A stretch of 64,000 nt of DNA, from NCBI GenBank assembly GCA_012842395.1, contig DUSX01000002.1:124001-188000 (forward strand). Direction: 5' to 3'. This DNA comes from Bacillota bacterium. Its GTDB lineage: Bacteria > Bacillota > SHA-98 > UBA4971. Below, one piece after another: positions 1-64,000 of this stretch. The notes beneath the pieces were generated by a model. It had not been told where the DNA came from. It worked only from the letters and a program-made list of their open reading frames with translations, and did not search any database. Every line of letters starts with the position of its first letter. Position 1 is the stretch's first letter. Made by a program: the position numbers and the translations under genes.

Positions 1-1281
1 CCCGATGGGGTTGCGGACCTCGTGGGCGATGGCCGCCGCCATGCGGCCCAATTCTGCAAGGCGGTCCTGCCGCGTAGCCTTCGCCTGAAGGTCTTTCTGC
101 CAGGTGATGTCCTGCAGCGTGACAGCTATTCCGGCGAAACCGCCCCCCTGGTCTGTCATGACAGCGGTGTTGACTAGGAACGTGGCACGATGAGGCGACG
201 CCACCGAGATCTCGCGGCTGGGACAGGATCTCCTCGCGGCCATGGAGTCGGAAACGAGGTCCACGAGGGGCGGGAGGTTTCGAAGGGCTTGCTGGACAGG
301 ACAGGACACTGGTGGCACGCCGTCGTTGATGTCCAGCATCCTGCACGCCGCGGGGTTCACAGTGGTGACGATGCCGGACGCGTCCACGGTTATCACGCCT
401 GTGGGGATGGCGGCAAGGATGTTGTCAGTGTACTCTTTGAGTTCGCAAATGGTGGCGGTGTGCCGCTCGAGTTCGCGATAGGCTGTCTTCAGATTCGCCA
501 TGGACGTGCCGAGATTCTCCGCCATCACGTTAAACGCTGCAGCGAGATCTTCGATCTCGTCGCCCGTGTGAGCATCGATCCTAGTTGAAAGGTCGCCGGA
601 CGCTGCCCGCCTTGCAGCCGCCGTGAGGACGCTTAGCGGCCGCGTGATCTTGAGCGCCAGCCACAGGACGCCCAGCGATCCTACGATTATCGCAGCCACG
701 GTCAGAGCCACCGATTGCAGTGTCGCCTGACGGATGGCCGTTCGCATGGTGCCGAGGTCCATGCCAACTTCGACGGCACCGACCATGCTGCCGAAGAAGT
801 AGAGCGGAACCATCACCCGGAAGATCGTTTCGCCCGAGGCGAGATGCTGCAGTTCATCGGCAGGAGCGCGGGTCTCCACGACCTTTGCGAGAAGCGGGTC
901 CTCCGGCCTCACGTCGAACTGCGAGAAAACATCCATGGGCGGAGCCTGTTCCTCGGAGAGCAGGTCGGCCCTGGTGAGGAACCGGCCCTTTTGGCCGTAG
1001 ATCCGCAGGTACCTTACGCCCGCGGACGTCCTCGCCTCGTCCACGATGCGGGAGATGCCGGAGTCGGTCACCATGGCGTTTTCGATCGAGAGCGCGTACG
1101 ACTCTGCGAGCGTGACGCCATCTTTACGCATTTGATCAAGGATGCGCACGCTCTCGCTCCGGATTGCGATAGCGGTGGTCACCGCCATCACCGCAACCAG
1201 GAGCAACGTCACATACATGATCAGGCGACTCGCCAGGTGCCGCTTTTGGAGGATGAGGCTGCCTTTCGAGAGCCCCAGCAT
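1..1281 (-). CDS. Sensor histidine kinase, truncated by window edge (HAMP-PAS-HisKA)
   Basis: Membrane sensor kinase of a two-component system; 427 residues are present and the catalytic ATPase domain lies beyond base 1. Reading the minus strand from ATG 1281: transmembrane helix about 20-38, extracytoplasmic sensor region about 40-187, second helix about 188-210, HAMP linker about 211-262 (ITRPLSVL start), PAS-like domain about 285-400, then the dimerisation/phosphoacceptor box AAIAHEVRNPIG with His420 as the expected phosphorylation site. An AGGAG lies about 14 nt upstream of the start, which is rather far, so the start is moderately certain. The gene is divergent from the ABC-F gene. No partner response regulator is visible; it may lie outside the window. 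The ligand is unknown. Confidence 0.93.
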   Translation of the reverse strand, partial: MLGLSKGSLILQKRHLASRLIMYVTLLLVAVMAVTTAIAIRSESVRILDQMRKDGVTLAESYALSIENAMVTDSGISRIVDEARTSAGVRYLRIYGQKGRFLTRADLLSEEQAPPMDVFSQFDVRPEDPLLAKVVETRAPADELQHLASGETIFRVMVPLYFFGSMVGAVEVGMDLGTMRTAIRQATLQSVALTVAAIIVGSLGVLWLALKITRPLSVLTAAARRAASGDLSTRIDAHTGDEIEDLAAAFNVMAENLGTSMANLKTAYRELERHTATICELKEYTDNILAAIPTGVITVDASGIVTTVNPAACRMLDINDGVPPVSCPVQQALRNLPPLVDLVSDSMAARRSCPSREISVASPHRATFLVNTAVMTDQGGGFAGIAVTLQDITWQKDLQAKATRQDRLAELGRMAAAIAHEVRNPIG

Positions 1282-1633
1282 TGCCGCTGTAAACGCTCCT
1301 CTGCGTGGCGCTGTCGGAACAGGAGGGTACCGTTCCGCGCGATACCAATTCGATGTCGGAGGTGTGGTCCCTTCTCGGAAGTTATTTCTTACATTACCTG
1401 CTGTGTCGTACGCACTCCGCCTCGTCCCGCATCGAGAGGCGAGCACAAGCTCCGGAGGATGCCGCTTTTGCATTCGATGTGCGGTGGGGCGGGCTGCCGG
1501 GCTGCCAGGCTTGCGTCCTTGAGCGCTGTACCGTAGGATTGTGATGTGACGAGGACCGCCGCCGTATGCCCGGCACGGACCGGCGCGTGAACCGCGGCGT
1601 GCCGAGAGGGAGCGGGGGAGGAGCGGAAGGCCG
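1282..1633. other. Divergent intergenic region, sensor kinase / ABC-F
   Basis: 352 bases without a convincing gene. The ABC-F ribosome-binding site (GGGGAGGAG) is at about 1614-1622. The stretch near 1491-1515 (ggcgggctgccgggctgcc) resembles the TGCCGGGTTGCC core of the repeat family seen elsewhere in the window, but the match is too short to call an element. I see no strong sigma-A promoter for either gene. Confidence 0.4.
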
Positions 1634-3601
1634 TTGGTGGTTATCCAGGCAAAGGGAGTATCCAAATCGTACGGCGTAAACACGGTTATCGCGGAGGTGT
1701 CGTTCCGCATCAACGCCGGGGAGAAGATCGGGCTCGTTGGGCGGAACGGAGCGGGCAAGACCACCCTTCTTCGGTTGCTCGCAGGCCTCGAGCCGCCCGA
1801 TTCCGGCGAGATCATCATTTCGGAAGGCGTCCGGATGGGCGTGGTTGAGCAGGATCCGGTGTTCGATTCAAACGCGCCGCTCATCGAATGGGTATATACG
1901 GGCCTTCAGGAACTGCTCGACTTGGAGAGGGCAATAGCCGTGCTGTCGCGAGAGATGAGCGTGCCCGAGGTAGCCGATTCCCCCGCCAGGCTAAAGAAGG
2001 TCATGCGGGATTTCGCCGCTTTGACCGAGGAGTTCGAAAGACGGGATGGGTACTCGGTAGACAGCAGGGTTGCCGGCGTGTTGGCCGGCCTTGGCTTCTC
2101 CCCCGAGGACCGCGCGCGTCCTGTCGGGAGCTTCAGCGGAGGCGAAAGGACGAGGGCCGCGCTTGCCAGGGCCCTGCTTGCGCGACCTGAGGTGTTGTTG
2201 CTGGATGAGCCCACGAACCATTTGGACATCCCTGCAAGGGTCTGGCTGGAGGATTTCCTCGCGGACTATGACGGAACGGTGATCGTGATCTCCCATGACA
2301 GGCAGTTCCTTGATTGCGTCGCCTCGAGAATTCTGGAAATCGAGGACCACAAGCTGGTCGAGTTCGCGGGAAACTACTCGCGCTACGTGGAGGAGAAACG
2401 GAGGCGGCTCGCGCAGCAGGAGACAGCCTACGAGCTCCAGCAGAGAGAGATCGCGAGGCTGGAGGATGTGCTCAGGCGATACACCGCGCTTTCTGCGAGG
2501 AACAACAAGTTCGCGAGGCGGGCCGAGGATATCCGCAAGAAACTCGCCCGGGTGGAGCGTATTGAGAAACCGAACCTGAATCGAAAGAGCATGGGCTTTC
2601 TCCTGCCAACCGCGGGGCATAGCGGCGACAAGGTGCTGCAGGCAAAGGACCTCTCGATGAGATTCGGCGACAAAGTCCTCTTTCAAAACGCCAACATGGT
2701 GGTGAGACGTGGAGAGCACGTGGGGATCGTGGGCCGGAACGGAGCCGGGAAATCCACGCTATTGCATATCATCACCGGCCGCAAGGAACCCTCGGAAGGG
2801 TCCGTGCGCCTGGGGGCAGGCGTCGTGGTCGGGTACTATGACCAACAGCACGCGGATCTAGCGCCTGACAGAACCGTTCTCGAAGAGATCCTTGGATCGA
2901 CCGGCATGAACCCGCAGGAGGCGCGAAACCTGCTCGGACGCTTTCTCTTCAGGGGGGACGACGTGTTCAAGCGCATTCGTGACCTGTCGGGGGGTGAGCG
3001 AAGCAGGGTCGAACTGGCGAGGATAATGGCGTCAGGATGTAACCTGCTTGTCATGGACGAGCCCACCAACCATTTGGATATCGAGTCCATAGAGGTGCTC
3101 GAGGACGCGCTGTCGGCATACGAGGGGACCCTTCTAGTCGTGTCCCACGACAGGTACTTCCTCGAGCGGGTCGCTGACAGGATCATCGAGGTCGAGAACG
3201 GGCGGATCGTGGACTACCCCGGGGGCTACGCGTATTATGTGGAGAAGAAGCTCGCCGGCGAGGCGGGCGGCAAGGGCGCGTCCGCGCCTGCCAGCGAGGA
3301 AGGGGGCACACGGGCTATTCCCTCGGGGCGGCGGCCGGGCAAGGCCCCGCGGCCGGCGAGGGCTGGGGCTGGTGAGGGGCCCGGCCGCGAGGAGGGTGGC
3401 TACCCGGACACGGACGTTCTGGAGAAGGAGATCATTGAGCTCGAGGCCGTCATCAAGCAGCTCAATGCCGAGCTTGCAGACCTCGAGATCTACCTCTACC
3501 CTGATCGCATGGCTGAGAAGGCGAGATGCCTCGCGGAGGCCGAGAGGCGGCTCGACGAGTGCTACAGGAGATGGGAGGCCTTGACGGGGGAGACAGTGTA
3601 G
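1634..3601 (+). CDS. ABC-F family ATPase (ribosome-associated)
   Basis: Cytoplasmic twin-ATPase protein of the ABC-F family, which act on the ribosome (translation-factor or antibiotic-protection roles) rather than in transport. 655 residues. First cassette: Walker A GRNGAGKTTLLRLLAG near residue 37, signature SGGERTRAALARALL, Walker B VLLLDEPTNHLDI. A charged linker (about 240-310) corresponds to the interdomain arm. Second cassette: GRNGAGKSTLLHIITG, LSGGERSRVELARIMAS, LLVMDEPTNHLDIES. The C-terminal 100 residues are a Gly/Pro/Arg-rich linker followed by a coiled coil, as in the Uup/YdiF-like subgroup. There are no membrane segments. The TTG start at 1634 is preceded by GGGGAGGAG. The exact subfamily (Uup, YdiF, YfmR) cannot be fixed by eye. 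Confidence 0.92.
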   Translation: MVVIQAKGVSKSYGVNTVIAEVSFRINAGEKIGLVGRNGAGKTTLLRLLAGLEPPDSGEIIISEGVRMGVVEQDPVFDSNAPLIEWVYTGLQELLDLERAIAVLSREMSVPEVADSPARLKKVMRDFAALTEEFERRDGYSVDSRVAGVLAGLGFSPEDRARPVGSFSGGERTRAALARALLARPEVLLLDEPTNHLDIPARVWLEDFLADYDGTVIVISHDRQFLDCVASRILEIEDHKLVEFAGNYSRYVEEKRRRLAQQETAYELQQREIARLEDVLRRYTALSARNNKFARRAEDIRKKLARVERIEKPNLNRKSMGFLLPTAGHSGDKVLQAKDLSMRFGDKVLFQNANMVVRRGEHVGIVGRNGAGKSTLLHIITGRKEPSEGSVRLGAGVVVGYYDQQHADLAPDRTVLEEILGSTGMNPQEARNLLGRFLFRGDDVFKRIRDLSGGERSRVELARIMASGCNLLVMDEPTNHLDIESIEVLEDALSAYEGTLLVVSHDRYFLERVADRIIEVENGRIVDYPGGYAYYVEKKLAGEAGGKGASAPASEEGGTRAIPSGRRPGKAPRPARAGAGEGPGREEGGYPDTDVLEKEIIELEAVIKQLNAELADLEIYLYPDRMAEKARCLAEAERRLDECYRRWEALTGETV

Positions 3602-3634
3602 GCGTCGGCCTGGCACGGTTTGGCGCCGAATGGT

Positions 3635-3662
3635 GGGGCGGGGTGAGGCTCACCGCCCCTTT
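3635..3662 (+). terminator. Probable terminator after ABC-F gene
   Basis: GGGGCGG at 3635-3641 pairs with CCGCCCC at 3653-3659, followed by a short TTT. It lies 34 bases after the ABC-F stop and close to the end of the convergent operon. The short T-run makes intrinsic termination only moderately likely. Confidence 0.5.
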
Positions 3663-3691
3663 CAGATCTCACCCTGTCAGATCTCACCCTG
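3662..3691. repeat. 15-bp tandem duplication at operon 3' end
   Basis: TCAGATCTCACCCTG occurs twice head to tail (3662-3676 and 3677-3691). The proximal copy encodes the last codons and stop of the minus-strand gene; the second copy lies just beyond the stop. This looks like a small replication-slippage duplication. Confidence 0.8.
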
Positions 3692-6600
3692 TCCCGCTCC
3701 GCGCCATCCGGATACCAGGACGAGTCGCACGTAAGGCCCCGGACGCGGCCAGGAGTCCTCCACCGAGAACGGACGACGCGGTGTTCCCGTGCCGCCGAAT
3801 GCCGCTCGGTAGCCGAGAACGAGCTTTGCACCGGGCATAAGGTCGTAAGTCGCCCTGGTGTCTGCCTGCATAAGGTGCGCCCCTTCCGGGCTCAGGTGCG
3901 TCCACGACCCTCCCGCCCCCAGGGATAGCCTCGGGGCCACCTGCCGCTCGGCCCAGATGGATATGGAGTTGGTTCGCACCCGGGCCGACACTGGGGGGCA
4001 GGAATCCTCCACCTCTTTCATGGAGAGGAGCGCAGAGGCGGTCGTGTCGCTCCCGAGCGCGACCGAGATCGTAAGCGCTGCGGCGACCTTTTTGGTTTCG
4101 CCCAGCTCGATGGACCGCGTTCTCTCGCCGTCCAGCCTGAACGCGGCCATCGACTTGAAGCGGTTCGGAAGGACCATATGGGCGCGCAACGAGAGGGATT
4201 CGCGACAGGGTTCAGCCGAGGCCCGGATGCTGGCCTGCCACGACCAGTCCGCTGGCGTGCTCCCATCGAGGAGGAGCGACCCCTGGACCGCGCCGCTCGC
4301 AGGCTCGTAACTGGCTGCGAGCGTGAGGGGAGTCTTCCCAACGGGCGACCACCACAATCCGAGCACCGTCTTCCCGGGGTTTCCGTATCGACTGCACTGG
4401 CCTGCCTGTCCAAAGCTCAGGCAGTGGGACAGAGAGAGGGTGAGCCCTCCATTGAGCCGCAGGGAGCACGCGATCTCTGCGGCAGGCCGTGGCAGGCTCG
4501 TGATGGCAAACCGGGCCGCAGACCCCGCCGGGCCGGTGTAGGCAACGCTTAGGGAAGGCGTGATCGCCACAAGCCCGCTTCCTCCAGTTATGTCCGCGCC
4601 CGTCGTAAGCGTCAAGGAGTCCGAGAGTCGAGTGTCCCAGGCACCCGAGATCCGGGGAACGCCATGCTTTGTGTCGTACTCCGCCGCGAGCCTGACCCCC
4701 GACATCGGCGCGACTTCCATTCCAACGCTGAGCCCGGGGTTACTGCCATCGCCCTCAGAATCCGCTGACAGCGCCGCGATCAGCCTTGCACTATGGCCAA
4801 GCGGCACCGCGAGGCTGGCCTGGGCGAAGGCTGCTCCCTCCGAATCCCACGCGCCAAGGCGACCGTTCAGTGTTTCATGCGCGACGCGTGCCACGTGCCC
4901 ATCGGCGTTCAGGTTCAGCTCAAGCCCGGCCTGTGTCCGCGCCCCGACCGAGCCGTTCGCTTCCCACGAGCTGTATCCCCTCCCCGCCTCGAGCCTGAGG
5001 CCCGCGGATCCAAAGGCTGCGAGGGCCGGGCCGGGCGGCTGGGCGAGTCCTCCCTCTTGGGTGTGATGCGAGGTCGCCTGCTGGAGCGGAATGTCCAGCC
5101 ATGCCGTTTCGCCCGCGGCCACGCTAACAAGCGTCAGTGTAGACCTTGGCTTCCAGCCAACCGGCAAGGTTTCTTCAGCTATCTGCACCACATGGTCGCC
5201 CGGGCTCAAACCGTTCGCAACGAACCGCCCACCAGAGTCCGACCTGCCGGCCTCCAGGCCGTCTATGCTCACGAGCACCCCCTGCGCGGGCAGCTCGCCT
5301 TCGTTCATCTTGCCGTCGCCGTCGACGTCCGTGAACACCGTCCCAACGACGACTCCGCTGTTGAGGCCCAACTCGCCTTTTGTGGCGATCGCCGCGTCCG
5401 CCTCCTGCGATCGCACGATGAGCTTTCCATACGCGGCGGAGGCGCTCGCGCGGATCTCGCAACGTTCCCCTGGGCGAGCGCCTGGGCCCAAGACAGCCTT
5501 CAACGATAGTCGGACCGAGGAGCCTCGGTCGAGGGTGCCGATATCCCACAAGACTCGCGTGTCAGTCAAGACCGTGCTTACGGGACGGGTCCCACCGCTT
5601 TCGAAACCTCCGGTGCCGGTCAGCGGGTGAAGCCATCGAGGGAGGTCGAGGACGATCTGTGCTTTCTCGAGATCGAACCCGCTTACGTTCCGCAGCGAGG
5701 CACCGATGGTTACGATATCGCCAATGGCCGCGGAGGCTGGCTGGGCCCACGACGAAAGCTCGAGGAACCGCGCCGGCTCGAGAACCATAGCGCTGTTATC
5801 TTGCGTCCCTACCTCTCGCGTGCTTCGTTGGACGTTGATGAACCCTCCCGCCACCGTGTACATCGAGCTACTGATCGAGTAAGAGTATATGCCACTGGGG
5901 ACCAGGCTGCCTGTCGTGTCGCGTCCGTCCCATACCTCCGTATACCACCCATCGGGTGGTTTTGGGAAGGACCTGGCATAAACCACGCGACCCAGGGAAT
6001 TGACGATTTGCACGAGGACGTACGGGTACCCGAGTTGGGAGTAATGGTACTTTATTGAGACGGCTTTATGGACTGCGGGATCGAAAGGGTTAGGGTCCAC
6101 GTAGGAGGCCGAGAGAGTGCCGAAGCTTGTGGTGTACACAAGGTCGGCTCTGTACTCCGCTCCGTTCGAGGGCACCTGCGCCTCGTAGCCGACTCCGAGC
6201 CTGTAATCCATGGCCACGATGCCGCCCGTTACCGGACCGTCGGATACGAGCGTTACAGGCGACGTAGAACAACGTTGGAACGGCGCCGGCTGCCCGTTCA
6301 GTCGACCGGCGATCTCGAGGTTCCCTATGGAGAAGGTCGGTCCGCCTTCACCCGCCGAGAAGTCTCCGGTCGCGTTTACCGTCAGGTTCCATGGCCCGAA
6401 CCTCTGGGTCTTCACGGCGATGTAGACTGCTTCCGTGAGCGTGCGGGGCGGGGACGACGGGGCCAGTTGCCCGAAGTCCACGCCGCCGCTCCCCTCGACA
6501 GCTATCTCAACTGAAGGCTCGAGGGCCCCTCCGAACGCCCGAGACGGGCTCAGCGTTGATGGGAGCCACACCGTCGAGCACAGCAGGCAGACTGCCGCGA

Positions 6601-6847
6601 GTAATTGCCGCTTCCGGGCAGCGCACGCGCTGTGCCGGGTTGCCCGTGTTGTGCCGGGCACGGTTGCCCGCGTTGCACTCGAGGACGGTACCCCAGGCAG
6701 CGGGGGGCCTTGACCGAACCCGGTCCGCGTGGTAAGTGGCCGGGTCCTGACACCTCTCGTGCGACCACCGGCAACCCAAGATCTCGGAAAGCGAGAGAAA
6801 TCCAGTGCCCTCACACCTAGCACCGCCCGCCTGAAAGCCCTTCCCAT
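3677..6847 (-). CDS. Large secreted multidomain protein with predicted C-terminal beta-barrel
   Basis: 1056 residues from ATG 6847, chosen because AGAGGTGAT lies about 9 nt upstream and the preceding gene stops at 6856. About 78 Arg/Ser-rich residues precede a hydrophobic export segment (about 80-100), an unusually long N-terminus. Then: a beta-domain (about 108-230) resembling the 186-residue protein two genes upstream; a FlgD-like Ig domain (about 240-320, with WDGRDTTGSLVPSGIYSY); a DUF11-like domain (about 345-450); an SdrD-B-like domain with the calcium-loop pattern DVDGDGKMNEGE (about 480-545); and about 480 residues of alternating strands (for example LTLTTGADITG, KLVLGYRAAFG) that look like an outer-membrane beta-barrel. 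Last gene of a three-gene operon. Function unknown; export channel or anchored surface protein are possible. Confidence 0.75.
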   Translation of the reverse strand: MGRAFRRAVLGVRALDFSRFPRSWVAGGRTRGVRTRPLTTRTGFGQGPPLPGVPSSSATRATVPGTTRATRHSACAARKRQLLAAVCLLCSTVWLPSTLSPSRAFGGALEPSVEIAVEGSGGVDFGQLAPSSPPRTLTEAVYIAVKTQRFGPWNLTVNATGDFSAGEGGPTFSIGNLEIAGRLNGQPAPFQRCSTSPVTLVSDGPVTGGIVAMDYRLGVGYEAQVPSNGAEYRADLVYTTSFGTLSASYVDPNPFDPAVHKAVSIKYHYSQLGYPYVLVQIVNSLGRVVYARSFPKPPDGWYTEVWDGRDTTGSLVPSGIYSYSISSSMYTVAGGFINVQRSTREVGTQDNSAMVLEPARFLELSSWAQPASAAIGDIVTIGASLRNVSGFDLEKAQIVLDLPRWLHPLTGTGGFESGGTRPVSTVLTDTRVLWDIGTLDRGSSVRLSLKAVLGPGARPGERCEIRASASAAYGKLIVRSQEADAAIATKGELGLNSGVVVGTVFTDVDGDGKMNEGELPAQGVLVSIDGLEAGRSDSGGRFVANGLSPGDHVVQIAEETLPVGWKPRSTLTLVSVAAGETAWLDIPLQQATSHHTQEGGLAQPPGPALAAFGSAGLRLEAGRGYSSWEANGSVGARTQAGLELNLNADGHVARVAHETLNGRLGAWDSEGAAFAQASLAVPLGHSARLIAALSADSEGDGSNPGLSVGMEVAPMSGVRLAAEYDTKHGVPRISGAWDTRLSDSLTLTTGADITGGSGLVAITPSLSVAYTGPAGSAARFAITSLPRPAAEIACSLRLNGGLTLSLSHCLSFGQAGQCSRYGNPGKTVLGLWWSPVGKTPLTLAASYEPASGAVQGSLLLDGSTPADWSWQASIRASAEPCRESLSLRAHMVLPNRFKSMAAFRLDGERTRSIELGETKKVAAALTISVALGSDTTASALLSMKEVEDSCPPVSARVRTNSISIWAERQVAPRLSLGAGGSWTHLSPEGAHLMQADTRATYDLMPGAKLVLGYRAAFGGTGTPRRPFSVEDSWPRPGPYVRLVLVSGWRGAGQGEI

Positions 6848-6855
6848 GCGACGTA

Positions 6856-8130
6856 TCACCTCTCGCCCCTGAGGCTGATGCTGCCGCCCGCAACGAAGGG
6901 CGCGGCGCCCACCACGAAGGGCGCCGATAGAGAAGTGCTCTCGCCGTGCCATTGCAGAGTAACCCTCACCGTGTAATAGCCAGGTAAGAGCGTGTCGGGC
7001 CAGGTGAGCCGGATCACAGTGAGACCTCCTGGGGCCGCTTTCCCGTCATGCTGGATGGCCATCACCCCGACTCGCCTCATCTGGTAATCGCGGATCTCGA
7101 TGTACCCGAGGGCTTCCATGGGCGAGCCGTCGAGGTTTTCCAGAACCACCTCGAGTGGAAGCCCGCGCCCTTCGCTGATGGCCGGCACGGTGAGCCGGGC
7201 TATTCTCGGGGCCTTCCCCGGTTCCGTCGCATCGGATACCGCGAGTTTCGGTTGCAGATCAATTGTGGTGCGCGCAACCCTCGCGCTCCCATCCGCCCTA
7301 AACGCTATCAGTGCGGAACCCGCTGGTCGCCCAGAGGCGGCAAGCCGGACCTCGGCGACGTACGTGCCACTCCTGACACGCGTGGCGTCGACCAGGCCGG
7401 ACAGGGCACGGGCGCACCCGGGAAGGCATATTGCCGAGGAGAGCGCGCCCTGCGCAGTCAACTTGCCCTCGGGGTCTCTTATGAGAATGCTCCCCGAGAT
7501 ATTGGCGTGGACCTTGCCGGAGTTTTGGCACGTCGCGGTGACAGTCAAGCTCCTTCCGTCGCCCGCTCCAGCTACCGTCAATGATGTGATGGCGAGCCCT
7601 GGCCCCACGCTCACCGACGCGTCGTGGGGTGTCGACGTGAGAAGCATGAGCACGGCCACCTGTGATGTTGTTCCGATATCGCTCGCCGCCGATTCTCCGG
7701 GGACGCTGGCCTGAAACAGAAGAACCGGGTACGCGCCTCCGAAGAACCCGTTCTTGACCCGGACCCTTACGTAAACAGGCATCGACTCCCCAGGCGCGAG
7801 CACGAACTCGGCGGGCTGGAGCACGACCTCCACGGGCTCAGTCGCCGGGTCCTCGATCGCTCGGCACGTCGGCACGCCCGCTAGATCGTGCCCGCCCATG
7901 CCGTAGGACGCTCTCACGTGTACCGGGGATGTCCCCCGGTTCGTCACGAGCACGGGCCCGAGCGTGTCGCCGTTCTTCACAGTTGCCGTGATGCTGGCCG
8001 GGCTGACGCGGATCGCAAGCCCCGCTCCGGCGTCGATGCCGCATGGGAGACGGCACGTCGCGAACACGCAGAGGAGAAAGCTCAGAACCGACGCACGAAA
8101 CATTAGGACGCTCACACGCGGTTTACGCAC
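6856..8130 (-). CDS. Secreted Ig-like protein, DUF916/chaperone-like
   Basis: 424 residues from GTG 8130, selected because AGGTGAT lies about 6 nt upstream; longer in-frame versions lack a signal peptide. An N-terminal signal segment (about 10-34) is followed by an Ig-like domain (about 38-150) with IRVSPASITATVKNG and PAEFVLAPGESMPVYVRV. This style of domain is seen in fimbrial chaperones and DUF916 cell-surface proteins. Two more beta-domains follow (about 160-260 and 280-420, CARDB-like). It stops 8 nt before the next gene, so the two are almost certainly co-transcribed. Context suggests a partner of the flanking secreted proteins, perhaps a chaperone or structural subunit. This assignment is inference. 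Confidence 0.7.
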   Translation of the reverse strand: MRKPRVSVLMFRASVLSFLLCVFATCRLPCGIDAGAGLAIRVSPASITATVKNGDTLGPVLVTNRGTSPVHVRASYGMGGHDLAGVPTCRAIEDPATEPVEVVLQPAEFVLAPGESMPVYVRVRVKNGFFGGAYPVLLFQASVPGESAASDIGTTSQVAVLMLLTSTPHDASVSVGPGLAITSLTVAGAGDGRSLTVTATCQNSGKVHANISGSILIRDPEGKLTAQGALSSAICLPGCARALSGLVDATRVRSGTYVAEVRLAASGRPAGSALIAFRADGSARVARTTIDLQPKLAVSDATEPGKAPRIARLTVPAISEGRGLPLEVVLENLDGSPMEALGYIEIRDYQMRRVGVMAIQHDGKAAPGGLTVIRLTWPDTLLPGYYTVRVTLQWHGESTSLSAPFVVGAAPFVAGGSISLRGER

Positions 8131-8198
8131 GACTATCACCTCGTTGCACCACCTTGCCGGTCGTCTGTGACTCAGGCACGCCGCCTGCTCGCGCAGGC

Positions 8199-8759
8199 TC
8201 AATAGACCTGAGTGGCCACGTAGGTAACCTCGATCCTGTATGCGTGGGCCGGGTCCGGCAGCGTTTCGTCGTCGTAGCTCGCAGCTTGCCGGAATACGAC
8301 GGAGATAGTGGCGCCCGCGGAGCCAGTAGGCGGCATCCCCGCCGCCACAACCGCCTCGTTTCCCGAGATCGGGGCGAAATCGGCTGCGTCCTGGCGTTTC
8401 CACTCGAGCGGCTCCGACATCGTCTTAGGGGTTGGCGCGGCGTAAGCCGTGCCAGTCCACTGTCTCATGCGGCCGTCCTGGGCATCTGAACGGACTTTGA
8501 GGGCCCACGGCGCGTTCGATCGAACGGTCACGGTCTGCGGGGCGGACAGCGCTGCGGGAGCACCGACATTGAGGTTGCCCAGGCTCACGGCGCCCGGGAA
8601 CGATGCCTCGAGCGCGGCCACGACCCTGCACGTGACGGGGACCGTTGCCTGATTCGACGTGCTGGCGTCCGTCGGGCTGTCAAGCCCGGCAAGGCCCATC
8701 GCTGCGGCCGCCAGCGACGCCAGGGCAGCACTGGACACTCGTTGAAGACGGGGTTTCAT
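8199..8759 (-). CDS. Small secreted beta-domain protein, pilin-like candidate
   Basis: 186 residues from ATG 8759. The signal peptide (about 5-33) has an Ala-rich hydrophobic core. The mature part is a single beta-rich domain: TCRVVAALEASFPG, then LGNLNVG, then VRSNAPWALKV, ending YRIEVTYVATQVY. The same order of motifs recurs in the N-terminal domain of the 1056-residue protein downstream (FGQLAP, FGPWNLTV, YRADLVYTTS), so the two are probably paralogous. Small secreted single-domain proteins encoded first in such operons are often the major subunit of a surface fibre (compare spore-coat-U-domain pilins), but I cannot confirm the family. A 69-base gap separates it from the next gene. Confidence 0.7.
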   Translation of the reverse strand: MKPRLQRVSSAALASLAAAAMGLAGLDSPTDASTSNQATVPVTCRVVAALEASFPGAVSLGNLNVGAPAALSAPQTVTVRSNAPWALKVRSDAQDGRMRQWTGTAYAAPTPKTMSEPLEWKRQDAADFAPISGNEAVVAAGMPPTGSAGATISVVFRQAASYDDETLPDPAHAYRIEVTYVATQVY

Positions 8760-9340
8760 GATGCCACCAGCCTTTCTCTTGGTTCTTGGCGTCCTTCTCC
8801 ATGTCTCTCTCGCTAGACACACATCGGATCGTCGGGCGAGCCGGTTGGCTCGACGATGCGAGAGATGGTTCGTGCACGGCACGGCCGCGTCCTTCGAGCT
8901 TATGGGTGATCAAAAAGAGTGATCCGCCGAGACGGCGGGTAGCCAAGCACGCGCGGCGTGCAGGACTTCCAGCCTTGGCGTAGAAACGATTCCGCGGTAG
9001 ACAGGGAAGTGATCTCGCGGAACTCGACGCGCGCGTCGTAGAATCCCCTTCTGGTGGTTTTTCGCTGTCGCCGGGGCACCCACCAGGCTGTTGCACGGAA
9101 CGTGGCGGTGGAGCTTCACCACCACGGCGCGACAGGCGTGGGGGCGGCGGCCGCTGTGCCCCCAGCCTTTTGCAGGGAGTCCGCCGAGCATGCGATGGCT
9201 GCGGTAGCGCGTGAGTCCTCCGTCCTTAAGGTCAGGCTGGGCAACGCTGACGATTTGCAGACCACGAAAGCCGCAAGGGGTGAGGAGACCGAAGCGCACT
9301 CAGCGAAAGGTATCGGTCATGCCCAGCCCGCATAGGGATA
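8760..9340. other. 581-base divergent intergenic region with several stem-loops
   Basis: No credible gene. It should hold the promoter of the secreted operon (minus) and of the carboxypeptidase gene (plus). Stem-loops: CCGCCG/CGGCGG near 8920-8936, followed on the minus strand by ATCACTCTTTTTG (terminator-like); TTCCGCG/CGCGGAA near 8990-9022; the palindrome CGACGCGCGCGTCG near 9025-9038; and the nested structure at 9235-9328 listed separately. I could not match any of it to a known riboswitch consensus. Confidence 0.5.
9235..9328 (+). ncRNA. Candidate structured leader RNA, unassigned
   Basis: GGCTGGGCA (9235-9243) pairs perfectly with TGCCCAGCC (9320-9328), and inside it CGCTGA (9245-9250) pairs with TCAGCG (9300-9305). 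This leaves a 49-base apical region and a 14-base asymmetric internal strand. The element ends 12 bases before the annotated start of the D-Ala-D-Ala carboxypeptidase gene, a position typical of a cis-regulatory leader. It does not show the conserved cores I know for c-di-AMP, c-di-GMP or cobalamin riboswitches. It may be a new leader or chance pairing in GC-rich DNA. Confidence 0.35.
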
Positions 9341-10654
9341 GTGCGGGGTGGGTTTACGAAGCCGACTGCCCCAAGCGAGTGGGAAGCTGTGTTTGTGCCG
9401 AGGAGGACGTTGACTTATTGGGTCGCCGGGCTCGTCGCGGCTTTCGTGGGCGCCGTGTCGCTTTGCGGCGCGTACATCCTCCCGGCCACGGCGCGGCTTT
9501 ACACGCGGACGCGGGGCTACCCGGAGGTCGTGTATGCGCCTTACTATACGGAAGGCCCCCGCGTAACCGCGGCGTCGGCGGTTCTCATTGAAAGCGTCAC
9601 CGGCACGGTCCTTTACGGCAAGAATGAGAACGTGCGCATGCACCCCGCGAGCACCACCAAGATCATGACGGCAATACTCGCCATCGAGCTCGGAGACATG
9701 GATTCAGAGGTGGTGGTGAGCGCCAACGCGGCGGGGGTGCCCGGCTCGTCGCTGTGGCTTCGCAAAGGGCAGAAGATCAGGCTCGATGACCTGGTCCGTG
9801 GGACTATGCTCAGATCGGGCAACGATGGCTGTGTCGCCATCGCCGAGCACATCGCGGGGTCGGTGCCCAACTTCGTGCGAATGATGAACATCAAGGCGCA
9901 AAAGATCGGCGCCTTGCACACGAGATTCTCGAATCCGCACGGCCTCACCGAGCCGAATCACTACTCCACCGCGCTCGACCTCGCGCTCATGACACGCTAC
10001 GGCTTGCAGTATCCCCTGTTCGCCGACATCGTGAGCACGCGCGAGGCCGACATCGAGCTTACGCAGGGCGAACAGGTGGAGCGACGGCGGCTCGCGAACA
10101 CGAACGCGCTCTTGTGGTCCTTCGAGGGCGCTGACGGGGTGAAAACGGGCACTACGGCGGCCGCAGGTTATTGCCTGGTTGCCTCAGCCACGAGGAGCGG
10201 TGTGCAATTCATCTCGGTGGTCTTGGACTCGGCGGCGAGATGGAGCGACTCGGCGAAGCTGTTGGACTACGGATTCAACCAGCATGCGCTCGTGACGTTT
10301 GCCTCCCGCGGGCAGGAGGTCACGCGGACCCGGGTCGAATCCGGCATGAGCGGTGAGGTAGCTCTCGCTGCCGCGGATGACCTTCGCATAGTGGTCCGCA
10401 AGGATTTGGCTCATCTGGTGGAGGAGAGAATACTCATCGACGGGGTCCCTCGGGCTCCCGTTCGGCGCGGGGAGACTCTCGGGAGGCTTGTGGTTCTGTT
10501 CGACAAGGACGAGATGGCGTCGGTGGACCTCGTGGCAGCCTCCGATGTCCCAAGAAGGTCTCTCCCGCGTGTATTCCTCGAGAACCTAAAGGACATCGCC
10601 CGCAGGGCGGGGGTGGCCATGCGTCGAAGCAACGGTGAAAGGCCGCAACGGTGA
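9341..10654 (+). CDS. D-alanyl-D-alanine carboxypeptidase, peptidase S11 (PBP5/DacF type)
   Basis: Trims the terminal D-Ala from peptidoglycan stem peptides outside the cytoplasmic membrane. About 437 residues from GTG 9341; GTG 9392 is another possible start. An N-terminal hydrophobic segment (about 28-50) acts as signal or anchor. The catalytic set is complete: STTK (Ser-X-X-Lys), SGN and KTGT. The C-terminal 120 residues form the beta-rich PBP5-type domain, ending in a basic segment suited to membrane association. The next gene, trxB, overlaps its stop by 4 bases, implying translational coupling. In sporulating relatives, paralogues act in cortex or cell-wall maturation; nothing here separates those roles. 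Confidence 0.93.
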   Translation: MRGGFTKPTAPSEWEAVFVPRRTLTYWVAGLVAAFVGAVSLCGAYILPATARLYTRTRGYPEVVYAPYYTEGPRVTAASAVLIESVTGTVLYGKNENVRMHPASTTKIMTAILAIELGDMDSEVVVSANAAGVPGSSLWLRKGQKIRLDDLVRGTMLRSGNDGCVAIAEHIAGSVPNFVRMMNIKAQKIGALHTRFSNPHGLTEPNHYSTALDLALMTRYGLQYPLFADIVSTREADIELTQGEQVERRRLANTNALLWSFEGADGVKTGTTAAAGYCLVASATRSGVQFISVVLDSAARWSDSAKLLDYGFNQHALVTFASRGQEVTRTRVESGMSGEVALAAADDLRIVVRKDLAHLVEERILIDGVPRAPVRRGETLGRLVVLFDKDEMASVDLVAASDVPRRSLPRVFLENLKDIARRAGVAMRRSNGERPQR

Positions 10655-11616
10655 AGGTGAATAGGAGTGATGCGACATTGCAGAACGGTGCAACGTTGAG
10701 CCCTGAGGTCGTCGTGATAGGTGCGGGCCCGGCGGGTCTTGCAGCGGCGCTCTATGCCGGCCGCGCGAGGCTTTCCACGGTTGTGCTTGAGCGGGGCGCC
10801 GCGGGCGGACAAGCTTCCACCACACACTTAATCGAGAACTATCCCGGGTTCCCAGATGGGGTTACCGGGCCCGATCTCATGCAGAGGATGCAACAGCAGG
10901 CGTTGAGGTTCGGAGCGGAGTTCCGGTACAGCGAGGTCCAAGGCCTGGCCGCAGCCGGCGATGGGCGGGGGTTTCTCATCAGAACCAGCGACGGGGACCT
11001 ACGCGCGCCCGCGGTAATCATCGCGACCGGCACGGAGCCTGTGAAACTTGGCGTCCCGGGCGAGGACAGGCTGCGGGGGGCTGGCGTGTCATACTGTGCT
11101 ACCTGCGACGGCGCGTTCTTTCGGAACAGACGGGTGCTCGTGGTCGGCGGGGGCGACTCGGCGATTGTCGAGGCGCTCTTTCTTACGAGATTCGCGTCGC
11201 GAGTCACCGTGGTGCACAGGCGCGACGAGCTCCGGGCGACGAAGGTCCTGCAGGAGGACGCTTTCAAGAATCCGAAGATCGACTTCGCATGGAATTCCGT
11301 CGTGGAGGAGATCTTGGGGCAGGACAAGGTCGACGGAGTGATCCTGAAGGACACGAAAACAGGCGAGAGGCGGCGCATGGATGCGGACGGAGTCTTCGTG
11401 GCCGTCGGAAGCCGGCCCGACACTGGGTTTGTAGCCGGGCTCGCGGACCTCGACCCCCAGGGTTACGTGAAAACGGACGACCGCATGCGGACGCGAACAG
11501 CCGGGCTTTTCGCTGCCGGCGACGTCCGCGCAAAGACAGTGCGGCAAGTCGTCACCGCGGTGGCCGACGGGGCGGTGGCCGCGGTGGAAGCAGAGAGGTA
11601 CATATCGGGGCACTAA
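10651..11616 (+). CDS. trxB: Thioredoxin reductase
   Basis: NADPH-dependent flavoenzyme that reduces thioredoxin in the cytoplasm. 321 residues, normal for bacterial TrxB. FAD-binding GAGPAGLAAALYAGRA near the N-terminus, the redox-active pair CATC in the middle, the NADPH-binding GGGDSAIVEALFL, and the C-terminal FAD motif TAGLFAAGDVRAKTVRQ are all present. GTG 10651 overlaps the upstream stop (GTGA arrangement). Pairing with a cell-wall carboxypeptidase is not an obvious functional link. The stop codon coincides with the left edge of an intergenic repeat copy. Confidence 0.95.
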   Translation: MKVNRSDATLQNGATLSPEVVVIGAGPAGLAAALYAGRARLSTVVLERGAAGGQASTTHLIENYPGFPDGVTGPDLMQRMQQQALRFGAEFRYSEVQGLAAAGDGRGFLIRTSDGDLRAPAVIIATGTEPVKLGVPGEDRLRGAGVSYCATCDGAFFRNRRVLVVGGGDSAIVEALFLTRFASRVTVVHRRDELRATKVLQEDAFKNPKIDFAWNSVVEEILGQDKVDGVILKDTKTGERRRMDADGVFVAVGSRPDTGFVAGLADLDPQGYVKTDDRMRTRTAGLFAAGDVRAKTVRQVVTAVADGAVAAVEAERYISGH

Positions 11617-11716
11617 GTATGGCGCCGGAAGTTCGCGCTACTTGTCGGCGGGGGGTCCTGGCTAAGGCTATCGGTATTGCCCTCCGGGGACGGCGCGCCT
11701 CGCTTGGTGCGCCTTA
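11613..11716. repeat. Intergenic repeat family, copy D
   Basis: Begins at the trxB stop with CTAAGTATGGCGCC (11613-11626), identical over 14 bases to the copy at 50573-50586 on the other strand. It continues with ctatcggtattgccctccg, whose complement resembles the GAGGGCAACAC end of other copies, and cctcgcttggtgcgcc, shared with copy E near 48806-48818. The order is partly rearranged relative to copy A. Non-coding. Confidence 0.65.
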
Positions 11717-11830
11717 GTTGGGCACACCTTGCCCGGGCATAAGGTCGGCGACGCGGCGCTCGCCGGGCCTCGCAACCGGGGGCATCGCGACGACCGGCGA
11801 CGACCAGCACGTTCTTACGCCGTGTACAGC

Positions 11831-11877
11831 GGAAGCCGCCAGCAGGGCCTGTCCGAAGAAGGCCTGCGGCGGCTTCC
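11831..11877. repeat. Long imperfect hairpin downstream of trxB
   Basis: GGAAGCCGCC (11831-11840) pairs with GGCGGCTTCC (11868-11877), with further pairing of GCAGGgCCT against AGGCCTGC inside. The loop is about 8 bases. There is no adjacent T-run, so this is a stable RNA/DNA hairpin or palindromic element rather than a standard intrinsic terminator. Confidence 0.7.
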
Positions 11878-12155
11878 ACCGGGTTTTGGGTGGTCTATTG
11901 GCGTGGGTCGGTTGTCGCTGTTGTTCTTGCCGCTGTGGTGCGTCGTCACCCGGCGGCTCTCGCAGAGTATATGTTAAAGGGCGCGCGCCTCGAGCGCTTA
12001 CCTACGCAGTCGTGATGCGCTCGTCTCGTTTCTCTCGTTCTCGACCTTTCACTAACTCATAACGCACATCCCGCCCAACGGTTCCCGACGGGGACACGAA
12101 TGTTGATGGATTTTGGACCGGCGCGCGCGACACGCACCATCTCCGAATGGAAACC

Positions 12156-12185
12156 GGAAGGAATTGCGGTCTGGGCGGCGAATTG
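12156..12185 (+). promoter_or_regulatory. Bipartite upstream motif, copy 1
   Basis: GGAAGGAATT at 12156-12165, an 11-base spacer, then GGCGAATTG at 12177-12185. The same two words with the same spacing occur at 32100-32129 upstream of rho, and a degenerate copy lies at 40338-40367. It sits about 100 bases upstream of the V-ATPase -10 box. Function unknown. Confidence 0.6.
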
Positions 12186-12222
12186 CTAGTAGGACTTGCG
12201 CATCGGGCAAGCTCTGGTGGAC

Positions 12223-12248
12223 CCTGGTGAGACCGCTGCCAGGGTTTT
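12223..12248 (+). terminator. Possible terminator upstream of V-ATPase promoter
   Basis: CCCTGG (12223-12228) and CCAGGG (12239-12244) form a 6-bp stem with a 10-base loop, followed by TTTT (12245-12248). It would insulate the V-ATPase promoter from upstream transcription. The stem is short. Confidence 0.45.
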
Positions 12249-12264
12249 GGCCTGCTTGTATGGG

Positions 12265-12293
12265 TTGTTCTGCTGTACGTGATGTAGTAGAAT
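12265..12293 (+). promoter_or_regulatory. Predicted sigma-A promoter of V-ATPase operon
   Basis: TTGTTC (12265-12270), 17-base spacer, TAGAAT (12288-12293). The -35 matches the consensus only in TTG; the -10 matches 5 of 6 positions. It lies 27 bases before the likely first start codon. Confidence 0.5.
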
Positions 12294-12320
12294 AGACTCC
12301 GGTTGGGGGAGGTGGGAGGC

Positions 12321-12647
12321 TTGGCTTACGAGGCGCTGAAGCTATTGGAGGACGCCGAGAGGCGCGCTGACGAGATCGTTAGGGAAGCCGAGGCGCGTGC
12401 CAGGTCCATCATCCAAGATGCCCGTGCTACCGCGAGGATGCTTGTCGAGAATGCGGTGGCGGAGGCCACCGCGGAGGCCGCCGCAAGCGCGAAGGCTCAA
12501 GATGCCGAGGCCAGAGCGTCCGCCGCCGCTGTTGCGGAGAGAGCAGAGGCCGAGTGCCGCAACCTGGCCGGCCAGGCGCGGGCGAGGATGTCGGAAGCGG
12601 TCGATCTTGTGGTGGAGAGGATCGTGACGGCAAGTGGCAGTCGCTAG
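12321..12647 (+). CDS. ntpF: V-type ATPase peripheral-stalk subunit (NtpF/G-H-like)
   Basis: Part of the peripheral stalk that holds the V1 head static against the rotating axle. About 108 residues, almost entirely Ala/Glu/Arg-rich coiled coil (for example LLEDAERRADEIVREAEAR), as expected for this subunit. Start TTG 12321 is preferred over TTG 12303 because GGAGGT lies 7 nt upstream. First gene of a nine-gene operon in the order F-I-K-E-C-G-A-B-D, the same as the Enterococcus hirae ntp operon. Its end overlaps the start of ntpI. Confidence 0.85.
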   Translation: MAYEALKLLEDAERRADEIVREAEARARSIIQDARATARMLVENAVAEATAEAAASAKAQDAEARASAAAVAERAEAECRNLAGQARARMSEAVDLVVERIVTASGSR

Positions 12648-14646
12648 GATGAAGAAAGTCGTCCTGGTCGCGCCTGTGTCGGACGCGCCGGGCATCGCGG
12701 AGACCCTCCAAGAGCTTGGCATCGTCGAGATCGTGAGGGAGGATTCCCCGGCCGGCGACGCCGATTCCAACGGGGGTCCAGCTAACCTTGCTGCTCAGGC
12801 GCGCAGGGATGGTGCGCCCCGGCCCGGCGACGATCAGAGCTTCGAAGAGCTCGATCAGCGCCTCGCGGAGATCAAATACTGTGTGGAGTTCTTCGATAGG
12901 TTCGAGAAGGTCAAGAAGAACCTCATCCAGCAGTTCGCCGGCGGGAAGGTGCCGCTGCCCGGGTCATCATTCAGGGAATACGGCAGGCTCTACGACGAGG
13001 GACGCCGGGTCTACGAGCAGTGTCGCAGGTTGGACGACGAGCTTGCGAAGCTTCACAACGACGAGACGCGCGCCCAGTCGACTTTGAACCAGCTCAAACC
13101 TTGGGCATGGCTTGACGTTCCGCTCGAAAAGACCGCGGAGAGGAAACGACCATACGGCATCGTTCTGTGCGAGGTGCCCGTGAGGGTCTTCGATGAGGTT
13201 GCAAAACGCCTCGAAGAGTCGTGCTACGCGGTGCATATCGAACGCGGGCCCCAGGACAAGCACGCTGTGAGGGCCGCCGTGTTGTGCCTCGCCGGCGACA
13301 GGCAGCGCGTCGTTGAGATTCTGACGGAGGCGGGCGTATCTCCCGTGCAGCTGCCAGCGCTTCCGGGAACTGCCGCCCAGGAGATCCAGGCGTGCGACAA
13401 GGAGCTTTCACGAATAGCGAACCAAAGGGAGCGGGTCCTGGGCGAGGTCAAGGCCCTCCTTTCCGAGCGTATCAAGATATTGTCGCTCTACGACACCCTG
13501 TCTCTCGAGCGTGAAAGGCGGGTGCTCGAACGAAGCTGCCCCGCTACCCGGACGGCGTTCGCGGTGGAGGGGTGGATACGCGCGGCAGATCTCCCCGCCC
13601 TTGAGAAGACTTTGTCATCCAGGTTCGGGCTCGTTCACATAGAGTCGCGCGACCCTGTGGAAGGCGAGGTCCCGCCGGTGGTGCTGGAGAATCCCGGCCC
13701 TGTGACTCCGTTCGAGGCTGTGACCGAGATCTATAGCATGCCGCAGCAGGGGTCGATCGATCCCACGTTTGCGCTGGCGCCGTTCTTCTTCATATTCTTC
13801 GGCATCGCGCTGGGCGACGTGGGCTACGGGCTCTTGCTCACAGCCTTGTCGCTCCTGCTCCTCAAGAAGGTGAAGATGGCCGGTCTCGCCAAGAAGCTTT
13901 TCAGGCTCCTCGCCATTTGCGGGGTGTCTTCGGCGATAGTGGGAGTCCTCACCGGGAGCTGGCTGGGCAATCTCGTCCCGATCCCGCCGGTTTGGTTCAA
14001 TCCCATGGACAACCCGATGCTCATGTTGGGGGTGTCGTTCGCCCTGGGCATCATCCACATTTACGTCGGTCTCGGCATCAAGTTCTACTCTAACGTTAGG
14101 CAGGGCAAGGTTCTCGACGCGGTTTTCGACCAGGGATTCTGGTACGTGTTTCTCACGGGCCTTCTCCTCCTTCTCGGAGGCTCGGGCCTGAAGAGCACCG
14201 GCCTTACGGCGGGCGGTCAGTGGACGGCCATTGCCGGGGCCGTCGGGCTCATACTTACCCAAGGACGCGCCCAGAAGAATCCCATCAGGCGTCTTGCGTC
14301 CGGTGTGCTCAGCCTATACGGAGTAACGGGCTACCTGAGCGACGTGCTTTCTTACTCTAGGCTTCTTGCGCTTGGCCTCGCATCGTCAGTGATAGCTGTT
14401 GTCATCGACGACATGGCCCTGCGCATGCTTGGTATACCGTTTGTCGGTTGGATCCCAATGATACTCCTGCTTGCCATAGGGCATGGGTTCAACCTCGCGA
14501 TAAACGTTGTCGGCTCGTACGTGCACTCAAGCAGGTTGCAATATGTGGAGTTCTTCAGCAAGTTCTTCGAAGGAGGCGGGAGGAGGTTCCTGCCCTTTAG
14601 AAAGAGGACGAGGTACATCGAAGTCATGGAGGAAGGGGAGGCTTAA
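12634..14646 (+). CDS. ntpI: V-type ATPase subunit I (membrane stator a-subunit homologue)
   Basis: Membrane stator subunit that forms the ion half-channels beside the c-ring. 670 residues, normal length. Start GTG 12634 gives MAVARMKKVVLV, a typical subunit I beginning; a downstream ATG at 12649 is also possible. Residues 1-350 are a cytoplasmic coiled-coil arm; about seven to eight hydrophobic helices follow from residue about 375 (PTFALAPFFFIFFGIALGD, GYGLLLTALSLLLLK and so on). The conserved SYSRLLALGLAS helix near 570 carries the essential arginine that interacts with the rotor carboxylate. Confidence 0.93.
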   Translation: MAVARMKKVVLVAPVSDAPGIAETLQELGIVEIVREDSPAGDADSNGGPANLAAQARRDGAPRPGDDQSFEELDQRLAEIKYCVEFFDRFEKVKKNLIQQFAGGKVPLPGSSFREYGRLYDEGRRVYEQCRRLDDELAKLHNDETRAQSTLNQLKPWAWLDVPLEKTAERKRPYGIVLCEVPVRVFDEVAKRLEESCYAVHIERGPQDKHAVRAAVLCLAGDRQRVVEILTEAGVSPVQLPALPGTAAQEIQACDKELSRIANQRERVLGEVKALLSERIKILSLYDTLSLERERRVLERSCPATRTAFAVEGWIRAADLPALEKTLSSRFGLVHIESRDPVEGEVPPVVLENPGPVTPFEAVTEIYSMPQQGSIDPTFALAPFFFIFFGIALGDVGYGLLLTALSLLLLKKVKMAGLAKKLFRLLAICGVSSAIVGVLTGSWLGNLVPIPPVWFNPMDNPMLMLGVSFALGIIHIYVGLGIKFYSNVRQGKVLDAVFDQGFWYVFLTGLLLLLGGSGLKSTGLTAGGQWTAIAGAVGLILTQGRAQKNPIRRLASGVLSLYGVTGYLSDVLSYSRLLALGLASSVIAVVIDDMALRMLGIPFVGWIPMILLLAIGHGFNLAINVVGSYVHSSRLQYVEFFSKFFEGGGRRFLPFRKRTRYIEVMEEGEA

Positions 14647-14652
14647 CACAAA

Positions 14653-15147
14653 ATGGGTGTCACGGTCGGTATGATCCTGGGGTTTCTCGGCATAGCCTTG
14701 GCGGTGGCTCTGCCAGGCGTGGGGTCGGCGATGGGGGTCGGGCTCGTGGGCTCCGCAGGTTCGGGGGTAGTGACGGAGGACCCCGATAAGTTCGGACAGA
14801 TACTGCTCCTGCAGGTCATTCCCGGCACGCAGGGTATATACGGACTTCTCACCGGATTCGTTCTCATGATGAAGCTCGGTGTGTTCAGCGGGAACGTGCT
14901 GCGGCTCACCACGTATGAAGGATTTCTGGTGATCATGGCCGTCCTTCCGGTGTCTATAGTGGGCTGGCTTTCCGCCATTCACCAGGGGAAGGTCGCGGCG
15001 GCTGGCGTCGGAGTTGTGGCGAAGAGACCTGAGGAACTCGGCAAGCCTGTTACGTTCGCAGCTATGGTGGAGACGTACGCGGTGCTATCGTTCCTCGCCT
15101 CGCTGCTTCTCATCATGTTCGGCCTGCCCCTCAAAGGAGTGGCGTGA
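14653..15147 (+). CDS. ntpK: V-type ATPase c-ring subunit K, Na+-type ligand set
   Basis: Proteolipid forming the rotor ring. 164 residues with four transmembrane helices (two fused hairpins), like E. hirae NtpK. The first hairpin has IPGTQGIYG (Thr59, Gln60); the second has AIHQGKVAAAG (Gln111) and AAMVETYAVLSF (Glu140). These correspond to the T64, Q65, Q110 and E139 that bind Na+ in E. hirae NtpK, with a hydrophobic residue before PG at the L61 position. Only one carboxylate per double hairpin, as in other NtpK proteins. Sodium specificity is therefore a reasoned prediction. Start ATG 14653 is 6 nt after ntpI. Confidence 0.95.
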   Translation: MGVTVGMILGFLGIALAVALPGVGSAMGVGLVGSAGSGVVTEDPDKFGQILLLQVIPGTQGIYGLLTGFVLMMKLGVFSGNVLRLTTYEGFLVIMAVLPVSIVGWLSAIHQGKVAAAGVGVVAKRPEELGKPVTFAAMVETYAVLSFLASLLLIMFGLPLKGVA

Positions 15148-15747
15148 ATGTCTGCTCTGGAGAAGATGCAGGAGAAGATCCTGCAAGACGCGAAGGCCAG
15201 GGCTGAGGAGATCGTGAACGCAGCCACTGCGGAGGCCCAGGCCATACTCGCTGAGGCCAAGGCGGAGGCGGCGCGGAAGCGCGAAGAAGTGCTTGCGCGC
15301 GGCAAGGAGAAGGCCGACGAGGAAAAGCGGCGCACTCTCACCCTAGCGGAGCTGGATGCCCGCAAGCAACTTCTGGCGACCAAAGCGGCTCTAATGGACG
15401 AGGTCTTTCAGATGGCCCGGAAACGCTTGACCTCGCTTGAGCGCGCCCGGTACACAGCATACTTGAAAGGCGCGGTGCTTGAAGCCGTGGAAACCGGCGA
15501 GGAAGAGGTCGTCATGTCCGCACGCGACATGGAGACCATCGGGCCCGAGGTCGTGGCGGAGGTGAACGCTGAGCTGTCACGACAGGGCCGCAAGGCCGGC
15601 CTCCGCCTCTCCAGTTCTCCTGGTGAATTCGACGGGGGCTTCGTGTTGCGGACTGGGAGGACGGAGATCAACTCCACGTTCGACGCCATCTTGACGCGAC
15701 AGCGCGAGGCGCTTGTGGTCGAGGTGGCCAAGGTGTTGTTCGGATAG
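15148..15747 (+). CDS. ntpE: V-type ATPase subunit E (peripheral stalk)
   Basis: Peripheral-stalk partner of NtpF; binds the top of the A3B3 head. 199 residues: an N-terminal Ala/Glu/Lys coiled coil (about 1-75) and a globular C-terminal domain (about 90-199) ending VVEVAKVLFG, the standard plan. ATG 15148 directly follows the ntpK stop with no gap, indicating coupled translation. Confidence 0.92.
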   Translation: MSALEKMQEKILQDAKARAEEIVNAATAEAQAILAEAKAEAARKREEVLARGKEKADEEKRRTLTLAELDARKQLLATKAALMDEVFQMARKRLTSLERARYTAYLKGAVLEAVETGEEEVVMSARDMETIGPEVVAEVNAELSRQGRKAGLRLSSSPGEFDGGFVLRTGRTEINSTFDAILTRQREALVVEVAKVLFG

Positions 15748-15792
15748 CGCTCGGCACGTGGGTAAGGATCCCGGGAGGTGACGGATGGCGAC

Positions 15793-16797
15793 ATGATGGG
15801 GCTTGAATCCAAGTTTGCGTATGCTACCGGGCGCGTGCGGGTGCTCGAGACGAGGCTCCTCGACCGGGGTCGTATCGACCGGATGATCGACGCCCCAGAC
15901 CTCGAGGCGGCTTTGAAAGTCCTGGCCGAAGCGGGCTACGGTCGCGTTCAGCCTTCCGAGAGGACCTATCTCGAGATCGACGACATCACGGCGGGCGAGG
16001 AGGCAAGGCTCATTCAGCTTGTCCGCGAGACCACTCCCGAGCCCGCGTTGGTGGATTTCATCGCCGCGAGGTGGGATTTTCATAATCTCAAGGCGATGAT
16101 GAAGGCAAAGCTCCATCGGGTCGCTCCGGAAAAGGCCGTGGCGAAGCATGGTGCCTGTGACCTGGCCGTGATCGAGCGCGCGGTCGACGGTGAGACGCGC
16201 GACCTTCCGCAGCACTTGGCTCGGGCTTTCAGCGTCGCTAAAGCGGCTCACGATCTTCGTCCGGTCCCCGAGACCATCGATATCGCCGTTGACCGGGAGA
16301 TGTACTCCTACCTTCTCACCTTGGCGAAGTCCATCGGCATTGCGTACCTCGTGGACCTCGTCCAAACAGAGGTTGACCTGTTCAACTTGTCGGTGTATTT
16401 CAGGTCCAGGAGGATGGGAAGGGACAAGGCGTTTGCGGCGGAAGCCATGGTGCCAGGGGGTCGACTCAATCCCATGCGGCTCCTGGCATCATATGAGCAG
16501 CCTCCGGAGGCTGTGGGTGCGAGCGTGACCGGCACCGGCTACGAAGCGCTGGCGGCTCAGGCCGCAACCGCGCTTGCGGAAGGGAAGCCGCTTTCGGACT
16601 TGGAAACGCTTTCGGAGCAGGTCATGTGGGAGCGCATCAGAAAGGCGCGGTACATGCCTCTCGGGCCTGGACCGCTTGTCGGTTACGTTTTCGCGAAGTT
16701 GCACGAGCTCAAGCTGGTGAGGCTCATTCTTGTGGGCAAACTCTCGGGTGTCCCCAGGGAGAGCCTGAAGGAAAGGCTGCGTGATGTCCATGTATAA
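15793..16797 (+). CDS. ntpC: V-type ATPase subunit C (central-stalk cap, d-subunit)
   Basis: Funnel-shaped subunit linking the rotor axle to the c-ring. About 334 residues, all-helical, with the typical opening KFAYATGRVRVLETRLL and the repeated helix motif ARWDFHNLKAMMKAK. GTG 15778 is an upstream in-frame alternative. ATG 15793 or 15796 is preferred because GGGAGGTGA lies just upstream. Its last codons overlap the beginning of ntpG. Confidence 0.9.
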   Translation: MMGLESKFAYATGRVRVLETRLLDRGRIDRMIDAPDLEAALKVLAEAGYGRVQPSERTYLEIDDITAGEEARLIQLVRETTPEPALVDFIAARWDFHNLKAMMKAKLHRVAPEKAVAKHGACDLAVIERAVDGETRDLPQHLARAFSVAKAAHDLRPVPETIDIAVDREMYSYLLTLAKSIGIAYLVDLVQTEVDLFNLSVYFRSRRMGRDKAFAAEAMVPGGRLNPMRLLASYEQPPEAVGASVTGTGYEALAAQAATALAEGKPLSDLETLSEQVMWERIRKARYMPLGPGPLVGYVFAKLHELKLVRLILVGKLSGVPRESLKERLRDVHV

Positions 16798-17113
16798 GTT
16801 CGCAGCCGTCGGCGAGGAAGCGTCGGTTTTTGGATTCCGCGCCCTCGGGGTGGATGTCTTCGTCGTGAAAGACGAGGACGATGCCGCCTCCGTTCTGGAA
16901 AAAGCACGCAAGGGCGGGTACGCCGTGATATTCGTGACTGAGCAGGTGGCGAAGGCCGTGCCCGACGTCATCGAGGGGTTCCAGGACGCGCCGCTACCGG
17001 CGGTGCTCATCATCCCAGGCGTAGGCGGCTCTCTCGGGCTTGCCTCACAAAGAATGAAGAGGATCGTCGAGAAGGCGGTCGGAGCTGACATCCTGTTTCA
17101 AGAGAGAGGGTAG
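16784..17113 (+). CDS. ntpG: V-type ATPase subunit F (NtpG)
   Basis: Small subunit of the central rotor stalk, bound to subunit D. About 109 residues of alpha/beta fold with the conserved pattern [10 protein letters not shown] and a C-terminal PAVLIIPG followed by a helix, as in NtpG/AtpF proteins. ATG 16784 or 16790 can start it; both overlap the ntpC end, so it is translationally coupled. Confidence 0.9.
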
Positions 17114-17121
17114 GATCGTCG

Positions 17122-18894
17122 ATGGACGTGGGAAGGATCATCAAAGTCTCAGGGCCGCTCGTTGTAGCCGAGGGCATGAGCGATGCCAGGATGTACGATG
17201 TGGTGCGCGTGAGCGAAAAAAAGCTCATCGGCGAGATCATCGAGATGCGCGGCGACAAGGCGTCAATCCAGGTTTATGAAGAGACAGCCGGGCTCGGACC
17301 GGGGGAGCCGGTGTATTCGACTGGTGAGGCCCTCTCCGTGGAACTCGGACCGGGGCTCATCGAGTCCATCTACGATGGCATCCAGAGGCCTCTCGACAAG
17401 ATCCGGGCCGCGGTCGGCGACCGGATCGAGCGCGGTGTGGAGCTCCCCGGCCTCGACCGTGAACGCAAGTGGGCTTTCGAGCCGCGGGTCAAGCCCGGCG
17501 ACCACGTTATCGCCGGGGACGTGCTGGGCGTCGTTCAGGAGACTCCCGTGGTGGAACACAGGATCATGGTGCCCCACGGCATCGAGGGGACCGTTGAGGA
17601 CATCCGCGCAGGGGAGTTCACCGTGCTTGACGTCGTGGCGAGGATAAGCACGGCCTCGGGCATCAAAGACGTCACGATGCTCACGAGATGGCCTGTGCGA
17701 CGCGGCCGCCCATATAGGGAAAAGCTTGCGCCGTACGAGCCGCTTGTGACCGGGCAGCGTATCATCGATACGTTCTTCCCGGTGGCGAAGGGCGGGACCG
17801 CGTGCGTGCCTGGGCCCTTCGGGAGCGGCAAGACGGTGGTCCAGCACCAGCTCGCGAGGTGGGCCGATGCCGACATCATCGTATACATCGGATGCGGCGA
17901 GCGCGGGAACGAGATGACCGAGGTGCTCTTGGACTTCCCTGAGCTCACAGATCCGCGAACAGGGGAGCCGCTCATGAAGCGCACCGTGCTCGTGGCGAAC
18001 ACATCTGACATGCCGGTGGCTGCCCGTGAGGCCTCGGTGTATACGGGAATCACCATTGCCGAGTACTTCCGCGACATGGGGTACAACGTGGCACTCATGG
18101 CCGACTCCACATCGCGTTGGGCCGAGGCTTTGCGCGAGATATCCGGCAGGCTCGAGGAAATGCCGGGAGAGGAAGGCTATCCAGCCTACCTCAGCTCGAG
18201 AGCCGCGGAATTCTACGAAAGGGCGGGCCGCGTGAAGTGCCTTGGAAGCGGGGATCGGGAGGGCACGCTCACGGTCGTGGGCGCTGTATCGCCCCCGGGC
18301 GGGGACCTTTCGGAGCCGGTTACCCAGGCCACCCTGCGGATAGTGAAAGTCTTCTGGGGCTTGGACGATGCCCTGGCGGCTCGCCGCCATTTCCCAGCCA
18401 TCAACTGGTTGAGCAGCTATTCACTGTACCTTGAGAGGCTGGAGGAGCACATAACTGAGACCGTGGCGTCGGATTTCGGAGTGCTGCGTGCCGAAGCCAT
18501 GAAGATTCTGCAGGAAGAGGCGGAGCTCGAGGAGATAGTCCGGCTCGTGGGAGTGGACGCGCTCTCCGTGCGGGACAGGTTGACCCTTGAGACGGCGAAA
18601 AGCCTTCGCGAGGACTTCCTGCACCAGAACGCGTACCATGAGGTAGACACGTACACGTCCCTCAAGAAACAACGCCTTATGCTCAAGGCCATCCTCGACT
18701 TCCATCACGCTGCGCTCGCCGCCGTGGAGCGGGGTGCAAGCCTGGACGTCGTCCTCGAGTTGTCGGTAAGGGACGCGATCGCGAGGATGAAGTACGTGCC
18801 GGAGGGCGAGTTGGCGAGGCTGGACAAGATCAGTGAGGAGATAACGAAGGCGTTCGCCGGCTTGGCCCAAGCTGGGGGTGAAGAGGTTGCTTAA
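17122..18894 (+). CDS. ntpA: V-type ATPase catalytic subunit A
   Basis: Catalytic subunit hydrolysing ATP in the V1 head. 590 residues, full length. N-terminal beta-barrel begins [16 protein letters not shown]; the non-homologous insert typical of A subunits is present (about 110-190); Walker [14 protein letters not shown] near residue 233; the region with [13 protein letters not shown] carries the catalytic glutamate; [16 protein letters not shown] follows. The C-terminal helical domain is intact. Start ATG 17122. It overlaps ntpB. Confidence 0.97.
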
Positions 18895-20269
18895 GGAGTA
18901 CCTGACTGTCTCCGAGGTCGCCGGGCCACTCATGATGGTTGAGCAGGTCCGCGACGTGAAGTACGGAGAGCTTGTGGAAATAGAGACCGCTCCGGGCGAG
19001 ACCAGGAGGGGTAGGGTGCTCGAGGCGTCCGGCTCAAGGGCGCTGGTGCAGCTTTTCGAGGGGTCGGCAGGGCTCAACCTCGCTCGGGCCAGGGTCAGGT
19101 TTCTCGGCAGAGGCATCGAGCTTGCGGTGGCCCCCGACATGCTCGGCCGCGTTTTCGACGGTTTTGGCCGCCCGCGCGACGGCGGTCCGCCCGTCATACC
19201 CGAGAAAAAGCTGGACATAAACGGCAGCCCCATCAACCCATACGCGCGCGACTACCCATCGGAGTTCATTCAGACGGGTGTCTCCGCCATCGACGGCATG
19301 AACACCCTGGTGCGCGGGCAAAAGCTGCCGATCTTCTCGGCCTCGGGCCTTCCGCATGCGACCCTGGCCGCGCAAATAGCGAGGCAGGCGCGGGTGCTCG
19401 GAACAGACGAGAAGTTTTCCGTGGTCTTCGGGGCAATGGGCATCACGTTCGAGGAGGCGGACTACTTCATCAGAGACTTTAGGCGCACCGGCGCCATCGA
19501 GCGGGCGGTCCTCTTCCTCAACCTGGCCAACGACCCCGCCATCGAGCGCATATCCACGCCGAGGATGGCTCTCACGGCAGCGGAATACTTGGCGTTTGAG
19601 AGAGATATGCACGTGCTGGTCATCCTCACTGATATGACCAACTACTGCGAGGCCCTGCGTGAGGTATCCGCAGCGCGCAAAGAGGTTCCTGGCCGGCGCG
19701 GGTATCCCGGCTACCTCTACACGGACCTCGCTACCATCTACGAGAGGGCGGGAAGGATAAAAGGGCGGAAGGGGTCCATCACGCAGATCCCGATCCTCAC
19801 CATGCCAGAGGATGACAAGACCCATCCCATCGTGGACCTTACCGGTTACATCACCGAGGGGCAGATATTCCTCTCGCGTGAGCTCCACCGCAAGGGGATA
19901 TATCCACCGATCGACGTGTTGCCTTCCTTGTCGAGACTGAAGGACAAAGGCATTGGGAAAGGCAAGACCCGCGAGGACCACGCCGACACGATGAACCAGC
20001 TCTATGCGGCGTACGCTCGTGGCAAGGAAGCCAAGGAACTCGCGGTGATCCTGGGGGAGGCTGCGCTATCCGATGTCGACAAGCAGTTCTCGAAGTTCGC
20101 CGATGAATTCGAGGCACGCTACGTGAAGCAAGGGCCCGAGGAGAACCGCTCGATAGAGCAAACCCTAGGTATAGGTTGGGAACTCCTGGCCATGCTTCCC
20201 ACCAGGGAGCTCAAGAGGGTCCGCGAGGAGTACATCGAGAAATACATGCCCAAAGTACGGACCGCATAG
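18878..20269 (+). CDS. ntpB: V-type ATPase regulatory subunit B
   Basis: Non-catalytic nucleotide-site subunit alternating with A in the V1 head. 463 residues from GTG 18878; TTG 18887 would give [11 protein letters not shown] and matches the family start better. The P-loop is degenerate as expected ([18 protein letters not shown]). Typical B motifs [34 protein letters not shown] and [18 protein letters not shown] are present. It overlaps the end of ntpA by about 17 bases. Confidence 0.96.
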
Positions 20270-20287
20270 GACCCCGGTCCGGGTGGT

Positions 20288-20316
20288 CCGCCCAGCTGGC
20301 TTGCCCAGCCGGGCGG
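20288..20316 (+). other. Strong stem-loop between ntpB and ntpD
   Basis: CCGCCC (20288-20293) pairs with GGGCGG (20311-20316), continuing inward after one A/C mismatch as GCTGG/CCAGC with a 5-base loop. No T-run follows. It lies in the only sizeable gap (163 bases) inside the V-ATPase operon and may set the level of ntpD or serve as an mRNA processing/stability element. Confidence 0.6.
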
Positions 20317-20432
20317 CCGGGCTTGCGACGTCAGGATCCGAGGTCAAGATATGAGAAGGAGGGAGCCGCAGGACATCGCGCGCGAGCAGGAGCGGGTACA
20401 GCCCCTGGCGCGCGTGCAGACGCGGCGACGTC

Positions 20433-21059
20433 ATGGAGGTCAGGGTGAGTCCCACCCGAATGCAGCTTTTGAGGCTCAAGAAGCGCCTCGCCATGGCCGA
20501 GCGCGGGCATAAGCTGCTGAAGGACAAGCGCGACGAGCTCATGAAGAAGTTCCTCGATCTCATAAAGAAGGAGCAGGCGCTGCGCGTCGAGGCTGAGGCG
20601 GGCCTAGGCTCGGTCTTGCCCGCGTTCCTCGAGGCAAGGGCCGCTATGTCTCATGAAGCGCTCGAGGAGGCCTTCATGGTGCCGAAGATATCGTGCGGCG
20701 TCGACGTCTCCACCACGACCATCATGAACGTGAAGGTGCCAGAGTTCACATGGCGGGGTGAGGACGCGCGAAACGTGCATCCTTATGGCTTCTCAGGCAC
20801 GAGCGCGTCGTTGGACGATGCTGTGGCGGGCCTTGCCAGGCTGCTTCCCAAATTGGCCGAGCTCGCTGAGGTCGAGAGATCCATAGAGCTTTTGGCTGAC
20901 GAGATCGAGAAAACGAGACGCCGCGTCAATGCGCTGGAGTACGTCCTGATACCGAACCTCCGCGATACGGCGCGCTACATCACGATGAAACTCGATGAGA
21001 TGGAGCGCGGGAACCTCACCCGGCTCATGAAGGTGAAGGACATCGTCCGCGCGAAATGA
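20433..21059 (+). CDS. ntpD: V-type ATPase subunit D (central shaft)
   Basis: Rotor axle, the V-type counterpart of the F-type gamma subunit. 208 residues beginning EVRVSPTRMQLLRLKKRL, a near-standard NtpD start, with long N- and C-terminal helices forming the coiled coil (VNALEYVLIPNLRDT in the C-terminal helix). Last recognised V-ATPase gene; no ntpH or ntpJ homologue follows. It converges on the permease gene with only 6 bases between stops. Confidence 0.94.
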   Translation: MEVRVSPTRMQLLRLKKRLAMAERGHKLLKDKRDELMKKFLDLIKKEQALRVEAEAGLGSVLPAFLEARAAMSHEALEEAFMVPKISCGVDVSTTTIMNVKVPEFTWRGEDARNVHPYGFSGTSASLDDAVAGLARLLPKLAELAEVERSIELLADEIEKTRRRVNALEYVLIPNLRDTARYITMKLDEMERGNLTRLMKVKDIVRAK

Positions 21060-21065
21060 CAGGCC

Positions 21066-22040
21066 TCACTGCTTGAGCCTCGGGTCTAGCGCGTCGCGGA
21101 GCCCGTCACCGAAGAGATTGAACCCTAGCACGGTCAGGCATATGGCGATGCCCGGGAACACCGACCACCACCACTTTCCTGCGAGGAGGTATTCCTGACC
21201 CCGAGATATCTCGTACCCCCAGCTCGGGGTGGGTGGTTGCGTGCCGAACCCCAGGAACGTCAACCCCGCTTCAAGCATCACTATGCCGCCCATGCCCAGG
21301 GTCGCCGAGACTATCACAGGGGCGACCACGTTGGGGAGTATGTGCCTGAAGATCACCCTCGTGTCGCTTGCTCCTGAGGCTATCGCGGCCTGCACGAACT
21401 CTGTCTCCTTTATCGCCATTACCTGGCCTCTGACGATTCTCCCTATCTGTATCCACGAGATCGCGCCGATCACAGTATAGACCAGAGTGTCGCTGGGCGG
21501 CAGGTACGCGACCACTGTTATGACGAAAAGCAGGAACGGGAAGGCGAAGATAACGTTTATGAGCCACGACACGATATCGTCCACGAGCCCGCCGTAATAG
21601 CCCGCGAGCGCTCCCAGGGTCGTCCCGATGACCACGGATATGACGGTCGCGGCCACTGCGAGCCGGAGGGATATGCGCGTGCCGTATACGACCCGCGAGA
21701 AAACGTCCCGACCGTACAGATCCGTCCCGAACCAGTGTTTCAAGCTCGGAGGGGAGAGCTGCGCCGGAGGCCCCTCCGTCCACATGAGCTGCTCGATGGG
21801 GTCGTAGGGCGCTATCCAGGGCGCGAAGATGGCGCAGAACACCACAAGGAGCACGAGCGACAGCCCAAGCATCGCGGACTTGTTTCTTCGTAGCCGCAGC
21901 CAGGCGTAATACCATAGGCTCCTGCCAGCTTCCTCGCGGGCTGGTTTGTTAGCCCCGCGCCCTGTGCCTGGCGCGGCGGAAAGAGGCGTTGACCTTGCAG
22001 GAGCCGGAGCGGGCACCGTTTTCTGCATTCTCCCGAACAC
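21066..22040 (-). CDS. Peptide ABC transporter permease, DppC/OppC type
   Basis: Inner-membrane permease of a di/oligopeptide importer. About 324 residues from GTG 22040; ATG 22028, with GGGGTG upstream, is an alternative. A cytoplasmic N-terminal tail precedes six predicted helices. The OppC-type N domain is recognisable (YAWLRLRRNKSAMLGL, PYDPIEQ, HWFGTDLYGRDVFSRV), as is the ATPase-contacting EAA loop (EFVQAAIASGASDTRVIFRH). C-terminus LFGDGLRDALDPRLKQ is typical. Follows the partner permease by 2 bases. No ATPase genes accompany this pair. Confidence 0.92.
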   Translation of the reverse strand: MFGRMQKTVPAPAPARSTPLSAAPGTGRGANKPAREEAGRSLWYYAWLRLRRNKSAMLGLSLVLLVVFCAIFAPWIAPYDPIEQLMWTEGPPAQLSPPSLKHWFGTDLYGRDVFSRVVYGTRISLRLAVAATVISVVIGTTLGALAGYYGGLVDDIVSWLINVIFAFPFLLFVITVVAYLPPSDTLVYTVIGAISWIQIGRIVRGQVMAIKETEFVQAAIASGASDTRVIFRHILPNVVAPVIVSATLGMGGIVMLEAGLTFLGFGTQPPTPSWGYEISRGQEYLLAGKWWWSVFPGIAICLTVLGFNLFGDGLRDALDPRLKQ

Positions 22041-22042
22041 CC

Positions 22043-22963
22043 CTACTCATACCGTATTCTCGGGTCAAAGAGCGCGTAGGAAAGGTCGACGACAATGTTC
22101 ACCGCGACGAAAACAACGGCCATAAAAAGCACTTCGCCGCGGAGGATAGGAAAGTCGCGGTTAACCACCGCCTCCACGGCCATCCGCCCGATCCCTGGCC
22201 AGCAGAATATGGTCTCGGTCAAGACAGCGCCGCTCAGGAGGTTCGCAGTGTCCACGCCTATCACCGTGACCACGGGGATCATCGCGTTGCGAAGGGCGTG
22301 TTTCCAAACGACCACCTTCTCTGGAAGCCCCTTGGAGCGTGCCGTTCTGACGTAGTCCTGGCGTATAACCTCCAACATGCTCGACCGGGTGATCCTGGCG
22401 ATGAGTGCCGCCGGGCGCAGCCCGAGCGCCATGGCCGGCAGGATGAGATAGCGCAGCCCGCCGTAGCCTGTGCCGGGAAGCCAACCCAGAATCACGCAGA
22501 ATATCACGATTGCGAGAAGGCCGACGAAGAACACGGGCATCGACACCCCGAGGAGGGCGAGAACCATGCTGGCGTAGTCCCAGATGGAGTACTGCTTCAC
22601 AGCGGATACGATCCCGAGGACGACTCCGAGCGGAATCGCGATAGCCATGGATGCCCCCGCAAGCTTGGCGGACGCCGGTATCCTTTCCGCTATCGCCTGC
22701 GTCACCCTCATGTTGTTGCGGTACGAGCGTCCAAGGTCGAGAGTGATGGCATCCCTATAAAACTTGATCATTTGAATGTACCAAGGTTTGTCGAGGCCCA
22801 TTTCCCGCCTTATTCGCTCGATTGTCTCCGGGTCACCTCTCTGACCTGAGAGTATCCTCGCGGGGTCGCCAGGCACGATCGTGCTCAAGATGAATACCAC
22901 CAGAATGACACCCATGAGGACCGGGATCGCTGCAATAAGCCTCCGCATAACGTACTTTCCCAC
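22043..22963 (-). CDS. Peptide ABC transporter permease, DppB/OppB type
   Basis: Partner permease of the importer. About 306 residues from GTG 22963, giving MGKYVMRRLIAAIPVLMGV, with GGGAGG upstream; a TTG at 22987 is less likely. Six helices, the OppB-type periplasmic region (STIVPGDPARILSGQRG), and the EAA motif (DYVRTARSKGLPEKVVVWKH). It follows the binding-protein gene by a 440-base gap that contains repeat copy A, which may uncouple permease from binding-protein levels. Confidence 0.92.
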   Translation of the reverse strand: MGKYVMRRLIAAIPVLMGVILVVFILSTIVPGDPARILSGQRGDPETIERIRREMGLDKPWYIQMIKFYRDAITLDLGRSYRNNMRVTQAIAERIPASAKLAGASMAIAIPLGVVLGIVSAVKQYSIWDYASMVLALLGVSMPVFFVGLLAIVIFCVILGWLPGTGYGGLRYLILPAMALGLRPAALIARITRSSMLEVIRQDYVRTARSKGLPEKVVVWKHALRNAMIPVVTVIGVDTANLLSGAVLTETIFCWPGIGRMAVEAVVNRDFPILRGEVLFMAVVFVAVNIVVDLSYALFDPRIRYE

Positions 22964-23402
22964 TGCGCGGACCAACCTCCCTTGCAAGACAAGCCGCGGT
23001 CCGCTTCTCTTGCGGCGCGCCGGCTGACTCTGGTTCGTCTCCCGCAGCGCCCCTCACAAGGATGAGAGACTCCCTGTCAGGTGCGTCGCTCTGGGGCTTT
23101 CCAGTGCAGCCCGTGGTTGGGACCAGACCGGGTTCCCCGGCCCGCGCCGCTGTTCGTCACCCGCCGCAGACCACTAAGTATTGCGCTATAAGTCTTTCGT
23201 CTCCTTTGTTGACAGCGCTAGGGTTGCCGGTGCTTGCACGACGGGGCGTGGAGGATCTGGCCATCTCGCACGCCAGACCCGAACGAGGCACGCTACAAGC
23301 ACGCCGTCCCCGCCCTGCAGGGCAACACCGCGCCGGCAACCCTACGCATCACCGCCACGCCCAAGAGCGACGCGGAGTCCTGGCGACACACTCAGCAAGG
23401 CG
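22964..23402. other. Gap between permease and binding-protein genes
   Basis: 439 bases without a credible gene. About half is repeat copy A (23168-23345). The remainder is GC-rich sequence in which I see no clear promoter. Confidence 0.5.
23168..23345. repeat. Intergenic repeat family, copy A, with terminal inverted repeats
   Basis: Starts CTAAGTATTGCGC (23171 on) and includes a perfect 12-bp inverted pair, TAGGGTTGCCGG (23216-23227) and CCGGCAACCCTA (23333-23344). Aligns along most of its length with copy B at 40040-40196 (reverse strand) and shares the GGGTTGCCGGTG.TTGC core and the GAGGGCAACAC-like end with copy E. Non-coding; inserted between genes of one operon. Confidence 0.75.
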
Positions 23403-25085
23403 CTACAGGTCCAGCCAGACCTCGGTGAACTTGTTGCAATATTGCCCGAACGACGGGAGCTTGTATCCTCGCACGAAGGGCTTTATCATGTTGTGGCTCG
23501 TATAGTGGTATATGAATACCCAGGGCGCATCCTCGACCACGATCTGCTCGGCTTTCTGGTATAGTTTCCTCCTGACCTCCTGGTCTGTGGCAAGCCTGGC
23601 TTGCTTCGTGAGATCGTCAAAGAGCGGGTTATGATACCTAGTGTAGTTACCTGGGTCTCCGAAGTTGTCGGAGTTCAACAGGACGTACAGGAAGTTGTCG
23701 GGGTCGGGATAGTCGACGACCCAGCCCATGCGGAAGAAAGGCACAGTCCCTTGGGTGCCGCATGTGTCAAGGTGGGCACCCCAGTCCACGTTCTTGAGGT
23801 CGACCTTGATACCGACCTGGGCGAACTGAGCCTGGAGAGCTTCGGCTATCCTTTTGTGGCCCTGGCTCGTGTTGTACTGGAGCGTCACCTGGACGCCTTT
23901 GGGATATCCAGCTTTCACGAGAAGATCTTTGGCCATCTTTGGATCATAGGTGTAGCCTTTGAGGTTCTCATTGTAAGCGAACATCCCGGGTGGGAGCACT
24001 CCCTTGGCAGGCATGGCGCGGCCGTTGAGCACGAAGTCAATAAGGGCCTGTCTGTTTATGGCGTAGTTAAAGGCCTGTCTCAGATACTTGTTGTCTTTGA
24101 ACGGCGGGAGGGTCTGGTTCATGCCGTAGTAGTACGTGCCCAGCTGCGGCCTCTCAAGGTAGGTGCCAAGCTCGTTCACGGCGGTCTTCACGCCCTTGTC
24201 GACCTTCAAGCCTTTGGACGCCTCGGGATAGTATGGGTCGTCTACCTGTGTGGCGTAGAGGTTGCCCAGCTTGTACTCGGTCCATTCAATTGTGGCGTCG
24301 GTGATGATCCTGAACTCGATGCTGTCAAGATAAGGGAGCCTGTTGCCCCACTTGTCCTTCATCCAGTAATTCTCGTTCCGGGACAACACCAGCTTGTCAT
24401 CGTGCTTCCAAGACTCGAACTTGAAAGGCCCGGTTCCCACGACGTGGAAGTTCCAGTCCTTGCCCCACTTCAACACGTCTTCCTTGGGCAACACCACGAA
24501 CGTGTTGTAGCTCAACACTGCGATGAACGGGGCAAACGGATAGGTGGTCTCGATCTGCAGCGTGAATTTGTCGAGGGCCTTGATGCCCGAGATCGACTGG
24601 GCCTTCCCTTCGCGATACTCCTTGTAGCCCTTTACCATGTCGATGAAGTAGGCCCGCGGGGAATTGGTCTTCGGATCGCAGATGTAGTTGAAGGTCCATA
24701 CCCAGTCGTCCGCGGTGACCTCGCGGCCTCCATTTGCGGTGGGTTTGCCACCTTCGGTGGTCTTGTGGAAGTACACACCTTTCCGGAGTTTGAACGTGAA
24801 GGTCTTGCCGTCGGGAGAGGCTTTCCAGGACTCCGCGAGGAGAGGCACGATCTCGCCGTTAGGGTCGATCGCGACTAGGGTTTCGAAGATCTGATAACCA
24901 ACCTCGGCTGAGGTGGTATCCGTTGCCATAACGGGGTCAAGGTCGGGGGGATCTGCGCCGAGGGCGTCCTTCCAGATGCCGCCGTACTTTGGCTGCTGTT
25001 CCTGCCCGCTCGCGAGGAGCGTGCACGCCAGGACCAGGGCAGCCGCAAGGAACAACGTCGTCGTCACGCGGCCTCTACGGAACAT
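23403..25085 (-). CDS. Peptide/solute-binding protein, SBP_bac_5 family, normal domain order
   Basis: Extracytoplasmic receptor delivering peptides to the permeases downstream. 560 residues, normal for the family. Start ATG 25085 has AAGGAGGT upstream. Signal region about 8-27; VLAC could be a weak lipobox, or cleavage may occur after LLASG. The mature protein begins in the standard order: ADPPDLDPVMATDT, AESWKASPDGKTFTFKLRKG, then GTGPFKFESWKHDDKLVLSRN, ending with AGYPKGVQVTLQYNTSQGHK, DYPDPDNF and KAEQIVVEDAPWV. It provides an internal reference for the permuted paralogue at 38156-39832. First gene of the operon. Confidence 0.95.
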   Translation of the reverse strand: MFRRGRVTTTLFLAAALVLACTLLASGQEQQPKYGGIWKDALGADPPDLDPVMATDTTSAEVGYQIFETLVAIDPNGEIVPLLAESWKASPDGKTFTFKLRKGVYFHKTTEGGKPTANGGREVTADDWVWTFNYICDPKTNSPRAYFIDMVKGYKEYREGKAQSISGIKALDKFTLQIETTYPFAPFIAVLSYNTFVVLPKEDVLKWGKDWNFHVVGTGPFKFESWKHDDKLVLSRNENYWMKDKWGNRLPYLDSIEFRIITDATIEWTEYKLGNLYATQVDDPYYPEASKGLKVDKGVKTAVNELGTYLERPQLGTYYYGMNQTLPPFKDNKYLRQAFNYAINRQALIDFVLNGRAMPAKGVLPPGMFAYNENLKGYTYDPKMAKDLLVKAGYPKGVQVTLQYNTSQGHKRIAEALQAQFAQVGIKVDLKNVDWGAHLDTCGTQGTVPFFRMGWVVDYPDPDNFLYVLLNSDNFGDPGNYTRYHNPLFDDLTKQARLATDQEVRRKLYQKAEQIVVEDAPWVFIYHYTSHNMIKPFVRGYKLPSFGQYCNKFTEVWLDL

Positions 25086-25799
25086 TGCTCTACCTCCTTC
25101 ATTCCTCGTTTACGCTCTCTAGGGGTTCCCGAAACACAGGACGCCGTGCCCAGCCGATGGGACCCTTGGTCATGCTGCGGGGACGCCGACCTCTCCTGCT
25201 CTCTTGCCTGCCACCTCCTTCTTGGGTTTGTGGCACACGTGAGACATGTGTTATAAGACGGGATATTCTATCGTTGCGGTACTATTCGCTACACAGCGAG
25301 CATTTCCTTCATGAACGCACGCTTTGCCGCTCTCCCGATACGGTGTCGTGCCGCAGCGTTAGACCTTTGCGGGGGTACCAGTAACCGTCCGAAAGCCGGG
25401 ACCCGCCCGTCGGCCCCACGGTGCGGACTCAGCGATGGTGCCCCGCTTGGGGCTTTGTCTCCGGGCACAGGACCGGCTCGACCCTTCAGGGGCGACTTGG
25501 TCTTGCGTCGGCGGCGCAAGCAAGCACTGGGATGTGTCCCGCATGAAGGCTACAGGAGGCTGGAACGGCCGGAACAGAGGGAAGGGGGGTGCGGCGTCGA
25601 AACGTTCCCTGGGCGCGTTGCGGCGTCATAGCCATAGCGCAGTGCTCGTGAGATACCTCGCGTGATCCGCGCGGGAAGTGGGGAAGCTATTAGTCGGTAG
25701 CAGGGCGGCACGCCGGCGGCAGGGTCCGCAGAGTAAAAGAGTAAAGTTGTGTTTGCTGGTTTGCTGACTACGGCTAGTGCGAAGGGTGGCGTGGCAGGA
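25086..25799. other. Long divergent intergenic region
   Basis: About 710 bases between the binding-protein gene (minus) and the M16 peptidase gene (plus). No credible gene. An AT-richer patch at about 25245-25290 is the likeliest promoter area for the binding protein, but no clean -35/-10 pair stands out. The part at 25375-25480 has short resemblances to repeat copies E and F (for example gtgccccgcttgggg) that are too weak to call. Confidence 0.45.
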
Positions 25800-27074
25800 A
25801 TGGCTTCAGTCGATACTCTGGACAATGGGTTGCGGGTGATAACCGAGGAGATGCCGCATATGAGGTCCGCGTCCGCGACGATCTGGATCGGGGCCGGTTC
25901 ACGGTACGAGCCCCCGGATGTGAACGGAGTGTCGCACTTCATAGAGCACATGCTCTTCAAGGGCACCCCGAAACGCGACAGCAATCTGAAGATCTCCGCG
26001 ACGATAGAGGGCGTGGGAGGCGCGATAAACGGGTTTACCAATAAGGAAACCACGTGCTTCCTGGTGAAAGTGCCGTCGGAAAGCTTCGGATTGGGCATCG
26101 ATGTCCTTGCGGACATGGTTCTTCACTCGCTTTTCGACCCTGAGGCCTTTGAGCGGGAACGCGGCGTGGTCATCGAGGAGATCAAAATGGTTAGGGACAG
26201 GCCGGATTCGTGGGTCCACGTCCTCCTCGACGAGATGATGTGGCCTGGTCACCCCCTTGGTCGGAGCGTCGCGGGCACGGAGGAAGTCATCCGGTCGTTA
26301 AGTCGCGAAAAGGTGATGGACTACTTTGATTCGCTGTACCAACCGGCCAATATGGTGATCTCCGTTGCGGGCAAGGTCGGCGCGGGCGATGTTCGAGAAG
26401 CTGTAGCCCGCGAGTTTGGAACGCGGTCCGGCGGGAAACGGCGTGATTACGCCCCCGCGAAGCCTGCCTCGAGGGGGCCCGTCGCAAAGATCGAGCGGCG
26501 GGACACGAAGCAGGCCAACCTCGCGTTGGGGCTCCCGGGCTACGAGCGGCTCCACGAGCGCCGGTACGTCCTTGAGATCCTCAACGTCATCCTCGGCTGG
26601 GGAATGAGCTCGAGGTTGTTTCAGGAAGTGCGGGTGAAGCGGAGCCTCGCGTACTCGGTCGGATCCCAGTATTCGGCGCATCTCGATACCGGCATCGTGA
26701 GGGTGTACGCTGGCGTCGACCCAGGCAGGGGAGCCGACACGGTCCGGGTGATCCTTGAGCAGCTCGCGCGGATGCGCGATGAGAGGGTGGGCGACGATGA
26801 GCTGCGCAAGGCGAAGGATTTCTACAAGGGCTCGCTCGCTCTTCGGCTCGAAGACACGCTCAATCTCGCTCTCCGCAACGGCGAGCACGTGGTCCTCACC
26901 GGCAAGATCATGCCGGTAGACGAGGTGCTTGCAAGGGTCGAAGCCGTAACGGCCGACGATATTGCCGAGGTCGCACGCGACCTCTTCAAGAAGGAGAACC
27001 TCCATCTTGCCGCGGTCGGGCCGTTCGAGAAGGAGGACGAGATGGCTGCCGCGCTCAGTGCATCTGTGCTATAA
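25800..27074 (+). CDS. M16 family zinc peptidase (processing-peptidase-like)
   Basis: Zinc metallopeptidase of the pitrilysin/M16 family, relative of mitochondrial processing peptidase. About 424 residues from ATG 25800; GTG 25749 is an upstream option. The inverted zinc motif HFIEHMLFKG (His-X-X-Glu-His) is present, with the distal glutamate about 75 residues later in the ERGVVIEEIKM region, and GGAINGFTNKETTCF typical of the family. The second half-domain is present and lacks a zinc motif, as usual. In many Bacillota this gene lies near the pnp/dut region; here it precedes argS. Confidence 0.92.
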   Translation: MASVDTLDNGLRVITEEMPHMRSASATIWIGAGSRYEPPDVNGVSHFIEHMLFKGTPKRDSNLKISATIEGVGGAINGFTNKETTCFLVKVPSESFGLGIDVLADMVLHSLFDPEAFERERGVVIEEIKMVRDRPDSWVHVLLDEMMWPGHPLGRSVAGTEEVIRSLSREKVMDYFDSLYQPANMVISVAGKVGAGDVREAVAREFGTRSGGKRRDYAPAKPASRGPVAKIERRDTKQANLALGLPGYERLHERRYVLEILNVILGWGMSSRLFQEVRVKRSLAYSVGSQYSAHLDTGIVRVYAGVDPGRGADTVRVILEQLARMRDERVGDDELRKAKDFYKGSLALRLEDTLNLALRNGEHVVLTGKIMPVDEVLARVEAVTADDIAEVARDLFKKENLHLAAVGPFEKEDEMAAALSASVL

Positions 27075-27075
27075 T
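27067..27075 (+). promoter_or_regulatory. Extended -10 promoter box upstream of argS
   Basis: TGC directly followed by TATAAT (27070-27075), an extended -10 element overlapping the M16 stop codon and 138 bases before the argS start. No good -35 is visible, which extended -10 promoters can tolerate. The same nine-base word precedes rho and ctsR. Confidence 0.5.
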
Positions 27076-27212
27076 ACCAAACTAGGTGGGCCAAAACCGC
27101 CGTAGGCGCAGGGCGCCGGCGATTGGCGGCGGACTGGGATCGGAAAGGGCGCGGGCCTCCCCGTCCCCGGACAGGGGCGTGGTGGCCCGGGCATCGTGGG
27201 AGGGGTTCTGCG

Positions 27213-28916
27213 TTGTTGTCCAACGTGGCGGAGGATGTGAGACGGGAGATTCGGGCTGTCGTAGTAAGGGCCATCGCTTCGAGCGAGCTTGCGACTAAGG
27301 TGGGGGAATGTAGTGCGATCGAGGTCCCCGTGGAACTCGCGCGTGACAAATCCCACGGCGATTTCGCCACCACCGTGGCGATGGTTCTCGCGAAGCGGCT
27401 CGGGCAGCCGCCAAGGCACATCGCCGAGGTGATAGAGGCGTCGCTGAGGCCGCTCCTCCGCGAGACCCGCTATGTACGCCAGGCCGAGGTGGCCGGGCCG
27501 GGCTTCATCAATTTCTTCCTCTCCCGGGCGTGGCTCGAGGACGCGATCCGGGCCGTGCATGCCGCGGGTTCCGCCTATGGGACAAGCCATGTGGGAGCTG
27601 GCAAGCGCGTGCAGGTTGAGTTCGTGAGCGCCAACCCGACCGGCCCGATGAACGTCGTGAACGCCCGCGCGGCAGCGGTGGGTGCCGCTCTCGCGAATGT
27701 CCTGAAGGCCGTGGGGTATGACGTGAGCACCGAGTACTATATCAATGACGCCGGAAACCAGGTGGCCGTGCTTGGAGAGTCCGTCGAGCTGAGGTACAGG
27801 CAGCTTCAGGGGGAGCACGTGGACTTTCCCGAGAAGTGCTACCAGGGCTCGTACATCATAGACATTGCGCGCGAGGCCGCCGCTGAGCACGGCGAGACGC
27901 TGAAGGCGATGACCCCTGTAGAGCGGACGCGGTTCTTCCGGGAATTCGCGCTCTCGAGGATGCTCGAAAGCCAGAAGCGGTCGCTTTCCCGGTTCGGCGT
28001 GGACTTCGATGTGTGGTTCAGCGAGCGCAAGCTGGTCGAGGGCGGTGCTCACCAGGAGATGCTGAGGATTCTCCGAGAGAGGGGCATGGTGTACGAGAAA
28101 GACGGCGCGGTGTGGCTCTGTAGCACGAAGTTCGGTGACGATAAAGACAGGGTGCTTGTGAAGAAGGACGGCGAGTACACCTATCTTGCCGGCGACATAG
28201 CTTACCACAAGAACAAGCTCGACCGAGGCTTCGATCTGGTCATCGACATCTGGGGGCCCGACCATCACGGGCATGTAGTGCCGACCCGGGCGGGCATCCA
28301 GGCTCTCGGGTACCCCGGCGAGCGCCTTGAAGTGCTGCTCCTGCAGTTCCTGTCCATTCTGTCGGGCGGCGAACGCGTGAAGATGTCGAAACGCGCGGGC
28401 GAGTTCGTGACCATGGACGAGCTCGTTGACGAGGTGGGGCGGGACGCAGCGCGCTATTTCATGCTTATGCGCAACATCGAAAGCCATCTCGATTTCGACC
28501 TCGAGCTCGCCAAGAGACAATCACAGGAGAACCCCGTGTACTACGTCCAGTACGCCCATGCGCGGATCTGCAGCATATTCAGGCAGGCCGATGAAAACGG
28601 GGTCAAGTGGGAGAGCGAGAGCGCGTCGGAGACGGACCTCTCCCGCCTGGAGGAGGAGATAGAGCTAGATATCGCCCGCAAGATTGCGGCTTACCCGGAT
28701 GAGGTCGTCACAAGCGCGGCGGAGCGCGCACCGAACAGGCTCGCAAAGTACGCTCTGGACCTTGCAGGATTGTTCCATTCATTCTACAATAGTTGCAGGG
28801 TGATGAGTGACGACGCCGGCCTGACAGCCGCAAGGCTCGCGCTTTCCGGAGCGGTTGGCATTGTTCTACGGAACTGCCTCGGCATCCTGGGCATTTCCGC
28901 GCCGGAGAAAATGTGA
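27213..28916 (+). CDS. argS: Arginyl-tRNA synthetase with unusual NVVN in place of HIGH
   Basis: Charges tRNA-Arg. 567 residues from TTG 27213, chosen because GGGAGGGG lies 7 nt upstream; the in-frame sequence further upstream is Arg/Gly-rich and not synthetase-like. The N-terminal Add1 domain, class I catalytic core, KMSKR loop (VKMSKRAGEF) and C-terminal anticodon domain with DALR features are all present. The HIGH-box position reads ANPTGPMNVVNAR (residues 147-150 are NVVN, bases 27651-27662), with both histidines replaced by asparagine. Other ArgRS lineages have relaxed forms such as HMGN or HIGG, so it is probably active, but this variant is notable. Confidence 0.95.
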   Translation: MLSNVAEDVRREIRAVVVRAIASSELATKVGECSAIEVPVELARDKSHGDFATTVAMVLAKRLGQPPRHIAEVIEASLRPLLRETRYVRQAEVAGPGFINFFLSRAWLEDAIRAVHAAGSAYGTSHVGAGKRVQVEFVSANPTGPMNVVNARAAAVGAALANVLKAVGYDVSTEYYINDAGNQVAVLGESVELRYRQLQGEHVDFPEKCYQGSYIIDIAREAAAEHGETLKAMTPVERTRFFREFALSRMLESQKRSLSRFGVDFDVWFSERKLVEGGAHQEMLRILRERGMVYEKDGAVWLCSTKFGDDKDRVLVKKDGEYTYLAGDIAYHKNKLDRGFDLVIDIWGPDHHGHVVPTRAGIQALGYPGERLEVLLLQFLSILSGGERVKMSKRAGEFVTMDELVDEVGRDAARYFMLMRNIESHLDFDLELAKRQSQENPVYYVQYAHARICSIFRQADENGVKWESESASETDLSRLEEEIELDIARKIAAYPDEVVTSAAERAPNRLAKYALDLAGLFHSFYNSCRVMSDDAGLTAARLALSGAVGIVLRNCLGILGISAPEKM

Positions 28917-28946
28917 GCGTGTGGTGTGCCGCAACAGGAGGTCGCG

Positions 28947-29666
28947 ATGTCAGGACCGAAAGACGAGGTAGTGAGGGCAGGTGCCGTGGTAGGGGCGTCT
29001 GTTAAGGATGCCTATGGGTACCTCGGCACCGTGGTGCTCGTGAGCCTTGCGTGGTTCGGGTGGTTCGCGTGCGGCGCGCTCTTCTTGAGCTTATTCGTGA
29101 AGTCCCTCGTTGTTATCGTGCCAGCGCTGGTGGTTCTTGCCGCCCCGCCACAAGGGGCGGCCTTTCACGTGATAGCGCTTATCATGGACGGACAGGACGT
29201 CGCGCCCCGTGATTTCCTCGAGGGCCTGAAGAGGTTTTCATGGCGGTCGCTGGCCATCGTTGGGGCGCACGTAGGGCTCTTTGTCGTGGTCGTGGTGGAC
29301 GTGCTCTGGTTCGTCTCGCGGCCGGGCACCCTGTTTAAGGTCGTGGGCGGCTTATGGCTGTATGCGCTCCTCTTCCTCGCCATGATGACACCTTACCTCC
29401 TACCTATCGCGGTCCAGCAGGACACCGGGTTCCGGAAAGCTTTCAAGAGAGCTGCGCTTCTCGCGCTTGCGAACCCTTTCTATTCGCTTCTGGTTGTGGT
29501 CTTCGAGATGGCTGTTACCGTCCTGTGTGTGATCATCGCCCCGGCGTTCAGCCTGCTTTACATGGGCCTGGTCGCTTTCGCGAGCAACCGCGCCACGCGG
29601 GCGCTTCTCGACAAGTACGGGGTGCTGGCCGGCGAAGACCCGGGGCACGATGCCAACTCGAAATAG
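28947..29666 (+). CDS. Polytopic membrane protein, DUF624/YesL-like (uncertain)
   Basis: 239 residues from ATG 28947, with AGGAGG 5 nt upstream. Five to six predicted transmembrane helices: about 27-50, 50-75, 105-130, 140-160 and 185-220. A central cytoplasmic motif DFLEGLKRFSWRSLAI and a later GFRKAFKRAALLALANPF resemble the DUF624 (YesL) layout, but I am not certain of the family. It lies 30 bases after argS and 14 bases before the MBL-fold gene, so probably co-transcribed with both. No function can be assigned. Confidence 0.6.
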   Translation: MSGPKDEVVRAGAVVGASVKDAYGYLGTVVLVSLAWFGWFACGALFLSLFVKSLVVIVPALVVLAAPPQGAAFHVIALIMDGQDVAPRDFLEGLKRFSWRSLAIVGAHVGLFVVVVVDVLWFVSRPGTLFKVVGGLWLYALLFLAMMTPYLLPIAVQQDTGFRKAFKRAALLALANPFYSLLVVVFEMAVTVLCVIIAPAFSLLYMGLVAFASNRATRALLDKYGVLAGEDPGHDANSK

Positions 29667-29680
29667 CGGGGGGTGTCCTT

Positions 29681-30409
29681 GTGATTGCGAAGGCCATGCT
29701 TGCTAGTGCGGTGGTTCTCGCTGCGGGGTGTGTCCTAAGCGATGTTGTAAAGGCCGCCTCGGGCGGGCAGGTCACGGTCAGGTGGTACGGGCACGCGTGC
29801 TTCCTCATTACATCGTCGACAGGCGTCAAGGTGTTGACCGATCCCTTTGACGCGACCGTCGGATATCCCGTGCCGCAGGTTGAAGCGGATGTCGTGACCT
29901 CGAGCCACGACCACTTTGATCACAACAACGTGTCGGCCGCGCGCGGAAACCCGGTAGTGTTGAAGGGAAAGGGCAGGTATGAAGGGGCCGGCATCAAGGT
30001 TTACCCTGTGGCGAGCTTCCATGACACCGAGCGGGGGGCCAAGCGGGGTCCGAACACCATATTCGTGATTGAGATCGATGGTATCAGGATAGCCCACATG
30101 GGCGACATTGGTCACGATCTTTCCAGACAGCAGTTGGACGAGCTTGGCAAGGTGGACGTTTTGCTGGTGCCGGTGGGGGGCACTTACACCGTGGACGCCG
30201 CTGGCGCCGCGCGGATTGTCGAGGCGATATCCCCTAAGGTGGTCATCCCGATGCATTACAAGACGGCTGCTGTCGGCCTCCCGATCGCAGGTGTCGACGG
30301 GTTCCTCGCGGGCTTTCACAATGTGGTAAGGGTGGGCTCGAACCAGATCGCGCTTCGCGCGGGGTCGCTGCCGCAGAGCACCACGGTGTACGTGCTGAAC
30401 TACAAGTAG
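29681..30409 (+). CDS. MBL-fold metal-dependent hydrolase, UlaG-like, exported
   Basis: Metallo-beta-lactamase-fold protein of the UlaG/UPF0173 kind. 242 residues from GTG 29681. Unlike cytoplasmic UlaG relatives, it has a hydrophobic N-terminal signal with the lipobox-like LAAGC (Cys17), so it may be a lipoprotein; cleavage further on is also possible. Metal ligands: SSHDHFDHNN (HxHxDH), HMGDIGHD for the following Asp, and PMHYKT near the C-terminus. The substrate is unknown. It starts 14 bases after the membrane protein and ends 33 bases before pyrG. Confidence 0.85.
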   Translation: MIAKAMLASAVVLAAGCVLSDVVKAASGGQVTVRWYGHACFLITSSTGVKVLTDPFDATVGYPVPQVEADVVTSSHDHFDHNNVSAARGNPVVLKGKGRYEGAGIKVYPVASFHDTERGAKRGPNTIFVIEIDGIRIAHMGDIGHDLSRQQLDELGKVDVLLVPVGGTYTVDAAGAARIVEAISPKVVIPMHYKTAAVGLPIAGVDGFLAGFHNVVRVGSNQIALRAGSLPQSTTVYVLNYK

Positions 30410-32071
<1,662 letters not shown>

Positions 32072-32099
32072 GAAGGGAGCGAGTGCGCCGGGACAAGGC

Positions 32100-32129
32100 G
32101 GAAGGAATTCCCGTTTCCGTGGCGAATTG
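32100..32129 (+). promoter_or_regulatory. Bipartite upstream motif, copy 2
   Basis: GGAAGGAATT at 32100-32109, an 11-base spacer, GGCGAATTG at 32121-32129. Identical in both words and spacing to 12156-12185, with unrelated spacer sequence. It lies about 150 bases upstream of the rho -10 box. Confidence 0.6.
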
Positions 32130-32272
32130 GCAGGGAGGGTGAGGGTCCACGATTCTATCCCCCGCGTGGCTTGTCTGAGCCTTTTTGCCCGGTGTTCGTC
32201 GAGGGGTGGGTGCCCCGATGTCTCGATATATCTCAAGGGGTATGCCCGGATTTTACGGAGTTCTCCTGGCAA

Positions 32273-32281
32273 TGCTATAAT
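32273..32281 (+). promoter_or_regulatory. Extended -10 promoter of rho
   Basis: TGC plus TATAAT (32276-32281). A weak -35-like TTTACG lies 18 bases upstream. The rho start is 250 bases downstream. Confidence 0.6.
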
Positions 32282-32531
32282 ACCGGTGTGTGACCAGGCC
32301 TTCATTGACGCTGCGTGTTGTCCCAGGCACCATAGTGTTGATGCTATCAACCTTTTCGCATGGTTTTCCAATTGTACCCCGCTGTAAGTTCCCTGTCGTG
32401 CGACGTTAACATGGGTGTCTCCCGTGGCGTGGCGTGGCGCGATCTCAAGGCGGAATAGCGTCCGGCTTGCCCGGCGGGAGAACCGAGAACGAACCACAAC
32501 AGAATTCAGAATGAAAGGACTGGGTAGCTAG

Positions 32532-33845
32532 ATGGCGCGAAACGGACAGGGTGTTCCTGATGAGCCTATGAACATAAGCGACCTGGAGGCAAAAACCATC
32601 CATGAGCTCTACGAGATCGCCAGAGACCTCGGGATCGCGAGCCCGACGAAACTGAGGAAGAAGGAATTGATCTTCGAAATCCTGAAGATGCGGGCCGAAA
32701 AGGAGGGCCTCATCTTCGCCGAAGGCATACTCGAGATAATGGCGGAGGGTTTCGGCTTTCTCAGGGTGGCGGGCCTCAATCCGAGTCCTGACGACATTTA
32801 CGTGTCCCCTTCTCAGATCAGGCGGTTCGCCCTACGCACGGGCGATATGATATCAGGCCAGGTGAGGCCGCCTAAGGAGAGCGAGAAGTACTTCGCCTTG
32901 CTGCGGGTCGAGGCCGTGAACGGCACGGACCCTGAGATGGCTACCAAGAGGCTCTTTTTTGAGGACCTCACGCCGATATACCCCAACAACAGGCTGCGTT
33001 TGGAGACCACCTCGAAGGAGATCACCACTCGCATGATCGACCTCATCGCGCCGCTCGGCAAAGGGCAGCGTGGCCTCATAGTATCGCCTCCTAAGGCCGG
33101 CAAGACCACGGTGCTGAAGAAGATCGCAAATGCCATAACGGCCAATCACCCGGAGGTCGAGCTGCTCGTGCTCCTGGTCGACGAGCGTCCTGAGGAGGTC
33201 ACTGACATGGAGAGGTCGGTGAAAGGCCTCGTGACGAGCTCGACGTTCGATCTCCCGCCGGAAAACCACATACGCGTGGCGGAGATGGTGCTCGAGCGCG
33301 CGAAGCGGCTGGTGGAGCACGGGAAGGACGTCGTGATCCTCATGGATAGCATCACGCGGCTTGCGCGGGCGTACAACCTGGTGGAGCCTCCGAGCGGGCG
33401 CACGCTATCCGGTGGCCTTGACCCGAACGCTCTTCGCAGCCCGAAGAGGTTCTTCGGCGCTGCGCGGAACATCGAGGAAGGGGGCAGCCTCACCATCCTG
33501 GCGACGGCGCTTGTAGAGACCGGCAGCCGTATGGATGACGTGATATACGAGGAGTTCAAGGGCACCGGCAACATGGAGCTTCATCTGGACCGAAAGCTCG
33601 CGGAACGACGCATATTCCCCGCTATCGACATCAACAGGTCCGGGACCCGCAAGGAAGAGCTGCTTTTGACCGAAGAGGAGCTCGATATGATGTACCTGCT
33701 GCGCCGCGCCATGGGCAACCTCGGCACGGCGGAGATGACCGAGCTCATGCTGGAAAGGCTTCACCACACCAAGAACAACGAGGAGTTTCGCCAGCTGGTG
33801 GTGAAGTCGTCGTTCGCCGAGAACGTAAGAGCCCTCAACCAGTGA
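32532..33845 (+). CDS. rho: Transcription termination factor Rho
   Basis: Hexameric RNA helicase that terminates transcription. 437 residues from ATG 32532; ATG 32568 ([10 protein letters not shown]) is the more family-typical start. N-terminal helix bundle [18 protein letters not shown]; cold-shock-like RNA-binding domain with GFGFLR; Walker [16 protein letters not shown]; Walker B region [17 protein letters not shown]-loop/R-loop region with [15 protein letters not shown]. No insertion domain is present. Confidence 0.97.
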
Positions 33846-33942
33846 GAGTGAGCCACGGCCAGGCGGGCGCACGGGGCCCCGCGGCTCTCGGTCTCGCAGG
33901 TCCGGCACGGCGCGGGCGCGCGGCGCAATCGCGGGAACAAAA

Positions 33943-33989
33943 CGCGGCCCAGCGACTAGCTACTGGCGACTAGCGACTGCCGGGCCGCG
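33943..33989. terminator. Bidirectional hairpin between rho and oppF, repeat-filled loop
   Basis: CGCGGCCC (33943-33950) pairs with GGGCCGCG (33982-33989). The 31-base loop contains two near-identical 14-base units, GCGACTAGCTACTG and GCGACTAGCGACTG. An aacaaaa tract lies before the stem, so the minus strand has TTTTGTT after it. It sits between two converging transcription units and probably terminates oppF transcription at least. Confidence 0.6.
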
Positions 33990-34030
33990 CGGTGGATGCT
34001 TCCCGATCGGGGCCACCTCGATCCTCGATC

Positions 34031-34996
34031 TCAATAGAGGTGGCACGCCGTGAAATGCCCTGGGGCGACCTGCTTCAGCTTCGGGTCCTCCTCTCGACAC
34101 ACGGGTTTCACGTGCCTGCATCGAGTCTGAAACCGGCACCCTTTCGGCGGGTTGACAGGGCTTGGGACCTCGCCCTGGAGAACGATGCGTTTCCTTTCCC
34201 TTTCGAGCCTTGGATCCGGTATGGGGATCGCCGAGAGCAGACCCTCGGTGTAGGGGTGAAGCGGGTTCTTGTAAAGCTCCGTGCTGGGGGCCAGCTCGAC
34301 CAACCGGCCGAGGTACATCACCCCGACGTTGTCGGAAAGATGCTTCACCATGGCAAGGTCATGGGCGATGAAAATGTATGTGAGCCCCCTCTGCTCTCTC
34401 AGCCGTGAAAGCAAGTTCACGACCTGCGCTTGGATCGACACGTCCAGTGCGGAAATGGGCTCGTCGGCTACGATGAACTCCGGGTCCACGGCGAGCGCGC
34501 GGGCTATGCCGATGCGCTGGCGCTGACCGCCCGAGAACTCGTGCGGGAACCTGTTCGCGTGCTCGGCCGAGAGCCCCACAATGCTGAGGAGCTCGTGTAT
34601 CCTCGCGAGGCGCTCTTTACCCCTTGCAAGGCTGTGGATGTCGAGGGCCTCCCCAATGATGTCGCCCACCGTCATCCGAGGATCGAGAGACGCATATGGG
34701 TCTTGGAAGATCATCTGGACCCGGCGTTTGAACCTCTTTAGCTCCGCGCCCTTCAACGTGCTCGTATCCTCGCCCTTGTAAAGGATCTTGCCGCCGGTGG
34801 GGCTGTAGAGCCCTACGATCGTCCGCCCCGCGGTCGTCTTCCCGCAGCCGCTCTCACCCACGAGGCCGAACACCTCGCCCTTCCTCACCGAGAAGGTTAC
34901 GTCGTCCACAGCCTTGAGCACCGCCCTGCGGCCGAACTGGAAGTATTTCTTGAGGTTTATTACCTCGAGAACTGTATCCTGCGTATCGTGAGACAT
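34031..34996 (-). CDS. oppF: Oligopeptide ABC transporter ATP-binding protein OppF
   Basis: ATPase driving peptide import on the cytoplasmic face. 321 residues from ATG 34996, which overlaps the oppD stop. Walker [18 protein letters not shown]-loop, signature [15 protein letters not shown], Walker [18 protein letters not shown]-loop [14 protein letters not shown]. The C-terminal oligopeptide-transporter extension contains Cys residues ([17 protein letters not shown]), which in homologues ligate a 4Fe-4S cluster. Last gene of the opp operon. Confidence 0.95.
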
Positions 34997-36045
34997 CACC
35001 TTGCGCCTCCTCTAGCACCGGAGTCCTCCGCCCCGCCGGCGGCGTGCCTTTCCCTGACACGCGCGGCTCTTGGGTCCATGAGCCAGCAGGCCACAGTGTG
35101 GTTCTCGCCCGCCGCGAAGTCCCCGGGCTCGTGCTCCACGCACACTCTCATCGCATAGCTGCAGCGCGGTGCGAAGGCGCATCCCTGGGGCGGGACGAAA
35201 AGGTCCGGGGGCGTGCCGGGTATGGCGAGCAGCTCTCTCTTGGTCTCTTCGTGGAGCCTCGGCACGGACTTTAGAAGCGCCTGGGTGTACGGATGCTGAG
35301 CGTTATAGAAAATGTCCTCGGAGGTGCCGGCCTCAGCGACCTTTCCGGCATACATGACCACTATCCTATCTGCCAGCTTGGAAACCACGCCGAGGTCATG
35401 GGTTATCAGGATTATGGACGTGTTGAGCTTGGTCTGCAAGCTCTTCATGAGGTCGAGAATCTGGGCCTGGATGGTCACGTCTAGGCCCGTGGTGGGCTCG
35501 TCTGCTATGAGGAGCTTCGGGTTACACGAGAGCGCGATCGCGATCATGACGCGCTGTCTCATGCCGCCGCTGAACTGGTGAGGATACTGGCCGAACCTCT
35601 CGCTCGGGTTCGGTATCTCGACGAGCGATAGCATCTCGATAGCGCGTCGCCTTGCCTCCTGCGCCGAGAGCCTCTGGTGCTTGATGAGCCCTTCTGTGAT
35701 CTGCCTGCCCACGGTCATAGTGGGGTTCAGAGATGTCATGGGGTCCTGAAATATCACGCCGATTTCAGCGCCTCTCACGCTCTGGAGATCGCGGTCGCTC
35801 ATGGCGGCAAGGTCTCTGCCGTCGAAAAGCACTGTACCCCCTTCGATCTTTCCCGGGGGCATGGGGATGAGCTTGATGACCGACTGCACAGAGACGGTCT
35901 TTCCGCAGCCGGACTCGCCGACTATCGCCAAAGTCTCCCCCTTGTTAACGTGGAACGACACGCCGCGAACCGCGTGCACTTTGCCAGCGTAGGTGTAGAA
36001 GGAGACCTTGAGGTTTCTGACTTCGAGCAACCTTTCCTCAGCCAT
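34996..36045 (-). CDS. oppD: Oligopeptide ABC transporter ATP-binding protein OppD
   Basis: Partner ATPase of OppF. 349 residues from ATG 36045, chosen because GGAGGTG lies 6 nt upstream. Walker [18 protein letters not shown], signature [15 protein letters not shown], Walker [18 protein letters not shown]-loop [15 protein letters not shown]-terminal extension with [15 protein letters not shown], the cysteine pattern of OppD/DppD proteins. Separated from oppC by about 5 bases. Confidence 0.95.
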
Positions 36046-36050
36046 CCTTC

Positions 36051-36983
36051 TCACCTCCGCAGTTTCGGGTCAAGCGCATCCCGCAAGCCGTCGCCCACGA
36101 AGTTGAACCCCAGCATAGTCATGATGATGGCGAGCGCCGGGATGATCAGCTGATAGGGGTATATCCTAAGGTATTGATACCCGTCGTTCGCCATTGTGCC
36201 GAGGCTTGCGAGGGGCAGCGGCACTCCAAGCCCGATGAAGCTCAAGAACGCCTCGCCGAATATGGCGTTCGGGATAGTGAAGGTCATCTGAACGATGATG
36301 ACTCCCATGGCGTTGGGGATGAGGTGCCGAAGGATTATACCGAGGTGGCTTGCTCCGAGTGCTCGCGCGGCCAGCACGAACTCCTGCTCTTTGAGCTGCA
36401 GCACTTGCCCACGCACGAGCCTGGCCATACCGACCCACCCGGTTATGGTCATGGCCAGGATCACCGACCAAAGGCCGGGACCGATGACCACGAGGAGGAG
36501 GATGGCGACGATGATATAGGGGATGCCGTAGAGAATGTCCACGATCCTCATCATCACGTCGTCCACTATGCCGCCGAAGTACCCGGAGATCCCGCCGTAG
36601 ATCACGCCTACCACGAGGTCGATGAGGGCGGCCATGATCCCAACGAAAAGCGAGACCTTGATGCCGTAGCACAGCCTTGCGAACATGTCGCGTCCGAGGT
36701 TATCCGTGCCGAACCAGTGCTCTCTGGACGGAGGCTTGTTCGTGTCAAAGAGGCTCTGTTCCCTGGGGTCCCAAGGCGTAAAAAACGGCCCTAAGAACGC
36801 GAACGCCACAAGGGCTATCAGGACGACAAGGCCCACCACGGCAAGGCGGTTTCGCCTGAAACGCCTCACCACTTCTCGCCAATAGCTTATAGGGGGGCGC
36901 GTGATCGCTTCCCCTTCCCCCGCGCCGATGTGAAGGGGTTCGAACATGTCTTGTGTTATCTCCTGCACCGATGCCAATCTCAT
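36051..36983 (-). CDS. oppC: Oligopeptide ABC transporter permease OppC
   Basis: Membrane permease, about 310 residues from ATG 36983, which overlaps the oppB stop (TGATG). N-terminal cytoplasmic tail with SYWREVVRRFRRNRLAVVGL, HWFGTDNLGRDMFARL, six helices, EAA loop (EFVLAARALGASHLGIILRH), and C-terminal NFVGDGLRDALDPKLRR. Distinct from, but clearly homologous to, the OppC-type gene at 21066-22040. Confidence 0.94.
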   Translation of the reverse strand: MRLASVQEITQDMFEPLHIGAGEGEAITRPPISYWREVVRRFRRNRLAVVGLVVLIALVAFAFLGPFFTPWDPREQSLFDTNKPPSREHWFGTDNLGRDMFARLCYGIKVSLFVGIMAALIDLVVGVIYGGISGYFGGIVDDVMMRIVDILYGIPYIIVAILLLVVIGPGLWSVILAMTITGWVGMARLVRGQVLQLKEQEFVLAARALGASHLGIILRHLIPNAMGVIIVQMTFTIPNAIFGEAFLSFIGLGVPLPLASLGTMANDGYQYLRIYPYQLIIPALAIIMTMLGFNFVGDGLRDALDPKLRR

Positions 36984-37909
36984 CACTCCTTGCTCCTCAT
37001 GAGCCGGATCCTCGGGTCTACGATGCCATAGGCCACATCAACCAGGAAGTTCAGGAACACGAGGAGAACGGCGTAGAAGATGGTGGTCCCCAGGATAAGG
37101 GTATAGTCCCGGTTGAAGATGCTCTGCACATAATACTTGCCGAGCCCTGGTATGCCGAAGATCTGCTCGATGACGAAGCTACCCGTTACGATGCCCGCTG
37201 TGAGCGGACCGAGGATGGTTACGACAGGAAGGATAGCGTTCCGCAACACGTGACGGAAGACTATCTCCCGCTGCGAGAGCCCTTTGGCCTTAGCGGTCTT
37301 GATGTAGTCTTGGCTTGTGACATCGAGCACACTCGTGCGCATCATCCTCGCGACCACCGCGAGCGTGCCGAGCCCAAGGGCAGTGGCTGGCATTATGGTG
37401 TACTTGAAGCCTTCCCATCGGGCTATGGGAAGCCATCCGAGCTTGAGGCCTATTACGTACTGCATGAGGCTGCCCATGATGAACCCCGGCACCGATATGC
37501 CTATGAGTGCTACGAACATCGCAAGGTAGTCCACCCATGTGTTATGCTGGAACCCGGCGAGGGTGCCCAGGAGCAGGCCAAGGGTCACGGCGTACGCCAG
37601 CGCCTCAAGGCCTAGAAGCGCCGAGACCGGGAACCCATCGCGGATCATGTCGTTCACGGAGCGGTGAAGCATCTTCAGCGAGGTGCCGAAGTCCCCGCGC
37701 AGCAGGTTTCCAAGGTAGATCACGTATTGCTCCCAGAGGGGCTTGTCGAGGCCGTACTTCCGCAACATGTTCTGGCGGATCGCCTCGGTTACCTTCTCTC
37801 CAAGAAAGGGATCGCCCGGGATGGCGTGCATGAGAAAGAAGGTGGCGGTGACGATCACCCAAAGCGCGGCAAGCATCAACCCGAACCGCCTGAGTATGTA
37901 GCGTCCCAA
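36983..37909 (-). CDS. oppB: Oligopeptide ABC transporter permease OppB
   Basis: Membrane permease, about 308 residues. Start TTG 37909 is chosen because AAAGGAG lies 8 nt upstream and it gives MGRYILRRFGLMLAALW, a typical OppB start; the open frame extends upstream but without OppB-like sequence. Six predicted helices, MHAIPGDPF periplasmic motif, EAA loop (DYIKTAKAKGLSQREIVFRH). Lies 247 bases after the binding-protein gene, with a strong intercistronic hairpin between. Confidence 0.93.
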   Translation of the reverse strand: MGRYILRRFGLMLAALWVIVTATFFLMHAIPGDPFLGEKVTEAIRQNMLRKYGLDKPLWEQYVIYLGNLLRGDFGTSLKMLHRSVNDMIRDGFPVSALLGLEALAYAVTLGLLLGTLAGFQHNTWVDYLAMFVALIGISVPGFIMGSLMQYVIGLKLGWLPIARWEGFKYTIMPATALGLGTLAVVARMMRTSVLDVTSQDYIKTAKAKGLSQREIVFRHVLRNAILPVVTILGPLTAGIVTGSFVIEQIFGIPGLGKYYVQSIFNRDYTLILGTTIFYAVLLVFLNFLVDVAYGIVDPRIRLMRSKE

Positions 37910-37980
37910 AACACCCACTCCTTTGCCGCGGTCACGCGCGCCGTGCGCCTGTTCCGAAAGACCGAGTGACCGCATCATAC

Positions 37981-38021
37981 GGCAGCGAGGCCCTGCTTTC
38001 CTGGCGCAGGGCCTCGCTGCC
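37981..38021 (-). other. 16-bp perfect intercistronic stem-loop, oppA-oppB
   Basis: GGCAGCGAGGCCCTGC (37981-37996) and its exact complement (38006-38021) enclose a 9-base loop. In the direction of the operon no T-run follows, so it resembles the mRNA-stabilising intercistronic hairpins after binding-protein genes that keep receptor mRNA above permease mRNA. On the plus strand it is followed by TGCTTTTC, which is irrelevant to this operon. Confidence 0.75.
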
Positions 38022-38155
38022 TGCTTTTCGATAGTCCTATGCCGGGAATACCCGGGGATGTACATGCCTGTTGGGAGGAGATTCCACACCTGAGAACCGG
38101 GCCGAATCCGGCCTTGTGGCCTTACCTATCCCGGGCTCCTCCCGGACCCCCGGGA

Positions 38156-39832
38156 CTAGGGCATGGCGTAACCAAGCTCAGCGAGACCCTCTGCCAGGAG
38201 CTGCTTTGCCAGCTTGACATCGGCCTTCGTAGGCAGCAGGTCGCCGACGTATACATCGTGGAACGATACTCCGTCCTTGCCGTGAATCGTTGGCGGCACC
38301 AGAGATGTCGCCGGCAGCGAGCCGTTCTTCAGCACGTAGTCGACGTAAGCCTGCCTATCGATGGCGAGGGAGAACGCCTTGCGAACCTTCGCGTTCTTGA
38401 AGATCTCGTGCTTGCAGTTGAACTCGAGGTACCATGAGGTCGCCTCGGCGATGGTCTTCATGCCCTTGTTCCTGTACTGGTCGATGTAGGTTCCGGGGAC
38501 ACCGACGAAGTCAAGCTCTCCTGCGTCGAACATGTTCAGCGGGGTGGCGATGTCCTTGATCATGTCGGCCTCGATGCGCTGCAGCTTGACTGACTTGGCA
38601 TCCCAGTAGTTCGGGTTCTTCTCGAGGATGATCTTGTACTCGTGCTGCCACTTGGAGACCTTGAACGGCCCGCACGCCACCATCTTGTCGACCTCTGAGG
38701 CGTACTCGTCGCCGAGCTTCTCTACCATGTGCTTCGGGCTCGGCATGTAGGTGATGAACGTGATGAGGTCGAGGAAGAACGGAGTGGGCGCCTCGAGCTC
38801 TACGCGCAGGGTCTTAGCGTCGAGCGCCTTGACTCCCACCGTCGCGAGGGCATCATCGATGGCCTTGTTCTTCTCGGCTTTCTTGGGATCCTTGTCGTCA
38901 GGAACCTCCATGCCATTGACTTTCTCGGCGTTCTTGATCACATACATCATGTACGCGTACTGGGACGCTGTGCGTGGGTCGATGGCCCTCTTCCAGCCAT
39001 ACTCGAAGTCATACGCAGTGACGGCGACTCCGTCGCTCCACTTGGCATCGCGGAGCTTGAAGGTGTACACCTTACGATCCTTCGATACGGTCCAGCTCTC
39101 GGCGAGGCCGGAGCCCGGGAGGACCTTCATCTCCGGGTTTTTCCGGGCGAGACCCTCATAGGTCGCGTTGATGACCCAGAAAGACACCTGGTCCGTGGAG
39201 GTGGCCGGGTCGAGATCCGGCGGCTCCTCGCCAAAGTTCAGGCGGAGGAACTGGTCCTTGTCGCCGCCCGGGCGCCCTTCTGTGTAGGCCCACTTCCATT
39301 CGTAGTCGGAGCCCACGGTCTTGCGGATAACGTTCTTGACGTAAGGATGCTCGACGTAGTTCCAGGCGGGCCAGTACAGAGGCGCTATGGGCATCTCGCC
39401 GATGAGGATCTTCTCCGCCTGGGACATGGCTTTCATGCGGACTGCTTCGTCGGAAGAGGTCTTCGCCACATCGATAAGCTTATCGTAGCTGGGATTGCTC
39501 CACATGACGTCGTTGAAGGGGCCGTCGGTCACCCACATGTCGAGGAACGTCATGGGATCGTCGTAGTCGGCGCCCCAGCCGGCGAAGACGATCTGGAAGT
39601 CCTTGTTTCTCATCTTTTGAAGCCTTGTCTTGAAGTCGACCGCCTCGATCTCGATGGGGAGACCGAGGTTCTTACGAATCATTTCCTGCACGCCCTGGGC
39701 ATAAAGCCTGGCGATCTGGGAGTCGCCCGAGAGCAGGACCAGCTTCGGCAGGGGCTTTGCTGCACTGACAAGCCCGACGCTCATGGTTGCAAGCACAAGC
39801 GCCGCCATGAGCACGACAAGCACTCTTCTCAT
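38156..39832 (-). CDS. oppA: Oligopeptide-binding protein OppA-like, circularly permuted
   Basis: Receptor of the downstream OppBCDF importer. 558 residues from ATG 39832, with AAGGAGGT 7 nt upstream. Signal peptide 1-24, no lipobox cysteine. Residues 26-184 (KPLPKLVLLSGDSQ, FAGWGADYDDPMTFLDMW, EKILIGEMPIAPLY) are what normally forms the C-terminal third of OppA. After a Gly/Pro linker (185-193), residues 194-558 are the normal N-terminal part (FGEEPPDLDPAT, YTFKLRDAKWSDGVAVTA, ending LLAEGLAELGYAMP). The new ends match the normal junction exactly: E. coli OppA reads AEAGYTAD then KPLTINLL. One unbroken frame, so this is a circular permutation and not a frameshift. Confidence 0.92.
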   Translation of the reverse strand: MRRVLVVLMAALVLATMSVGLVSAAKPLPKLVLLSGDSQIARLYAQGVQEMIRKNLGLPIEIEAVDFKTRLQKMRNKDFQIVFAGWGADYDDPMTFLDMWVTDGPFNDVMWSNPSYDKLIDVAKTSSDEAVRMKAMSQAEKILIGEMPIAPLYWPAWNYVEHPYVKNVIRKTVGSDYEWKWAYTEGRPGGDKDQFLRLNFGEEPPDLDPATSTDQVSFWVINATYEGLARKNPEMKVLPGSGLAESWTVSKDRKVYTFKLRDAKWSDGVAVTAYDFEYGWKRAIDPRTASQYAYMMYVIKNAEKVNGMEVPDDKDPKKAEKNKAIDDALATVGVKALDAKTLRVELEAPTPFFLDLITFITYMPSPKHMVEKLGDEYASEVDKMVACGPFKVSKWQHEYKIILEKNPNYWDAKSVKLQRIEADMIKDIATPLNMFDAGELDFVGVPGTYIDQYRNKGMKTIAEATSWYLEFNCKHEIFKNAKVRKAFSLAIDRQAYVDYVLKNGSLPATSLVPPTIHGKDGVSFHDVYVGDLLPTKADVKLAKQLLAEGLAELGYAMP

Positions 39833-40015
39833 TCAATATACCTCCTTGCTTTCTCGTCCGCTTGACTCGAAGGCCTCATCAGCTGCCTCGTGCAATGCGG
39901 TCTTGTGGAAGCCGCACGTAGAAGCGCACTGCTATCTCGCAACCAGTAGGCCATCACTCCCTTCTGGCGTCGAGTCACAGCCTAAGTAGATCACCACAAG
40001 TTCGTGCTGCTGTTC

Positions 40016-40200
40016 AGCGCCGAGGCCCGGCCTAGGGCTGTCCACTCTCCCCCTTTGGGGCGGGCGGCGCGCTTGCGGCGCGAATGTCCGAAGTCAGCGC
40101 GCCTTGTCGCCAAATCCCGGCCGTCTCGTCGCGCAAGCGCCGGTAACCCTGGCGCCTCCAAACAGAGGAGTCGAACACTCATGGCACCATACTTAGGGAA
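40016..40200. repeat. Intergenic repeat family, copy B
   Basis: Read on the minus strand from 40196: CTAAGTATGGTGCC, then a stretch aligning with copy A through AGGGTTACCGGCGCTTGCGCGACG (40129-40152) to the GC-rich far end near 40040. The right end differs from copies C and D by one base in 14. Non-coding and located upstream of the opp operon. Confidence 0.7.
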
Positions 40201-40337
40201 GCCGAGATGCTTGGGGTAACGATCGATGAAGAACCGATTAGCCACCCACAGAACCCCGTGCTCCGCGGCTCTTCTCGCGCCGCACAATCAACGCGCGGTG
40301 CGGCATGGCGTGACGTCAGCTGCCTCACCTCTCGATA

Positions 40338-40367
40338 GTATTCGATGACGTGGGTCGAATTCCTTCC
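40338..40367 (-). promoter_or_regulatory. Degenerate bipartite motif, copy 3
   Basis: On the minus strand, GGAAGGAATT (40367-40358), an 11-base spacer, then ATCGAATAC, sharing CGAAT with the GGCGAATTG half of copies 1 and 2. The first word and the spacing are exact and the second word is partial. It may belong to the opp operon or be a chance match. Confidence 0.35.
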
Positions 40368-40452
40368 GCAGAATTCCTGGGACGGCGTGGATGTCCCATA
40401 TTCGCGCTGATATAACGAATAGACACGATTCAGACGTATCGACACGAGCTCC

Positions 40453-40481
40453 TTGCGGGGAGTGCGCCGGGAAGGTATAAT
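40453..40481 (+). promoter_or_regulatory. Predicted promoter of radical SAM operon
   Basis: TTGCGG (40453-40458), 17-base spacer, TATAAT (40476-40481): a perfect -10, a half-matching -35 and ideal spacing. 85 bases upstream of the ATG. Confidence 0.7.
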
Positions 40482-40565
40482 TGTTCCGCGAGATCAGCCT
40501 GGTGACCGCGCTGTCTGGTGGGAGTGCAGCTCGGTCGCTTGGGCGAAGGCCGAGGACGTGCACTA

Positions 40566-41879
40566 ATGATTCGGGCTTTGTACGCGGACGATCACGGCGC
40601 CATGTTTGAGGAAGGAAGCCTGGCGGCTTTCGGTCGCTCCTGGGACGAGATATGGGAGGTCCGGGAGGGCGACATGATCCCCCTCCCTCGCGGCTCCTCT
40701 CTCGTGATGCTTCCCGGGCGCCAGGCTGTCGGCATGAGGCCGGGCGACGGCGACGCACTCGCCATATGGCTAGAGACCGATAGGCGGGGGCGGCGCGAAA
40801 CGGAGGCACCAGGGTGGGCGGTGGGGGCGCTCCTACCAGCCGGGTTCACGCGAACCCTCCTTCCGGCATATGTGGTCGACCGGCGCCGCGAAATGCGAGC
40901 CCTTCCTCTTTACGGATATACCGCGGTGGGAATGAAACAAGGGAGGCCGTACGTCGCCGCACTGAGGACCGACGAGCCCTTCAGGTGGCACCCTGCGAAT
41001 TACAACGCCCCTGAGCTGCCGTCGCTCATAGAGGCGATGTTGAAGGAGCATCCAACCAATAGGATCCTGCGCCAGCTCGCGAAGTGTTCGACGGAATATC
41101 GATGCTTCACGGCGCAGAACGTCTTCTACCGCCGGTGGGAGGCGGGGATCCCCGTATCGCCGGCGTGCACGGCGTCGTGCCTGGGGTGTATCTCGCTACA
41201 GCCCGCGGGATGCTGCCCTTCCCCGCAGAGTCGCATCGACTTCGTTCCTACGCTTGACGAGATAGTCGAGATAGGCTTGCCACACCTTCGTGAAGCGCCA
41301 CACGCCATCGTAAGCTTCGGACAGGGATGTGAAGGCGAGCCCCTGCTTCAGGCCGACCTCATTGCCCGGTCCATCATGCGGATGAGGGCGGAGGTGCAGG
41401 ATAGAGGCCTCATAAACGCGAATACCAACGCGGGCCTCGTGGACGCCGTCGACAAAGTCTGCGCGGCGGGTCTCGACAGCATGAGGGTGAGCATCATCAG
41501 CGCGAGGCACGAGATATACAACGCGTACCACCGCCCGTGCGGGTACGGGCTGGACGACGTCCGAAGGTCGCTTGCCATCGCGAAGGAGAGAGGGGTTTTC
41601 GTGTCTTTGAACCTCCTCGTGTTTCCCGGCCTGACCGACCGGGAGGAGGAGCTGGACGCCTTGTGTGCTCTGGTTGAGAACGTCCACGTAGACATGGTAC
41701 AGCTTCGCAACCTGAACATCGACCCCGACGTGCTGACGGCAACGCTCCCCGGCCCCAGGGGGCGTGTGCTCGGGATCGACGCTTTCGTCGAAGAACTCCG
41801 CGCTAGGTGTCCGGGACTTCGGATCGGCAGCTTTACGCCGTCGCGTGAAGAGATCTCGTCCTCGACTATACGTGGATGA
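40566..41879 (+). CDS. Radical SAM protein of unknown reaction
   Basis: 437 residues from ATG 40566. The [4Fe-4S]/SAM motif is CTASCLGC (Cys-X3-Cys-X2-Cys) near residue 204, followed by CISLQPAGCCPSPQSR with two more cysteines that could serve an auxiliary role. VSFGQGCEGEPLL matches the GGE/SAM-binding region; the later strands MRVSIISARHEIYNAYHRP and FVSLNLLVFPG fit the radical SAM barrel. About 190 residues precede the motif without a recognised domain. Substrate unknown. First gene of a run with a UPF0104 membrane protein, an MFS transporter and DarA. Confidence 0.85.
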   Translation: MIRALYADDHGAMFEEGSLAAFGRSWDEIWEVREGDMIPLPRGSSLVMLPGRQAVGMRPGDGDALAIWLETDRRGRRETEAPGWAVGALLPAGFTRTLLPAYVVDRRREMRALPLYGYTAVGMKQGRPYVAALRTDEPFRWHPANYNAPELPSLIEAMLKEHPTNRILRQLAKCSTEYRCFTAQNVFYRRWEAGIPVSPACTASCLGCISLQPAGCCPSPQSRIDFVPTLDEIVEIGLPHLREAPHAIVSFGQGCEGEPLLQADLIARSIMRMRAEVQDRGLINANTNAGLVDAVDKVCAAGLDSMRVSIISARHEIYNAYHRPCGYGLDDVRRSLAIAKERGVFVSLNLLVFPGLTDREEELDALCALVENVHVDMVQLRNLNIDPDVLTATLPGPRGRVLGIDAFVEELRARCPGLRIGSFTPSREEISSSTIRG

Positions 41880-41892
41880 AGGGCGGACCGAC

Positions 41893-42978
41893 GTGGCTGA
41901 GCCGAAAACACCCAGAAGCACGAAAAGCCTCGTCCGCGGGGCCGCTGGCGCGGTCCTCGCCAGCGCGTTCGCCATTTTCGTCATCATGCGTCTCACGGGA
42001 GGCCGCGAGGGATGGGCGAGCCTCTTCCGCGTGGATCCCGTGTCCCTAGGCGTTGCAGGTTCGCTGGTAGCGGCCGGATGGGTCCTTGAGGCCGTGCGCA
42101 TAGAAATGCTCGTAAGGGCGCTCGGGGGCAGACTCGGGTTCATGAGCGCCCTGCGGATAGCTCTTGCAGGGGCGTTCGTTGCGTGCGTCACACCGTTTGA
42201 CACGGGAGGGGAGCCGCTCCAGGTGTACCTGCTCCACCGGCAGGGCATCGGAGCAGGCGAATCCACCGCGGTTGTGGCGGTCAAAACGATAGTGAGCTCC
42301 CTTGCGAGGCTTGGCCTGGCGCTCGTCTTTCCAGTGTGGTACATCGTGGGGCGCAGGTCTTGGGACCTTCCCGGGCGGCTTGAGGCTGCGCTCTTTGTCG
42401 GACTGGTTCTCTATGTCCTCGTCCTGGCGCTGATAGGGTTCTTTGCCCTTTATCCGGAATCTGTGGGGGCGGTCCTGCGGCGTGTCCTCCGCAATAGACG
42501 CGTCAGCAAGATCATCCCGGCCCATGCGGCAGATTCATTCCTCGAGAAGCTGAAGGCAGAGGTTGCCGGCTTTCGGGCCGCTTCTAGGACGTTCGTCCGG
42601 GAGCGCAGACCTGCGCTCGTGGCCGTTTCGGCGCTGAGCCTTCTCAGCTGGGCAATGGCGTTCTTCATCCCGGTGCTCCTCCTTCGTGGCCTTGGCGTTG
42701 ACCCGCCCTTCGCCCAAACCATGGGCATCGCCGGCATATTCTACCTTGCCGCCGCATATGCGCCGACGCCGGGGTCTAGCGGGGCAGCCGAAGCAAGCTT
42801 GGCGGTGCTCTTCGGGGCGATAGTGCCGTTCAGACTCCTTGGCGTCTTCGTGCTTCTTTGGAGAGGCCTCACCTACTATCTGACGCTCCTGGTCGGGGCC
42901 GTGGCGGTCGCCGCGAGTTATCTGCACGGCGGAACGCGCCGGAGCAATGGCGATGGAAGAAGGAAATCTCCTGGTTGA
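41893..42978 (+). CDS. UPF0104/LPG-synthase-TM family membrane protein
   Basis: 361 residues from GTG 41893, with AAGGGCGG 7 nt upstream. Eight or so transmembrane helices in the layout of the lysylphosphatidylglycerol-synthase membrane domain (flippase-like, YbhN family), with the characteristic TPFDTGGEPLQVYLLHRQG loop and, late, YAPTPGSSGAAEASLAVLFG. No cytoplasmic transferase domain follows, so aminoacyl-lipid synthesis is unlikely; lipid translocation or an unknown role is more plausible. Lies 13 bases after the radical SAM gene. Confidence 0.85.
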   Translation: MAEPKTPRSTKSLVRGAAGAVLASAFAIFVIMRLTGGREGWASLFRVDPVSLGVAGSLVAAGWVLEAVRIEMLVRALGGRLGFMSALRIALAGAFVACVTPFDTGGEPLQVYLLHRQGIGAGESTAVVAVKTIVSSLARLGLALVFPVWYIVGRRSWDLPGRLEAALFVGLVLYVLVLALIGFFALYPESVGAVLRRVLRNRRVSKIIPAHAADSFLEKLKAEVAGFRAASRTFVRERRPALVAVSALSLLSWAMAFFIPVLLLRGLGVDPPFAQTMGIAGIFYLAAAYAPTPGSSGAAEASLAVLFGAIVPFRLLGVFVLLWRGLTYYLTLLVGAVAVAASYLHGGTRRSNGDGRRKSPG

Positions 42979-42992
42979 AGGTGTAAGTCGTC

Positions 42993-44399
42993 ATGTCCAT
43001 TGATAAAGGCCTCACATTCAGCGGGCCTGCCGCAACAGGCGAGCGGCAGGAGGCAAGCGGGCGTTTGCGCACGGTGCGGCTAAGGTCGCGCCGGCGGACG
43101 CTCGGGCGTCCGGCGAGGCCCACAAGCACGATACGCCACAATTTCATATACACGACCCTTGAGGGAATGGCGACCAACACTGCCTTCGGCCTCGTCAACC
43201 CCTTCCTTGGAGTCTACGCCATCGCCCTGGGGGCATCGAGCCTGCTTGTGGCCCTGCTCACGGCCGTCCCGGCACTCGCCAACGCGCTGGTCTTCCTTCC
43301 CGCTGCAAGCCTGGTTGAAAGGCGTAAGGCTCGTCTCCCGGTGGTTCTCCTGTGGGCGGGTTTACACAGGCTGCTTTACGTTGCCCTGGCCCTTGTCCCG
43401 TTTCTGCCCGTGCTCCAGACGGGCAAAGCTGCCGTGCTCGTGGCCATAGTCACTTTGATGTCGGTGCCCGGTGCCATCTCCGGTGTGGCCTGGACCGCGA
43501 TGGTTGGCGACATGTTTCCCGAGAACCGACGGGGCGAGGTGTTCGGGCTCAGGAACATGTACATCGGGCTCACGAGCGTTCTCGGGACGCTTGCGGCCGG
43601 ATATCTCTTGGATAGTGTGGATTTCCCGGCCAACTACCTGCTGCTCTTCATGACCGCCGCGTGCTTCGGTGGCCTCGGGATTGCTTTCATGTCGAGGATG
43701 CGGGAGGTGGCTCCGCCCGAGAAGCCGGGGCAGGAAGCGAGCCAAGGCCTCATATCCAGAGTAAGGGACCTTCTCACCGATAAGGAATACGGCCACAAGT
43801 TCAAATTCTTCTCACTGAGCTGCTTCATGCTTTGGTTCGGGTTCGGGTTCACTGCCGCGATGTGGCCCATATACCACGTCGAAGTCCTGTCCCTTTCCAA
43901 TGCCACGATCGGTGCGTTTGCGACGCTCGCGGGGATCGCCACGGTCGTGGGCTCAGTATACTGGGGAAAAGTCGTGTCCCGCCGGGGCAACAGGATCGTC
44001 CTGCTCATCTGCATGGCGGGGATGGCGCTCTTCCCCGCGGCCTACATGCTTTCGCGGTCGGTGTCGTACCTTTATGGGATGCAGCTCATATCGGGGTTCT
44101 GCATGGGCGGCATCAACCTTGCCGTGTTCAATCTAGCTCTTGCGTACGCCAAACCCGGCAGAAGCGCAAGCGCGGTCGCGGTCTTCAACATGTTGATAAA
44201 CGTGGCGACCTTCGTTGCGCCGTTCCTCGGCGACGCGTTCTACCGGATGTTCGGGATTCAGCTCACGTTCTACGCGGGCACGTGTGTCCGCCTGGTATCG
44301 CTGCTGCTTCTTTCCAGAATCATGGATCGGCCGGCTCGCGTGATACCGCCCGTACAATGGGTCCGCCGCAGGCGCGTGGCCATCTCGAAGGAGGGGTGA
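42993..44399 (+). CDS. MFS transporter
   Basis: Major facilitator protein, 468 residues from ATG 42993. A basic N-terminal tail of about 48 residues precedes twelve predicted helices. The conserved loop between helices 2 and 3 is present in modified form (LVERRKARLP), and the helix 4-5 region has GDMFPENRRGEVFGLRN, common in drug-efflux and nucleoside-like MFS groups. The substrate cannot be told. 14 bases after the UPF0104 gene, 5 bases before darA. Confidence 0.88.
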   Translation: MSIDKGLTFSGPAATGERQEASGRLRTVRLRSRRRTLGRPARPTSTIRHNFIYTTLEGMATNTAFGLVNPFLGVYAIALGASSLLVALLTAVPALANALVFLPAASLVERRKARLPVVLLWAGLHRLLYVALALVPFLPVLQTGKAAVLVAIVTLMSVPGAISGVAWTAMVGDMFPENRRGEVFGLRNMYIGLTSVLGTLAAGYLLDSVDFPANYLLLFMTAACFGGLGIAFMSRMREVAPPEKPGQEASQGLISRVRDLLTDKEYGHKFKFFSLSCFMLWFGFGFTAAMWPIYHVEVLSLSNATIGAFATLAGIATVVGSVYWGKVVSRRGNRIVLLICMAGMALFPAAYMLSRSVSYLYGMQLISGFCMGGINLAVFNLALAYAKPGRSASAVAVFNMLINVATFVAPFLGDAFYRMFGIQLTFYAGTCVRLVSLLLLSRIMDRPARVIPPVQWVRRRRVAISKEG

Positions 44400-44404
44400 G
44401 GGGA

Positions 44405-44731
44405 ATGAAGCTGGTCTTCGCCATCGTGAAGGACAGCGATGCCTCGGCTCTGCTCGACGCCTTTGCGGAAAGGCACATAGGCGCGACTCGGCTGGCGTCG
44501 ACAGGTGGATTCCTGCGCGAAGGCAACACCACGTTCTTGATAGGCGTGGAAGACCACAGGGTCCAGGAGGTTATCAGCGTTATCACGAAATGTTGCCCGA
44601 GGCGAATCGAGGCGGCCCCTCAGTTCACGCCTGGGACGGGTCAGATGCCGTTCGGCGGACTCCCGGTGCAGGTGGAGGCGGGAGGGGCCATAGTGTTTGT
44701 CACCACCGTTGAGAGTTTCATTCGCGTGTAG
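44405..44731 (+). CDS. darA: Cyclic-di-AMP receptor DarA (PII-like)
   Basis: Small trimeric PII-like protein that binds c-di-AMP in Bacillota (DarA/YaaQ/PstA). 108 residues from ATG 44405, with AGGAGGGG upstream. The family hallmark TGGFLREGNTTFLIGVED is present, with the glycine-rich loop TPGTGQMPFGG corresponding to the large T/B-loop region. The c-di-AMP synthase DisA is encoded at 60675-61769 in this window. Output partner unknown. Confidence 0.93.
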   Translation: MKLVFAIVKDSDASALLDAFAERHIGATRLASTGGFLREGNTTFLIGVEDHRVQEVISVITKCCPRRIEAAPQFTPGTGQMPFGGLPVQVEAGGAIVFVTTVESFIRV

Positions 44732-45025
44732 GTGGTGGGGTTGCGAAGACGGTCCCGGCTCTCGGCAAGGGTCGCATGCGATTGCACGATGGGTGCCAAA
44801 ACCGGCCACTGGCCGCCCGGGCCGGGGCTGGGTTTTGCGAGGCGCCCGCCCGGGGCGCCGCATCCGAATGCAAGCCCGTCAATCCGATAAACTGCCGAAA
44901 CAGGGCCGAGGACCAACGCACCCTTGCCCAGACGGGCGCGCGTCCGTCTGGGCAGGAGGTGCCGGCCCGGTGTGAAATGCCCCATGGTGGAGGACCGCAG
45001 GGCAGCGTTGTAGAAGAATAGACAC
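44732..45025. other. Gap between darA and the cyclase gene, with repeat and hairpin
   Basis: About 290 bases, non-coding. The first half is repeat copy F. At 44925-44954, TGCCCAGACGG and CCGTCTGGGCA form an 11-bp perfect stem with an 8-base loop. No T-run follows. No promoter stands out. Confidence 0.6.
44745..44905. repeat. Intergenic repeat family, copy F
   Basis: The core at 44780-44860 (GATTGCACGA ... GGCCACTGGCC ... GGGTTTTGCGA ... GGGGCGCCG) aligns with copy E at 48742-48819 (GATTGCGCGA ... GGCCATTGGCC ... GGGTTTTGCGA ... GGTGCGCCG) with matching order and similar spacing. The outer parts have diverged. Confidence 0.65.
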
Positions 45026-46909
45026 ATGAAACGCACGTTTGCACGCCGCGAAGCTGGCAGCGGGCCCCACGGCAAGACCCGCGAATTCAAGACGATAGTG
45101 GCCGGGCTCCTCATAGCGGTGGCGGTCATCTGCCTGGACGGCACAGGTGCGGGCGAGCGCGCCGGGCTTGCCGCGTACGATCTGTGCCACAGAATGGCAC
45201 CCGGGCCGTTTCCGACGCGGCGCATCGTCATCGTGGGCATCGACGACGATTCTCTTGCGCACCTCGGACCGTGGCCGTGGCCGAGGTCTTACCACGCTAG
45301 GCTCATTGAGATTCTCACCCGCGAGAAGGCAGGCGTCATAGGGTTCGACGTGATGATGCCTGACGCGTCCGGCGATGCCGCGGCCGATAACGCCCTCGCT
45401 AGGGCCGCCGCGGCCTCAGGTTTAGTCGTTTTCCCCTTCTACGCGGAGAACAAGGTGCTTCCGCGCGGGTCCCACGTCTTCTATGTGGCCGGTGCCAGGA
45501 AACCGCCGTATCCGGCGCTTGAGCGCGCGTCCGTAAGTGGTAGCGTTGTCGCGGTGCCGGACGCGGACGGGGTGCTGCGCCGTCACGTTCCCGTCGTGTT
45601 GGACGGGGGGACGCCGCGCTACTCGATGGACGTGGAGGTTGTCAGGGTATTCCTGGGGCTTCCGCGTTCGGCTGTTTCGCTTGAGGACGGCGGGCTTCGG
45701 CTGGGCGAGCTGAGGGTGCCAATGGATTCCACGGGCCGCGTGCTCATTCGGTACTCCTCTGGGTCACCCGTGGGCCCGAAGTTCGAGACGCTTCCCTACT
45801 ACAAGGTGATCAGCGGCGAGTTCCCGCCGGGCGAGTTCGCGGGCAAGATCGTGCTTGTGGGCGTAACCGCACATGGCCTTCATGACTTCTACTTCACGCC
45901 CCTTGCCACGGCAGGAAGCCCGGTTGCTGGGGTGGAGATACACGCCAATGTGGTGCAGGCGCTCCTCGACGGGCTCATCGTGCGTGAGCCTGCGAGGTGG
46001 CTCGCGTGCGCACTGCTCCTCGCGTTTTCAGTCGCGGCCGCGTTAGGGCTGGCGAGGCTTCGGCCGCGGGCGGCCTGCGTTGCAGCCTTCCTGGCAGTGG
46101 CCTGCATTGCCTGCCTTAGCTTGACCCTTTTCGCACGGGCGAGCATCTGGGCCAACCCCGTGCCGGTCATGGTGGTCCTTGCCGTCGTGTTGGCGCGCCA
46201 CATCGTAGTCTCGTATGCGCGCACCGAAGCCGAGCGGGACAGGACGAGGACGACGCTCGGACGGTATCTATCACCAGCCGTGGTCGAGGAGGTCCTCAAA
46301 GCCCCTGGGAGAGTCGCCCTCGGAGGGAGGCGGCTCGACGTCACTGTCATGTTCGCGGACATCCGGGGCTTCACGTCGTTCGCCGAGGGAAGGGACCCCG
46401 AGCATGTCGTGGAAGTGCTGAACGCCTGCCTCTCAATGATGGTGGAGGCCGTCTTCAGAGAAGGCGGCATGCTCGACAAATTCACAGGGGATGGTGTCAT
46501 GGCCGTGTTCGGCGCGCCGGTTCCACGGGAGGACCACGCTCTCCGGGCGGCTAGGGCTGCGCTTGCTATCAGCAGGACCTGTGGGTGGGGGCCCACCGGC
46601 GGCGGTGTCGCGGCCGCCCACGACGCTGGCGGCGCCGGGGTCAACGACGTCAAACTCAGCGTGGGCGTGGGGATGGCCTCGGGAGAGGCACTGGTCGGCA
46701 ACATCGGGACCCTTGCGCGCATGGACTACACGGCCATCGGCGACGTTGTGAACATTGCAGCGCGGCTCGAAGGCATGGCCGGCCCGGGCCAAGTGCTTGT
46801 GTGCGGCCGGACTTACCAGGCCATACAGGGCCTGGTCGAGGCCCGCAGGGTGGGGTCGGTCGAGGTGAAGGGCAGGTCGTTGCCTGTGGAAGTGTATGAG
46901 CTCTTCTGA
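45026..46909 (+). CDS. CHASE2-domain adenylate cyclase (class III)
   Basis: Membrane-bound cyclase making cAMP. 627 residues. One N-terminal helix (about 22-38), an extracytoplasmic CHASE2 sensor (about 45-320, with IVIVGIDDDSLAHLGPWPWPR), three hydrophobic helices (about 325-395), a short coiled linker, and a class III catalytic domain (about 430-627). Metal aspartates: D445 in FADIRGFTSF and D489 in DKFTGDGVMAVFG. Purine-specifying pair K485 and T569 (YTAIGD), the Lys/Thr form used by bacterial adenylate rather than guanylate cyclases; N576 and R580 for transition-state binding. Followed by FecR-domain and CRP-family genes. Confidence 0.93.
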   Translation: MKRTFARREAGSGPHGKTREFKTIVAGLLIAVAVICLDGTGAGERAGLAAYDLCHRMAPGPFPTRRIVIVGIDDDSLAHLGPWPWPRSYHARLIEILTREKAGVIGFDVMMPDASGDAAADNALARAAAASGLVVFPFYAENKVLPRGSHVFYVAGARKPPYPALERASVSGSVVAVPDADGVLRRHVPVVLDGGTPRYSMDVEVVRVFLGLPRSAVSLEDGGLRLGELRVPMDSTGRVLIRYSSGSPVGPKFETLPYYKVISGEFPPGEFAGKIVLVGVTAHGLHDFYFTPLATAGSPVAGVEIHANVVQALLDGLIVREPARWLACALLLAFSVAAALGLARLRPRAACVAAFLAVACIACLSLTLFARASIWANPVPVMVVLAVVLARHIVVSYARTEAERDRTRTTLGRYLSPAVVEEVLKAPGRVALGGRRLDVTVMFADIRGFTSFAEGRDPEHVVEVLNACLSMMVEAVFREGGMLDKFTGDGVMAVFGAPVPREDHALRAARAALAISRTCGWGPTGGGVAAAHDAGGAGVNDVKLSVGVGMASGEALVGNIGTLARMDYTAIGDVVNIAARLEGMAGPGQVLVCGRTYQAIQGLVEARRVGSVEVKGRSLPVEVYELF

Positions 46910-46946
46910 CGCGTTCGAGCGAGAATGGTGGTATCTGGGCCTGTTC

Positions 46947-46962
46947 TGTGACGGCCGTCACC
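46947..46962. promoter_or_regulatory. Predicted CRP-family operator (TGTGA-N6-TCAC)
   Basis: TGTGACGGCCGTCACC: half sites TGTGA and TCAC(C) around CGGCCG, one base short of the full E. coli CRP consensus, and a perfect 14-bp palindrome at 46948-46961. It lies 37 bases after the cyclase stop and 115 bases before the FecR gene. The CRP-family protein encoded at 47922-48674 keeps the R-E-x-x-x-R recognition residues that read TGTGA. Confidence 0.6.
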
Positions 46963-47076
46963 GAAACGCCGCGCACACCAGGTAAACTAGAAATGGGAGC
47001 TTGTGCTCATCTCCTCTGCCCGCGGCGCTCGCGCCGCGCCTGGTGTAGGAGGGGCCGGGAGGCAAGGTGAAGGAAT

Positions 47077-47910
47077 ATGGCGCAGCGCAGCAGTCCTGGC
47101 ACACAGCCGAGCCTCTTTGCGCGCCTTGTGCGCCGGAGGCGTCGGGTTCGCTCGTATCTCGCGTTGCTTGCGATCATGATTCTCTATGTCGTGCTCTGCG
47201 TCATGCCCGGCGGACACGGACGCGGTGGCGGAGCATGGGCGCAGCCCGTCGCCACAGGCGTGATCGCGACGGTTGCGACGGTTGAGGGAACGTGCACGCG
47301 TCTTCCCGCAAGATCTGCAGAGTGGGTCGAAACAAGGGCAGGGGGCCTGATCTACGGCGGCGACCGGCTGAAGTGCGGGCCTGACTCCTGGGCCGTCATC
47401 GACCTCGTTGACGGCGGCTCTGTCACGCTCGGTCCTGGCTGCGAGGTTCAGTTCGACTCGCTCCTGTACGTGCGCCTGTTCATCGGCAGGCTGTGGGCAA
47501 GAATACAGCCGGTTGCGCCCGGCGGGACTGACTTTCGCGTGGAGACTCCTAGCGCGGTGGTGGGCGTCCGAGGTACGCATTTCACTGTCTGGGTGAGCGA
47601 CGAATACGCAACCACTGTCTCCGTCGAGTCGGGAGTGGTGGAGGTGCTCGGAGCGGGGCAAGCGGTTCTGGTTCCAGAGGGGTACGCTACCCGGGTGAGA
47701 CGAGGCCAGGCTCCCGAGGAGCCGGGGCCCATGGGCGATGACGAAAAGCGGGCGTGGGCGGAGAGACGGGGCAGGCTCAAGGGACAGACCGGCAGCGATG
47801 GGGACAGTGGGTACGACAGTGGTGACAAGAAGGGTGGCAAGCAAGACGTTCACAACGGAAAGGCTCCGGGTCCTCCGGATGACCGTCCCGGCGGCGGGGG
47901 CAAGGGGTAA
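47077..47910 (+). CDS. FecR-domain protein, membrane-anchored
   Basis: 277 residues from ATG 47077 (AAGGTGAAGGA upstream). A basic N-terminus and one hydrophobic helix (about 27-45) anchor it; the outside part carries a FecR domain (about 60-200: GGDRLKCGPDSWAVIDL, TPSAVVGVRGTHFTVWV). The tail (about 215-277) is a low-complexity Gly/Asp/Lys linker. FecR domains pair with CHASE2 cyclases in several genomes; here it may scaffold or modulate the sensor. Role inferred from context only. Confidence 0.85.
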   Translation: MAQRSSPGTQPSLFARLVRRRRRVRSYLALLAIMILYVVLCVMPGGHGRGGGAWAQPVATGVIATVATVEGTCTRLPARSAEWVETRAGGLIYGGDRLKCGPDSWAVIDLVDGGSVTLGPGCEVQFDSLLYVRLFIGRLWARIQPVAPGGTDFRVETPSAVVGVRGTHFTVWVSDEYATTVSVESGVVEVLGAGQAVLVPEGYATRVRRGQAPEEPGPMGDDEKRAWAERRGRLKGQTGSDGDSGYDSGDKKGGKQDVHNGKAPGPPDDRPGGGGKG

Positions 47911-47921
47911 AGTGTGACTGC

Positions 47922-48674
47922 TTGAGAGAAGGCTCGATTGATGGGAGACGCATTGGCTCCGACCGGGGGTGGTGTGAGCTGAGACAGAACCCTGAGCCCG
48001 AGCAGATCCTCAGGACTGTACCGCTTTTCAGCCGCCTGGACCACGCGAGCCTCGAGAAACTCTCGGGGATCGCGTGCAAGCGGCGTTACGGGCGCGGTAG
48101 CCACATCTTCCTCGAGGGCGACCCTGGCGGTTTTCTTTTGATCATCGCCGAAGGGCAAGTCAAAATCCACAAAGTCTCCGAAGACGGACGCGAGAAGACC
48201 CTTGCCATCCTGGAGGCCGGGGATTTCTTCGGCGAGATGAGCGTCTTCGACGGCGCTCCGAGGTCGGCGTCTGCCCAGGCTCTATCCGACTGCGAGGTGC
48301 TCATCATCGACCGCGAGCCGTTTCTCGCCCTCCTGAAAACCACGCCCGGACTCGCGGCCGACGTAGCGCTCGCCCTCGTGGAGCGATTGCGCAGGACGAA
48401 CGACGACCTAGAACGCCTCGCATTCCGGGACGCGCGCGGGAAGGTTGTCGAGGCACTGCTTCAGCTTGCGGAAGCCCATGGCGAGAGGGTGGCCTGCGGC
48501 CTGCGTCTCAAGGTGAAGCTGACCCACCAGGAGCTTGCGAATTACGCCGGCGTGACGCGGGAGACGGTTACAAGGGTCCTCGCCGAGCTTGGGGAAGCTG
48601 GGCTCGTGACGGTCGATCGCGGGAGACGACTCGTCATTCGCGACGAAGAGGCGTTGCGTGAAGTCCTGCTATGA
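47922..48674 (+). CDS. CRP/FNR-family transcription regulator
   Basis: cAMP-responsive regulator candidate. 250 residues from TTG 47922; the true start may be up to 20 codons later. Cyclic-nucleotide domain about 30-145 with the phosphate-binding cassette FFGEMSVFDGAPRSAS: G104, E105, R114 and S115 match the cAMP ligands of E. coli CRP. No FNR cysteine cluster is present. Helix-turn-helix LTHQELANYAGVTRETVTRVL carries R213, E214 and R218, equivalent to R180, E181 and R185 of CRP. Directly follows the FecR gene. Confidence 0.93.
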   Translation: MREGSIDGRRIGSDRGWCELRQNPEPEQILRTVPLFSRLDHASLEKLSGIACKRRYGRGSHIFLEGDPGGFLLIIAEGQVKIHKVSEDGREKTLAILEAGDFFGEMSVFDGAPRSASAQALSDCEVLIIDREPFLALLKTTPGLAADVALALVERLRRTNDDLERLAFRDARGKVVEALLQLAEAHGERVACGLRLKVKLTHQELANYAGVTRETVTRVLAELGEAGLVTVDRGRRLVIRDEEALREVLL

Positions 48675-48913
48675 CGATCCTTTGACTGAGTGAAGGTGCG
48701 TTAGTCTTTGCCTTATTTCCAGCAGCTGCCGGGTTGCCGGTGATTGCGCGAGAGGTGTCGAGACCTGGCCATTGGCCTGACGCGCCGGGTTTTGCGAAGA
48801 GACCCCGCTTGGTGCGCCGTCCGCGAGGGCAACACTAGCAACCCCCGGCCCAATAATCAGAAGCGTTTTCGGCTCCCCACTTAGAGGCATAACGGGTGTC
48901 CCGAGGAGGTCTT
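48675..48913. other. Gap between CRP-family gene and DNA alkyltransferase gene
   Basis: About 240 bases, mostly repeat copy E (48718-48848). No promoter was recognised with confidence. Confidence 0.5.
48718..48848. repeat. Intergenic repeat family, copy E
   Basis: Begins CAGCAGCTGCCGGGTTGCCGGTGATTG and ends GAGGGCAACACTAGCAACCCCCGG; the ends GCCGGGTTGC and GCAACCCCCGG are inverted relative to each other, as in copy A. The core is shared with copy F, and the beginning is shared with the fragment at 62282-62310. Non-coding. Confidence 0.7.
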
Positions 48914-49471
48914 TTGGCGGTGGCTGTTTCACTGTCGGCATACGGGCACGTGGACCGGGTTTTCCTCTCCGCATTGGAGTCCCCCGTCGGGACTCTCCGG
49001 CTTGCCTCGACCTCAGGGGGTCTGGTGAAGGTGAGCCTCCCGGCCGAAGGCGAGAACGGGTTCCTGGCATGGCTGGCGCTCCGGTTCCCCGGCGCGGACC
49101 TCGTTTGCTCAAGCGACGAGAATGGCGAGTTTCATCGGCAGCTCGAAGAGTACTTTCAGGGTTCCCGGACGGCCTTCGACTGCCGGGTCAAGGTCGCCGG
49201 GAGCGCGTTCACCAGGCAGGTCCTGGAAGAGACTAGAAGGATCCCGTTTGGCGGCACGGCCTCTTACGGTGAAGTTGCGGCCGCCATAGGTCAACCGCTT
49301 GCGGCGAGGGCGGTTGGCAGAGCTCTCGCGGCCAACCCACTTCCCATAATCATCCCCTGCCACCGGGTGATCGGGAAAGGCGGATCGCTCGTGGGGTTCG
49401 GCGGGGGCCTTGTCTTGAAAGGGTGGCTCCTTGCTCACGAGCGCAGGGTGCTGTATGGGCAGCCCACATAG
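48914..49471 (+). CDS. ogt: Methylated-DNA-protein cysteine methyltransferase
   Basis: Suicide DNA-repair enzyme removing alkyl groups from O6-guanine. About 185 residues; TTG 48914 (AGGAGG 4 nt upstream) or GTG 48920 may start it. The active-site motif PCHRV is present (IIIPCHRVIGKGG), with the helix-turn-helix region SYGEVAAAIGQPLAARAVGRAL and C-terminal GFGGGLVLKGWLLAHE. The N-terminal domain is short, as in Ogt/MGMT-type proteins without an AdaA domain. Transcribed singly. Confidence 0.92.
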   Translation: MAVAVSLSAYGHVDRVFLSALESPVGTLRLASTSGGLVKVSLPAEGENGFLAWLALRFPGADLVCSSDENGEFHRQLEEYFQGSRTAFDCRVKVAGSAFTRQVLEETRRIPFGGTASYGEVAAAIGQPLAARAVGRALAANPLPIIIPCHRVIGKGGSLVGFGGGLVLKGWLLAHERRVLYGQPT

Positions 49472-49711
49472 CACGTCTGGGTCAGGGAACGTCTTGCCAC
49501 CCCCCTGCCGTGCGAGCGGAGTCGAGCAAGGCCATGGGTCGCCTTGCGGCGACCCGCGCCTCCATATTGTCTGTGGGCGTGTTGACGCGCGCGAGCGAAC
49601 AGTGGCGCGATATATAGTGAAAGTGCAAGCTCGCCCCGCGAGTCCGGCGATCGCGGCCGCACACGGCGCATCGCGCCGGTTATTCCATGATGCATCTTTT
49701 AGAAGGCTTGG

Positions 49712-49720
49712 TGCTATAAT
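49712..49720 (+). promoter_or_regulatory. Extended -10 promoter of the ctsR operon
   Basis: TGC plus TATAAT (49715-49720). No strong -35. The predicted transcription start falls at the edge of or inside the CtsR operator immediately downstream. Confidence 0.65.
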
Positions 49721-49722
49721 AT

Positions 49723-49747
49723 GGTCGAAAGGTCAGGAAAGGTCAAA
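49723..49747. promoter_or_regulatory. CtsR operator, three GGTC heptads
   Basis: GGTCAGG (49731-49737), AAA, GGTCAAA (49741-49747) matches the CtsR direct-repeat consensus (heptad-NAN-heptad), and another GGTCGAA lies at 49723-49729 one base upstream. Bound CtsR would block the promoter, giving the classical autoregulated class III heat-shock control. Confidence 0.8.
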
Positions 49748-49811
49748 GTGGTTCCTGGCAATACCAAATCGTAGATGCCGCGATATCGCAGGACATCGGG
49801 AAGGGAAATCC

Positions 49812-50273
49812 GTGGGCAACCTCGCAGACTACATTGAGAGCTACCTGAAACGGCTCCTCGAAAACGCCGAGCAGGGCATGATAGAGCTGCAAAGGCGCGA
49901 GCTTGCGGAGATGTTCAAATGCGTGCCTTCACAGATCAACTACGTGCTGACGACGAGGTTTACGCCTGATAGGGGTTACATCGTGGAGACCCGCAGAGGG
50001 GGTGGCGGTTACATCCGCATAGTCCGGCTGTCCTTTCGACCGAGCCAAGACCTGAGGTCTCTCATTGAGGCGGAGATTGGGGACGAGATCACGGAGAGGC
50101 GGGCTGACGCGCTGCTGCTCCGGCTCGAGGACGAGGGGCTGCTCGATGAGGGCGATCGCGCATTTGTGAAGGCCGTCATCGAGCGTGAGACGGGAAGGCT
50201 GCACCCGAGCTACCGCGGTATGGTACGGGCGAGCCTTCTGAGAGCCATGGTGATGTCGTTGCTGCGCGAGTAA
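49812..50273 (+). CDS. ctsR: Class III stress gene repressor CtsR
   Basis: Dimeric repressor of clp genes, inactivated at heat shock. 153 residues from GTG 49812, chosen because AAGGGAAA lies about 6 nt upstream. N-terminal winged helix: LADYIESYLKRLLENAEQG, ELAEMFKCVPSQINYVLTTRF; wing TRRGGGGYIRIVR with the glycine loop that contacts DNA and senses temperature. The C-terminal helical domain is present. It is separated from mcsA by about 350 bases containing repeat copy C, unusual for this normally tight operon. Confidence 0.96.
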   Translation: MGNLADYIESYLKRLLENAEQGMIELQRRELAEMFKCVPSQINYVLTTRFTPDRGYIVETRRGGGGYIRIVRLSFRPSQDLRSLIEAEIGDEITERRADALLLRLEDEGLLDEGDRAFVKAVIERETGRLHPSYRGMVRASLLRAMVMSLLRE

Positions 50274-50623
50274 GGTGTGAGCACGCCCGTAAGTCACGGC
50301 GGGGAAATGCTCCCGGCTTTCGGGCGGGGCTGCCGGTCGTTGCACGAGGTGTGTCAGAATCCAGCCGCTTGCGGTGCGGGCGGGATTCTGGCGGAGCGCT
50401 TCCCGGTTGAGGCGCTGTCCCTGGATGCGGCACGGGCGACCCTGCACGTGACGGGAACAGTCCGTCGATGGACGTAGCTTCGTCGACGCAACCTTACTTG
50501 GGGCCGCGGGCGTTGTGCGGGAATGGCGCGAGAGATGGCGAAGAGATGACGAGAGCCACGCGAGAAACTCGTGGCGCCATACTTAGACACATAGACACAT
50601 ACGGAATGTGGGGGGTGTGAGCG
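50274..50623. other. Gap between ctsR and mcsA
   Basis: 350 bases without a gene inside an otherwise compact operon. Repeat copy C occupies most of it. I see no separate promoter for mcsA. Confidence 0.55.
50320..50590. repeat. Intergenic repeat family, copy C
   Basis: Left part GGGGCTGCCGGTCGTTGCACGAGGTGT (50327-50352) aligns with the start of copy E; the right end is GGCGCCATACTTAG (50573-50586), the exact complement of the 14-mer in copy D. The middle has diverged or is longer than in other copies. Located between ctsR and mcsA. Confidence 0.65.
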
Positions 50624-51148
50624 ATGGTATGCGACGAATGCGGAAAGAGACCCGCGAACGTTCACCTAACCAAGATAATCAACGGTGTGAAGACCGAGTC
50701 GCACCTTTGTGAGCAGTGCGCGCGTGAGAAGGGCGAGCTCGACTTCTTCTCCGAGCCCAAGTTCTCGTTTCCAAGCCTTCTCGCAGGGCTGCTCCAATAT
50801 GACCCCGGCTTCACGGCGCCGCTCACCATACCGGGCGGCGTGACAAGCCGCTGCCGGAGTTGCGGCCTGGACTTCTCAGAGTTCCGGAACACCGGGTTCC
50901 TCGGATGTCCCGACTGCTACGAGGAATTCCGCGGGAGGCTGGAGCCGCTTCTGAGGCGCGTCCACGGCAGCGTGCGCCATACTGGGAAGGTTCCTGGAAA
51001 GACGGGCGCGACAGCGGGCAAGAGGCGGGAGATCGAGGAGCTGCGTGCCGAGCTTGCGAGATTGGTGGCGAAGGAGCAGTACGAGGAGGCCGCGAAGGTC
51101 CGGGACAGGATCCGCGCTCTTGAGAAGGATCTCGCGGGCGAGTCGTGA
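50624..51148 (+). CDS. mcsA: McsA, activator of protein arginine kinase
   Basis: Zinc protein that activates McsB and helps deliver substrates. 174 residues from ATG 50624. Two CxxC pairs near the start (CDECGKRP, CEQCAREKG) and two more (CRSCGLDFS, CPDCYEEF) form the zinc sites; the C-terminus is a UVR motif (ARLVAKEQYEEAAKVRDRI) like that in ClpC. Lies 15 bases before mcsB. Confidence 0.96.
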   Translation: MVCDECGKRPANVHLTKIINGVKTESHLCEQCAREKGELDFFSEPKFSFPSLLAGLLQYDPGFTAPLTIPGGVTSRCRSCGLDFSEFRNTGFLGCPDCYEEFRGRLEPLLRRVHGSVRHTGKVPGKTGATAGKRREIEELRAELARLVAKEQYEEAAKVRDRIRALEKDLAGES

Positions 51149-51163
51149 GAGGAGGGTGCCGAC

Positions 51164-52231
51164 GTGTCTCTTGAGGACATAATAGACAAGACGACCAGCG
51201 CTTGGATGCAGGCCGACGCGCCGTCCGCCGACGTGGTTTTGAGCTCTCGAGTGAGGCTCGCCCGGGATCTCGCGGGCATACCCTTTCCGCACCGGGCGTC
51301 AGAAGCGGACCTAGCGAGGGTGGCGGACCAGGTTCAGCGGGCGATTAGGACCACGAAGGAGCTCTCAGACCTCGTTGTGATCCGCCTGGCGGAGACGCCC
51401 GCACTTGACCGACAGATCCTCGTCGAGAAGCATCTCATCAGCCCGCAGCACGCGCAGGGCGCGAGACACCGGCTCGTGGCGATTCGTCCAGACGAGACCG
51501 TGAGCGTGATGGTGAACGAGGAAGACCACCTTCGCATCCAGGCCCTTCTCCCGGGGCTGCAGCTCGAGGAGGCCCTCAAGCTTGCGAGCCAGGTTGACGA
51601 CCTGTTCGAGACCAAGCTGGATTACGCCTTCGACGAGAAGCTGGGCTATATCACGGCGTGCCCCACAAATGTGGGCACGGGGCTGCGCGCATCGGTCATG
51701 GTGCACCTGCCCGCCCTGGCCGCTACAGGCCAAGTCGGTCGTGTGCTGGCCACCGTTTCCAACGTGGGCATCGCCGTCAGGGGACTATATGGCGAGGGGT
51801 CCGAGGCCACGGGCAATGTGTTCCAGCTTTCGAACCAGGTGACCCTGGGTCGCTCCGAGGACGAGCTCGTGGACAACCTCGTGGGCGTGACCAAACAGAT
51901 CATCGGCCAGGAGCGGAGCGTGCGCGAGAAACTGGTGCGTGACAGGAGAGACCAACTTGAAGACAAGGTGAATCGCGCCTACGGGCTCCTGTCTCACGCC
52001 CGGCTCATAACATCCCAGGAGGCGTTGGGGCTCTTGTCGGACGTACGGCTCGGCGTCGAGGCTGGGCTCCTCCCCGGCGTCGACGCGAAGACCCTGAACG
52101 AGCTCATGGTCATCACGCAGCCCGCATACCTCCAGAGGATAATGGGGAAGGAGCTCGGGCCCCACGAGAGAGACGTGCGACGGGCCGCGCTGATAAGAGA
52201 GAAGATAAAGGCGAGGAAGGAAGGTAGATAA
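51164..52231 (+). CDS. mcsB: Protein arginine kinase McsB
   Basis: Phosphorylates arginines on misfolded proteins, marking them for ClpCP. 355 residues from GTG 51164, normal length. Phosphagen-kinase-type core: [50 protein letters not shown]. The C-terminal region that includes the phospho-arginine pocket is present. It ends 2 bases before clpC. Confidence 0.97.
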
Positions 52232-52233
52232 AC

Positions 52234-54681
52234 ATGATGATGTTTGGAGGGCTTACCGAGAGGGCGCAGCGAGTCCTTCAGCTCTCGCAGGAAGAGGCGA
52301 GAAGGCTCGGCCACGACGTCGTCGGAACCGAACATCTCCTGCTCGGCCTCGTCGGTGAGGGACAGGGCATCGCCGCCCGCGCGCTGCAGAATCTTGGCAT
52401 AAACCTGGACAACGTGCGCCAGGCTGTCGAGAGCATGGTCGGCCGTGGCGACCCGGACCGGGTGCGCATGTTGACGCTCACGCCTCGCGCCAAGAAGGTA
52501 CTGGAGCTTGCCATGGCTGAGGCGAGGCAGCTTGGCCAGGGCTACATCGGCACGGAGCACATCCTTCTTGGGCTCATCCGGGAGGGCGAGGGCGTGGCCG
52601 CTCAAGTGCTCACGAGCCTCGGCGCTGACCTCGAGAAGGTGCGCAAAGAGGTCGTGAGTCTGCTCGGTGAGGCCCCAGGTGCGGCTGTCAAGGGCAAGAA
52701 GGCGCACAAGACGCCCACCCTGGACCAGTTCGGCCGCGACCTCACCGCTATGGCCGAGGAGGGCAAGCTTGATCCGGTCATAGGACGCGCCAAGGAGATC
52801 GAACGGGTGATCCAGGTCCTGAGCCGCAGGACCAAGAACAACCCAGTGCTCATAGGCGATCCGGGTGTTGGCAAGACCGCCATCGTCGAGGGGCTCGCCC
52901 AGAACGTGGCGCGGGGCGACGTGCCGGAGGTGCTTCGCGGGAAGCGCGTCATCGCCCTCGATATGGGGTCGATAGTGGCAGGCACGAAGTTCAGGGGCGA
53001 ATTCGAGGAACGCCTCAAGCGCATAGTGGACGAGATCAGGGCTTCCGGCGATGTGGTGCTCTTCATAGATGAGATGCACACGATAGTGGGGGCAGGCGCG
53101 GCCGAGGGGGCGATCGACGCTGCCAATATCCTCAAGCCCGCGCTTGCCAGGGGTGAACTCCAGTGCATCGGCGCGACGACCATTGACGAGTACCGCAAGT
53201 ACGTTGAGAAAGACGCCGCGCTGGAGCGGCGGTTCCAGCCCATCATGGTCGGCGAGCCGACCGTGGATGAGACTATCGCTATCTTGGAGGGGCTGCGCGA
53301 CAGGTATGAGGCCCACCACCGGGTGAAGATCACCGATGAGGCGCTCCGCGCCGCGGCGCGTCTGGCTGACAGGTATATCACTGACAGGTTCCTGCCGGAC
53401 AAGGCCATCGATCTTGTGGACGAAGCGTCGTCGAAGGTCCGGCTCGCGACGACCATCGAACCGCCCGACATCAAGAAGCTCGAGGACGAGTTCAACAGGA
53501 TAAGGACGGAGAAGGAGGCTGCCATCAAGAACGAGGAGTTCGAGAAGGCGGCGGCCCTCAGGGACAAGGAGCAAAAGATCAAGGAAGAGATCGACGCGAA
53601 AAAGAACGAGTGGCAGAGCAAGCGCGGCATGGCCGAGGCCACCGTCACCGCGGAGGACATCGCCCAGGTTGTGTCGTCGTGGACTGGAATCCCCGTGGCA
53701 CAGCTTGCTGAGGAGGAAACCCAGCGGCTGCTCAAGCTGGAGGAGACCCTCCACAAGCGGGTCATAGGCCAGGACGAGCCGGTCGAGGCCCTTGCCAGGG
53801 CCATCCGGAGGGCGCGCGCAGGGCTCAAGGACCCGAGGCGCCCGATCGGGTCGTTCATCTTCCTCGGGCCGACGGGTGTTGGCAAGACCGAGCTTGCGAG
53901 AGCGCTCGCCGAGGCCTTGTTTGGCGACGAGGACGCAATGATAGCGTTCGACATGTCCGAGTACATGGAGAGACATACGGTGTCGAGGCTCATAGGCGCG
54001 CCTCCTGGCTACGTCGGCTACGAGGAAGCTGGCCAGCTCACGGAGAGAGTGCGAAGGCGGCCGTACTCGGTGGTCCTGTTCGACGAGATCGAGAAGGCGC
54101 ACCCGGACGTGTTCAACGTCCTGCTGCAGGTGCTCGAGGAAGGTAGGCTCACGGATGGCAAGGGACGGACTGTGGACTTCCGAAACACGGTCATAATAAT
54201 GACCTCTAACGTGGGCGCGAACCTTATCGACCGGGAGTCCCGGCTGGGGTTCACCGCCCGTGAGGATGAGGAATACAGCTACGAGCAGATGAAGGAAAAG
54301 ATCACGTCGGAGCTGCGACGGACTTTCAGGCCGGAGTTCCTCAACAGGGTGGACGAGATCATCGTGTTCCGTGCGCTTACCCCCGAGCAGATCAGGCGGA
54401 TCGTCGATCTCCAGCTCAAGGACGTGGAGGCGAGGCTCAAGGATCACGACATCCATCTGGAAGTGACGGATGAAGCCAAGGACCTCCTTGCGAAAGAGGG
54501 GTTCAGCAAGGAATTCGGAGCGCGTCCGCTCAGGAGGACCATCGAGCGCATGATCGAGAACAGGCTCTCCGAGGAGCTCCTCCAAGGCCGCATCAAGGAT
54601 GGCGACACGGTGCGAGTCTCGGTTGTGGACGGGACCATCGCCGTGCAGCGCAAGGAAAGAGAGGCCGTGCGTCAGGCATAG
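52234..54681 (+). CDS. clpC: ClpC AAA+ unfoldase
   Basis: Hexameric unfoldase that feeds ClpP; recognises phospho-arginine marks. 815 residues. N-terminal double Clp-N repeat (about 1-145), first AAA domain with [16 protein letters not shown], middle coiled coil with a UVR-like helix ([17 protein letters not shown]), second AAA domain with [16 protein letters not shown], and a C-terminal D2 small domain. All Walker motifs are intact. Last gene of the operon; followed by a large hairpin. Confidence 0.98.
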
Positions 54682-55055
54682 CGCAGGCGCAGGCGTCACT
54701 CGCCGGCCCGACGGGCGCGACCAGCGCAGCCTCGCCGCCCCGCGACTCGCGGAGGTCGCGCGTCATCCCATGACGGAAAGTAAAGAGCCCCGGGCGCGGA
54801 CGCCACGGCGCCCGGAAAGTTCGGTGGGCTGCGGGCAATCCTGAGCAACGAAAACGGCCGAGCAGGGACTCGTCTCAAGAGGCGACGCCTTGCTCGGCCG
54901 ATTCATGCTTTTGGGTGAAGGGGATCCGTCGTCGCGCGGCGAACCCTGCCACAAGCCTATTCCATTGAAGAATCTCCGCGCCACAGCGTCTGATCATACG
55001 AGACCTCAAGAACGTGCGGGTGCGGCGCGGGGCAGGGATGAGGAGGGTCGCGGGG
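54682..55055. other. Intergenic region, clpC to ECF sigma gene
   Basis: About 370 bases without a gene. Contains the hairpin at 54855-54900. The likely ECF-dependent or sigma-A promoter for the sigma operon should lie within 54905-55040, but none was recognised. Confidence 0.5.
54855..54900 (+). terminator. Hairpin downstream of clpC
   Basis: CGGCCGAGCA (54855-54864) pairs with TGCTCGGCCG (54891-54900), with further pairing (CGTC/GACG) inside. The T-run on the plus strand is weak (attcatgctttt), while AACGAAAA precedes it. It probably marks the end of the ctsR operon, with or without Rho. Confidence 0.6.
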
Positions 55056-55661
55056 GTGGTGACGCCCGACGATGCCCTCATAGAACGGTGTCGCGCCGGG
55101 GAGCAAGCGGCATTCGAGGAAATGGTTGCGATTTACCACCGGCGAGTGTGGAGCATCGCATATCAGATGAGCGGTGACCCTGACGACGCGGACGATATCA
55201 CTCAAGAGACGTTCGTCAGGGTTTACCGGGCCATTGGCAAGTTTCGAGAGAGGTCATCGTTCACCACGTGGCTCCATCGGATCACGTTGAACCTGTGCAC
55301 CGACTTCCTAAGGCGGCGTCGACGCCACTACGACACCATATCGCTTGACCTCGTCGACGCCGAAGGGTGCGGTGAAGTGAGGCAAACGCCGGTTGCCGCC
55401 GGCAGCCCTGCCGGAACCCACAATCCCTCGGCAAGTCCGCTGCGGGAGGCAGAGACCGCGGAACTCCGGGCGAAGCTGCGAGAAGCCATACTCTCTTTGC
55501 CGGAGCACTACCGTGCGGTGATAGTGCTGCGAGACATCGAAGGCATGTCGTACCGGGAGATTGCGTCCGTGCTCGCCTGCCCAGAAGGAACCGTCATGTC
55601 GAGGCTTTTCTACGCGAAGAGAGCGCTGCGGGAAAAGCTGCGCGGCTATGTAGAGGAATGA
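55056..55661 (+). CDS. ECF sigma-70 family RNA polymerase sigma factor
   Basis: Alternative sigma factor of the ECF group (SigW-like). About 201 residues from GTG 55056, with AGGAGGG 8 nt upstream. Region 2: AFEEMVAIYHRRVWSIAYQM, DADDITQETFVRVYRAI; region 4: LPEHYRAVIVLRDIEGMSYREI then GTVMSRLFYAKRALREKL. The linker between regions (about 105-145) is Gly/Ala/Pro-rich. It overlaps the zinc-finger gene by 4 bases. Confidence 0.95.
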   Translation: MVTPDDALIERCRAGEQAAFEEMVAIYHRRVWSIAYQMSGDPDDADDITQETFVRVYRAIGKFRERSSFTTWLHRITLNLCTDFLRRRRRHYDTISLDLVDAEGCGEVRQTPVAAGSPAGTHNPSASPLREAETAELRAKLREAILSLPEHYRAVIVLRDIEGMSYREIASVLACPEGTVMSRLFYAKRALREKLRGYVEE

Positions 55662-56146
55662 TGTGCGTGGGACGAGTTCGCCGACAGAGGAACCGGCCGT
55701 TGAGCTGTCGTGACCTTCGTTGGAAGGTGCTTATGTACGCGGAGGGGACACTTGAAGGGCCGGAGCGCGGGGCGGTGGAGGCTCACCTCGAGGCGTGCGA
55801 AAGCTGCAGAACCACGGCGGGGCACATGCGCGACGTCACCAACGCGCTCACCGTGCTGCGCGACGAGCCTGCGACCCAGCTCGACCCCGTGAGGCTCGCG
55901 CTGATCGCGCGGCGAGAGGTTGCCCGGAGACGCGGCGTCCGTGGCCTGGCCCTCCAGGTGGGCTCGAGGATGGATGCCTTGGTTGGCCCGGTGCTGGACC
56001 ACCCCACCGAAACCCTCCTGACCTCGGGGGCGGTGATGTGGCTCGCGACTTTGAACGTGGCCGAAGTCTCTGGTCTTGAGAAGTTCGTGGTGAAAGCCGC
56101 GCTATTCGTGCTCGATCACTTGAGGCTACCGGGCTGCGCGCGATGA
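55658..56146 (+). CDS. Putative anti-sigma factor with zinc-finger (zf-HC2-like)
   Basis: 162 residues from ATG 55658 (ATGA overlap with the sigma stop). The N-terminal zinc-binding motif HLEACESC (His-X3-Cys-X2-Cys) is the hallmark of ZAS/zf-HC2 anti-sigma factors. A moderately hydrophobic stretch (TLLTSGAVMWLATLNV, about 120-137) near the C-terminus could be a membrane segment. Expected to bind the preceding sigma factor. How the signal reaches it is unknown. Confidence 0.8.
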   Translation: MMCVGRVRRQRNRPLSCRDLRWKVLMYAEGTLEGPERGAVEAHLEACESCRTTAGHMRDVTNALTVLRDEPATQLDPVRLALIARREVARRRGVRGLALQVGSRMDALVGPVLDHPTETLLTSGAVMWLATLNVAEVSGLEKFVVKAALFVLDHLRLPGCAR

Positions 56147-56255
56147 AACCGCGCTCACCCCGCACGCGGTGTTTCATGCGGGACGCGAGCACGAGTGCCC
56201 GCGAGCCTGACGCGGGCGGTTCGAACTCGCGGCTGGGGGAGGAGGCGTTGGCAGG

Positions 56256-57437
56256 ATGAGGGGCGCCTGGGTTTGGCTGAGCGGGCTCGTTGCACGTCCT
56301 GGGGTCTTCTTCCAGGACGTCAAGGCGGGCGCGCCAGTCTGGCCATCCTTCGCCATCATGACGTTCATGTGTTGGGGCACCGGCATGTACCTCTCGGAGT
56401 CTCTGTGGCCCAGCATGCCATGGTTGCCTGCGCACGTCCTTGCAGGCGCGGTCCTGGCTGCCCTCATCGCGGCGGCGTCCCTCGCCGTGATTCACATCAT
56501 CGCTCGAGCGCTGGGTGGACGCGGTGACATGCGCAGCCTTTCCGCGCTATGGGGATACACTTACATACCTGAGATCGCGACCGGCCTTCTGATGGCGCTC
56601 GTGCTGAGGTTAGCTGTGTTCGGGAGGCAGGTCAACGGTGGTGGGAGCGGCATAGGTCTCGGATGGCTTGTCGGGATTGCGATCTTGGCACTAGTCGTCG
56701 CCATATGGTCGCTCGTGCTGCGCCTGCAGGCCCTCAGAGCAGTGTACGCGCGCAGCGTGCTGATATGCCTACTGATACTGATCCTGTCCGATGCGGCGAC
56801 GGATGTGGCGGGCTGGATCCCGCAGCTTGCCGTGAGGGCCGTGCTCGTGCCGATGGAGCCGACCTCGACCGGAGTCATGGATCCGATGGATCCGCGGGTC
56901 GCCCGCGACATCCGGACGATCCTCGAGAAGGAGATGTCGCTCGTCCCGGCATCCGGAGAAGAGGCCGAAGCCGGGATGAGCATGCATATACCCGTTAACG
57001 CTAGAGCATACCCTCCCAAGAGAGGCGATGCCGTCGTTTTCTGCCGCGACGAGCACACACGTCGCGACCTCAAGCGACGCATAGACATCGGGATACCTAC
57101 GAGGCACGGCATTGGTGGGAGCACGTCTCAGCTCGTCGCGGACGTCGCGGTGGCCCGGGTGGTCGGTCTTGAGGGAGAGGTAATTGAAGTGAGGGCCGGC
57201 CGAGTGCTCGTGAACGGCCGGGCCCTGGACGAACCTTACGTGAAAGTCCCCGGCAACCTTGCCACCTCGCCCACACTGGTCCCGGAAGGGTCATTCTTCC
57301 TGTTGGGGGACAACAGGTCGCTCGATCCCGGAGCGTATGGAGGAGGGATAGTTCGAGCAGAGAAAATCCTCGGGAGGGTGCTCCGTACCTGGGCCGACGT
57401 CATGGTCCCGCTTTCTCGACTTCTCGTGTTTGGCTGA
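56256..57437 (+). CDS. Yip1-like membrane domain fused to degenerate signal peptidase I domain
   Basis: 393 residues from ATG 56256. The N-terminal half has about five hydrophobic helices (31-50, 60-85, 105-122, 135-158, 165-195) in a Yip1-like layout. The C-terminal half follows type I signal peptidase: box C PPKRGDAVVF (253-262), box D VARVVGLEGEVIEV with VLVNGRALDEPYV (299-329), and box E LLGDNRSLD (349-357). The catalytic lysine position, normally KRVVGLPGD, is Ala300. The box B position reads PMEPT (199-203), with Pro where the serine should be; a GMSM (240-243) follows. It is therefore probably not a normal Ser-Lys protease. Next to the sigma/anti-sigma genes, perhaps a membrane sensor or scaffold. 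Function unknown. Confidence 0.75.
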   Translation: MRGAWVWLSGLVARPGVFFQDVKAGAPVWPSFAIMTFMCWGTGMYLSESLWPSMPWLPAHVLAGAVLAALIAAASLAVIHIIARALGGRGDMRSLSALWGYTYIPEIATGLLMALVLRLAVFGRQVNGGGSGIGLGWLVGIAILALVVAIWSLVLRLQALRAVYARSVLICLLILILSDAATDVAGWIPQLAVRAVLVPMEPTSTGVMDPMDPRVARDIRTILEKEMSLVPASGEEAEAGMSMHIPVNARAYPPKRGDAVVFCRDEHTRRDLKRRIDIGIPTRHGIGGSTSQLVADVAVARVVGLEGEVIEVRAGRVLVNGRALDEPYVKVPGNLATSPTLVPEGSFFLLGDNRSLDPGAYGGGIVRAEKILGRVLRTWADVMVPLSRLLVFG

Positions 57438-57505
57438 GGCGCCATTTGCGCGGATATCCTCTCGGGCTATCCTCAGAGATGTCCGATGTATGATAGAATT
57501 GGTTC

Positions 57506-57551
57506 GTGAGAAGGTGCAGGCTGCGGGCCACCTTTCTCACGGACCTTTTTT
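57506..57551 (+). terminator. Strong intrinsic terminator or attenuator before DUF1893 gene
   Basis: GTGAGAAGGTG (57506-57516) pairs with CACCTTTCTCAC (57529-57540; one bulged T), followed by GGACC and TTTTTT (57546-57551). It lies 68 bases after the fusion gene and 18 bases before the DUF1893 start. A -10-like TATGAT/TAGAAT at 57489-57499 immediately precedes the stem, so it may act as an attenuator as well as a terminator. Confidence 0.8.
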
Positions 57552-57569
57552 AACGGGAGTGCTGATGTT

Positions 57570-58022
57570 GTGAATCACGCCTGTTGTCCCCCGGGGATCC
57601 GGTCAGACGTCGAGGTGGCACGCGAGATGGTTCTTAAGAGAGGTCTCGGCCTCGTGGCGGTGAAGGATGGCGAGGTTGTCATAGGGTCACGGGAGCGCGG
57701 CGTCCGCCCCCTGGTCGAGGCGGTCCTCCGCGCGGGCGAGAGGTTGAGAGGTGCAGTCGTGGGGGATCGAGTGGTCGGGCGGGCCTCAGCGATGTTGTGC
57801 GTCTACACCGGTGTCGGCGCGGTGTACACACCGCTTGCGTCGGAGGGTGCCCTCCGCGAGCTCGCGCTGGCTGGCATCCCCGCGATCGCGGACAGCACCG
57901 CCCCGGCGATCCTTAACAGGGACGGCACTGACAGGTGTCCGTTCGAGAAGATGACGGACGGGCTCCGCACACCCGCGGAGGTCGTGGAGGCGCTGAAGGC
58001 GTTTTTCCAGACGCGTACGTGA
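57570..58022 (+). CDS. DUF1893 domain protein (deaminase-like fold)
   Basis: 150 residues from GTG 57570. Matches the small DUF1893 family (Thermotoga TM1506 type): REMVLKRGLGLVAVKDGEVV, GRASAMLCVYTGVGAVYTPLAS, and CPFEKMTDG near the C-terminus. Members have a cytidine-deaminase-like fold without an established reaction. The neighbour 20 bases downstream is a lipoate ligase-like gene, probably co-transcribed. Expression may be limited by the terminator just upstream. Confidence 0.8.
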   Translation: MNHACCPPGIRSDVEVAREMVLKRGLGLVAVKDGEVVIGSRERGVRPLVEAVLRAGERLRGAVVGDRVVGRASAMLCVYTGVGAVYTPLASEGALRELALAGIPAIADSTAPAILNRDGTDRCPFEKMTDGLRTPAEVVEALKAFFQTRT

Positions 58023-58041
58023 GTCGGGGAGGTGCGCGGGG

Positions 58042-59088
58042 GTGCGATTGTACCGACTGGGGAAGCTCGGCGGGCAGCAATCGATGCTCGTGTTCCACGC
58101 TCTTGCAAGGATGGGCCGGGAAGGCCTCATACTCGTGTCGCCAGCGGAGCCGATCGTGAGCATAGGCTATTTCCAAGACGCCCGAAAGGTGGCGGACCTA
58201 GACTACTGTAAGGCCCGAGGTATCTCGGTGATGCGGCGCGAGATCGGCGGCGGCACGACGTACCTCGATGAGAATCAGATCTTCTTTCAACTGGTCTTGA
58301 GACGGGACAACGCGGCCTTCCCGAGGCAGATCGCAGCCCTATACCAGCTTGTAGCCGGGCCCTGCGTAGATACCTACCGGGACCTTGGCGTGGACGCCGT
58401 CTTCCGCCCCGTCAACGATGTGGTCACGAGGGAGGGGCGCAAGCTTTCCGGCCTGGGTGGGGCAGACATCGGAGAGTGCATGGTATTTGTGGGAAACATA
58501 ATCCTAGACTTCGATTACGCTGCCATGGCGAGGATTCTGAAGGTGCCCAGCGAGAAGTTCCGCGACAAGGTTCACAAATCCCTCGAGGACAACCTCACCA
58601 CCCTGCTCCGGGAGACTGGGAAAAGGCCACCGCGCAAGCAGGTTGAAGATCTCCTCGCGAGACACTTCTCAGAGCGAGTGGGACAGCTCGAAGAGGCCCC
58701 GGTTGAAACCGAGGTTCTCAAGGCTGCGCGGGCTCTGGAGAGGGAGTTCATGTCAGATGAATTTCTCTTCAAGAAGGGCAGGGCCCGCGAAGGCCAAGTA
58801 AAGATCGCCGAAGGAGCCTGTGTTCTGGAACGAAACCACAAGGCTCCCGGGGGGCTCATCACGGTCACGTGCGCGATCTCGAACCATACCATACGAGACA
58901 TGTCCATTTCCGGTGATTTCACGTTTTACCCGAGAGAACGGTTGAACGACCTCGAAGAAGCGCTCGTGGGAGTGAAACATGAGGCCGCCGAGGTCGAGCG
59001 GGCCGTCCGCCGTTTCTACGAGGAATTCCACATTGACTCGCCGGGCGTTGCCCCTGCCGATTTCGCCGAAGCTATCTGCGGCGGGTGA
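58042..59088 (+). CDS. Lipoate-protein ligase A family protein
   Basis: 348 residues from GTG 58042. BPL/LplA catalytic domain: EPIVSIGYFQDARKVADLDYC, RREIGGGTTYLDENQIFF (equivalent to RRxSGGGAVYHD; the His is Leu here), NDVVTREGRKLSGLGG with the catalytic-type lysine. A C-terminal accessory domain (about 265-348: GRAREGQVKIAEGACVLERN) is present, as in full-length LplA. It could activate and attach lipoate or octanoate to 2-oxoacid dehydrogenase or GcvH proteins. The altered His leaves some doubt about substrate. Confidence 0.82.
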   Translation: MRLYRLGKLGGQQSMLVFHALARMGREGLILVSPAEPIVSIGYFQDARKVADLDYCKARGISVMRREIGGGTTYLDENQIFFQLVLRRDNAAFPRQIAALYQLVAGPCVDTYRDLGVDAVFRPVNDVVTREGRKLSGLGGADIGECMVFVGNIILDFDYAAMARILKVPSEKFRDKVHKSLEDNLTTLLRETGKRPPRKQVEDLLARHFSERVGQLEEAPVETEVLKAARALEREFMSDEFLFKKGRAREGQVKIAEGACVLERNHKAPGGLITVTCAISNHTIRDMSISGDFTFYPRERLNDLEEALVGVKHEAAEVERAVRRFYEEFHIDSPGVAPADFAEAICGG

Positions 59089-59308
59089 GAGGGGCCAACC
59101 TGCCAGCCGAGCGTGGGTGCGCCGGGGAAGGCTGCCGCCGTGAAGAGTCGGGCCCGCGGCCTGCGGCATGCGGCCTGCGGCTGCGGAGGTCGCGGCGGCG
59201 CTCGCGAGCGAACGGGTCGACTGACCGGCGGGAGCTCGCAAGCGGTCGTGCGCGGGAGCTCGGAAACGGTCGCGAGCGTGTCACGCGTTCATCAGGAGGG
59301 GGCGCGAC
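59089..59308. repeat. GC-rich gap with short direct repeats
   Basis: Non-coding. GCGGGAGCTCGCAAGCGGTCG (59228-59248) is repeated with two changes at 59252-59272, and ggcctgcggcatgcggcctgcggctgcgg forms a smaller internal repeat near 59158-59187. No regulatory function is evident. Confidence 0.6.
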
Positions 59309-60670
59309 GTGACGAAACCGAGAACCAATTATGTCTGCCAGGAATGCGGGTACGAAGCTCCGAGATGGCTCGGAAGGTGCCCGGGATGCGGGGCATGGGG
59401 GTCCCTGGTTGAGGAGGTCGTGGCAAGACCCCTCGCAGTTCCGGCCGGCGGCGGCGTTGCCGAGAGCTCGCCCGTGCCGATCACTGAGATCGAATCCACA
59501 TCGGAGTACCGGTTTTCCAGCGGCTCTCTTGAACTCGATAGGGTGCTCGGCGGGGGGATCGTCCCCGGTTCCGTGGTGTTATTGGGCGGCGACCCCGGCA
59601 TAGGCAAGTCTACTCTGCTCTTGCAGGTATCGAACGCCGTCAGCGCAAGCTTTCCCGTTCTGTACGTGTCGGGTGAGGAGTCAACAAGGCAGATAAAGCT
59701 TCGTGCGGAGAGGCTGCAAGTGCACTCAAGAGGTCTCCTCGTGGTAGCTGAGGTGGACCTGGAGAGGATCGAGCAGCACATTGATGAGGTCCGTCCTGGC
59801 CTGGTGGTGGTGGACTCGATTCAGACGGTGTACACCCGGGAACTCGGCTCCGCGCCCGGGAGCGTGTCCCAGGTGAGGGAGTGCGCGGGGCGCCTCCTCA
59901 GAAAGGCAAAGGAAGCGCAGGTGCCCATCTTCCTCGTGGGGCATGTCACTAAGTCGGGGATGCTCGCGGGCCCACGTGTGTTGGAGCACGTGGTTGACAC
60001 GGTCCTGTACTTTGAAGGCGAGCGCAACCACAGCTTCAGGGTGTTGAGGGCGGTCAAGAACAGGTTCGGCTCGACCAACGAGATCGGCGTGTTCGAGATG
60101 AGTGACTCCGGGCTGGTGGAGGTGAAGAACCCGTCGGAGCTGTTCCTCTCGGGGCGGGTGCGGGAGGTGAGCGGCCTCTGCGTCACCGCGAGCATGGAAG
60201 GGTCCAGGCCCATCCTAGCGGAGATCGAGGCTCTGGTCTGCTCAGCGCCTTTTGGAACACCGAGGCGCACCACCACGGGGGTGGACGCGAGCCGGGTCGC
60301 CATCATCCTCGCGGTGCTCGAAAAGCGTGCCGGCCTGCTGCTTTCATCACACGACGTCTACGTGAGCGTGGCGGGCGGGGCGCGGCTCGACGAGCGTGCC
60401 AGCGACCTCGCCATTGCGTGCGCGATCGCGTCGAGCTTCAGGAACGCCATCTGCGGTCCGAAAACAGTGGTGATAGGGGAAGTGGGGCTGTCGGGTGAGG
60501 TTCGAGCGGCGGGCCGAGCGGACGCGCGGATAGCTGAGGCAGCTAAGCTGGGCTTCGAACGGTGCGTGGTGCCGCTTGCCAACGCGAAGGCCCTGAAAGG
60601 CGACCGCGGCTTGCGAGTTGAGGGAGTGGCGACGGTCGGCGAGGCTTTGGAGATCGTGCTGGGGGGATAA
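59309..60670 (+). CDS. radA: DNA repair protein RadA/Sms
   Basis: RecA-like helicase aiding branch migration in recombination. 453 residues from GTG 59309. N-terminal zinc finger CQECGYEAPRWLGRCPGCG; Walker A GGDPGIGKSTLLLQ; RadA-specific KNRFG motif (VKNRFGSTNEIGVFEM); C-terminal Lon-like domain (VYVSVAGGARLDERASDLA). Ends 4 bases before disA; radA-disA adjacency is typical of Bacillota. Confidence 0.97.
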   Translation: MTKPRTNYVCQECGYEAPRWLGRCPGCGAWGSLVEEVVARPLAVPAGGGVAESSPVPITEIESTSEYRFSSGSLELDRVLGGGIVPGSVVLLGGDPGIGKSTLLLQVSNAVSASFPVLYVSGEESTRQIKLRAERLQVHSRGLLVVAEVDLERIEQHIDEVRPGLVVVDSIQTVYTRELGSAPGSVSQVRECAGRLLRKAKEAQVPIFLVGHVTKSGMLAGPRVLEHVVDTVLYFEGERNHSFRVLRAVKNRFGSTNEIGVFEMSDSGLVEVKNPSELFLSGRVREVSGLCVTASMEGSRPILAEIEALVCSAPFGTPRRTTTGVDASRVAIILAVLEKRAGLLLSSHDVYVSVAGGARLDERASDLAIACAIASSFRNAICGPKTVVIGEVGLSGEVRAAGRADARIAEAAKLGFERCVVPLANAKALKGDRGLRVEGVATVGEALEIVLGG

Positions 60671-60674
60671 GTCG

Positions 60675-61769
60675 GTGCCAGTGACGGATGTAAGACCTTC
60701 GGAAGACGTGCTCCTCAAGATGCTGAGGACGGTCGCGCCCGGCACCGTCCTGCGCGAGGGGCTTGACAGCATAATCAGCGCGAGGACTGGCGCTCTCATA
60801 GTGGTGGGTGATTCCCCCGAGGTGATGTCGCTTGTTGACGGGGGATTCCGCCTGGACTGTGACCTCACGTCCGCCCGTCTGTACGAGCTGTCGAAAATGG
60901 ATGGCGCGATCTTGCTAAGCGCGGACGCCCGGAGGATTCTTGTGGCCAACGCCCTGCTCGTGCCGGATCCTACCATCCCGTCGGGCGAGACTGGCACGCG
61001 GCACAAGACTGCCGAGAGGGTCGCGAAACAAACAGGTGAGCTCGTCATCGCCATCTCGCAGAAGAGGAACGTTATCACGCTTTACAAAGGCGGAATCAGG
61101 TACATGATTCCGGAGACCGGCGTGACCCTGGCTAGGGCCAACCAGGCCCTTCAGACGCTTGAAAAGTACCGCAGCGTAAGGGATCATGCCATGACGGAAC
61201 TGAACGCCTTGGAGTTCGAAAACTCGGTGACCCTCGGGGACGTTGCAGTGGCTGTGCTCCGCACGGTGATGGTGCGGCGAATCGCGAAGGAGATAGAGAA
61301 GTACATCTGCGAGCTCGGAAGCGAGGGCCGGCTCGTCCGGATGCAGCTCGCGGAGCTTGTGGCGAACATCGACGACGAGGGCGATCTGCTCATAGAGGAC
61401 TACATCGCCAAACCTGACGCCCGTTCCATTGACGCGGCAAGGCGCGAACTCGATGCCGCCCCCCAGGACGAGATCTTGGATCCCGTGGCGATAGTGAAGG
61501 CGCTGGGATACTCGGCGGGCGCAGCCGGCCTGGAGACCCCGGTCTCGCCCCGGGGTTACAGGACTCTAGCCAGGATCGGTAGGCTCCCGAAGTCCGTGGC
61601 GGACAATCTCGTGGCGAAGTTCAAGAGTTTACAAGGGATTCTCGACGCGTCGACCGACGACCTCGACCAGGTCGACGGGATCGGTGCCGCCCGGGCCCAC
61701 GCCATAAAGCACGGCCTCCAACGCCTGCGCGACCAGGCCCTTCTTGAGGGCCTGCGACGAGGCTCGTGA
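60675..61769 (+). CDS. disA: DNA integrity scanning protein DisA, diadenylate cyclase
   Basis: Synthesises c-di-AMP while scanning DNA. 364 residues from GTG 60675, with GGGGGGAT upstream. DAC domain motifs: MDGAILLS (DGA) and GTRHKTAERVAKQTG (RHxTA). A spine helix follows, then a C-terminal helix-hairpin-helix DNA-binding domain (LDASTDDLDQVDGIGAARA). DarA at 44405 is a likely receptor of the product. Confidence 0.97.
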   Translation: MPVTDVRPSEDVLLKMLRTVAPGTVLREGLDSIISARTGALIVVGDSPEVMSLVDGGFRLDCDLTSARLYELSKMDGAILLSADARRILVANALLVPDPTIPSGETGTRHKTAERVAKQTGELVIAISQKRNVITLYKGGIRYMIPETGVTLARANQALQTLEKYRSVRDHAMTELNALEFENSVTLGDVAVAVLRTVMVRRIAKEIEKYICELGSEGRLVRMQLAELVANIDDEGDLLIEDYIAKPDARSIDAARRELDAAPQDEILDPVAIVKALGYSAGAAGLETPVSPRGYRTLARIGRLPKSVADNLVAKFKSLQGILDASTDDLDQVDGIGAARAHAIKHGLQRLRDQALLEGLRRGS

Positions 61770-61829
61770 AGGCCCCGACCCCGGACCGGGCCGGGAAAGG
61801 AACAGTGAGGCCTCGAGTCACTCGGGTCA

Positions 61830-62234
61830 TCAGGTGAGTCCGAAGACGCCAAGGGTCGAGAGCCTGCTGCGCTCTATCTCCATGATGTGTTCCAGGTCGA
61901 GATCTAGCAGATCGCACAGCGCTGCCATATAGAACAGCGCCCTGCCGAGCTCACTTTCGACGATCTCTCGGCATTCGGGGCATAGCTTGCCGTCGAGATG
62001 GGAAGCGGTGTACTTCCGGAGGTCAGCCAGAGAAGCGTCCGGCGGGAACGTTTGGCGGGAAGCAGATATCTTCACGCAGCCGCAATTCGTGACCGCCTTG
62101 ATTATCGCGCGGTTGACCCGCGCCGATGCCTCATCGAACTTGGAGATGCAGTCGAGGATGCTTCTGTGCCTTATCAGGTATTCCGAGACCGCCTCTTGAA
62201 AGGACGGGACATCAACGTGTTCCACCCGTGTCAC
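61830..62234 (-). CDS. Conserved hypothetical protein of the disA-carD neighbourhood
   Basis: 134 residues from ATG 62234, on the strand opposite to disA and carD. Helical protein: AVSEYLIRHRSILDCISKFDEASARVNRAI, a CGCVK motif, CPECREIVESELGRALFY and LCDLLDLDLEHIMEIERSR, ending TLGVFGLT. The C-terminal helices recall MazG-like folds, and the four cysteines (CGC, CPEC) could bind metal. Similar genes occur near disA or radA in other Bacillota as far as I recall, but I cannot name the family or function. Confidence 0.75.
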   Translation of the reverse strand: MTRVEHVDVPSFQEAVSEYLIRHRSILDCISKFDEASARVNRAIIKAVTNCGCVKISASRQTFPPDASLADLRKYTASHLDGKLCPECREIVESELGRALFYMAALCDLLDLDLEHIMEIERSRLSTLGVFGLT

Positions 62235-62276
62235 CTCGCCTCGCAGAGTGTACCGGAGGAGGCGTCGGCTCTTCCC

Positions 62277-62345
62277 CCGTTAACTGCCAGCAGTTGCCAG
62301 GTTGCCAGCATCGCATCCGAGGACGGCGCCTCAAGCGGAACATGC
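62277..62345. repeat. Intergenic repeat family, fragment G
   Basis: CAGCAGTTGCCAGGTTGCCAGCATCGC (62289-62315) aligns with CAGCAGCTGCCGGGTTGCCGGTGATTGC at the start of copy E, with about five differences. Only the left part of the element is recognisable. Confidence 0.45.
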
Positions 62346-62533
62346 TTTACCGAGGTCGGGTCTGCTGAAGGCCCACTCCCCGATCAATGAGGTGTCGTCA
62401 CTTGACAGCTCCGAGCCCAGCGGCCACGACTCAATTATACTGATGCGTTTCTCAGGTTGTCAATGTTACGGGGCGCTTGGAAATACGGGCGGTCTAGCAG
62501 GCGGTGGCAACGCTGTCAGCCTATGGTATTCAA

Positions 62534-62563
62534 TTGACACCCTGAAGGCGTCCGTGTTAGAAT
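62534..62563 (+). promoter_or_regulatory. Predicted sigma-A promoter of carD
   Basis: TTGACA (62534-62539), a perfect -35; TAGAAT (62558-62563) with 18-base spacing, or TTAGAA with 17. The best-looking sigma-A promoter in the window. 222 bases before the carD start. Confidence 0.75.
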
Positions 62564-62784
62564 CAAAAAGCAGGAAGTGCTCATGATTCCGTTGTTGTCC
62601 TCCTCTTTGAGTCTTGAGTCTCGCAAGGTCCTGCGGCCAGCGGCAGGCGGTGGACGACGGGCATCGTTCGCATGGCGGCGGTTCTCTTTCGGAGGCTTGT
62701 CTTGGTTTTGACGAAACCGTCGGGGCGGGTGTCCGGGTCGGGACTCGGTCCGGGCTGGGGCGGCGACGTGTGATTGGGGGGAAC

Positions 62785-63267
62785 ATGGCCGTGTTCAACG
62801 TCGGCGACAAAGTGGTCTACCCAATGCACGGGGCTGGCGTCATCGAGGCTGTCGAAGAAAGGGAGGTCCTGGGCGAAAGGCAGAAATACTATATCCTTCG
62901 CATCCCGCTTGGTGACATGAGGGTCATGGTTCCTCTCAGCAACGCCCATGAAGTCGGCCTCCGGAGCGTGATAGGCGAGGAAGACGTCAAGAAGGTGTAC
63001 GAGATACTGGGTGGGGCCAAGACGAAGATGTCCTCGAATTGGAACCGCAGGTACCGCGCCAACCTCGAGAAGATGAAGAGCGGCGACGTATTCGCGGTGG
63101 CCGAGGTCGTGAGGAACCTCGCGTACCGTGATCGAGAGAAGGGCCTGTCCACGGGCGAGCGACGGATGCTCGACAATGCCAAGCAGATTCTCGTGAGCGA
63201 GCTGGTCGTAGCCCAGGAAGCCGAAGAGGCCGAAGTTCTCAAGGCTATCGATGAAGTCCTGCAATAG
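62785..63267 (+). CDS. carD: CarD family transcription regulator
   Basis: Binds RNA polymerase beta and stabilises open promoter complexes. 160 residues from ATG 62785 (GGGGGGAA upstream). N-terminal Tudor-like RNAP-interaction domain: FNVGDKVVYPMHGAGVIEAVEE; C-terminal helical domain with SSNWNRRYRANLEKMKSGD and AEVVRNLAYRDREKGLSTGERRM. Typical neighbour of disA and PilT/TRAM genes. Confidence 0.96.
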   Translation: MAVFNVGDKVVYPMHGAGVIEAVEEREVLGERQKYYILRIPLGDMRVMVPLSNAHEVGLRSVIGEEDVKKVYEILGGAKTKMSSNWNRRYRANLEKMKSGDVFAVAEVVRNLAYRDREKGLSTGERRMLDNAKQILVSELVVAQEAEEAEVLKAIDEVLQ

Positions 63268-63588
63268 CCGCGGACACGCGGGGGAACCTGCTCACCCTTA
63301 GGCGCGTTTACAAAGTTTAGACAGGTCGATCCTGATGCTCCGGCTCCGCGACCACCTGGCCGAACGGATAGAACCGAGCCGAGCCGAAATGAACCGTGTG
63401 AAGCGTGGGGAGCACCATCACGCGAGAGCCGCGATGCCGGACGACTTGCGAGCGAGGCACGGATATCAGTGGCGCGCAATTCCCATAATAACCCCGACAA
63501 CCAGCGTGAGATATCGCGGAAGCTCATGCGCCCCCGGAGTCCCAGGGGGCGATCAACTGTCTTGGGCGGGATGGAGGTGAGAAATCGC
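63268..63588. other. Gap between carD and PIN/TRAM gene
   Basis: 321 bases, no gene. A stem-loop at 63529-63551 (CGCCCCC/GGGGGCG, 9-base loop) lies shortly before the next start, without a T-run. No convincing promoter. Confidence 0.45.
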
Positions 63589-64000
63589 GTGCTTGACAGG
63601 TTAATCCGTCTCATCTTCCTAGTAGGTGGCTCGTTTCTGGGCGTTTTCATGTATCGGATAATGGGGGGAGTCGCGCCAGCGGCCCTCGGAACAGGTAATG
63701 AGGCGGCAGTTTTCGTTCTCATGGCGTCGGGTGGCGGACTCCTTGGTCTCCTCGTTGCACCTCTGGCCACCCAGGGTCTGCGCAGAATCACATCGAAGAT
63801 GGAATCCAACCTTCACAGAACGCCGACTCAAGACCTTGTGGTGGGCGCGTTCGGCGCCATAGTCGGCCTTCTCATCGCAGTCTTGCTGACATTGCCTTTT
63901 TCTCAGCTACCTTACATAGGGGTATACCTTCCGATAGGTTTCACGCTCTTCATGGGCTATCTCGGGATGCACGTCGCTGTGAAGAAGCGCGAAGACTTGC
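63589..64000 (+). CDS. PIN/TRAM-domain membrane protein (YacL-like), truncated by window edge
   Basis: 137 codons are present. Start GTG 63589 is preferred because GGAGGTGA lies 8 nt upstream and it yields MLDRLIRLIFLVGGSFLG, like B. subtilis YacL; ATG 63571 is in frame upstream. Four predicted transmembrane helices (about 5-25, 35-60, 80-103, 105-127), then MHVAVKKRED where the PIN nuclease-like domain should begin beyond base 64000. The family call relies on the membrane part and the carD context. Confidence 0.8.
   Translation, partial: MLDRLIRLIFLVGGSFLGVFMYRIMGGVAPAALGTGNEAAVFVLMASGGGLLGLLVAPLATQGLRRITSKMESNLHRTPTQDLVVGAFGAIVGLLIAVLLTLPFSQLPYIGVYLPIGFTLFMGYLGMHVAVKKREDL

Follow-up and report, generated by a model that had tools for sequence, protein, structure and literature searches.

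A 64,000-nucleotide stretch of DNA (all of it referred to here as the window) contains a gene whose exported product is very likely a natural circular permutant of an oligopeptide-binding protein that serves the OppBCDF ABC importer encoded downstream, and is among at least four permutations that arose independently in its family. The first-pass annotation of the window had described the reading frame at 38156-39832 as the two halves of an OppA protein in reversed order. This order was confirmed with phmmer, Pfam and a local HMM, and the strand was corrected to minus (Table 1). In the separate alignment of the two parts to the structure of Bacillus subtilis OppA (8are) that had been proposed as a check, phmmer matched residues 185-556 to chain residues 11-363 (i-Evalue 4.7e-64) and residues 23-177 to chain residues 363-518 (2.7e-26), which puts the two parts in reversed order with their boundary at chain residue 363. 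The Pfam family SBP_bac_5 (PF00496) likewise matches the protein in two stretches, the best of which aligns residues 242-552 with positions 5-279 of the 368-position profile; the score is 289 bits, where the cut-off is 32.4. The local HMM (profile length 555), which was built from 18 normal-order proteins, aligns residues 27-185 with positions 396-554 and residues 191-554 with positions 48-393. Every block of the family is therefore present exactly once (profile 48-393 and 396-554), with the C-terminal third placed before the N-terminal two thirds instead of in the canonical linear order. In its sequence, the protein shows both a permuted order and joined ancestral termini, as expected of a circular permutant of OppA. 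The DppA-like paralogue in the same window, proposed earlier as an internal control, indeed serves as one: its residues 78-476 match SBP_bac_5 positions 1-367 in a single stretch, that is, in the normal order.

Table 1. Features of the permuted oppA locus in the window, and further permuted genes of the same genome (positions refer to the window unless a contig is given)
Feature	Position	Strand	Remarks
Permuted oppA (type T1), 558 aa plus stop	38156..39832	minus	ATG start
Ribosome-binding site AGGAGG	39841..39846	minus	8 nt before the ATG; read directly
Signal peptide, residues 1-25 (MRRVLVV...VSAA)	39758..39832	minus	no lipobox cysteine; sequence inspection
Residues 26-184, family C-terminal third (KPLPKLVLL...WKWAYT)	39281..39757	minus	includes WGADY (W86, D89)
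Residues 185-193, linker between ancestral C- and N-termini	39254..39280	minus	GRPGGD block
Residues 194-558, family N-terminal two thirds	38159..39253	minus	final AELGYAMP, then stop
Hairpin between oppA and oppB, 16 bp, perfect, without T-run	37981..38021	minus	-42.1 kcal/mol, z -5.3
oppB, permease ORF	36983..38089	minus	true start probably near 37910-37920
oppC, permease	36051..36986	minus	
oppD, ATPase	34996..36054	minus	
oppF, ATPase	34031..34999	minus	
Normal-order SBP_bac_5 paralogue (DppA-like)	23403..25085	minus	internal control
P0003 (type T2)	G000 contig C36:13646-15229 (L006:1456-3042)		second permuted SBP_bac_5 in the genome of the window
P0004 (type T3)	G000 contig C35 (L009:433-2121)		third permuted SBP_bac_5 in the genome of the window

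The permuted gene comes first in an oppA-B-C-D-F array in every examined genome that encodes this type (denoted T1), as far as the contigs reach. The hairpin between oppA and oppB might be an mRNA stabilizer or an attenuator yielding more oppA than oppB product. In one genome of the same genus (G005; L110, G005:C7), the whole operon is absent, and the genes for CTP synthase, Rho and a radical-SAM protein adjoin; the site between the rho and radical-SAM genes is cleanly empty. Because G014 and G016, from another family of the same class, also have the operon beside the genes for Rho and CTP synthase, loss of the operon in G005 is the simpler reading.

Capture of peptides for OppBCDF appears to be the best-supported role of the permuted protein, as judged from sequence and gene context. 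Among sequences, the protein is nearest to OppA, and it is encoded together with oppBCDF, as expected of a member of the OppA subfamily; the NCBIfam equivalog cut-offs are reached neither by this protein nor by the normal paralogue. Two residues of the WGADY block, W86 and D89, which we take to be the ligand contacts W416 and D419 of Salmonella typhimurium OppA, are invariant in seven T1 sequences. The ribosome-binding site, the signal peptide and the full set of conserved blocks that had been invoked in favor of a functional gene are all in place; a lipobox cysteine, absent from the signal peptide in the window, is present in several T2 proteins. Two AlphaFold2 models obtained from shallow re-cut alignments were weak (mean pLDDT of 65 and 64, below 50 at the junction), and a Foldseek search with these models returned OppA as the first match over part of the length (about 300-400 columns).

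A search for other permuted proteins, also suggested at the outset, yielded three further types, two of them in the same genome. P0003 (T2) is a DppA-like protein of 528 aa, with residues 241-524 corresponding to DppA 72-367 and residues 53-179 to DppA 389-518; opp-like permease and ATPase genes are located downstream. P0004 (T3) is AppA-like (562 aa; residues 236-554 correspond to AppA 44-358, and residues 55-173 to AppA 375-488). The fourth type, T4, was found in relatives of the genome of the window (L106, L108 and others) and differs in the cut point, at about profile position 250, such that the protein both starts after and ends with a VRLxKNPxYW block. In the T4 open frame of G450, residues 38-354 align with profile positions 248-552 and residues 366-567 with positions 50-251; against DppA, residues 34-175 match 232-370 and residues 368-448 match 34-108. 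A permuted protein of L233 (G372:C8), 31% identical to T2, may reflect a fifth event. By contrast, a 1149-aa open frame of G020 that was considered as an OppA-OppA fusion actually resolves into one ORF of 562 aa and another of 553 aa.

The spread of permuted proteins was assessed with a junction profile, in which permuted proteins span the junction and normal proteins match the halves only. At least 49 of the 398 genomes sampled in the phylum, from approximately 21 families, have a junction-spanning match; this number is a lower bound given that scoring covered the top eight candidates of each genome. When 20 weaker or unfetched candidates were checked by ORF, all were permuted, and more permuted proteins are present in the class of G200. 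Type T3 is also found in Alphaproteobacteria and Haloarchaea: full-length, single-piece matches are encoded on plasmids of Microvirga, Neorhizobium, Nitratireductor, Roseomonas and Ketogulonicigenium (49-57% identity), and of Halalkalicoccus, Haladaptatus and Natrononativus (about 30%). All five of the plasmid matches that were checked, two of them archaeal, are permuted and head a permease-permease-ATPase-ATPase operon; these proteins are annotated only as substrate-binding proteins. The alphaproteobacterial and haloarchaeal relatives of T3 are encoded near genes for M28 peptidases, hydantoinases or creatininase-family proteins, and the Nitratireductor plasmid pOM-1 carries a second permuted substrate-binding protein. 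The plasmid matches of the T1 protein in the window (P0001), of P0003 and of the T4 protein came in two pieces, and those of P0003 and T4 that were fetched have the normal order.

The permuted order of T1 is present in 11 genomes of four families, namely the genome of the window and 10 others (G001-G004, G014, G016, G200, G375, G449 and G451), in which the orthologues are full-length, collinear and 56-95% identical to the protein in the window. In particular, identity is 93-95% in four further genomes of the same genus, 66% in G014 and G016, and 56-58% in G200, G451, G375 and G449, which belong to two further families. Conservation of the collinear order over the full length in the 10 other genomes, at these identities, excludes chance. 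Two of the 11 genomes, G200 and G375, are single contigs; the gene of G200 is intact, and that of G375 (L066:1489-3180) contains one in-frame TGA, either a nonsense mutation or a sequencing error. Within the genus, the whole-gene dN/dS in pairwise comparisons (genus-level pairs) is 0.03-0.07 and is similar in both parts, and values for the linker region (residues 178-200) are mostly 0-0.14. The GRPGGD block is invariant in all aligned T1 sequences, and the junction KWAYTxGRPGGD is kept in nearly all of them (one has KWSYT). The earlier proposal of a natural permutation in a functional gene is thus supported: orthologues exist in other families, the gene is present in two single-contig genomes (undamaged in one of them), it is under strong purifying selection, and its operon is intact.

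These observations bear on two alternative explanations of the locus itself. The permuted order is not an assembly artefact. Collapse of tandem oppA genes or misjoining of a circularized fragment, during assembly or binning, could be suspected insofar as the genome of the window is a draft of 61 contigs and tandem oppA genes do exist in a sister lineage; nevertheless, the chance of such an error is negligible given that independent assemblies, including the single contigs of G200 and G375, share this order and this junction at an identity of about 56%, the join is in frame in every intact T1 copy, and dN/dS is about 0.05. A pair of neighboring normal oppA genes here, in long reads or related genomes, had been named as an observation that would refute the permutation; such a pair was found in none of the close relatives. 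It is also conceivable that the protein is permuted but no longer serves transport, being instead a sensor, a chaperone or the product of a decaying gene, as the in-frame TGA in G375 and the clean absence of the operon from G005 might indicate. The intact signal peptide, ribosome-binding site and ligand-contact block, the full oppBCDF set and the strong purifying selection make this extremely unlikely.

The other two alternatives concern descent. In separate trees of the N- and C-terminal parts, both T1 parts are placed beside the same normal clade (OppA of family f66, and G025), which implies permutation rather than a distant chimera. The two trees differ in detail, as would be the case if two unrelated binding-protein genes had been fused; with the same nearest normal relatives for both parts, which together make up exactly one complete fold with no block duplicated or missing, a chimera is very unlikely. 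A single ancient permutation behind all permuted types, followed by reversion to the normal order, could account for the nearly identical cut points of T1-T3 (N-parts end at profile positions 390-400, and C-parts mostly start at 379-415) and for the weak sister grouping of T3 and T4 (91/81). However, the cut point of T4 differs from the others, and in a tree of 47 proteins, with the permuted ones re-ordered to normal, T1 is nested inside normal OppA, T2 groups with the normal proteins L115 and L206 (100/99), and T3 and T4 fall elsewhere. Furthermore, approximately unbiased (AU) tests reject a single clade for T1 and T2 (p 1.5e-6), for T2 and T3 (about 2e-5) and for all permuted rows (1.2e-6), so that one ancient event is extremely improbable. 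The rejection of a single origin implies at least four independent permutations in the SBP_bac_5 family. Two normal proteins (L023 and L024) are placed between T1 proteins in the trees; the AU tests do not reject monophyly of T1 (p 0.23 and 0.73).

With regard to the origin of T1 by permutation, its N-part is closest, among normal-order proteins, to OppA of family f66 (up to 57% identity), and in two f66 genomes (G261 and G466) a tandem pair of normal oppA genes immediately precedes oppBCDF. A route through duplication, starting from such a tandem pair, is plausible. The upstream copy would have contributed the signal peptide and the C-terminal third, the downstream copy the N-terminal two thirds, and the outer parts of the pair would have been lost. 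The ancestral N- and C-termini, which we take to lie both in domain I of OppA, would thereby have been joined by the short GRPGGD linker, and new termini would have opened in a loop of what is presumably domain III; the same two-lobed fold would form and close on peptides. The suggestion, made in the first-pass annotation, of tandem duplication followed by loss of outer parts is supported by the tandem normal genes of f66. The simple prediction that the C-part of T1 should be most like the upstream f66 copy and the N-part most like the downstream one did not hold: both T1 parts best resemble the upstream copy, and the f66 copies cannot be assigned as direct parents of T1.

Few natural circular permutants have close normal-order relatives in sequence, and a large family that was permuted repeatedly at one loop is rarer still. 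We consider it possible, if somewhat short of probable, that cluster C binding proteins have been circularly permuted repeatedly and under selection, in at least four events, three of them near the same loop, across Bacillota, Alphaproteobacteria and Haloarchaea, the reason being altered tethering, lobe dynamics or ligand range once the exported or anchored N-terminus sits on another domain. The duplication model can be tested here, with close normal relatives, a lineage that retains the tandem duplicate and single-contig genomes at hand. These proteins also reveal a blind spot of annotation, since the permuted proteins that were looked up in annotated records have no label other than 'ABC transporter substrate-binding protein'. 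A loop that is reused in nature could be a ready site for the engineering of peptide sensors.

The first-pass annotation knew of no circular permutant in this binding-protein family; none from cluster C (SBP_bac_5) was found in the open-access full-text literature, where absence is no proof. Permutants of substrate-binding proteins as a class were known before, and it is their repetition within cluster C that we rate as surprising. Canonical cluster C OppA proteins, such as those of B. subtilis (8are) and S. typhimurium, share with T1 all sequence blocks, the signal peptide, WGADY and the oppBCDF operon; T1 differs in the reversed order of the parts, the short linker at the ancestral termini and the location of its new termini in the third domain. 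TpMglB-2 (Tp0684) of Treponema pallidum, assigned to 'cluster Bc', is a naturally circularly permuted binding protein of an ABC transporter that has been shown to bind ligand and close, and has relatives in other bacteria (PMC4990184). That protein belongs to the cluster B glucose-binding family, for which one permuted lineage was proposed, in contrast to at least four independent lineages with two cut sites in cluster C. Circular-permutation relationships were also detected, from structures, within the single functional class of glycine-betaine binding proteins (CPSARST, PMC2395249). Those relationships are structural, in another family and at identities below 24%, whereas the permutation described here is plain in the sequence and has close normal relatives.

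Follow-up and report, generated by a model that had tools for sequence, protein, structure and literature searches.

The palindrome at positions 46947-46962 of the 64,000-nucleotide stretch of DNA analysed here (the window) is very probably the landing site of the CRP-family regulator encoded by the same gene module, given that the contact bases are kept in all six related species. As this site precedes the operon that includes the regulator gene, autoregulation is probable. It is considered likely that the palindrome is the operator through which the module's own CRP, together with cAMP, would activate the fecR-crp unit in class II fashion, corresponding to direct positive autoregulation. The module and its putative control elements are arranged as follows.

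45026-46909, + strand: CHASE2-domain class III adenylate cyclase (cya), 627 amino acids (Pfam CHASE2, 1.3e-55; Guanylate_cyc, 3.6e-23)
46947-46962, no strand assigned: putative CRP-type operator, TGTGA-CGGCCG-TCACC, one mismatch to TGTGA-N6-TCACA, GTGA/TCAC invariant in 6/6 same-genus genomes
46983-46988, + strand: -10-like hexamer TAAACT, at offset 20 after the operator (score p = 0.002 against window background)
47077-47910, + strand: FecR-domain protein, 277 amino acids, with a hydrophobic N-terminal stretch (Pfam FecR, 2.2e-10)
47922-48674, + strand: CRP-family regulator of up to 250 amino acids, the TTG start being uncertain (Pfam cNMP_binding, 3e-28; HTH_Crp_2, 1.6e-19)

The cyclase resembles solved adenylate cyclases in sequence matching, and contains the lysine (in DKFTGDG) and the aspartate (in MDYTAIG) that select ATP in such enzymes. 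The enzyme is the probable source of cAMP. The first gene 3' of the operator is fecR, and all five same-genus relatives carry a homologue in the equivalent position. Only 11 bases separate fecR and crp here, with this spacing ranging from 11 to about 120 bp in the genus. Gene calling relied on a basic codon-scoring script for which the window had served as training set; it assigned the fecR start differently at some loci and failed to call the gene in certain class relatives. When the 80 nearest CRP loci were considered, genes for CHASE2 and FecR proteins were found inside the fetched stretch in at least four, three of which belong to the same genus; this count is a lower bound, as no flank exceeded 6 kb and contig ends shortened some of them. 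By eye, an inverted repeat, ACACCAGG ... CCTGGTGT, was also noted in the fecR leader (46976-47047), and a GGG...CCC hairpin-like stretch likewise follows the -10 in the relatives.

The putative operator lies in the 167-bp gap between the cyclase gene and the fecR-crp pair (46910-47076), with the cya stop codon lying 37 bases 5' and the fecR ATG lying 114 bases 3'. The original prediction had reported a near-consensus CRP palindrome upstream of fecR and the regulator gene, and its position, bases and coordinates were all borne out. Specifically, TGTGACGGCCGTCACC occupies 46947-46962, with TGTGA-CGGCCG-TCAC spanning 46947-46961 and a C at 46962, such that nine of the ten CRP consensus bases are present in half-sites (TGTGA/TCACA) spaced by six bases. 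Within this sequence, GTGACGGCCGTCAC (46948-46961) forms a perfect 14-bp palindrome, at the heart of what appears by eye to be a 22-bp near-palindrome, TTC-T-GTGACGGCCGTCAC-C-GAA, with one unpaired position. In Markov simulations, the chance of a match with at most one mismatch in the 167-bp gap was 0.0015, or 0.0024 with window composition, while the probability of a perfect palindrome of at least 14 bp in the gap was 0.014. Across the whole window, no significant enrichment of matches with up to two mismatches was detected (23 found versus 16.9 expected; 8 of 100 shuffles reached 23), and two further single-mismatch places occur, at 7003 and 37316. The case for 46947-46962 rests on position and conservation, not on abundance.

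Conservation was considered in 17 genomes, namely, that containing the window, five of the same genus, seven of a sister genus and four of the same class, using protein searches. The presence of cya, fecR and this CRP was revealed in 6/6 genomes of the genus and in 4/4 class relatives (unlinked in G014). In the sister genus, all three were absent at the orthologue level in 7/7 genomes; one of these, G007, encodes a distant cyclic nucleotide-binding (CNB) protein (E value of 5e-7 to the query) and was counted as being without this CRP. In all six same-genus genomes, own included, a site was located between the cyclase gene and fecR, reading TGTGACGGCCGTCACC, TGTGACGCCGGTCACA, TGTGATGGGGATCACG, TGTGATAGTGATCACA (two genomes) and GGTGATGACGATCACA; that of G002 overlaps with the 3' end of cya. 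Loss of the palindrome from relatives that keep the module, the observation named beforehand as weighing against the original prediction, was thus not seen in any of the six. When the near-duplicate G004 was dropped, mean pairwise identity was 100% for the eight core bases (GTGA/TCAC), 43% for the spacer, 45% for the two outer bases, 35% for the 30 bases to the left of the site and 41% for the 70 bases to the right. Such an invariant core set against diverged spacer and flanks is as seen for sites bound by proteins.

These comparisons also bear on whether the palindrome serves a protein at all. Its location shortly after the cya stop codon, together with its self-complementarity over 14 bp in the own genome, would suit a hairpin terminating cya transcription or another RNA element, or the sequence could have arisen by chance. 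However, no T run follows the palindrome, a terminator search of the gap yielded none on the + strand, no Rfam family was found in 40000-52000, and the spacer is not self-complementary in G002, G003, G004 or G005, despite the contact bases being kept; chance, in turn, has to contend with a match probability of about 0.002. Taken as a whole, such an explanation is very unlikely, and terminator, hairpin and riboswitch readings were rejected on the basis of the terminator and Rfam searches and of the non-palindromic spacers of the relatives.

Binding by the module's own CRP is, by contrast, in keeping with the properties of the regulator. A PF00027 (cyclic nucleotide-binding) search identified this CRP as the sole such protein in the own genome, with each of the five same-genus relatives likewise encoding one. 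Both the CNB domain and the Crp helix-turn-helix scored over cut-off (cNMP_binding and HTH_Crp_2, respectively). The assertion that the regulator keeps the R-E-x-x-x-R residues was confirmed, with the recognition helix RETVTR being aligned to RETVGR of E. coli K-12 CRP. At the cAMP-contact positions, namely, Glu72, Arg82, Ser83, Thr127 and Ser128 in E. coli numbering, Glu, Arg, Ser and Thr are kept, while Asn is found at the position of Ser128. The nearest solved relatives by sequence are the Crp/Fnr-family regulators 3i54 and 3d0s, the relatives from M. tuberculosis, which also present Thr-Asn at the Thr127-Ser128 positions. Because the score on the NCBIfam CRP equivalog NF008732 was 116 bits, as compared to a cut-off of 266 bits, the protein is best described as a family relative and not as a formal orthologue of enterobacterial CRP. 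Separately, it was noted that the CRPs of the class relatives (L128-L131), three of which adjoin a CHASE2 cyclase and fecR, do not present Thr at the Thr127 position, such that their ligand binding may differ.

Examination of the region downstream of the operator revealed a promoter-like arrangement. Offsets were counted from the end of the 16-mer and hexamers were scored using a -10 weight matrix written from general knowledge. With TAAACT as the -10 hexamer, transcription is predicted to start near 46995, placing the operator centre at about -40.5. In E. coli class II promoters, a site centred at -41.5 places the -10 hexamer at offset 21. A -10-like hexamer was found at offset 20-21 in 6/6 genus genomes, being weak in five, with the relatives presenting CAAAGT, CAACGT, CAATTT, CAATCT and CATTGT at offset 21. 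Scored singly, the relatives' hexamers gave p values of 0.04-0.18, with that scored in G003 being TCAATT at offset 20. Averaged over five sequences, the -10 score was best at offsets 20-21 among 120 offsets, a value reached in 0 of 5,000 random shifts. No sigma-70-type promoter was found in 44700-49000, nor was a -35 element found. The combination of weak -10 hexamers, no -35 and no sigma-70-type promoter is what an activator-dependent promoter would be expected to show, and the spacing fits a class II CRP-dependent promoter for the fecR-crp unit.

The same conservation of the site and the same recognition helix would equally serve a CRP that represses its own operon, and occupancy of the -35 region by such a protein could likewise keep RNA polymerase off the fecR-crp promoter. 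Such negative autoregulation is nonetheless unlikely, since the class II spacing, the weak -10 hexamers and the lack of a -35 element are as for an activator-dependent promoter, and since a second promoter, considered below, presents identical spacing in 6/6 genomes. The autoregulation would, according to these features, most likely be positive. Direct autoregulation, as called for by the original prediction, is supported at the level of sequence by the presence of the site in 6/6 genomes, the sole PF00027 protein, the matching helix and the promoter geometry.

The putative second class II-type CRP promoter precedes a gene encoding a protein of about 286 residues.

Own genome, C34:338100-343200 (L021), site at 2560 (see also L242): putative second class II-type CRP promoter, before the ~286-residue protein gene

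This protein is Ala-rich with a signal-peptide-like start, scored below cut-off for every Pfam and NCBIfam family, and is encoded by a gene that follows a methyl-accepting-chemotaxis-like gene. When 55 site orientations, corresponding to 28 distinct own-genome sites with the window site taken in one orientation only, were considered, a strong -10 at offset 20-22 was seen in but two, namely, the window site and the 286-residue protein promoter. The site before the latter gene was detected in 6/6 same-genus genomes, being perfect in five and carrying one mismatch in the other, with the -10 at offset 21 reading TAATAT, TAGAAT, TAACAT (three genomes) and TATCAT (p values of 0.0007 to 0.0026 each). 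In the sister genus, three genomes (G007, G009 and G010) encode a homologue, and allowing two mismatches revealed no site in the 450 bp upstream of any of these genes (3/3). At the class level, the homologue in G014 is preceded by a perfect site with, by eye, TAAAAT at offset 22; of four other homologues with usable upstream sequence, three presented no site and one a poor two-mismatch match. A search for the site plus TANNNT at offset 20-21 over the 17 genomes yielded four own-genome matches, including the fecR and 286-residue protein promoters; a third recurs nearly unchanged in three relatives and was taken as probably coding. This two-part pattern misses the relatives' fecR promoters, where the -10 begins with C or TC. 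On the basis of site and spacing, this CRP very probably also drives the promoter of the 286-residue protein gene.

In the three class relatives whose module genes are linked, no CRP-like site was found between cya and fecR (0/3), and the position of the operator between these genes is genus-specific. In these same genomes, two CRP-like sites lie 23 bp apart directly after crp, and not before fecR.

L204, 1414-1452: tandem CRP-like sites after crp (class relative)
L205, 7530-7568: tandem CRP-like sites after crp (class relative)
L206, 5899-5937: tandem CRP-like sites after crp (class relative)

The second tandem site is followed at offset 21 by TATAAT, TATAAT and TAATAT in G013, G015 and G016, respectively. 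The sites precede a gene for a different secreted protein, rich in Ala and Gly, whose frame was seen in G013 and G015; profile comparison of this protein with the 286-residue protein gave no significant match. In the same-genus genome G001, several GTGA-N6-TCAC palindromes (L209, at 2967, 3240 and 3300) were observed in repeated sequence after crp, near copies of which occur elsewhere in that genome.

A scan for TGTGA-N6-TCACA had been proposed as a check, and was run. Although six perfect 16-mers were obtained in the own genome, the plain count is misleading, because the operator of the NADH-sensing repressor Rex overlaps this motif and Rex (PF06971) is encoded in 17/17 genomes, own included. 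The Rex box, TTGTGAAW4TTCACAA (PMC2883068), shares the TGTGA-N6-TCACA frame. The own genome contains 28 distinct TGTGA-N6-TCAC sites (34 oriented hits). Perfect 16-mers were counted alongside matches to the reversed pattern as a control, giving 38 versus 2 in the six genus genomes, 16 versus 8 in the seven from the sister genus and 11 versus 1 in the four from the class. Of the six in the own genome, one covers a coding-sequence start (L017), one each precedes the NuoE-like gene and the NDH-2/DoxX-type gene, one belongs to the 286-residue protein promoter, and the remaining two are those in L020 and L024.

L015, L145, L148, L157, L166, L169, L178, L180, L181 and L191: Rex-type sites before the NuoE-like gene (PF01257)
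L011, site at 2499, and L140, L153, L155 and L162: element upstream of the NDH-2/DoxX-like gene

That the 46947 site is itself a Rex operator, TTGTGAA-N4-TTCACAA fitting within the same frame, might be proposed from the universal presence of Rex among these genomes and from the perfect 16-mers before the NuoE-like gene in 10 genomes, four being sister-genus genomes without this CRP. Yet a TGTGAA half-site is found in 10/10 of the NuoE-type sites versus 0/12 of the fecR and 286-residue protein sites, where the sixth base is C or T only, and the sister-genus genomes keep Rex while the site is absent at the 286-residue protein homologue (3/3). A Rex operator at 46947 is hence highly improbable. 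The sixth bases of the window operator are C/C, with the half-sites reading TGTGAC/GGTGAC as opposed to the TGTGAA of Rex, and the lack of a TGTGAA half points to a site of the CRP type. A -10 at CRP spacing was seen in 1/10 of the NuoE-type sites. The notion that all TGTGA-N6-TCACA sites form a CRP regulon was rejected, given that, among the six perfect own-genome 16-mers, that before the NuoE-like gene is Rex-like, that before the NDH-2/DoxX-type gene is not followed by a suitably spaced -10 and that in L017 covers a coding start.

Two further sets of sites were noted. An element, CGTGTGTGAT...TCACAATCACAA, lies upstream of a gene for an NDH-2/DoxX-like protein of 583 residues and is conserved in five genomes; its halves are of the T/C type, a correctly spaced -10 is lacking in 5/5 genomes, and its regulator may be Rex, CRP or another protein. 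In addition, a TGTGA-N6-TCACA site lies 47 bp before a carbon-monoxide-dehydrogenase-like gene of 662 codons (L142, L149, L163 and L136). In these genomes, this gene and the Rex gene are found on one contig, a few kb apart, and the former looks like a Rex target.

Considering the sequence, conservation, gene content, spacing and co-loss computed here, binding, cAMP dependence, activation and co-transcription may be envisaged as follows. A signal perceived by the CHASE2 domain would lead the upstream adenylate cyclase to make cAMP. The CRP-cAMP dimer would then bind 46947-46962, as suggested by the conserved contact bases and the recognition helix. Centred near -41 before the -10-like hexamer, bound CRP would occupy the place of the missing -35 element and, in the manner of class II activators, would recruit RNA polymerase, with fecR and crp presumably being transcribed together. 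The same CRP-cAMP would also activate the gene for the secreted 286-residue protein. More tentatively, and with somewhat less than even confidence, it is suggested that cAMP in this genus serves a dedicated, self-amplifying, two-promoter circuit and not a global one, and that the class II design is the conserved output, found in the class relatives before an apparently unrelated secreted protein.

To our knowledge, control by cAMP-CRP is not the usual picture in Bacillota. The present findings would offer a sharp and testable cAMP circuit in a lineage of this phylum, with a located operator and a probable second target. The sister genus, without cyclase, fecR or this CRP and with three homologues of the second target that lack the site, provides a natural experiment. 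At the same time, the findings serve as a warning that TGTGA-N6-TCACA scans in Rex-bearing genomes mix two regulons, which can be separated with the help of the base adjoining TGTGA (C or T versus A).

Comparison with known systems places the module in context. In Sinorhizobium meliloti, Clr (Crp family, SMc02175), CyaD1 (SMc02176, CHASE2) and the FecR-domain protein gene smc02177 bear consecutive locus tags; smc02177 is activated by Clr and carries a Clr box in its promoter, with other Clr targets being proteins, either secreted or periplasmic, whose function is unknown (PMC5498481, PMC10127613). The module described here is like the Clr/CyaD1/SMc02177/SMc02178 cascade in clustering Crp-family, CHASE2 cyclase and FecR genes and, judged by gene content and site, is of the Clr type in presenting a Crp-type box before fecR. 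Unlike the site here, the Clr box is HGTYHCNNNNGRWACA and not TGTGA-N6-TCACA; moreover, crp here follows fecR. Autoregulation of clr by a Clr box is not described in the portions of these reports consulted (PMC5498481, PMC10127613). A Campylobacterota cluster similarly places a CHASE2 adenylate cyclase beside a FecR-domain protein gene but adds a phosphodiesterase and a TPR protein, with no Crp gene being named in the part of the report relied on (PMC9239204). In light of these parallels, the kind of module is already known. With E. coli CRP, the regulator shares the RETVxR helix, the TGTGA-N6-TCACA operator and the placement of a -10-like hexamer some 21 bases downstream of it, yet the conserved regulon found here comprises two promoters and not about 200 units.
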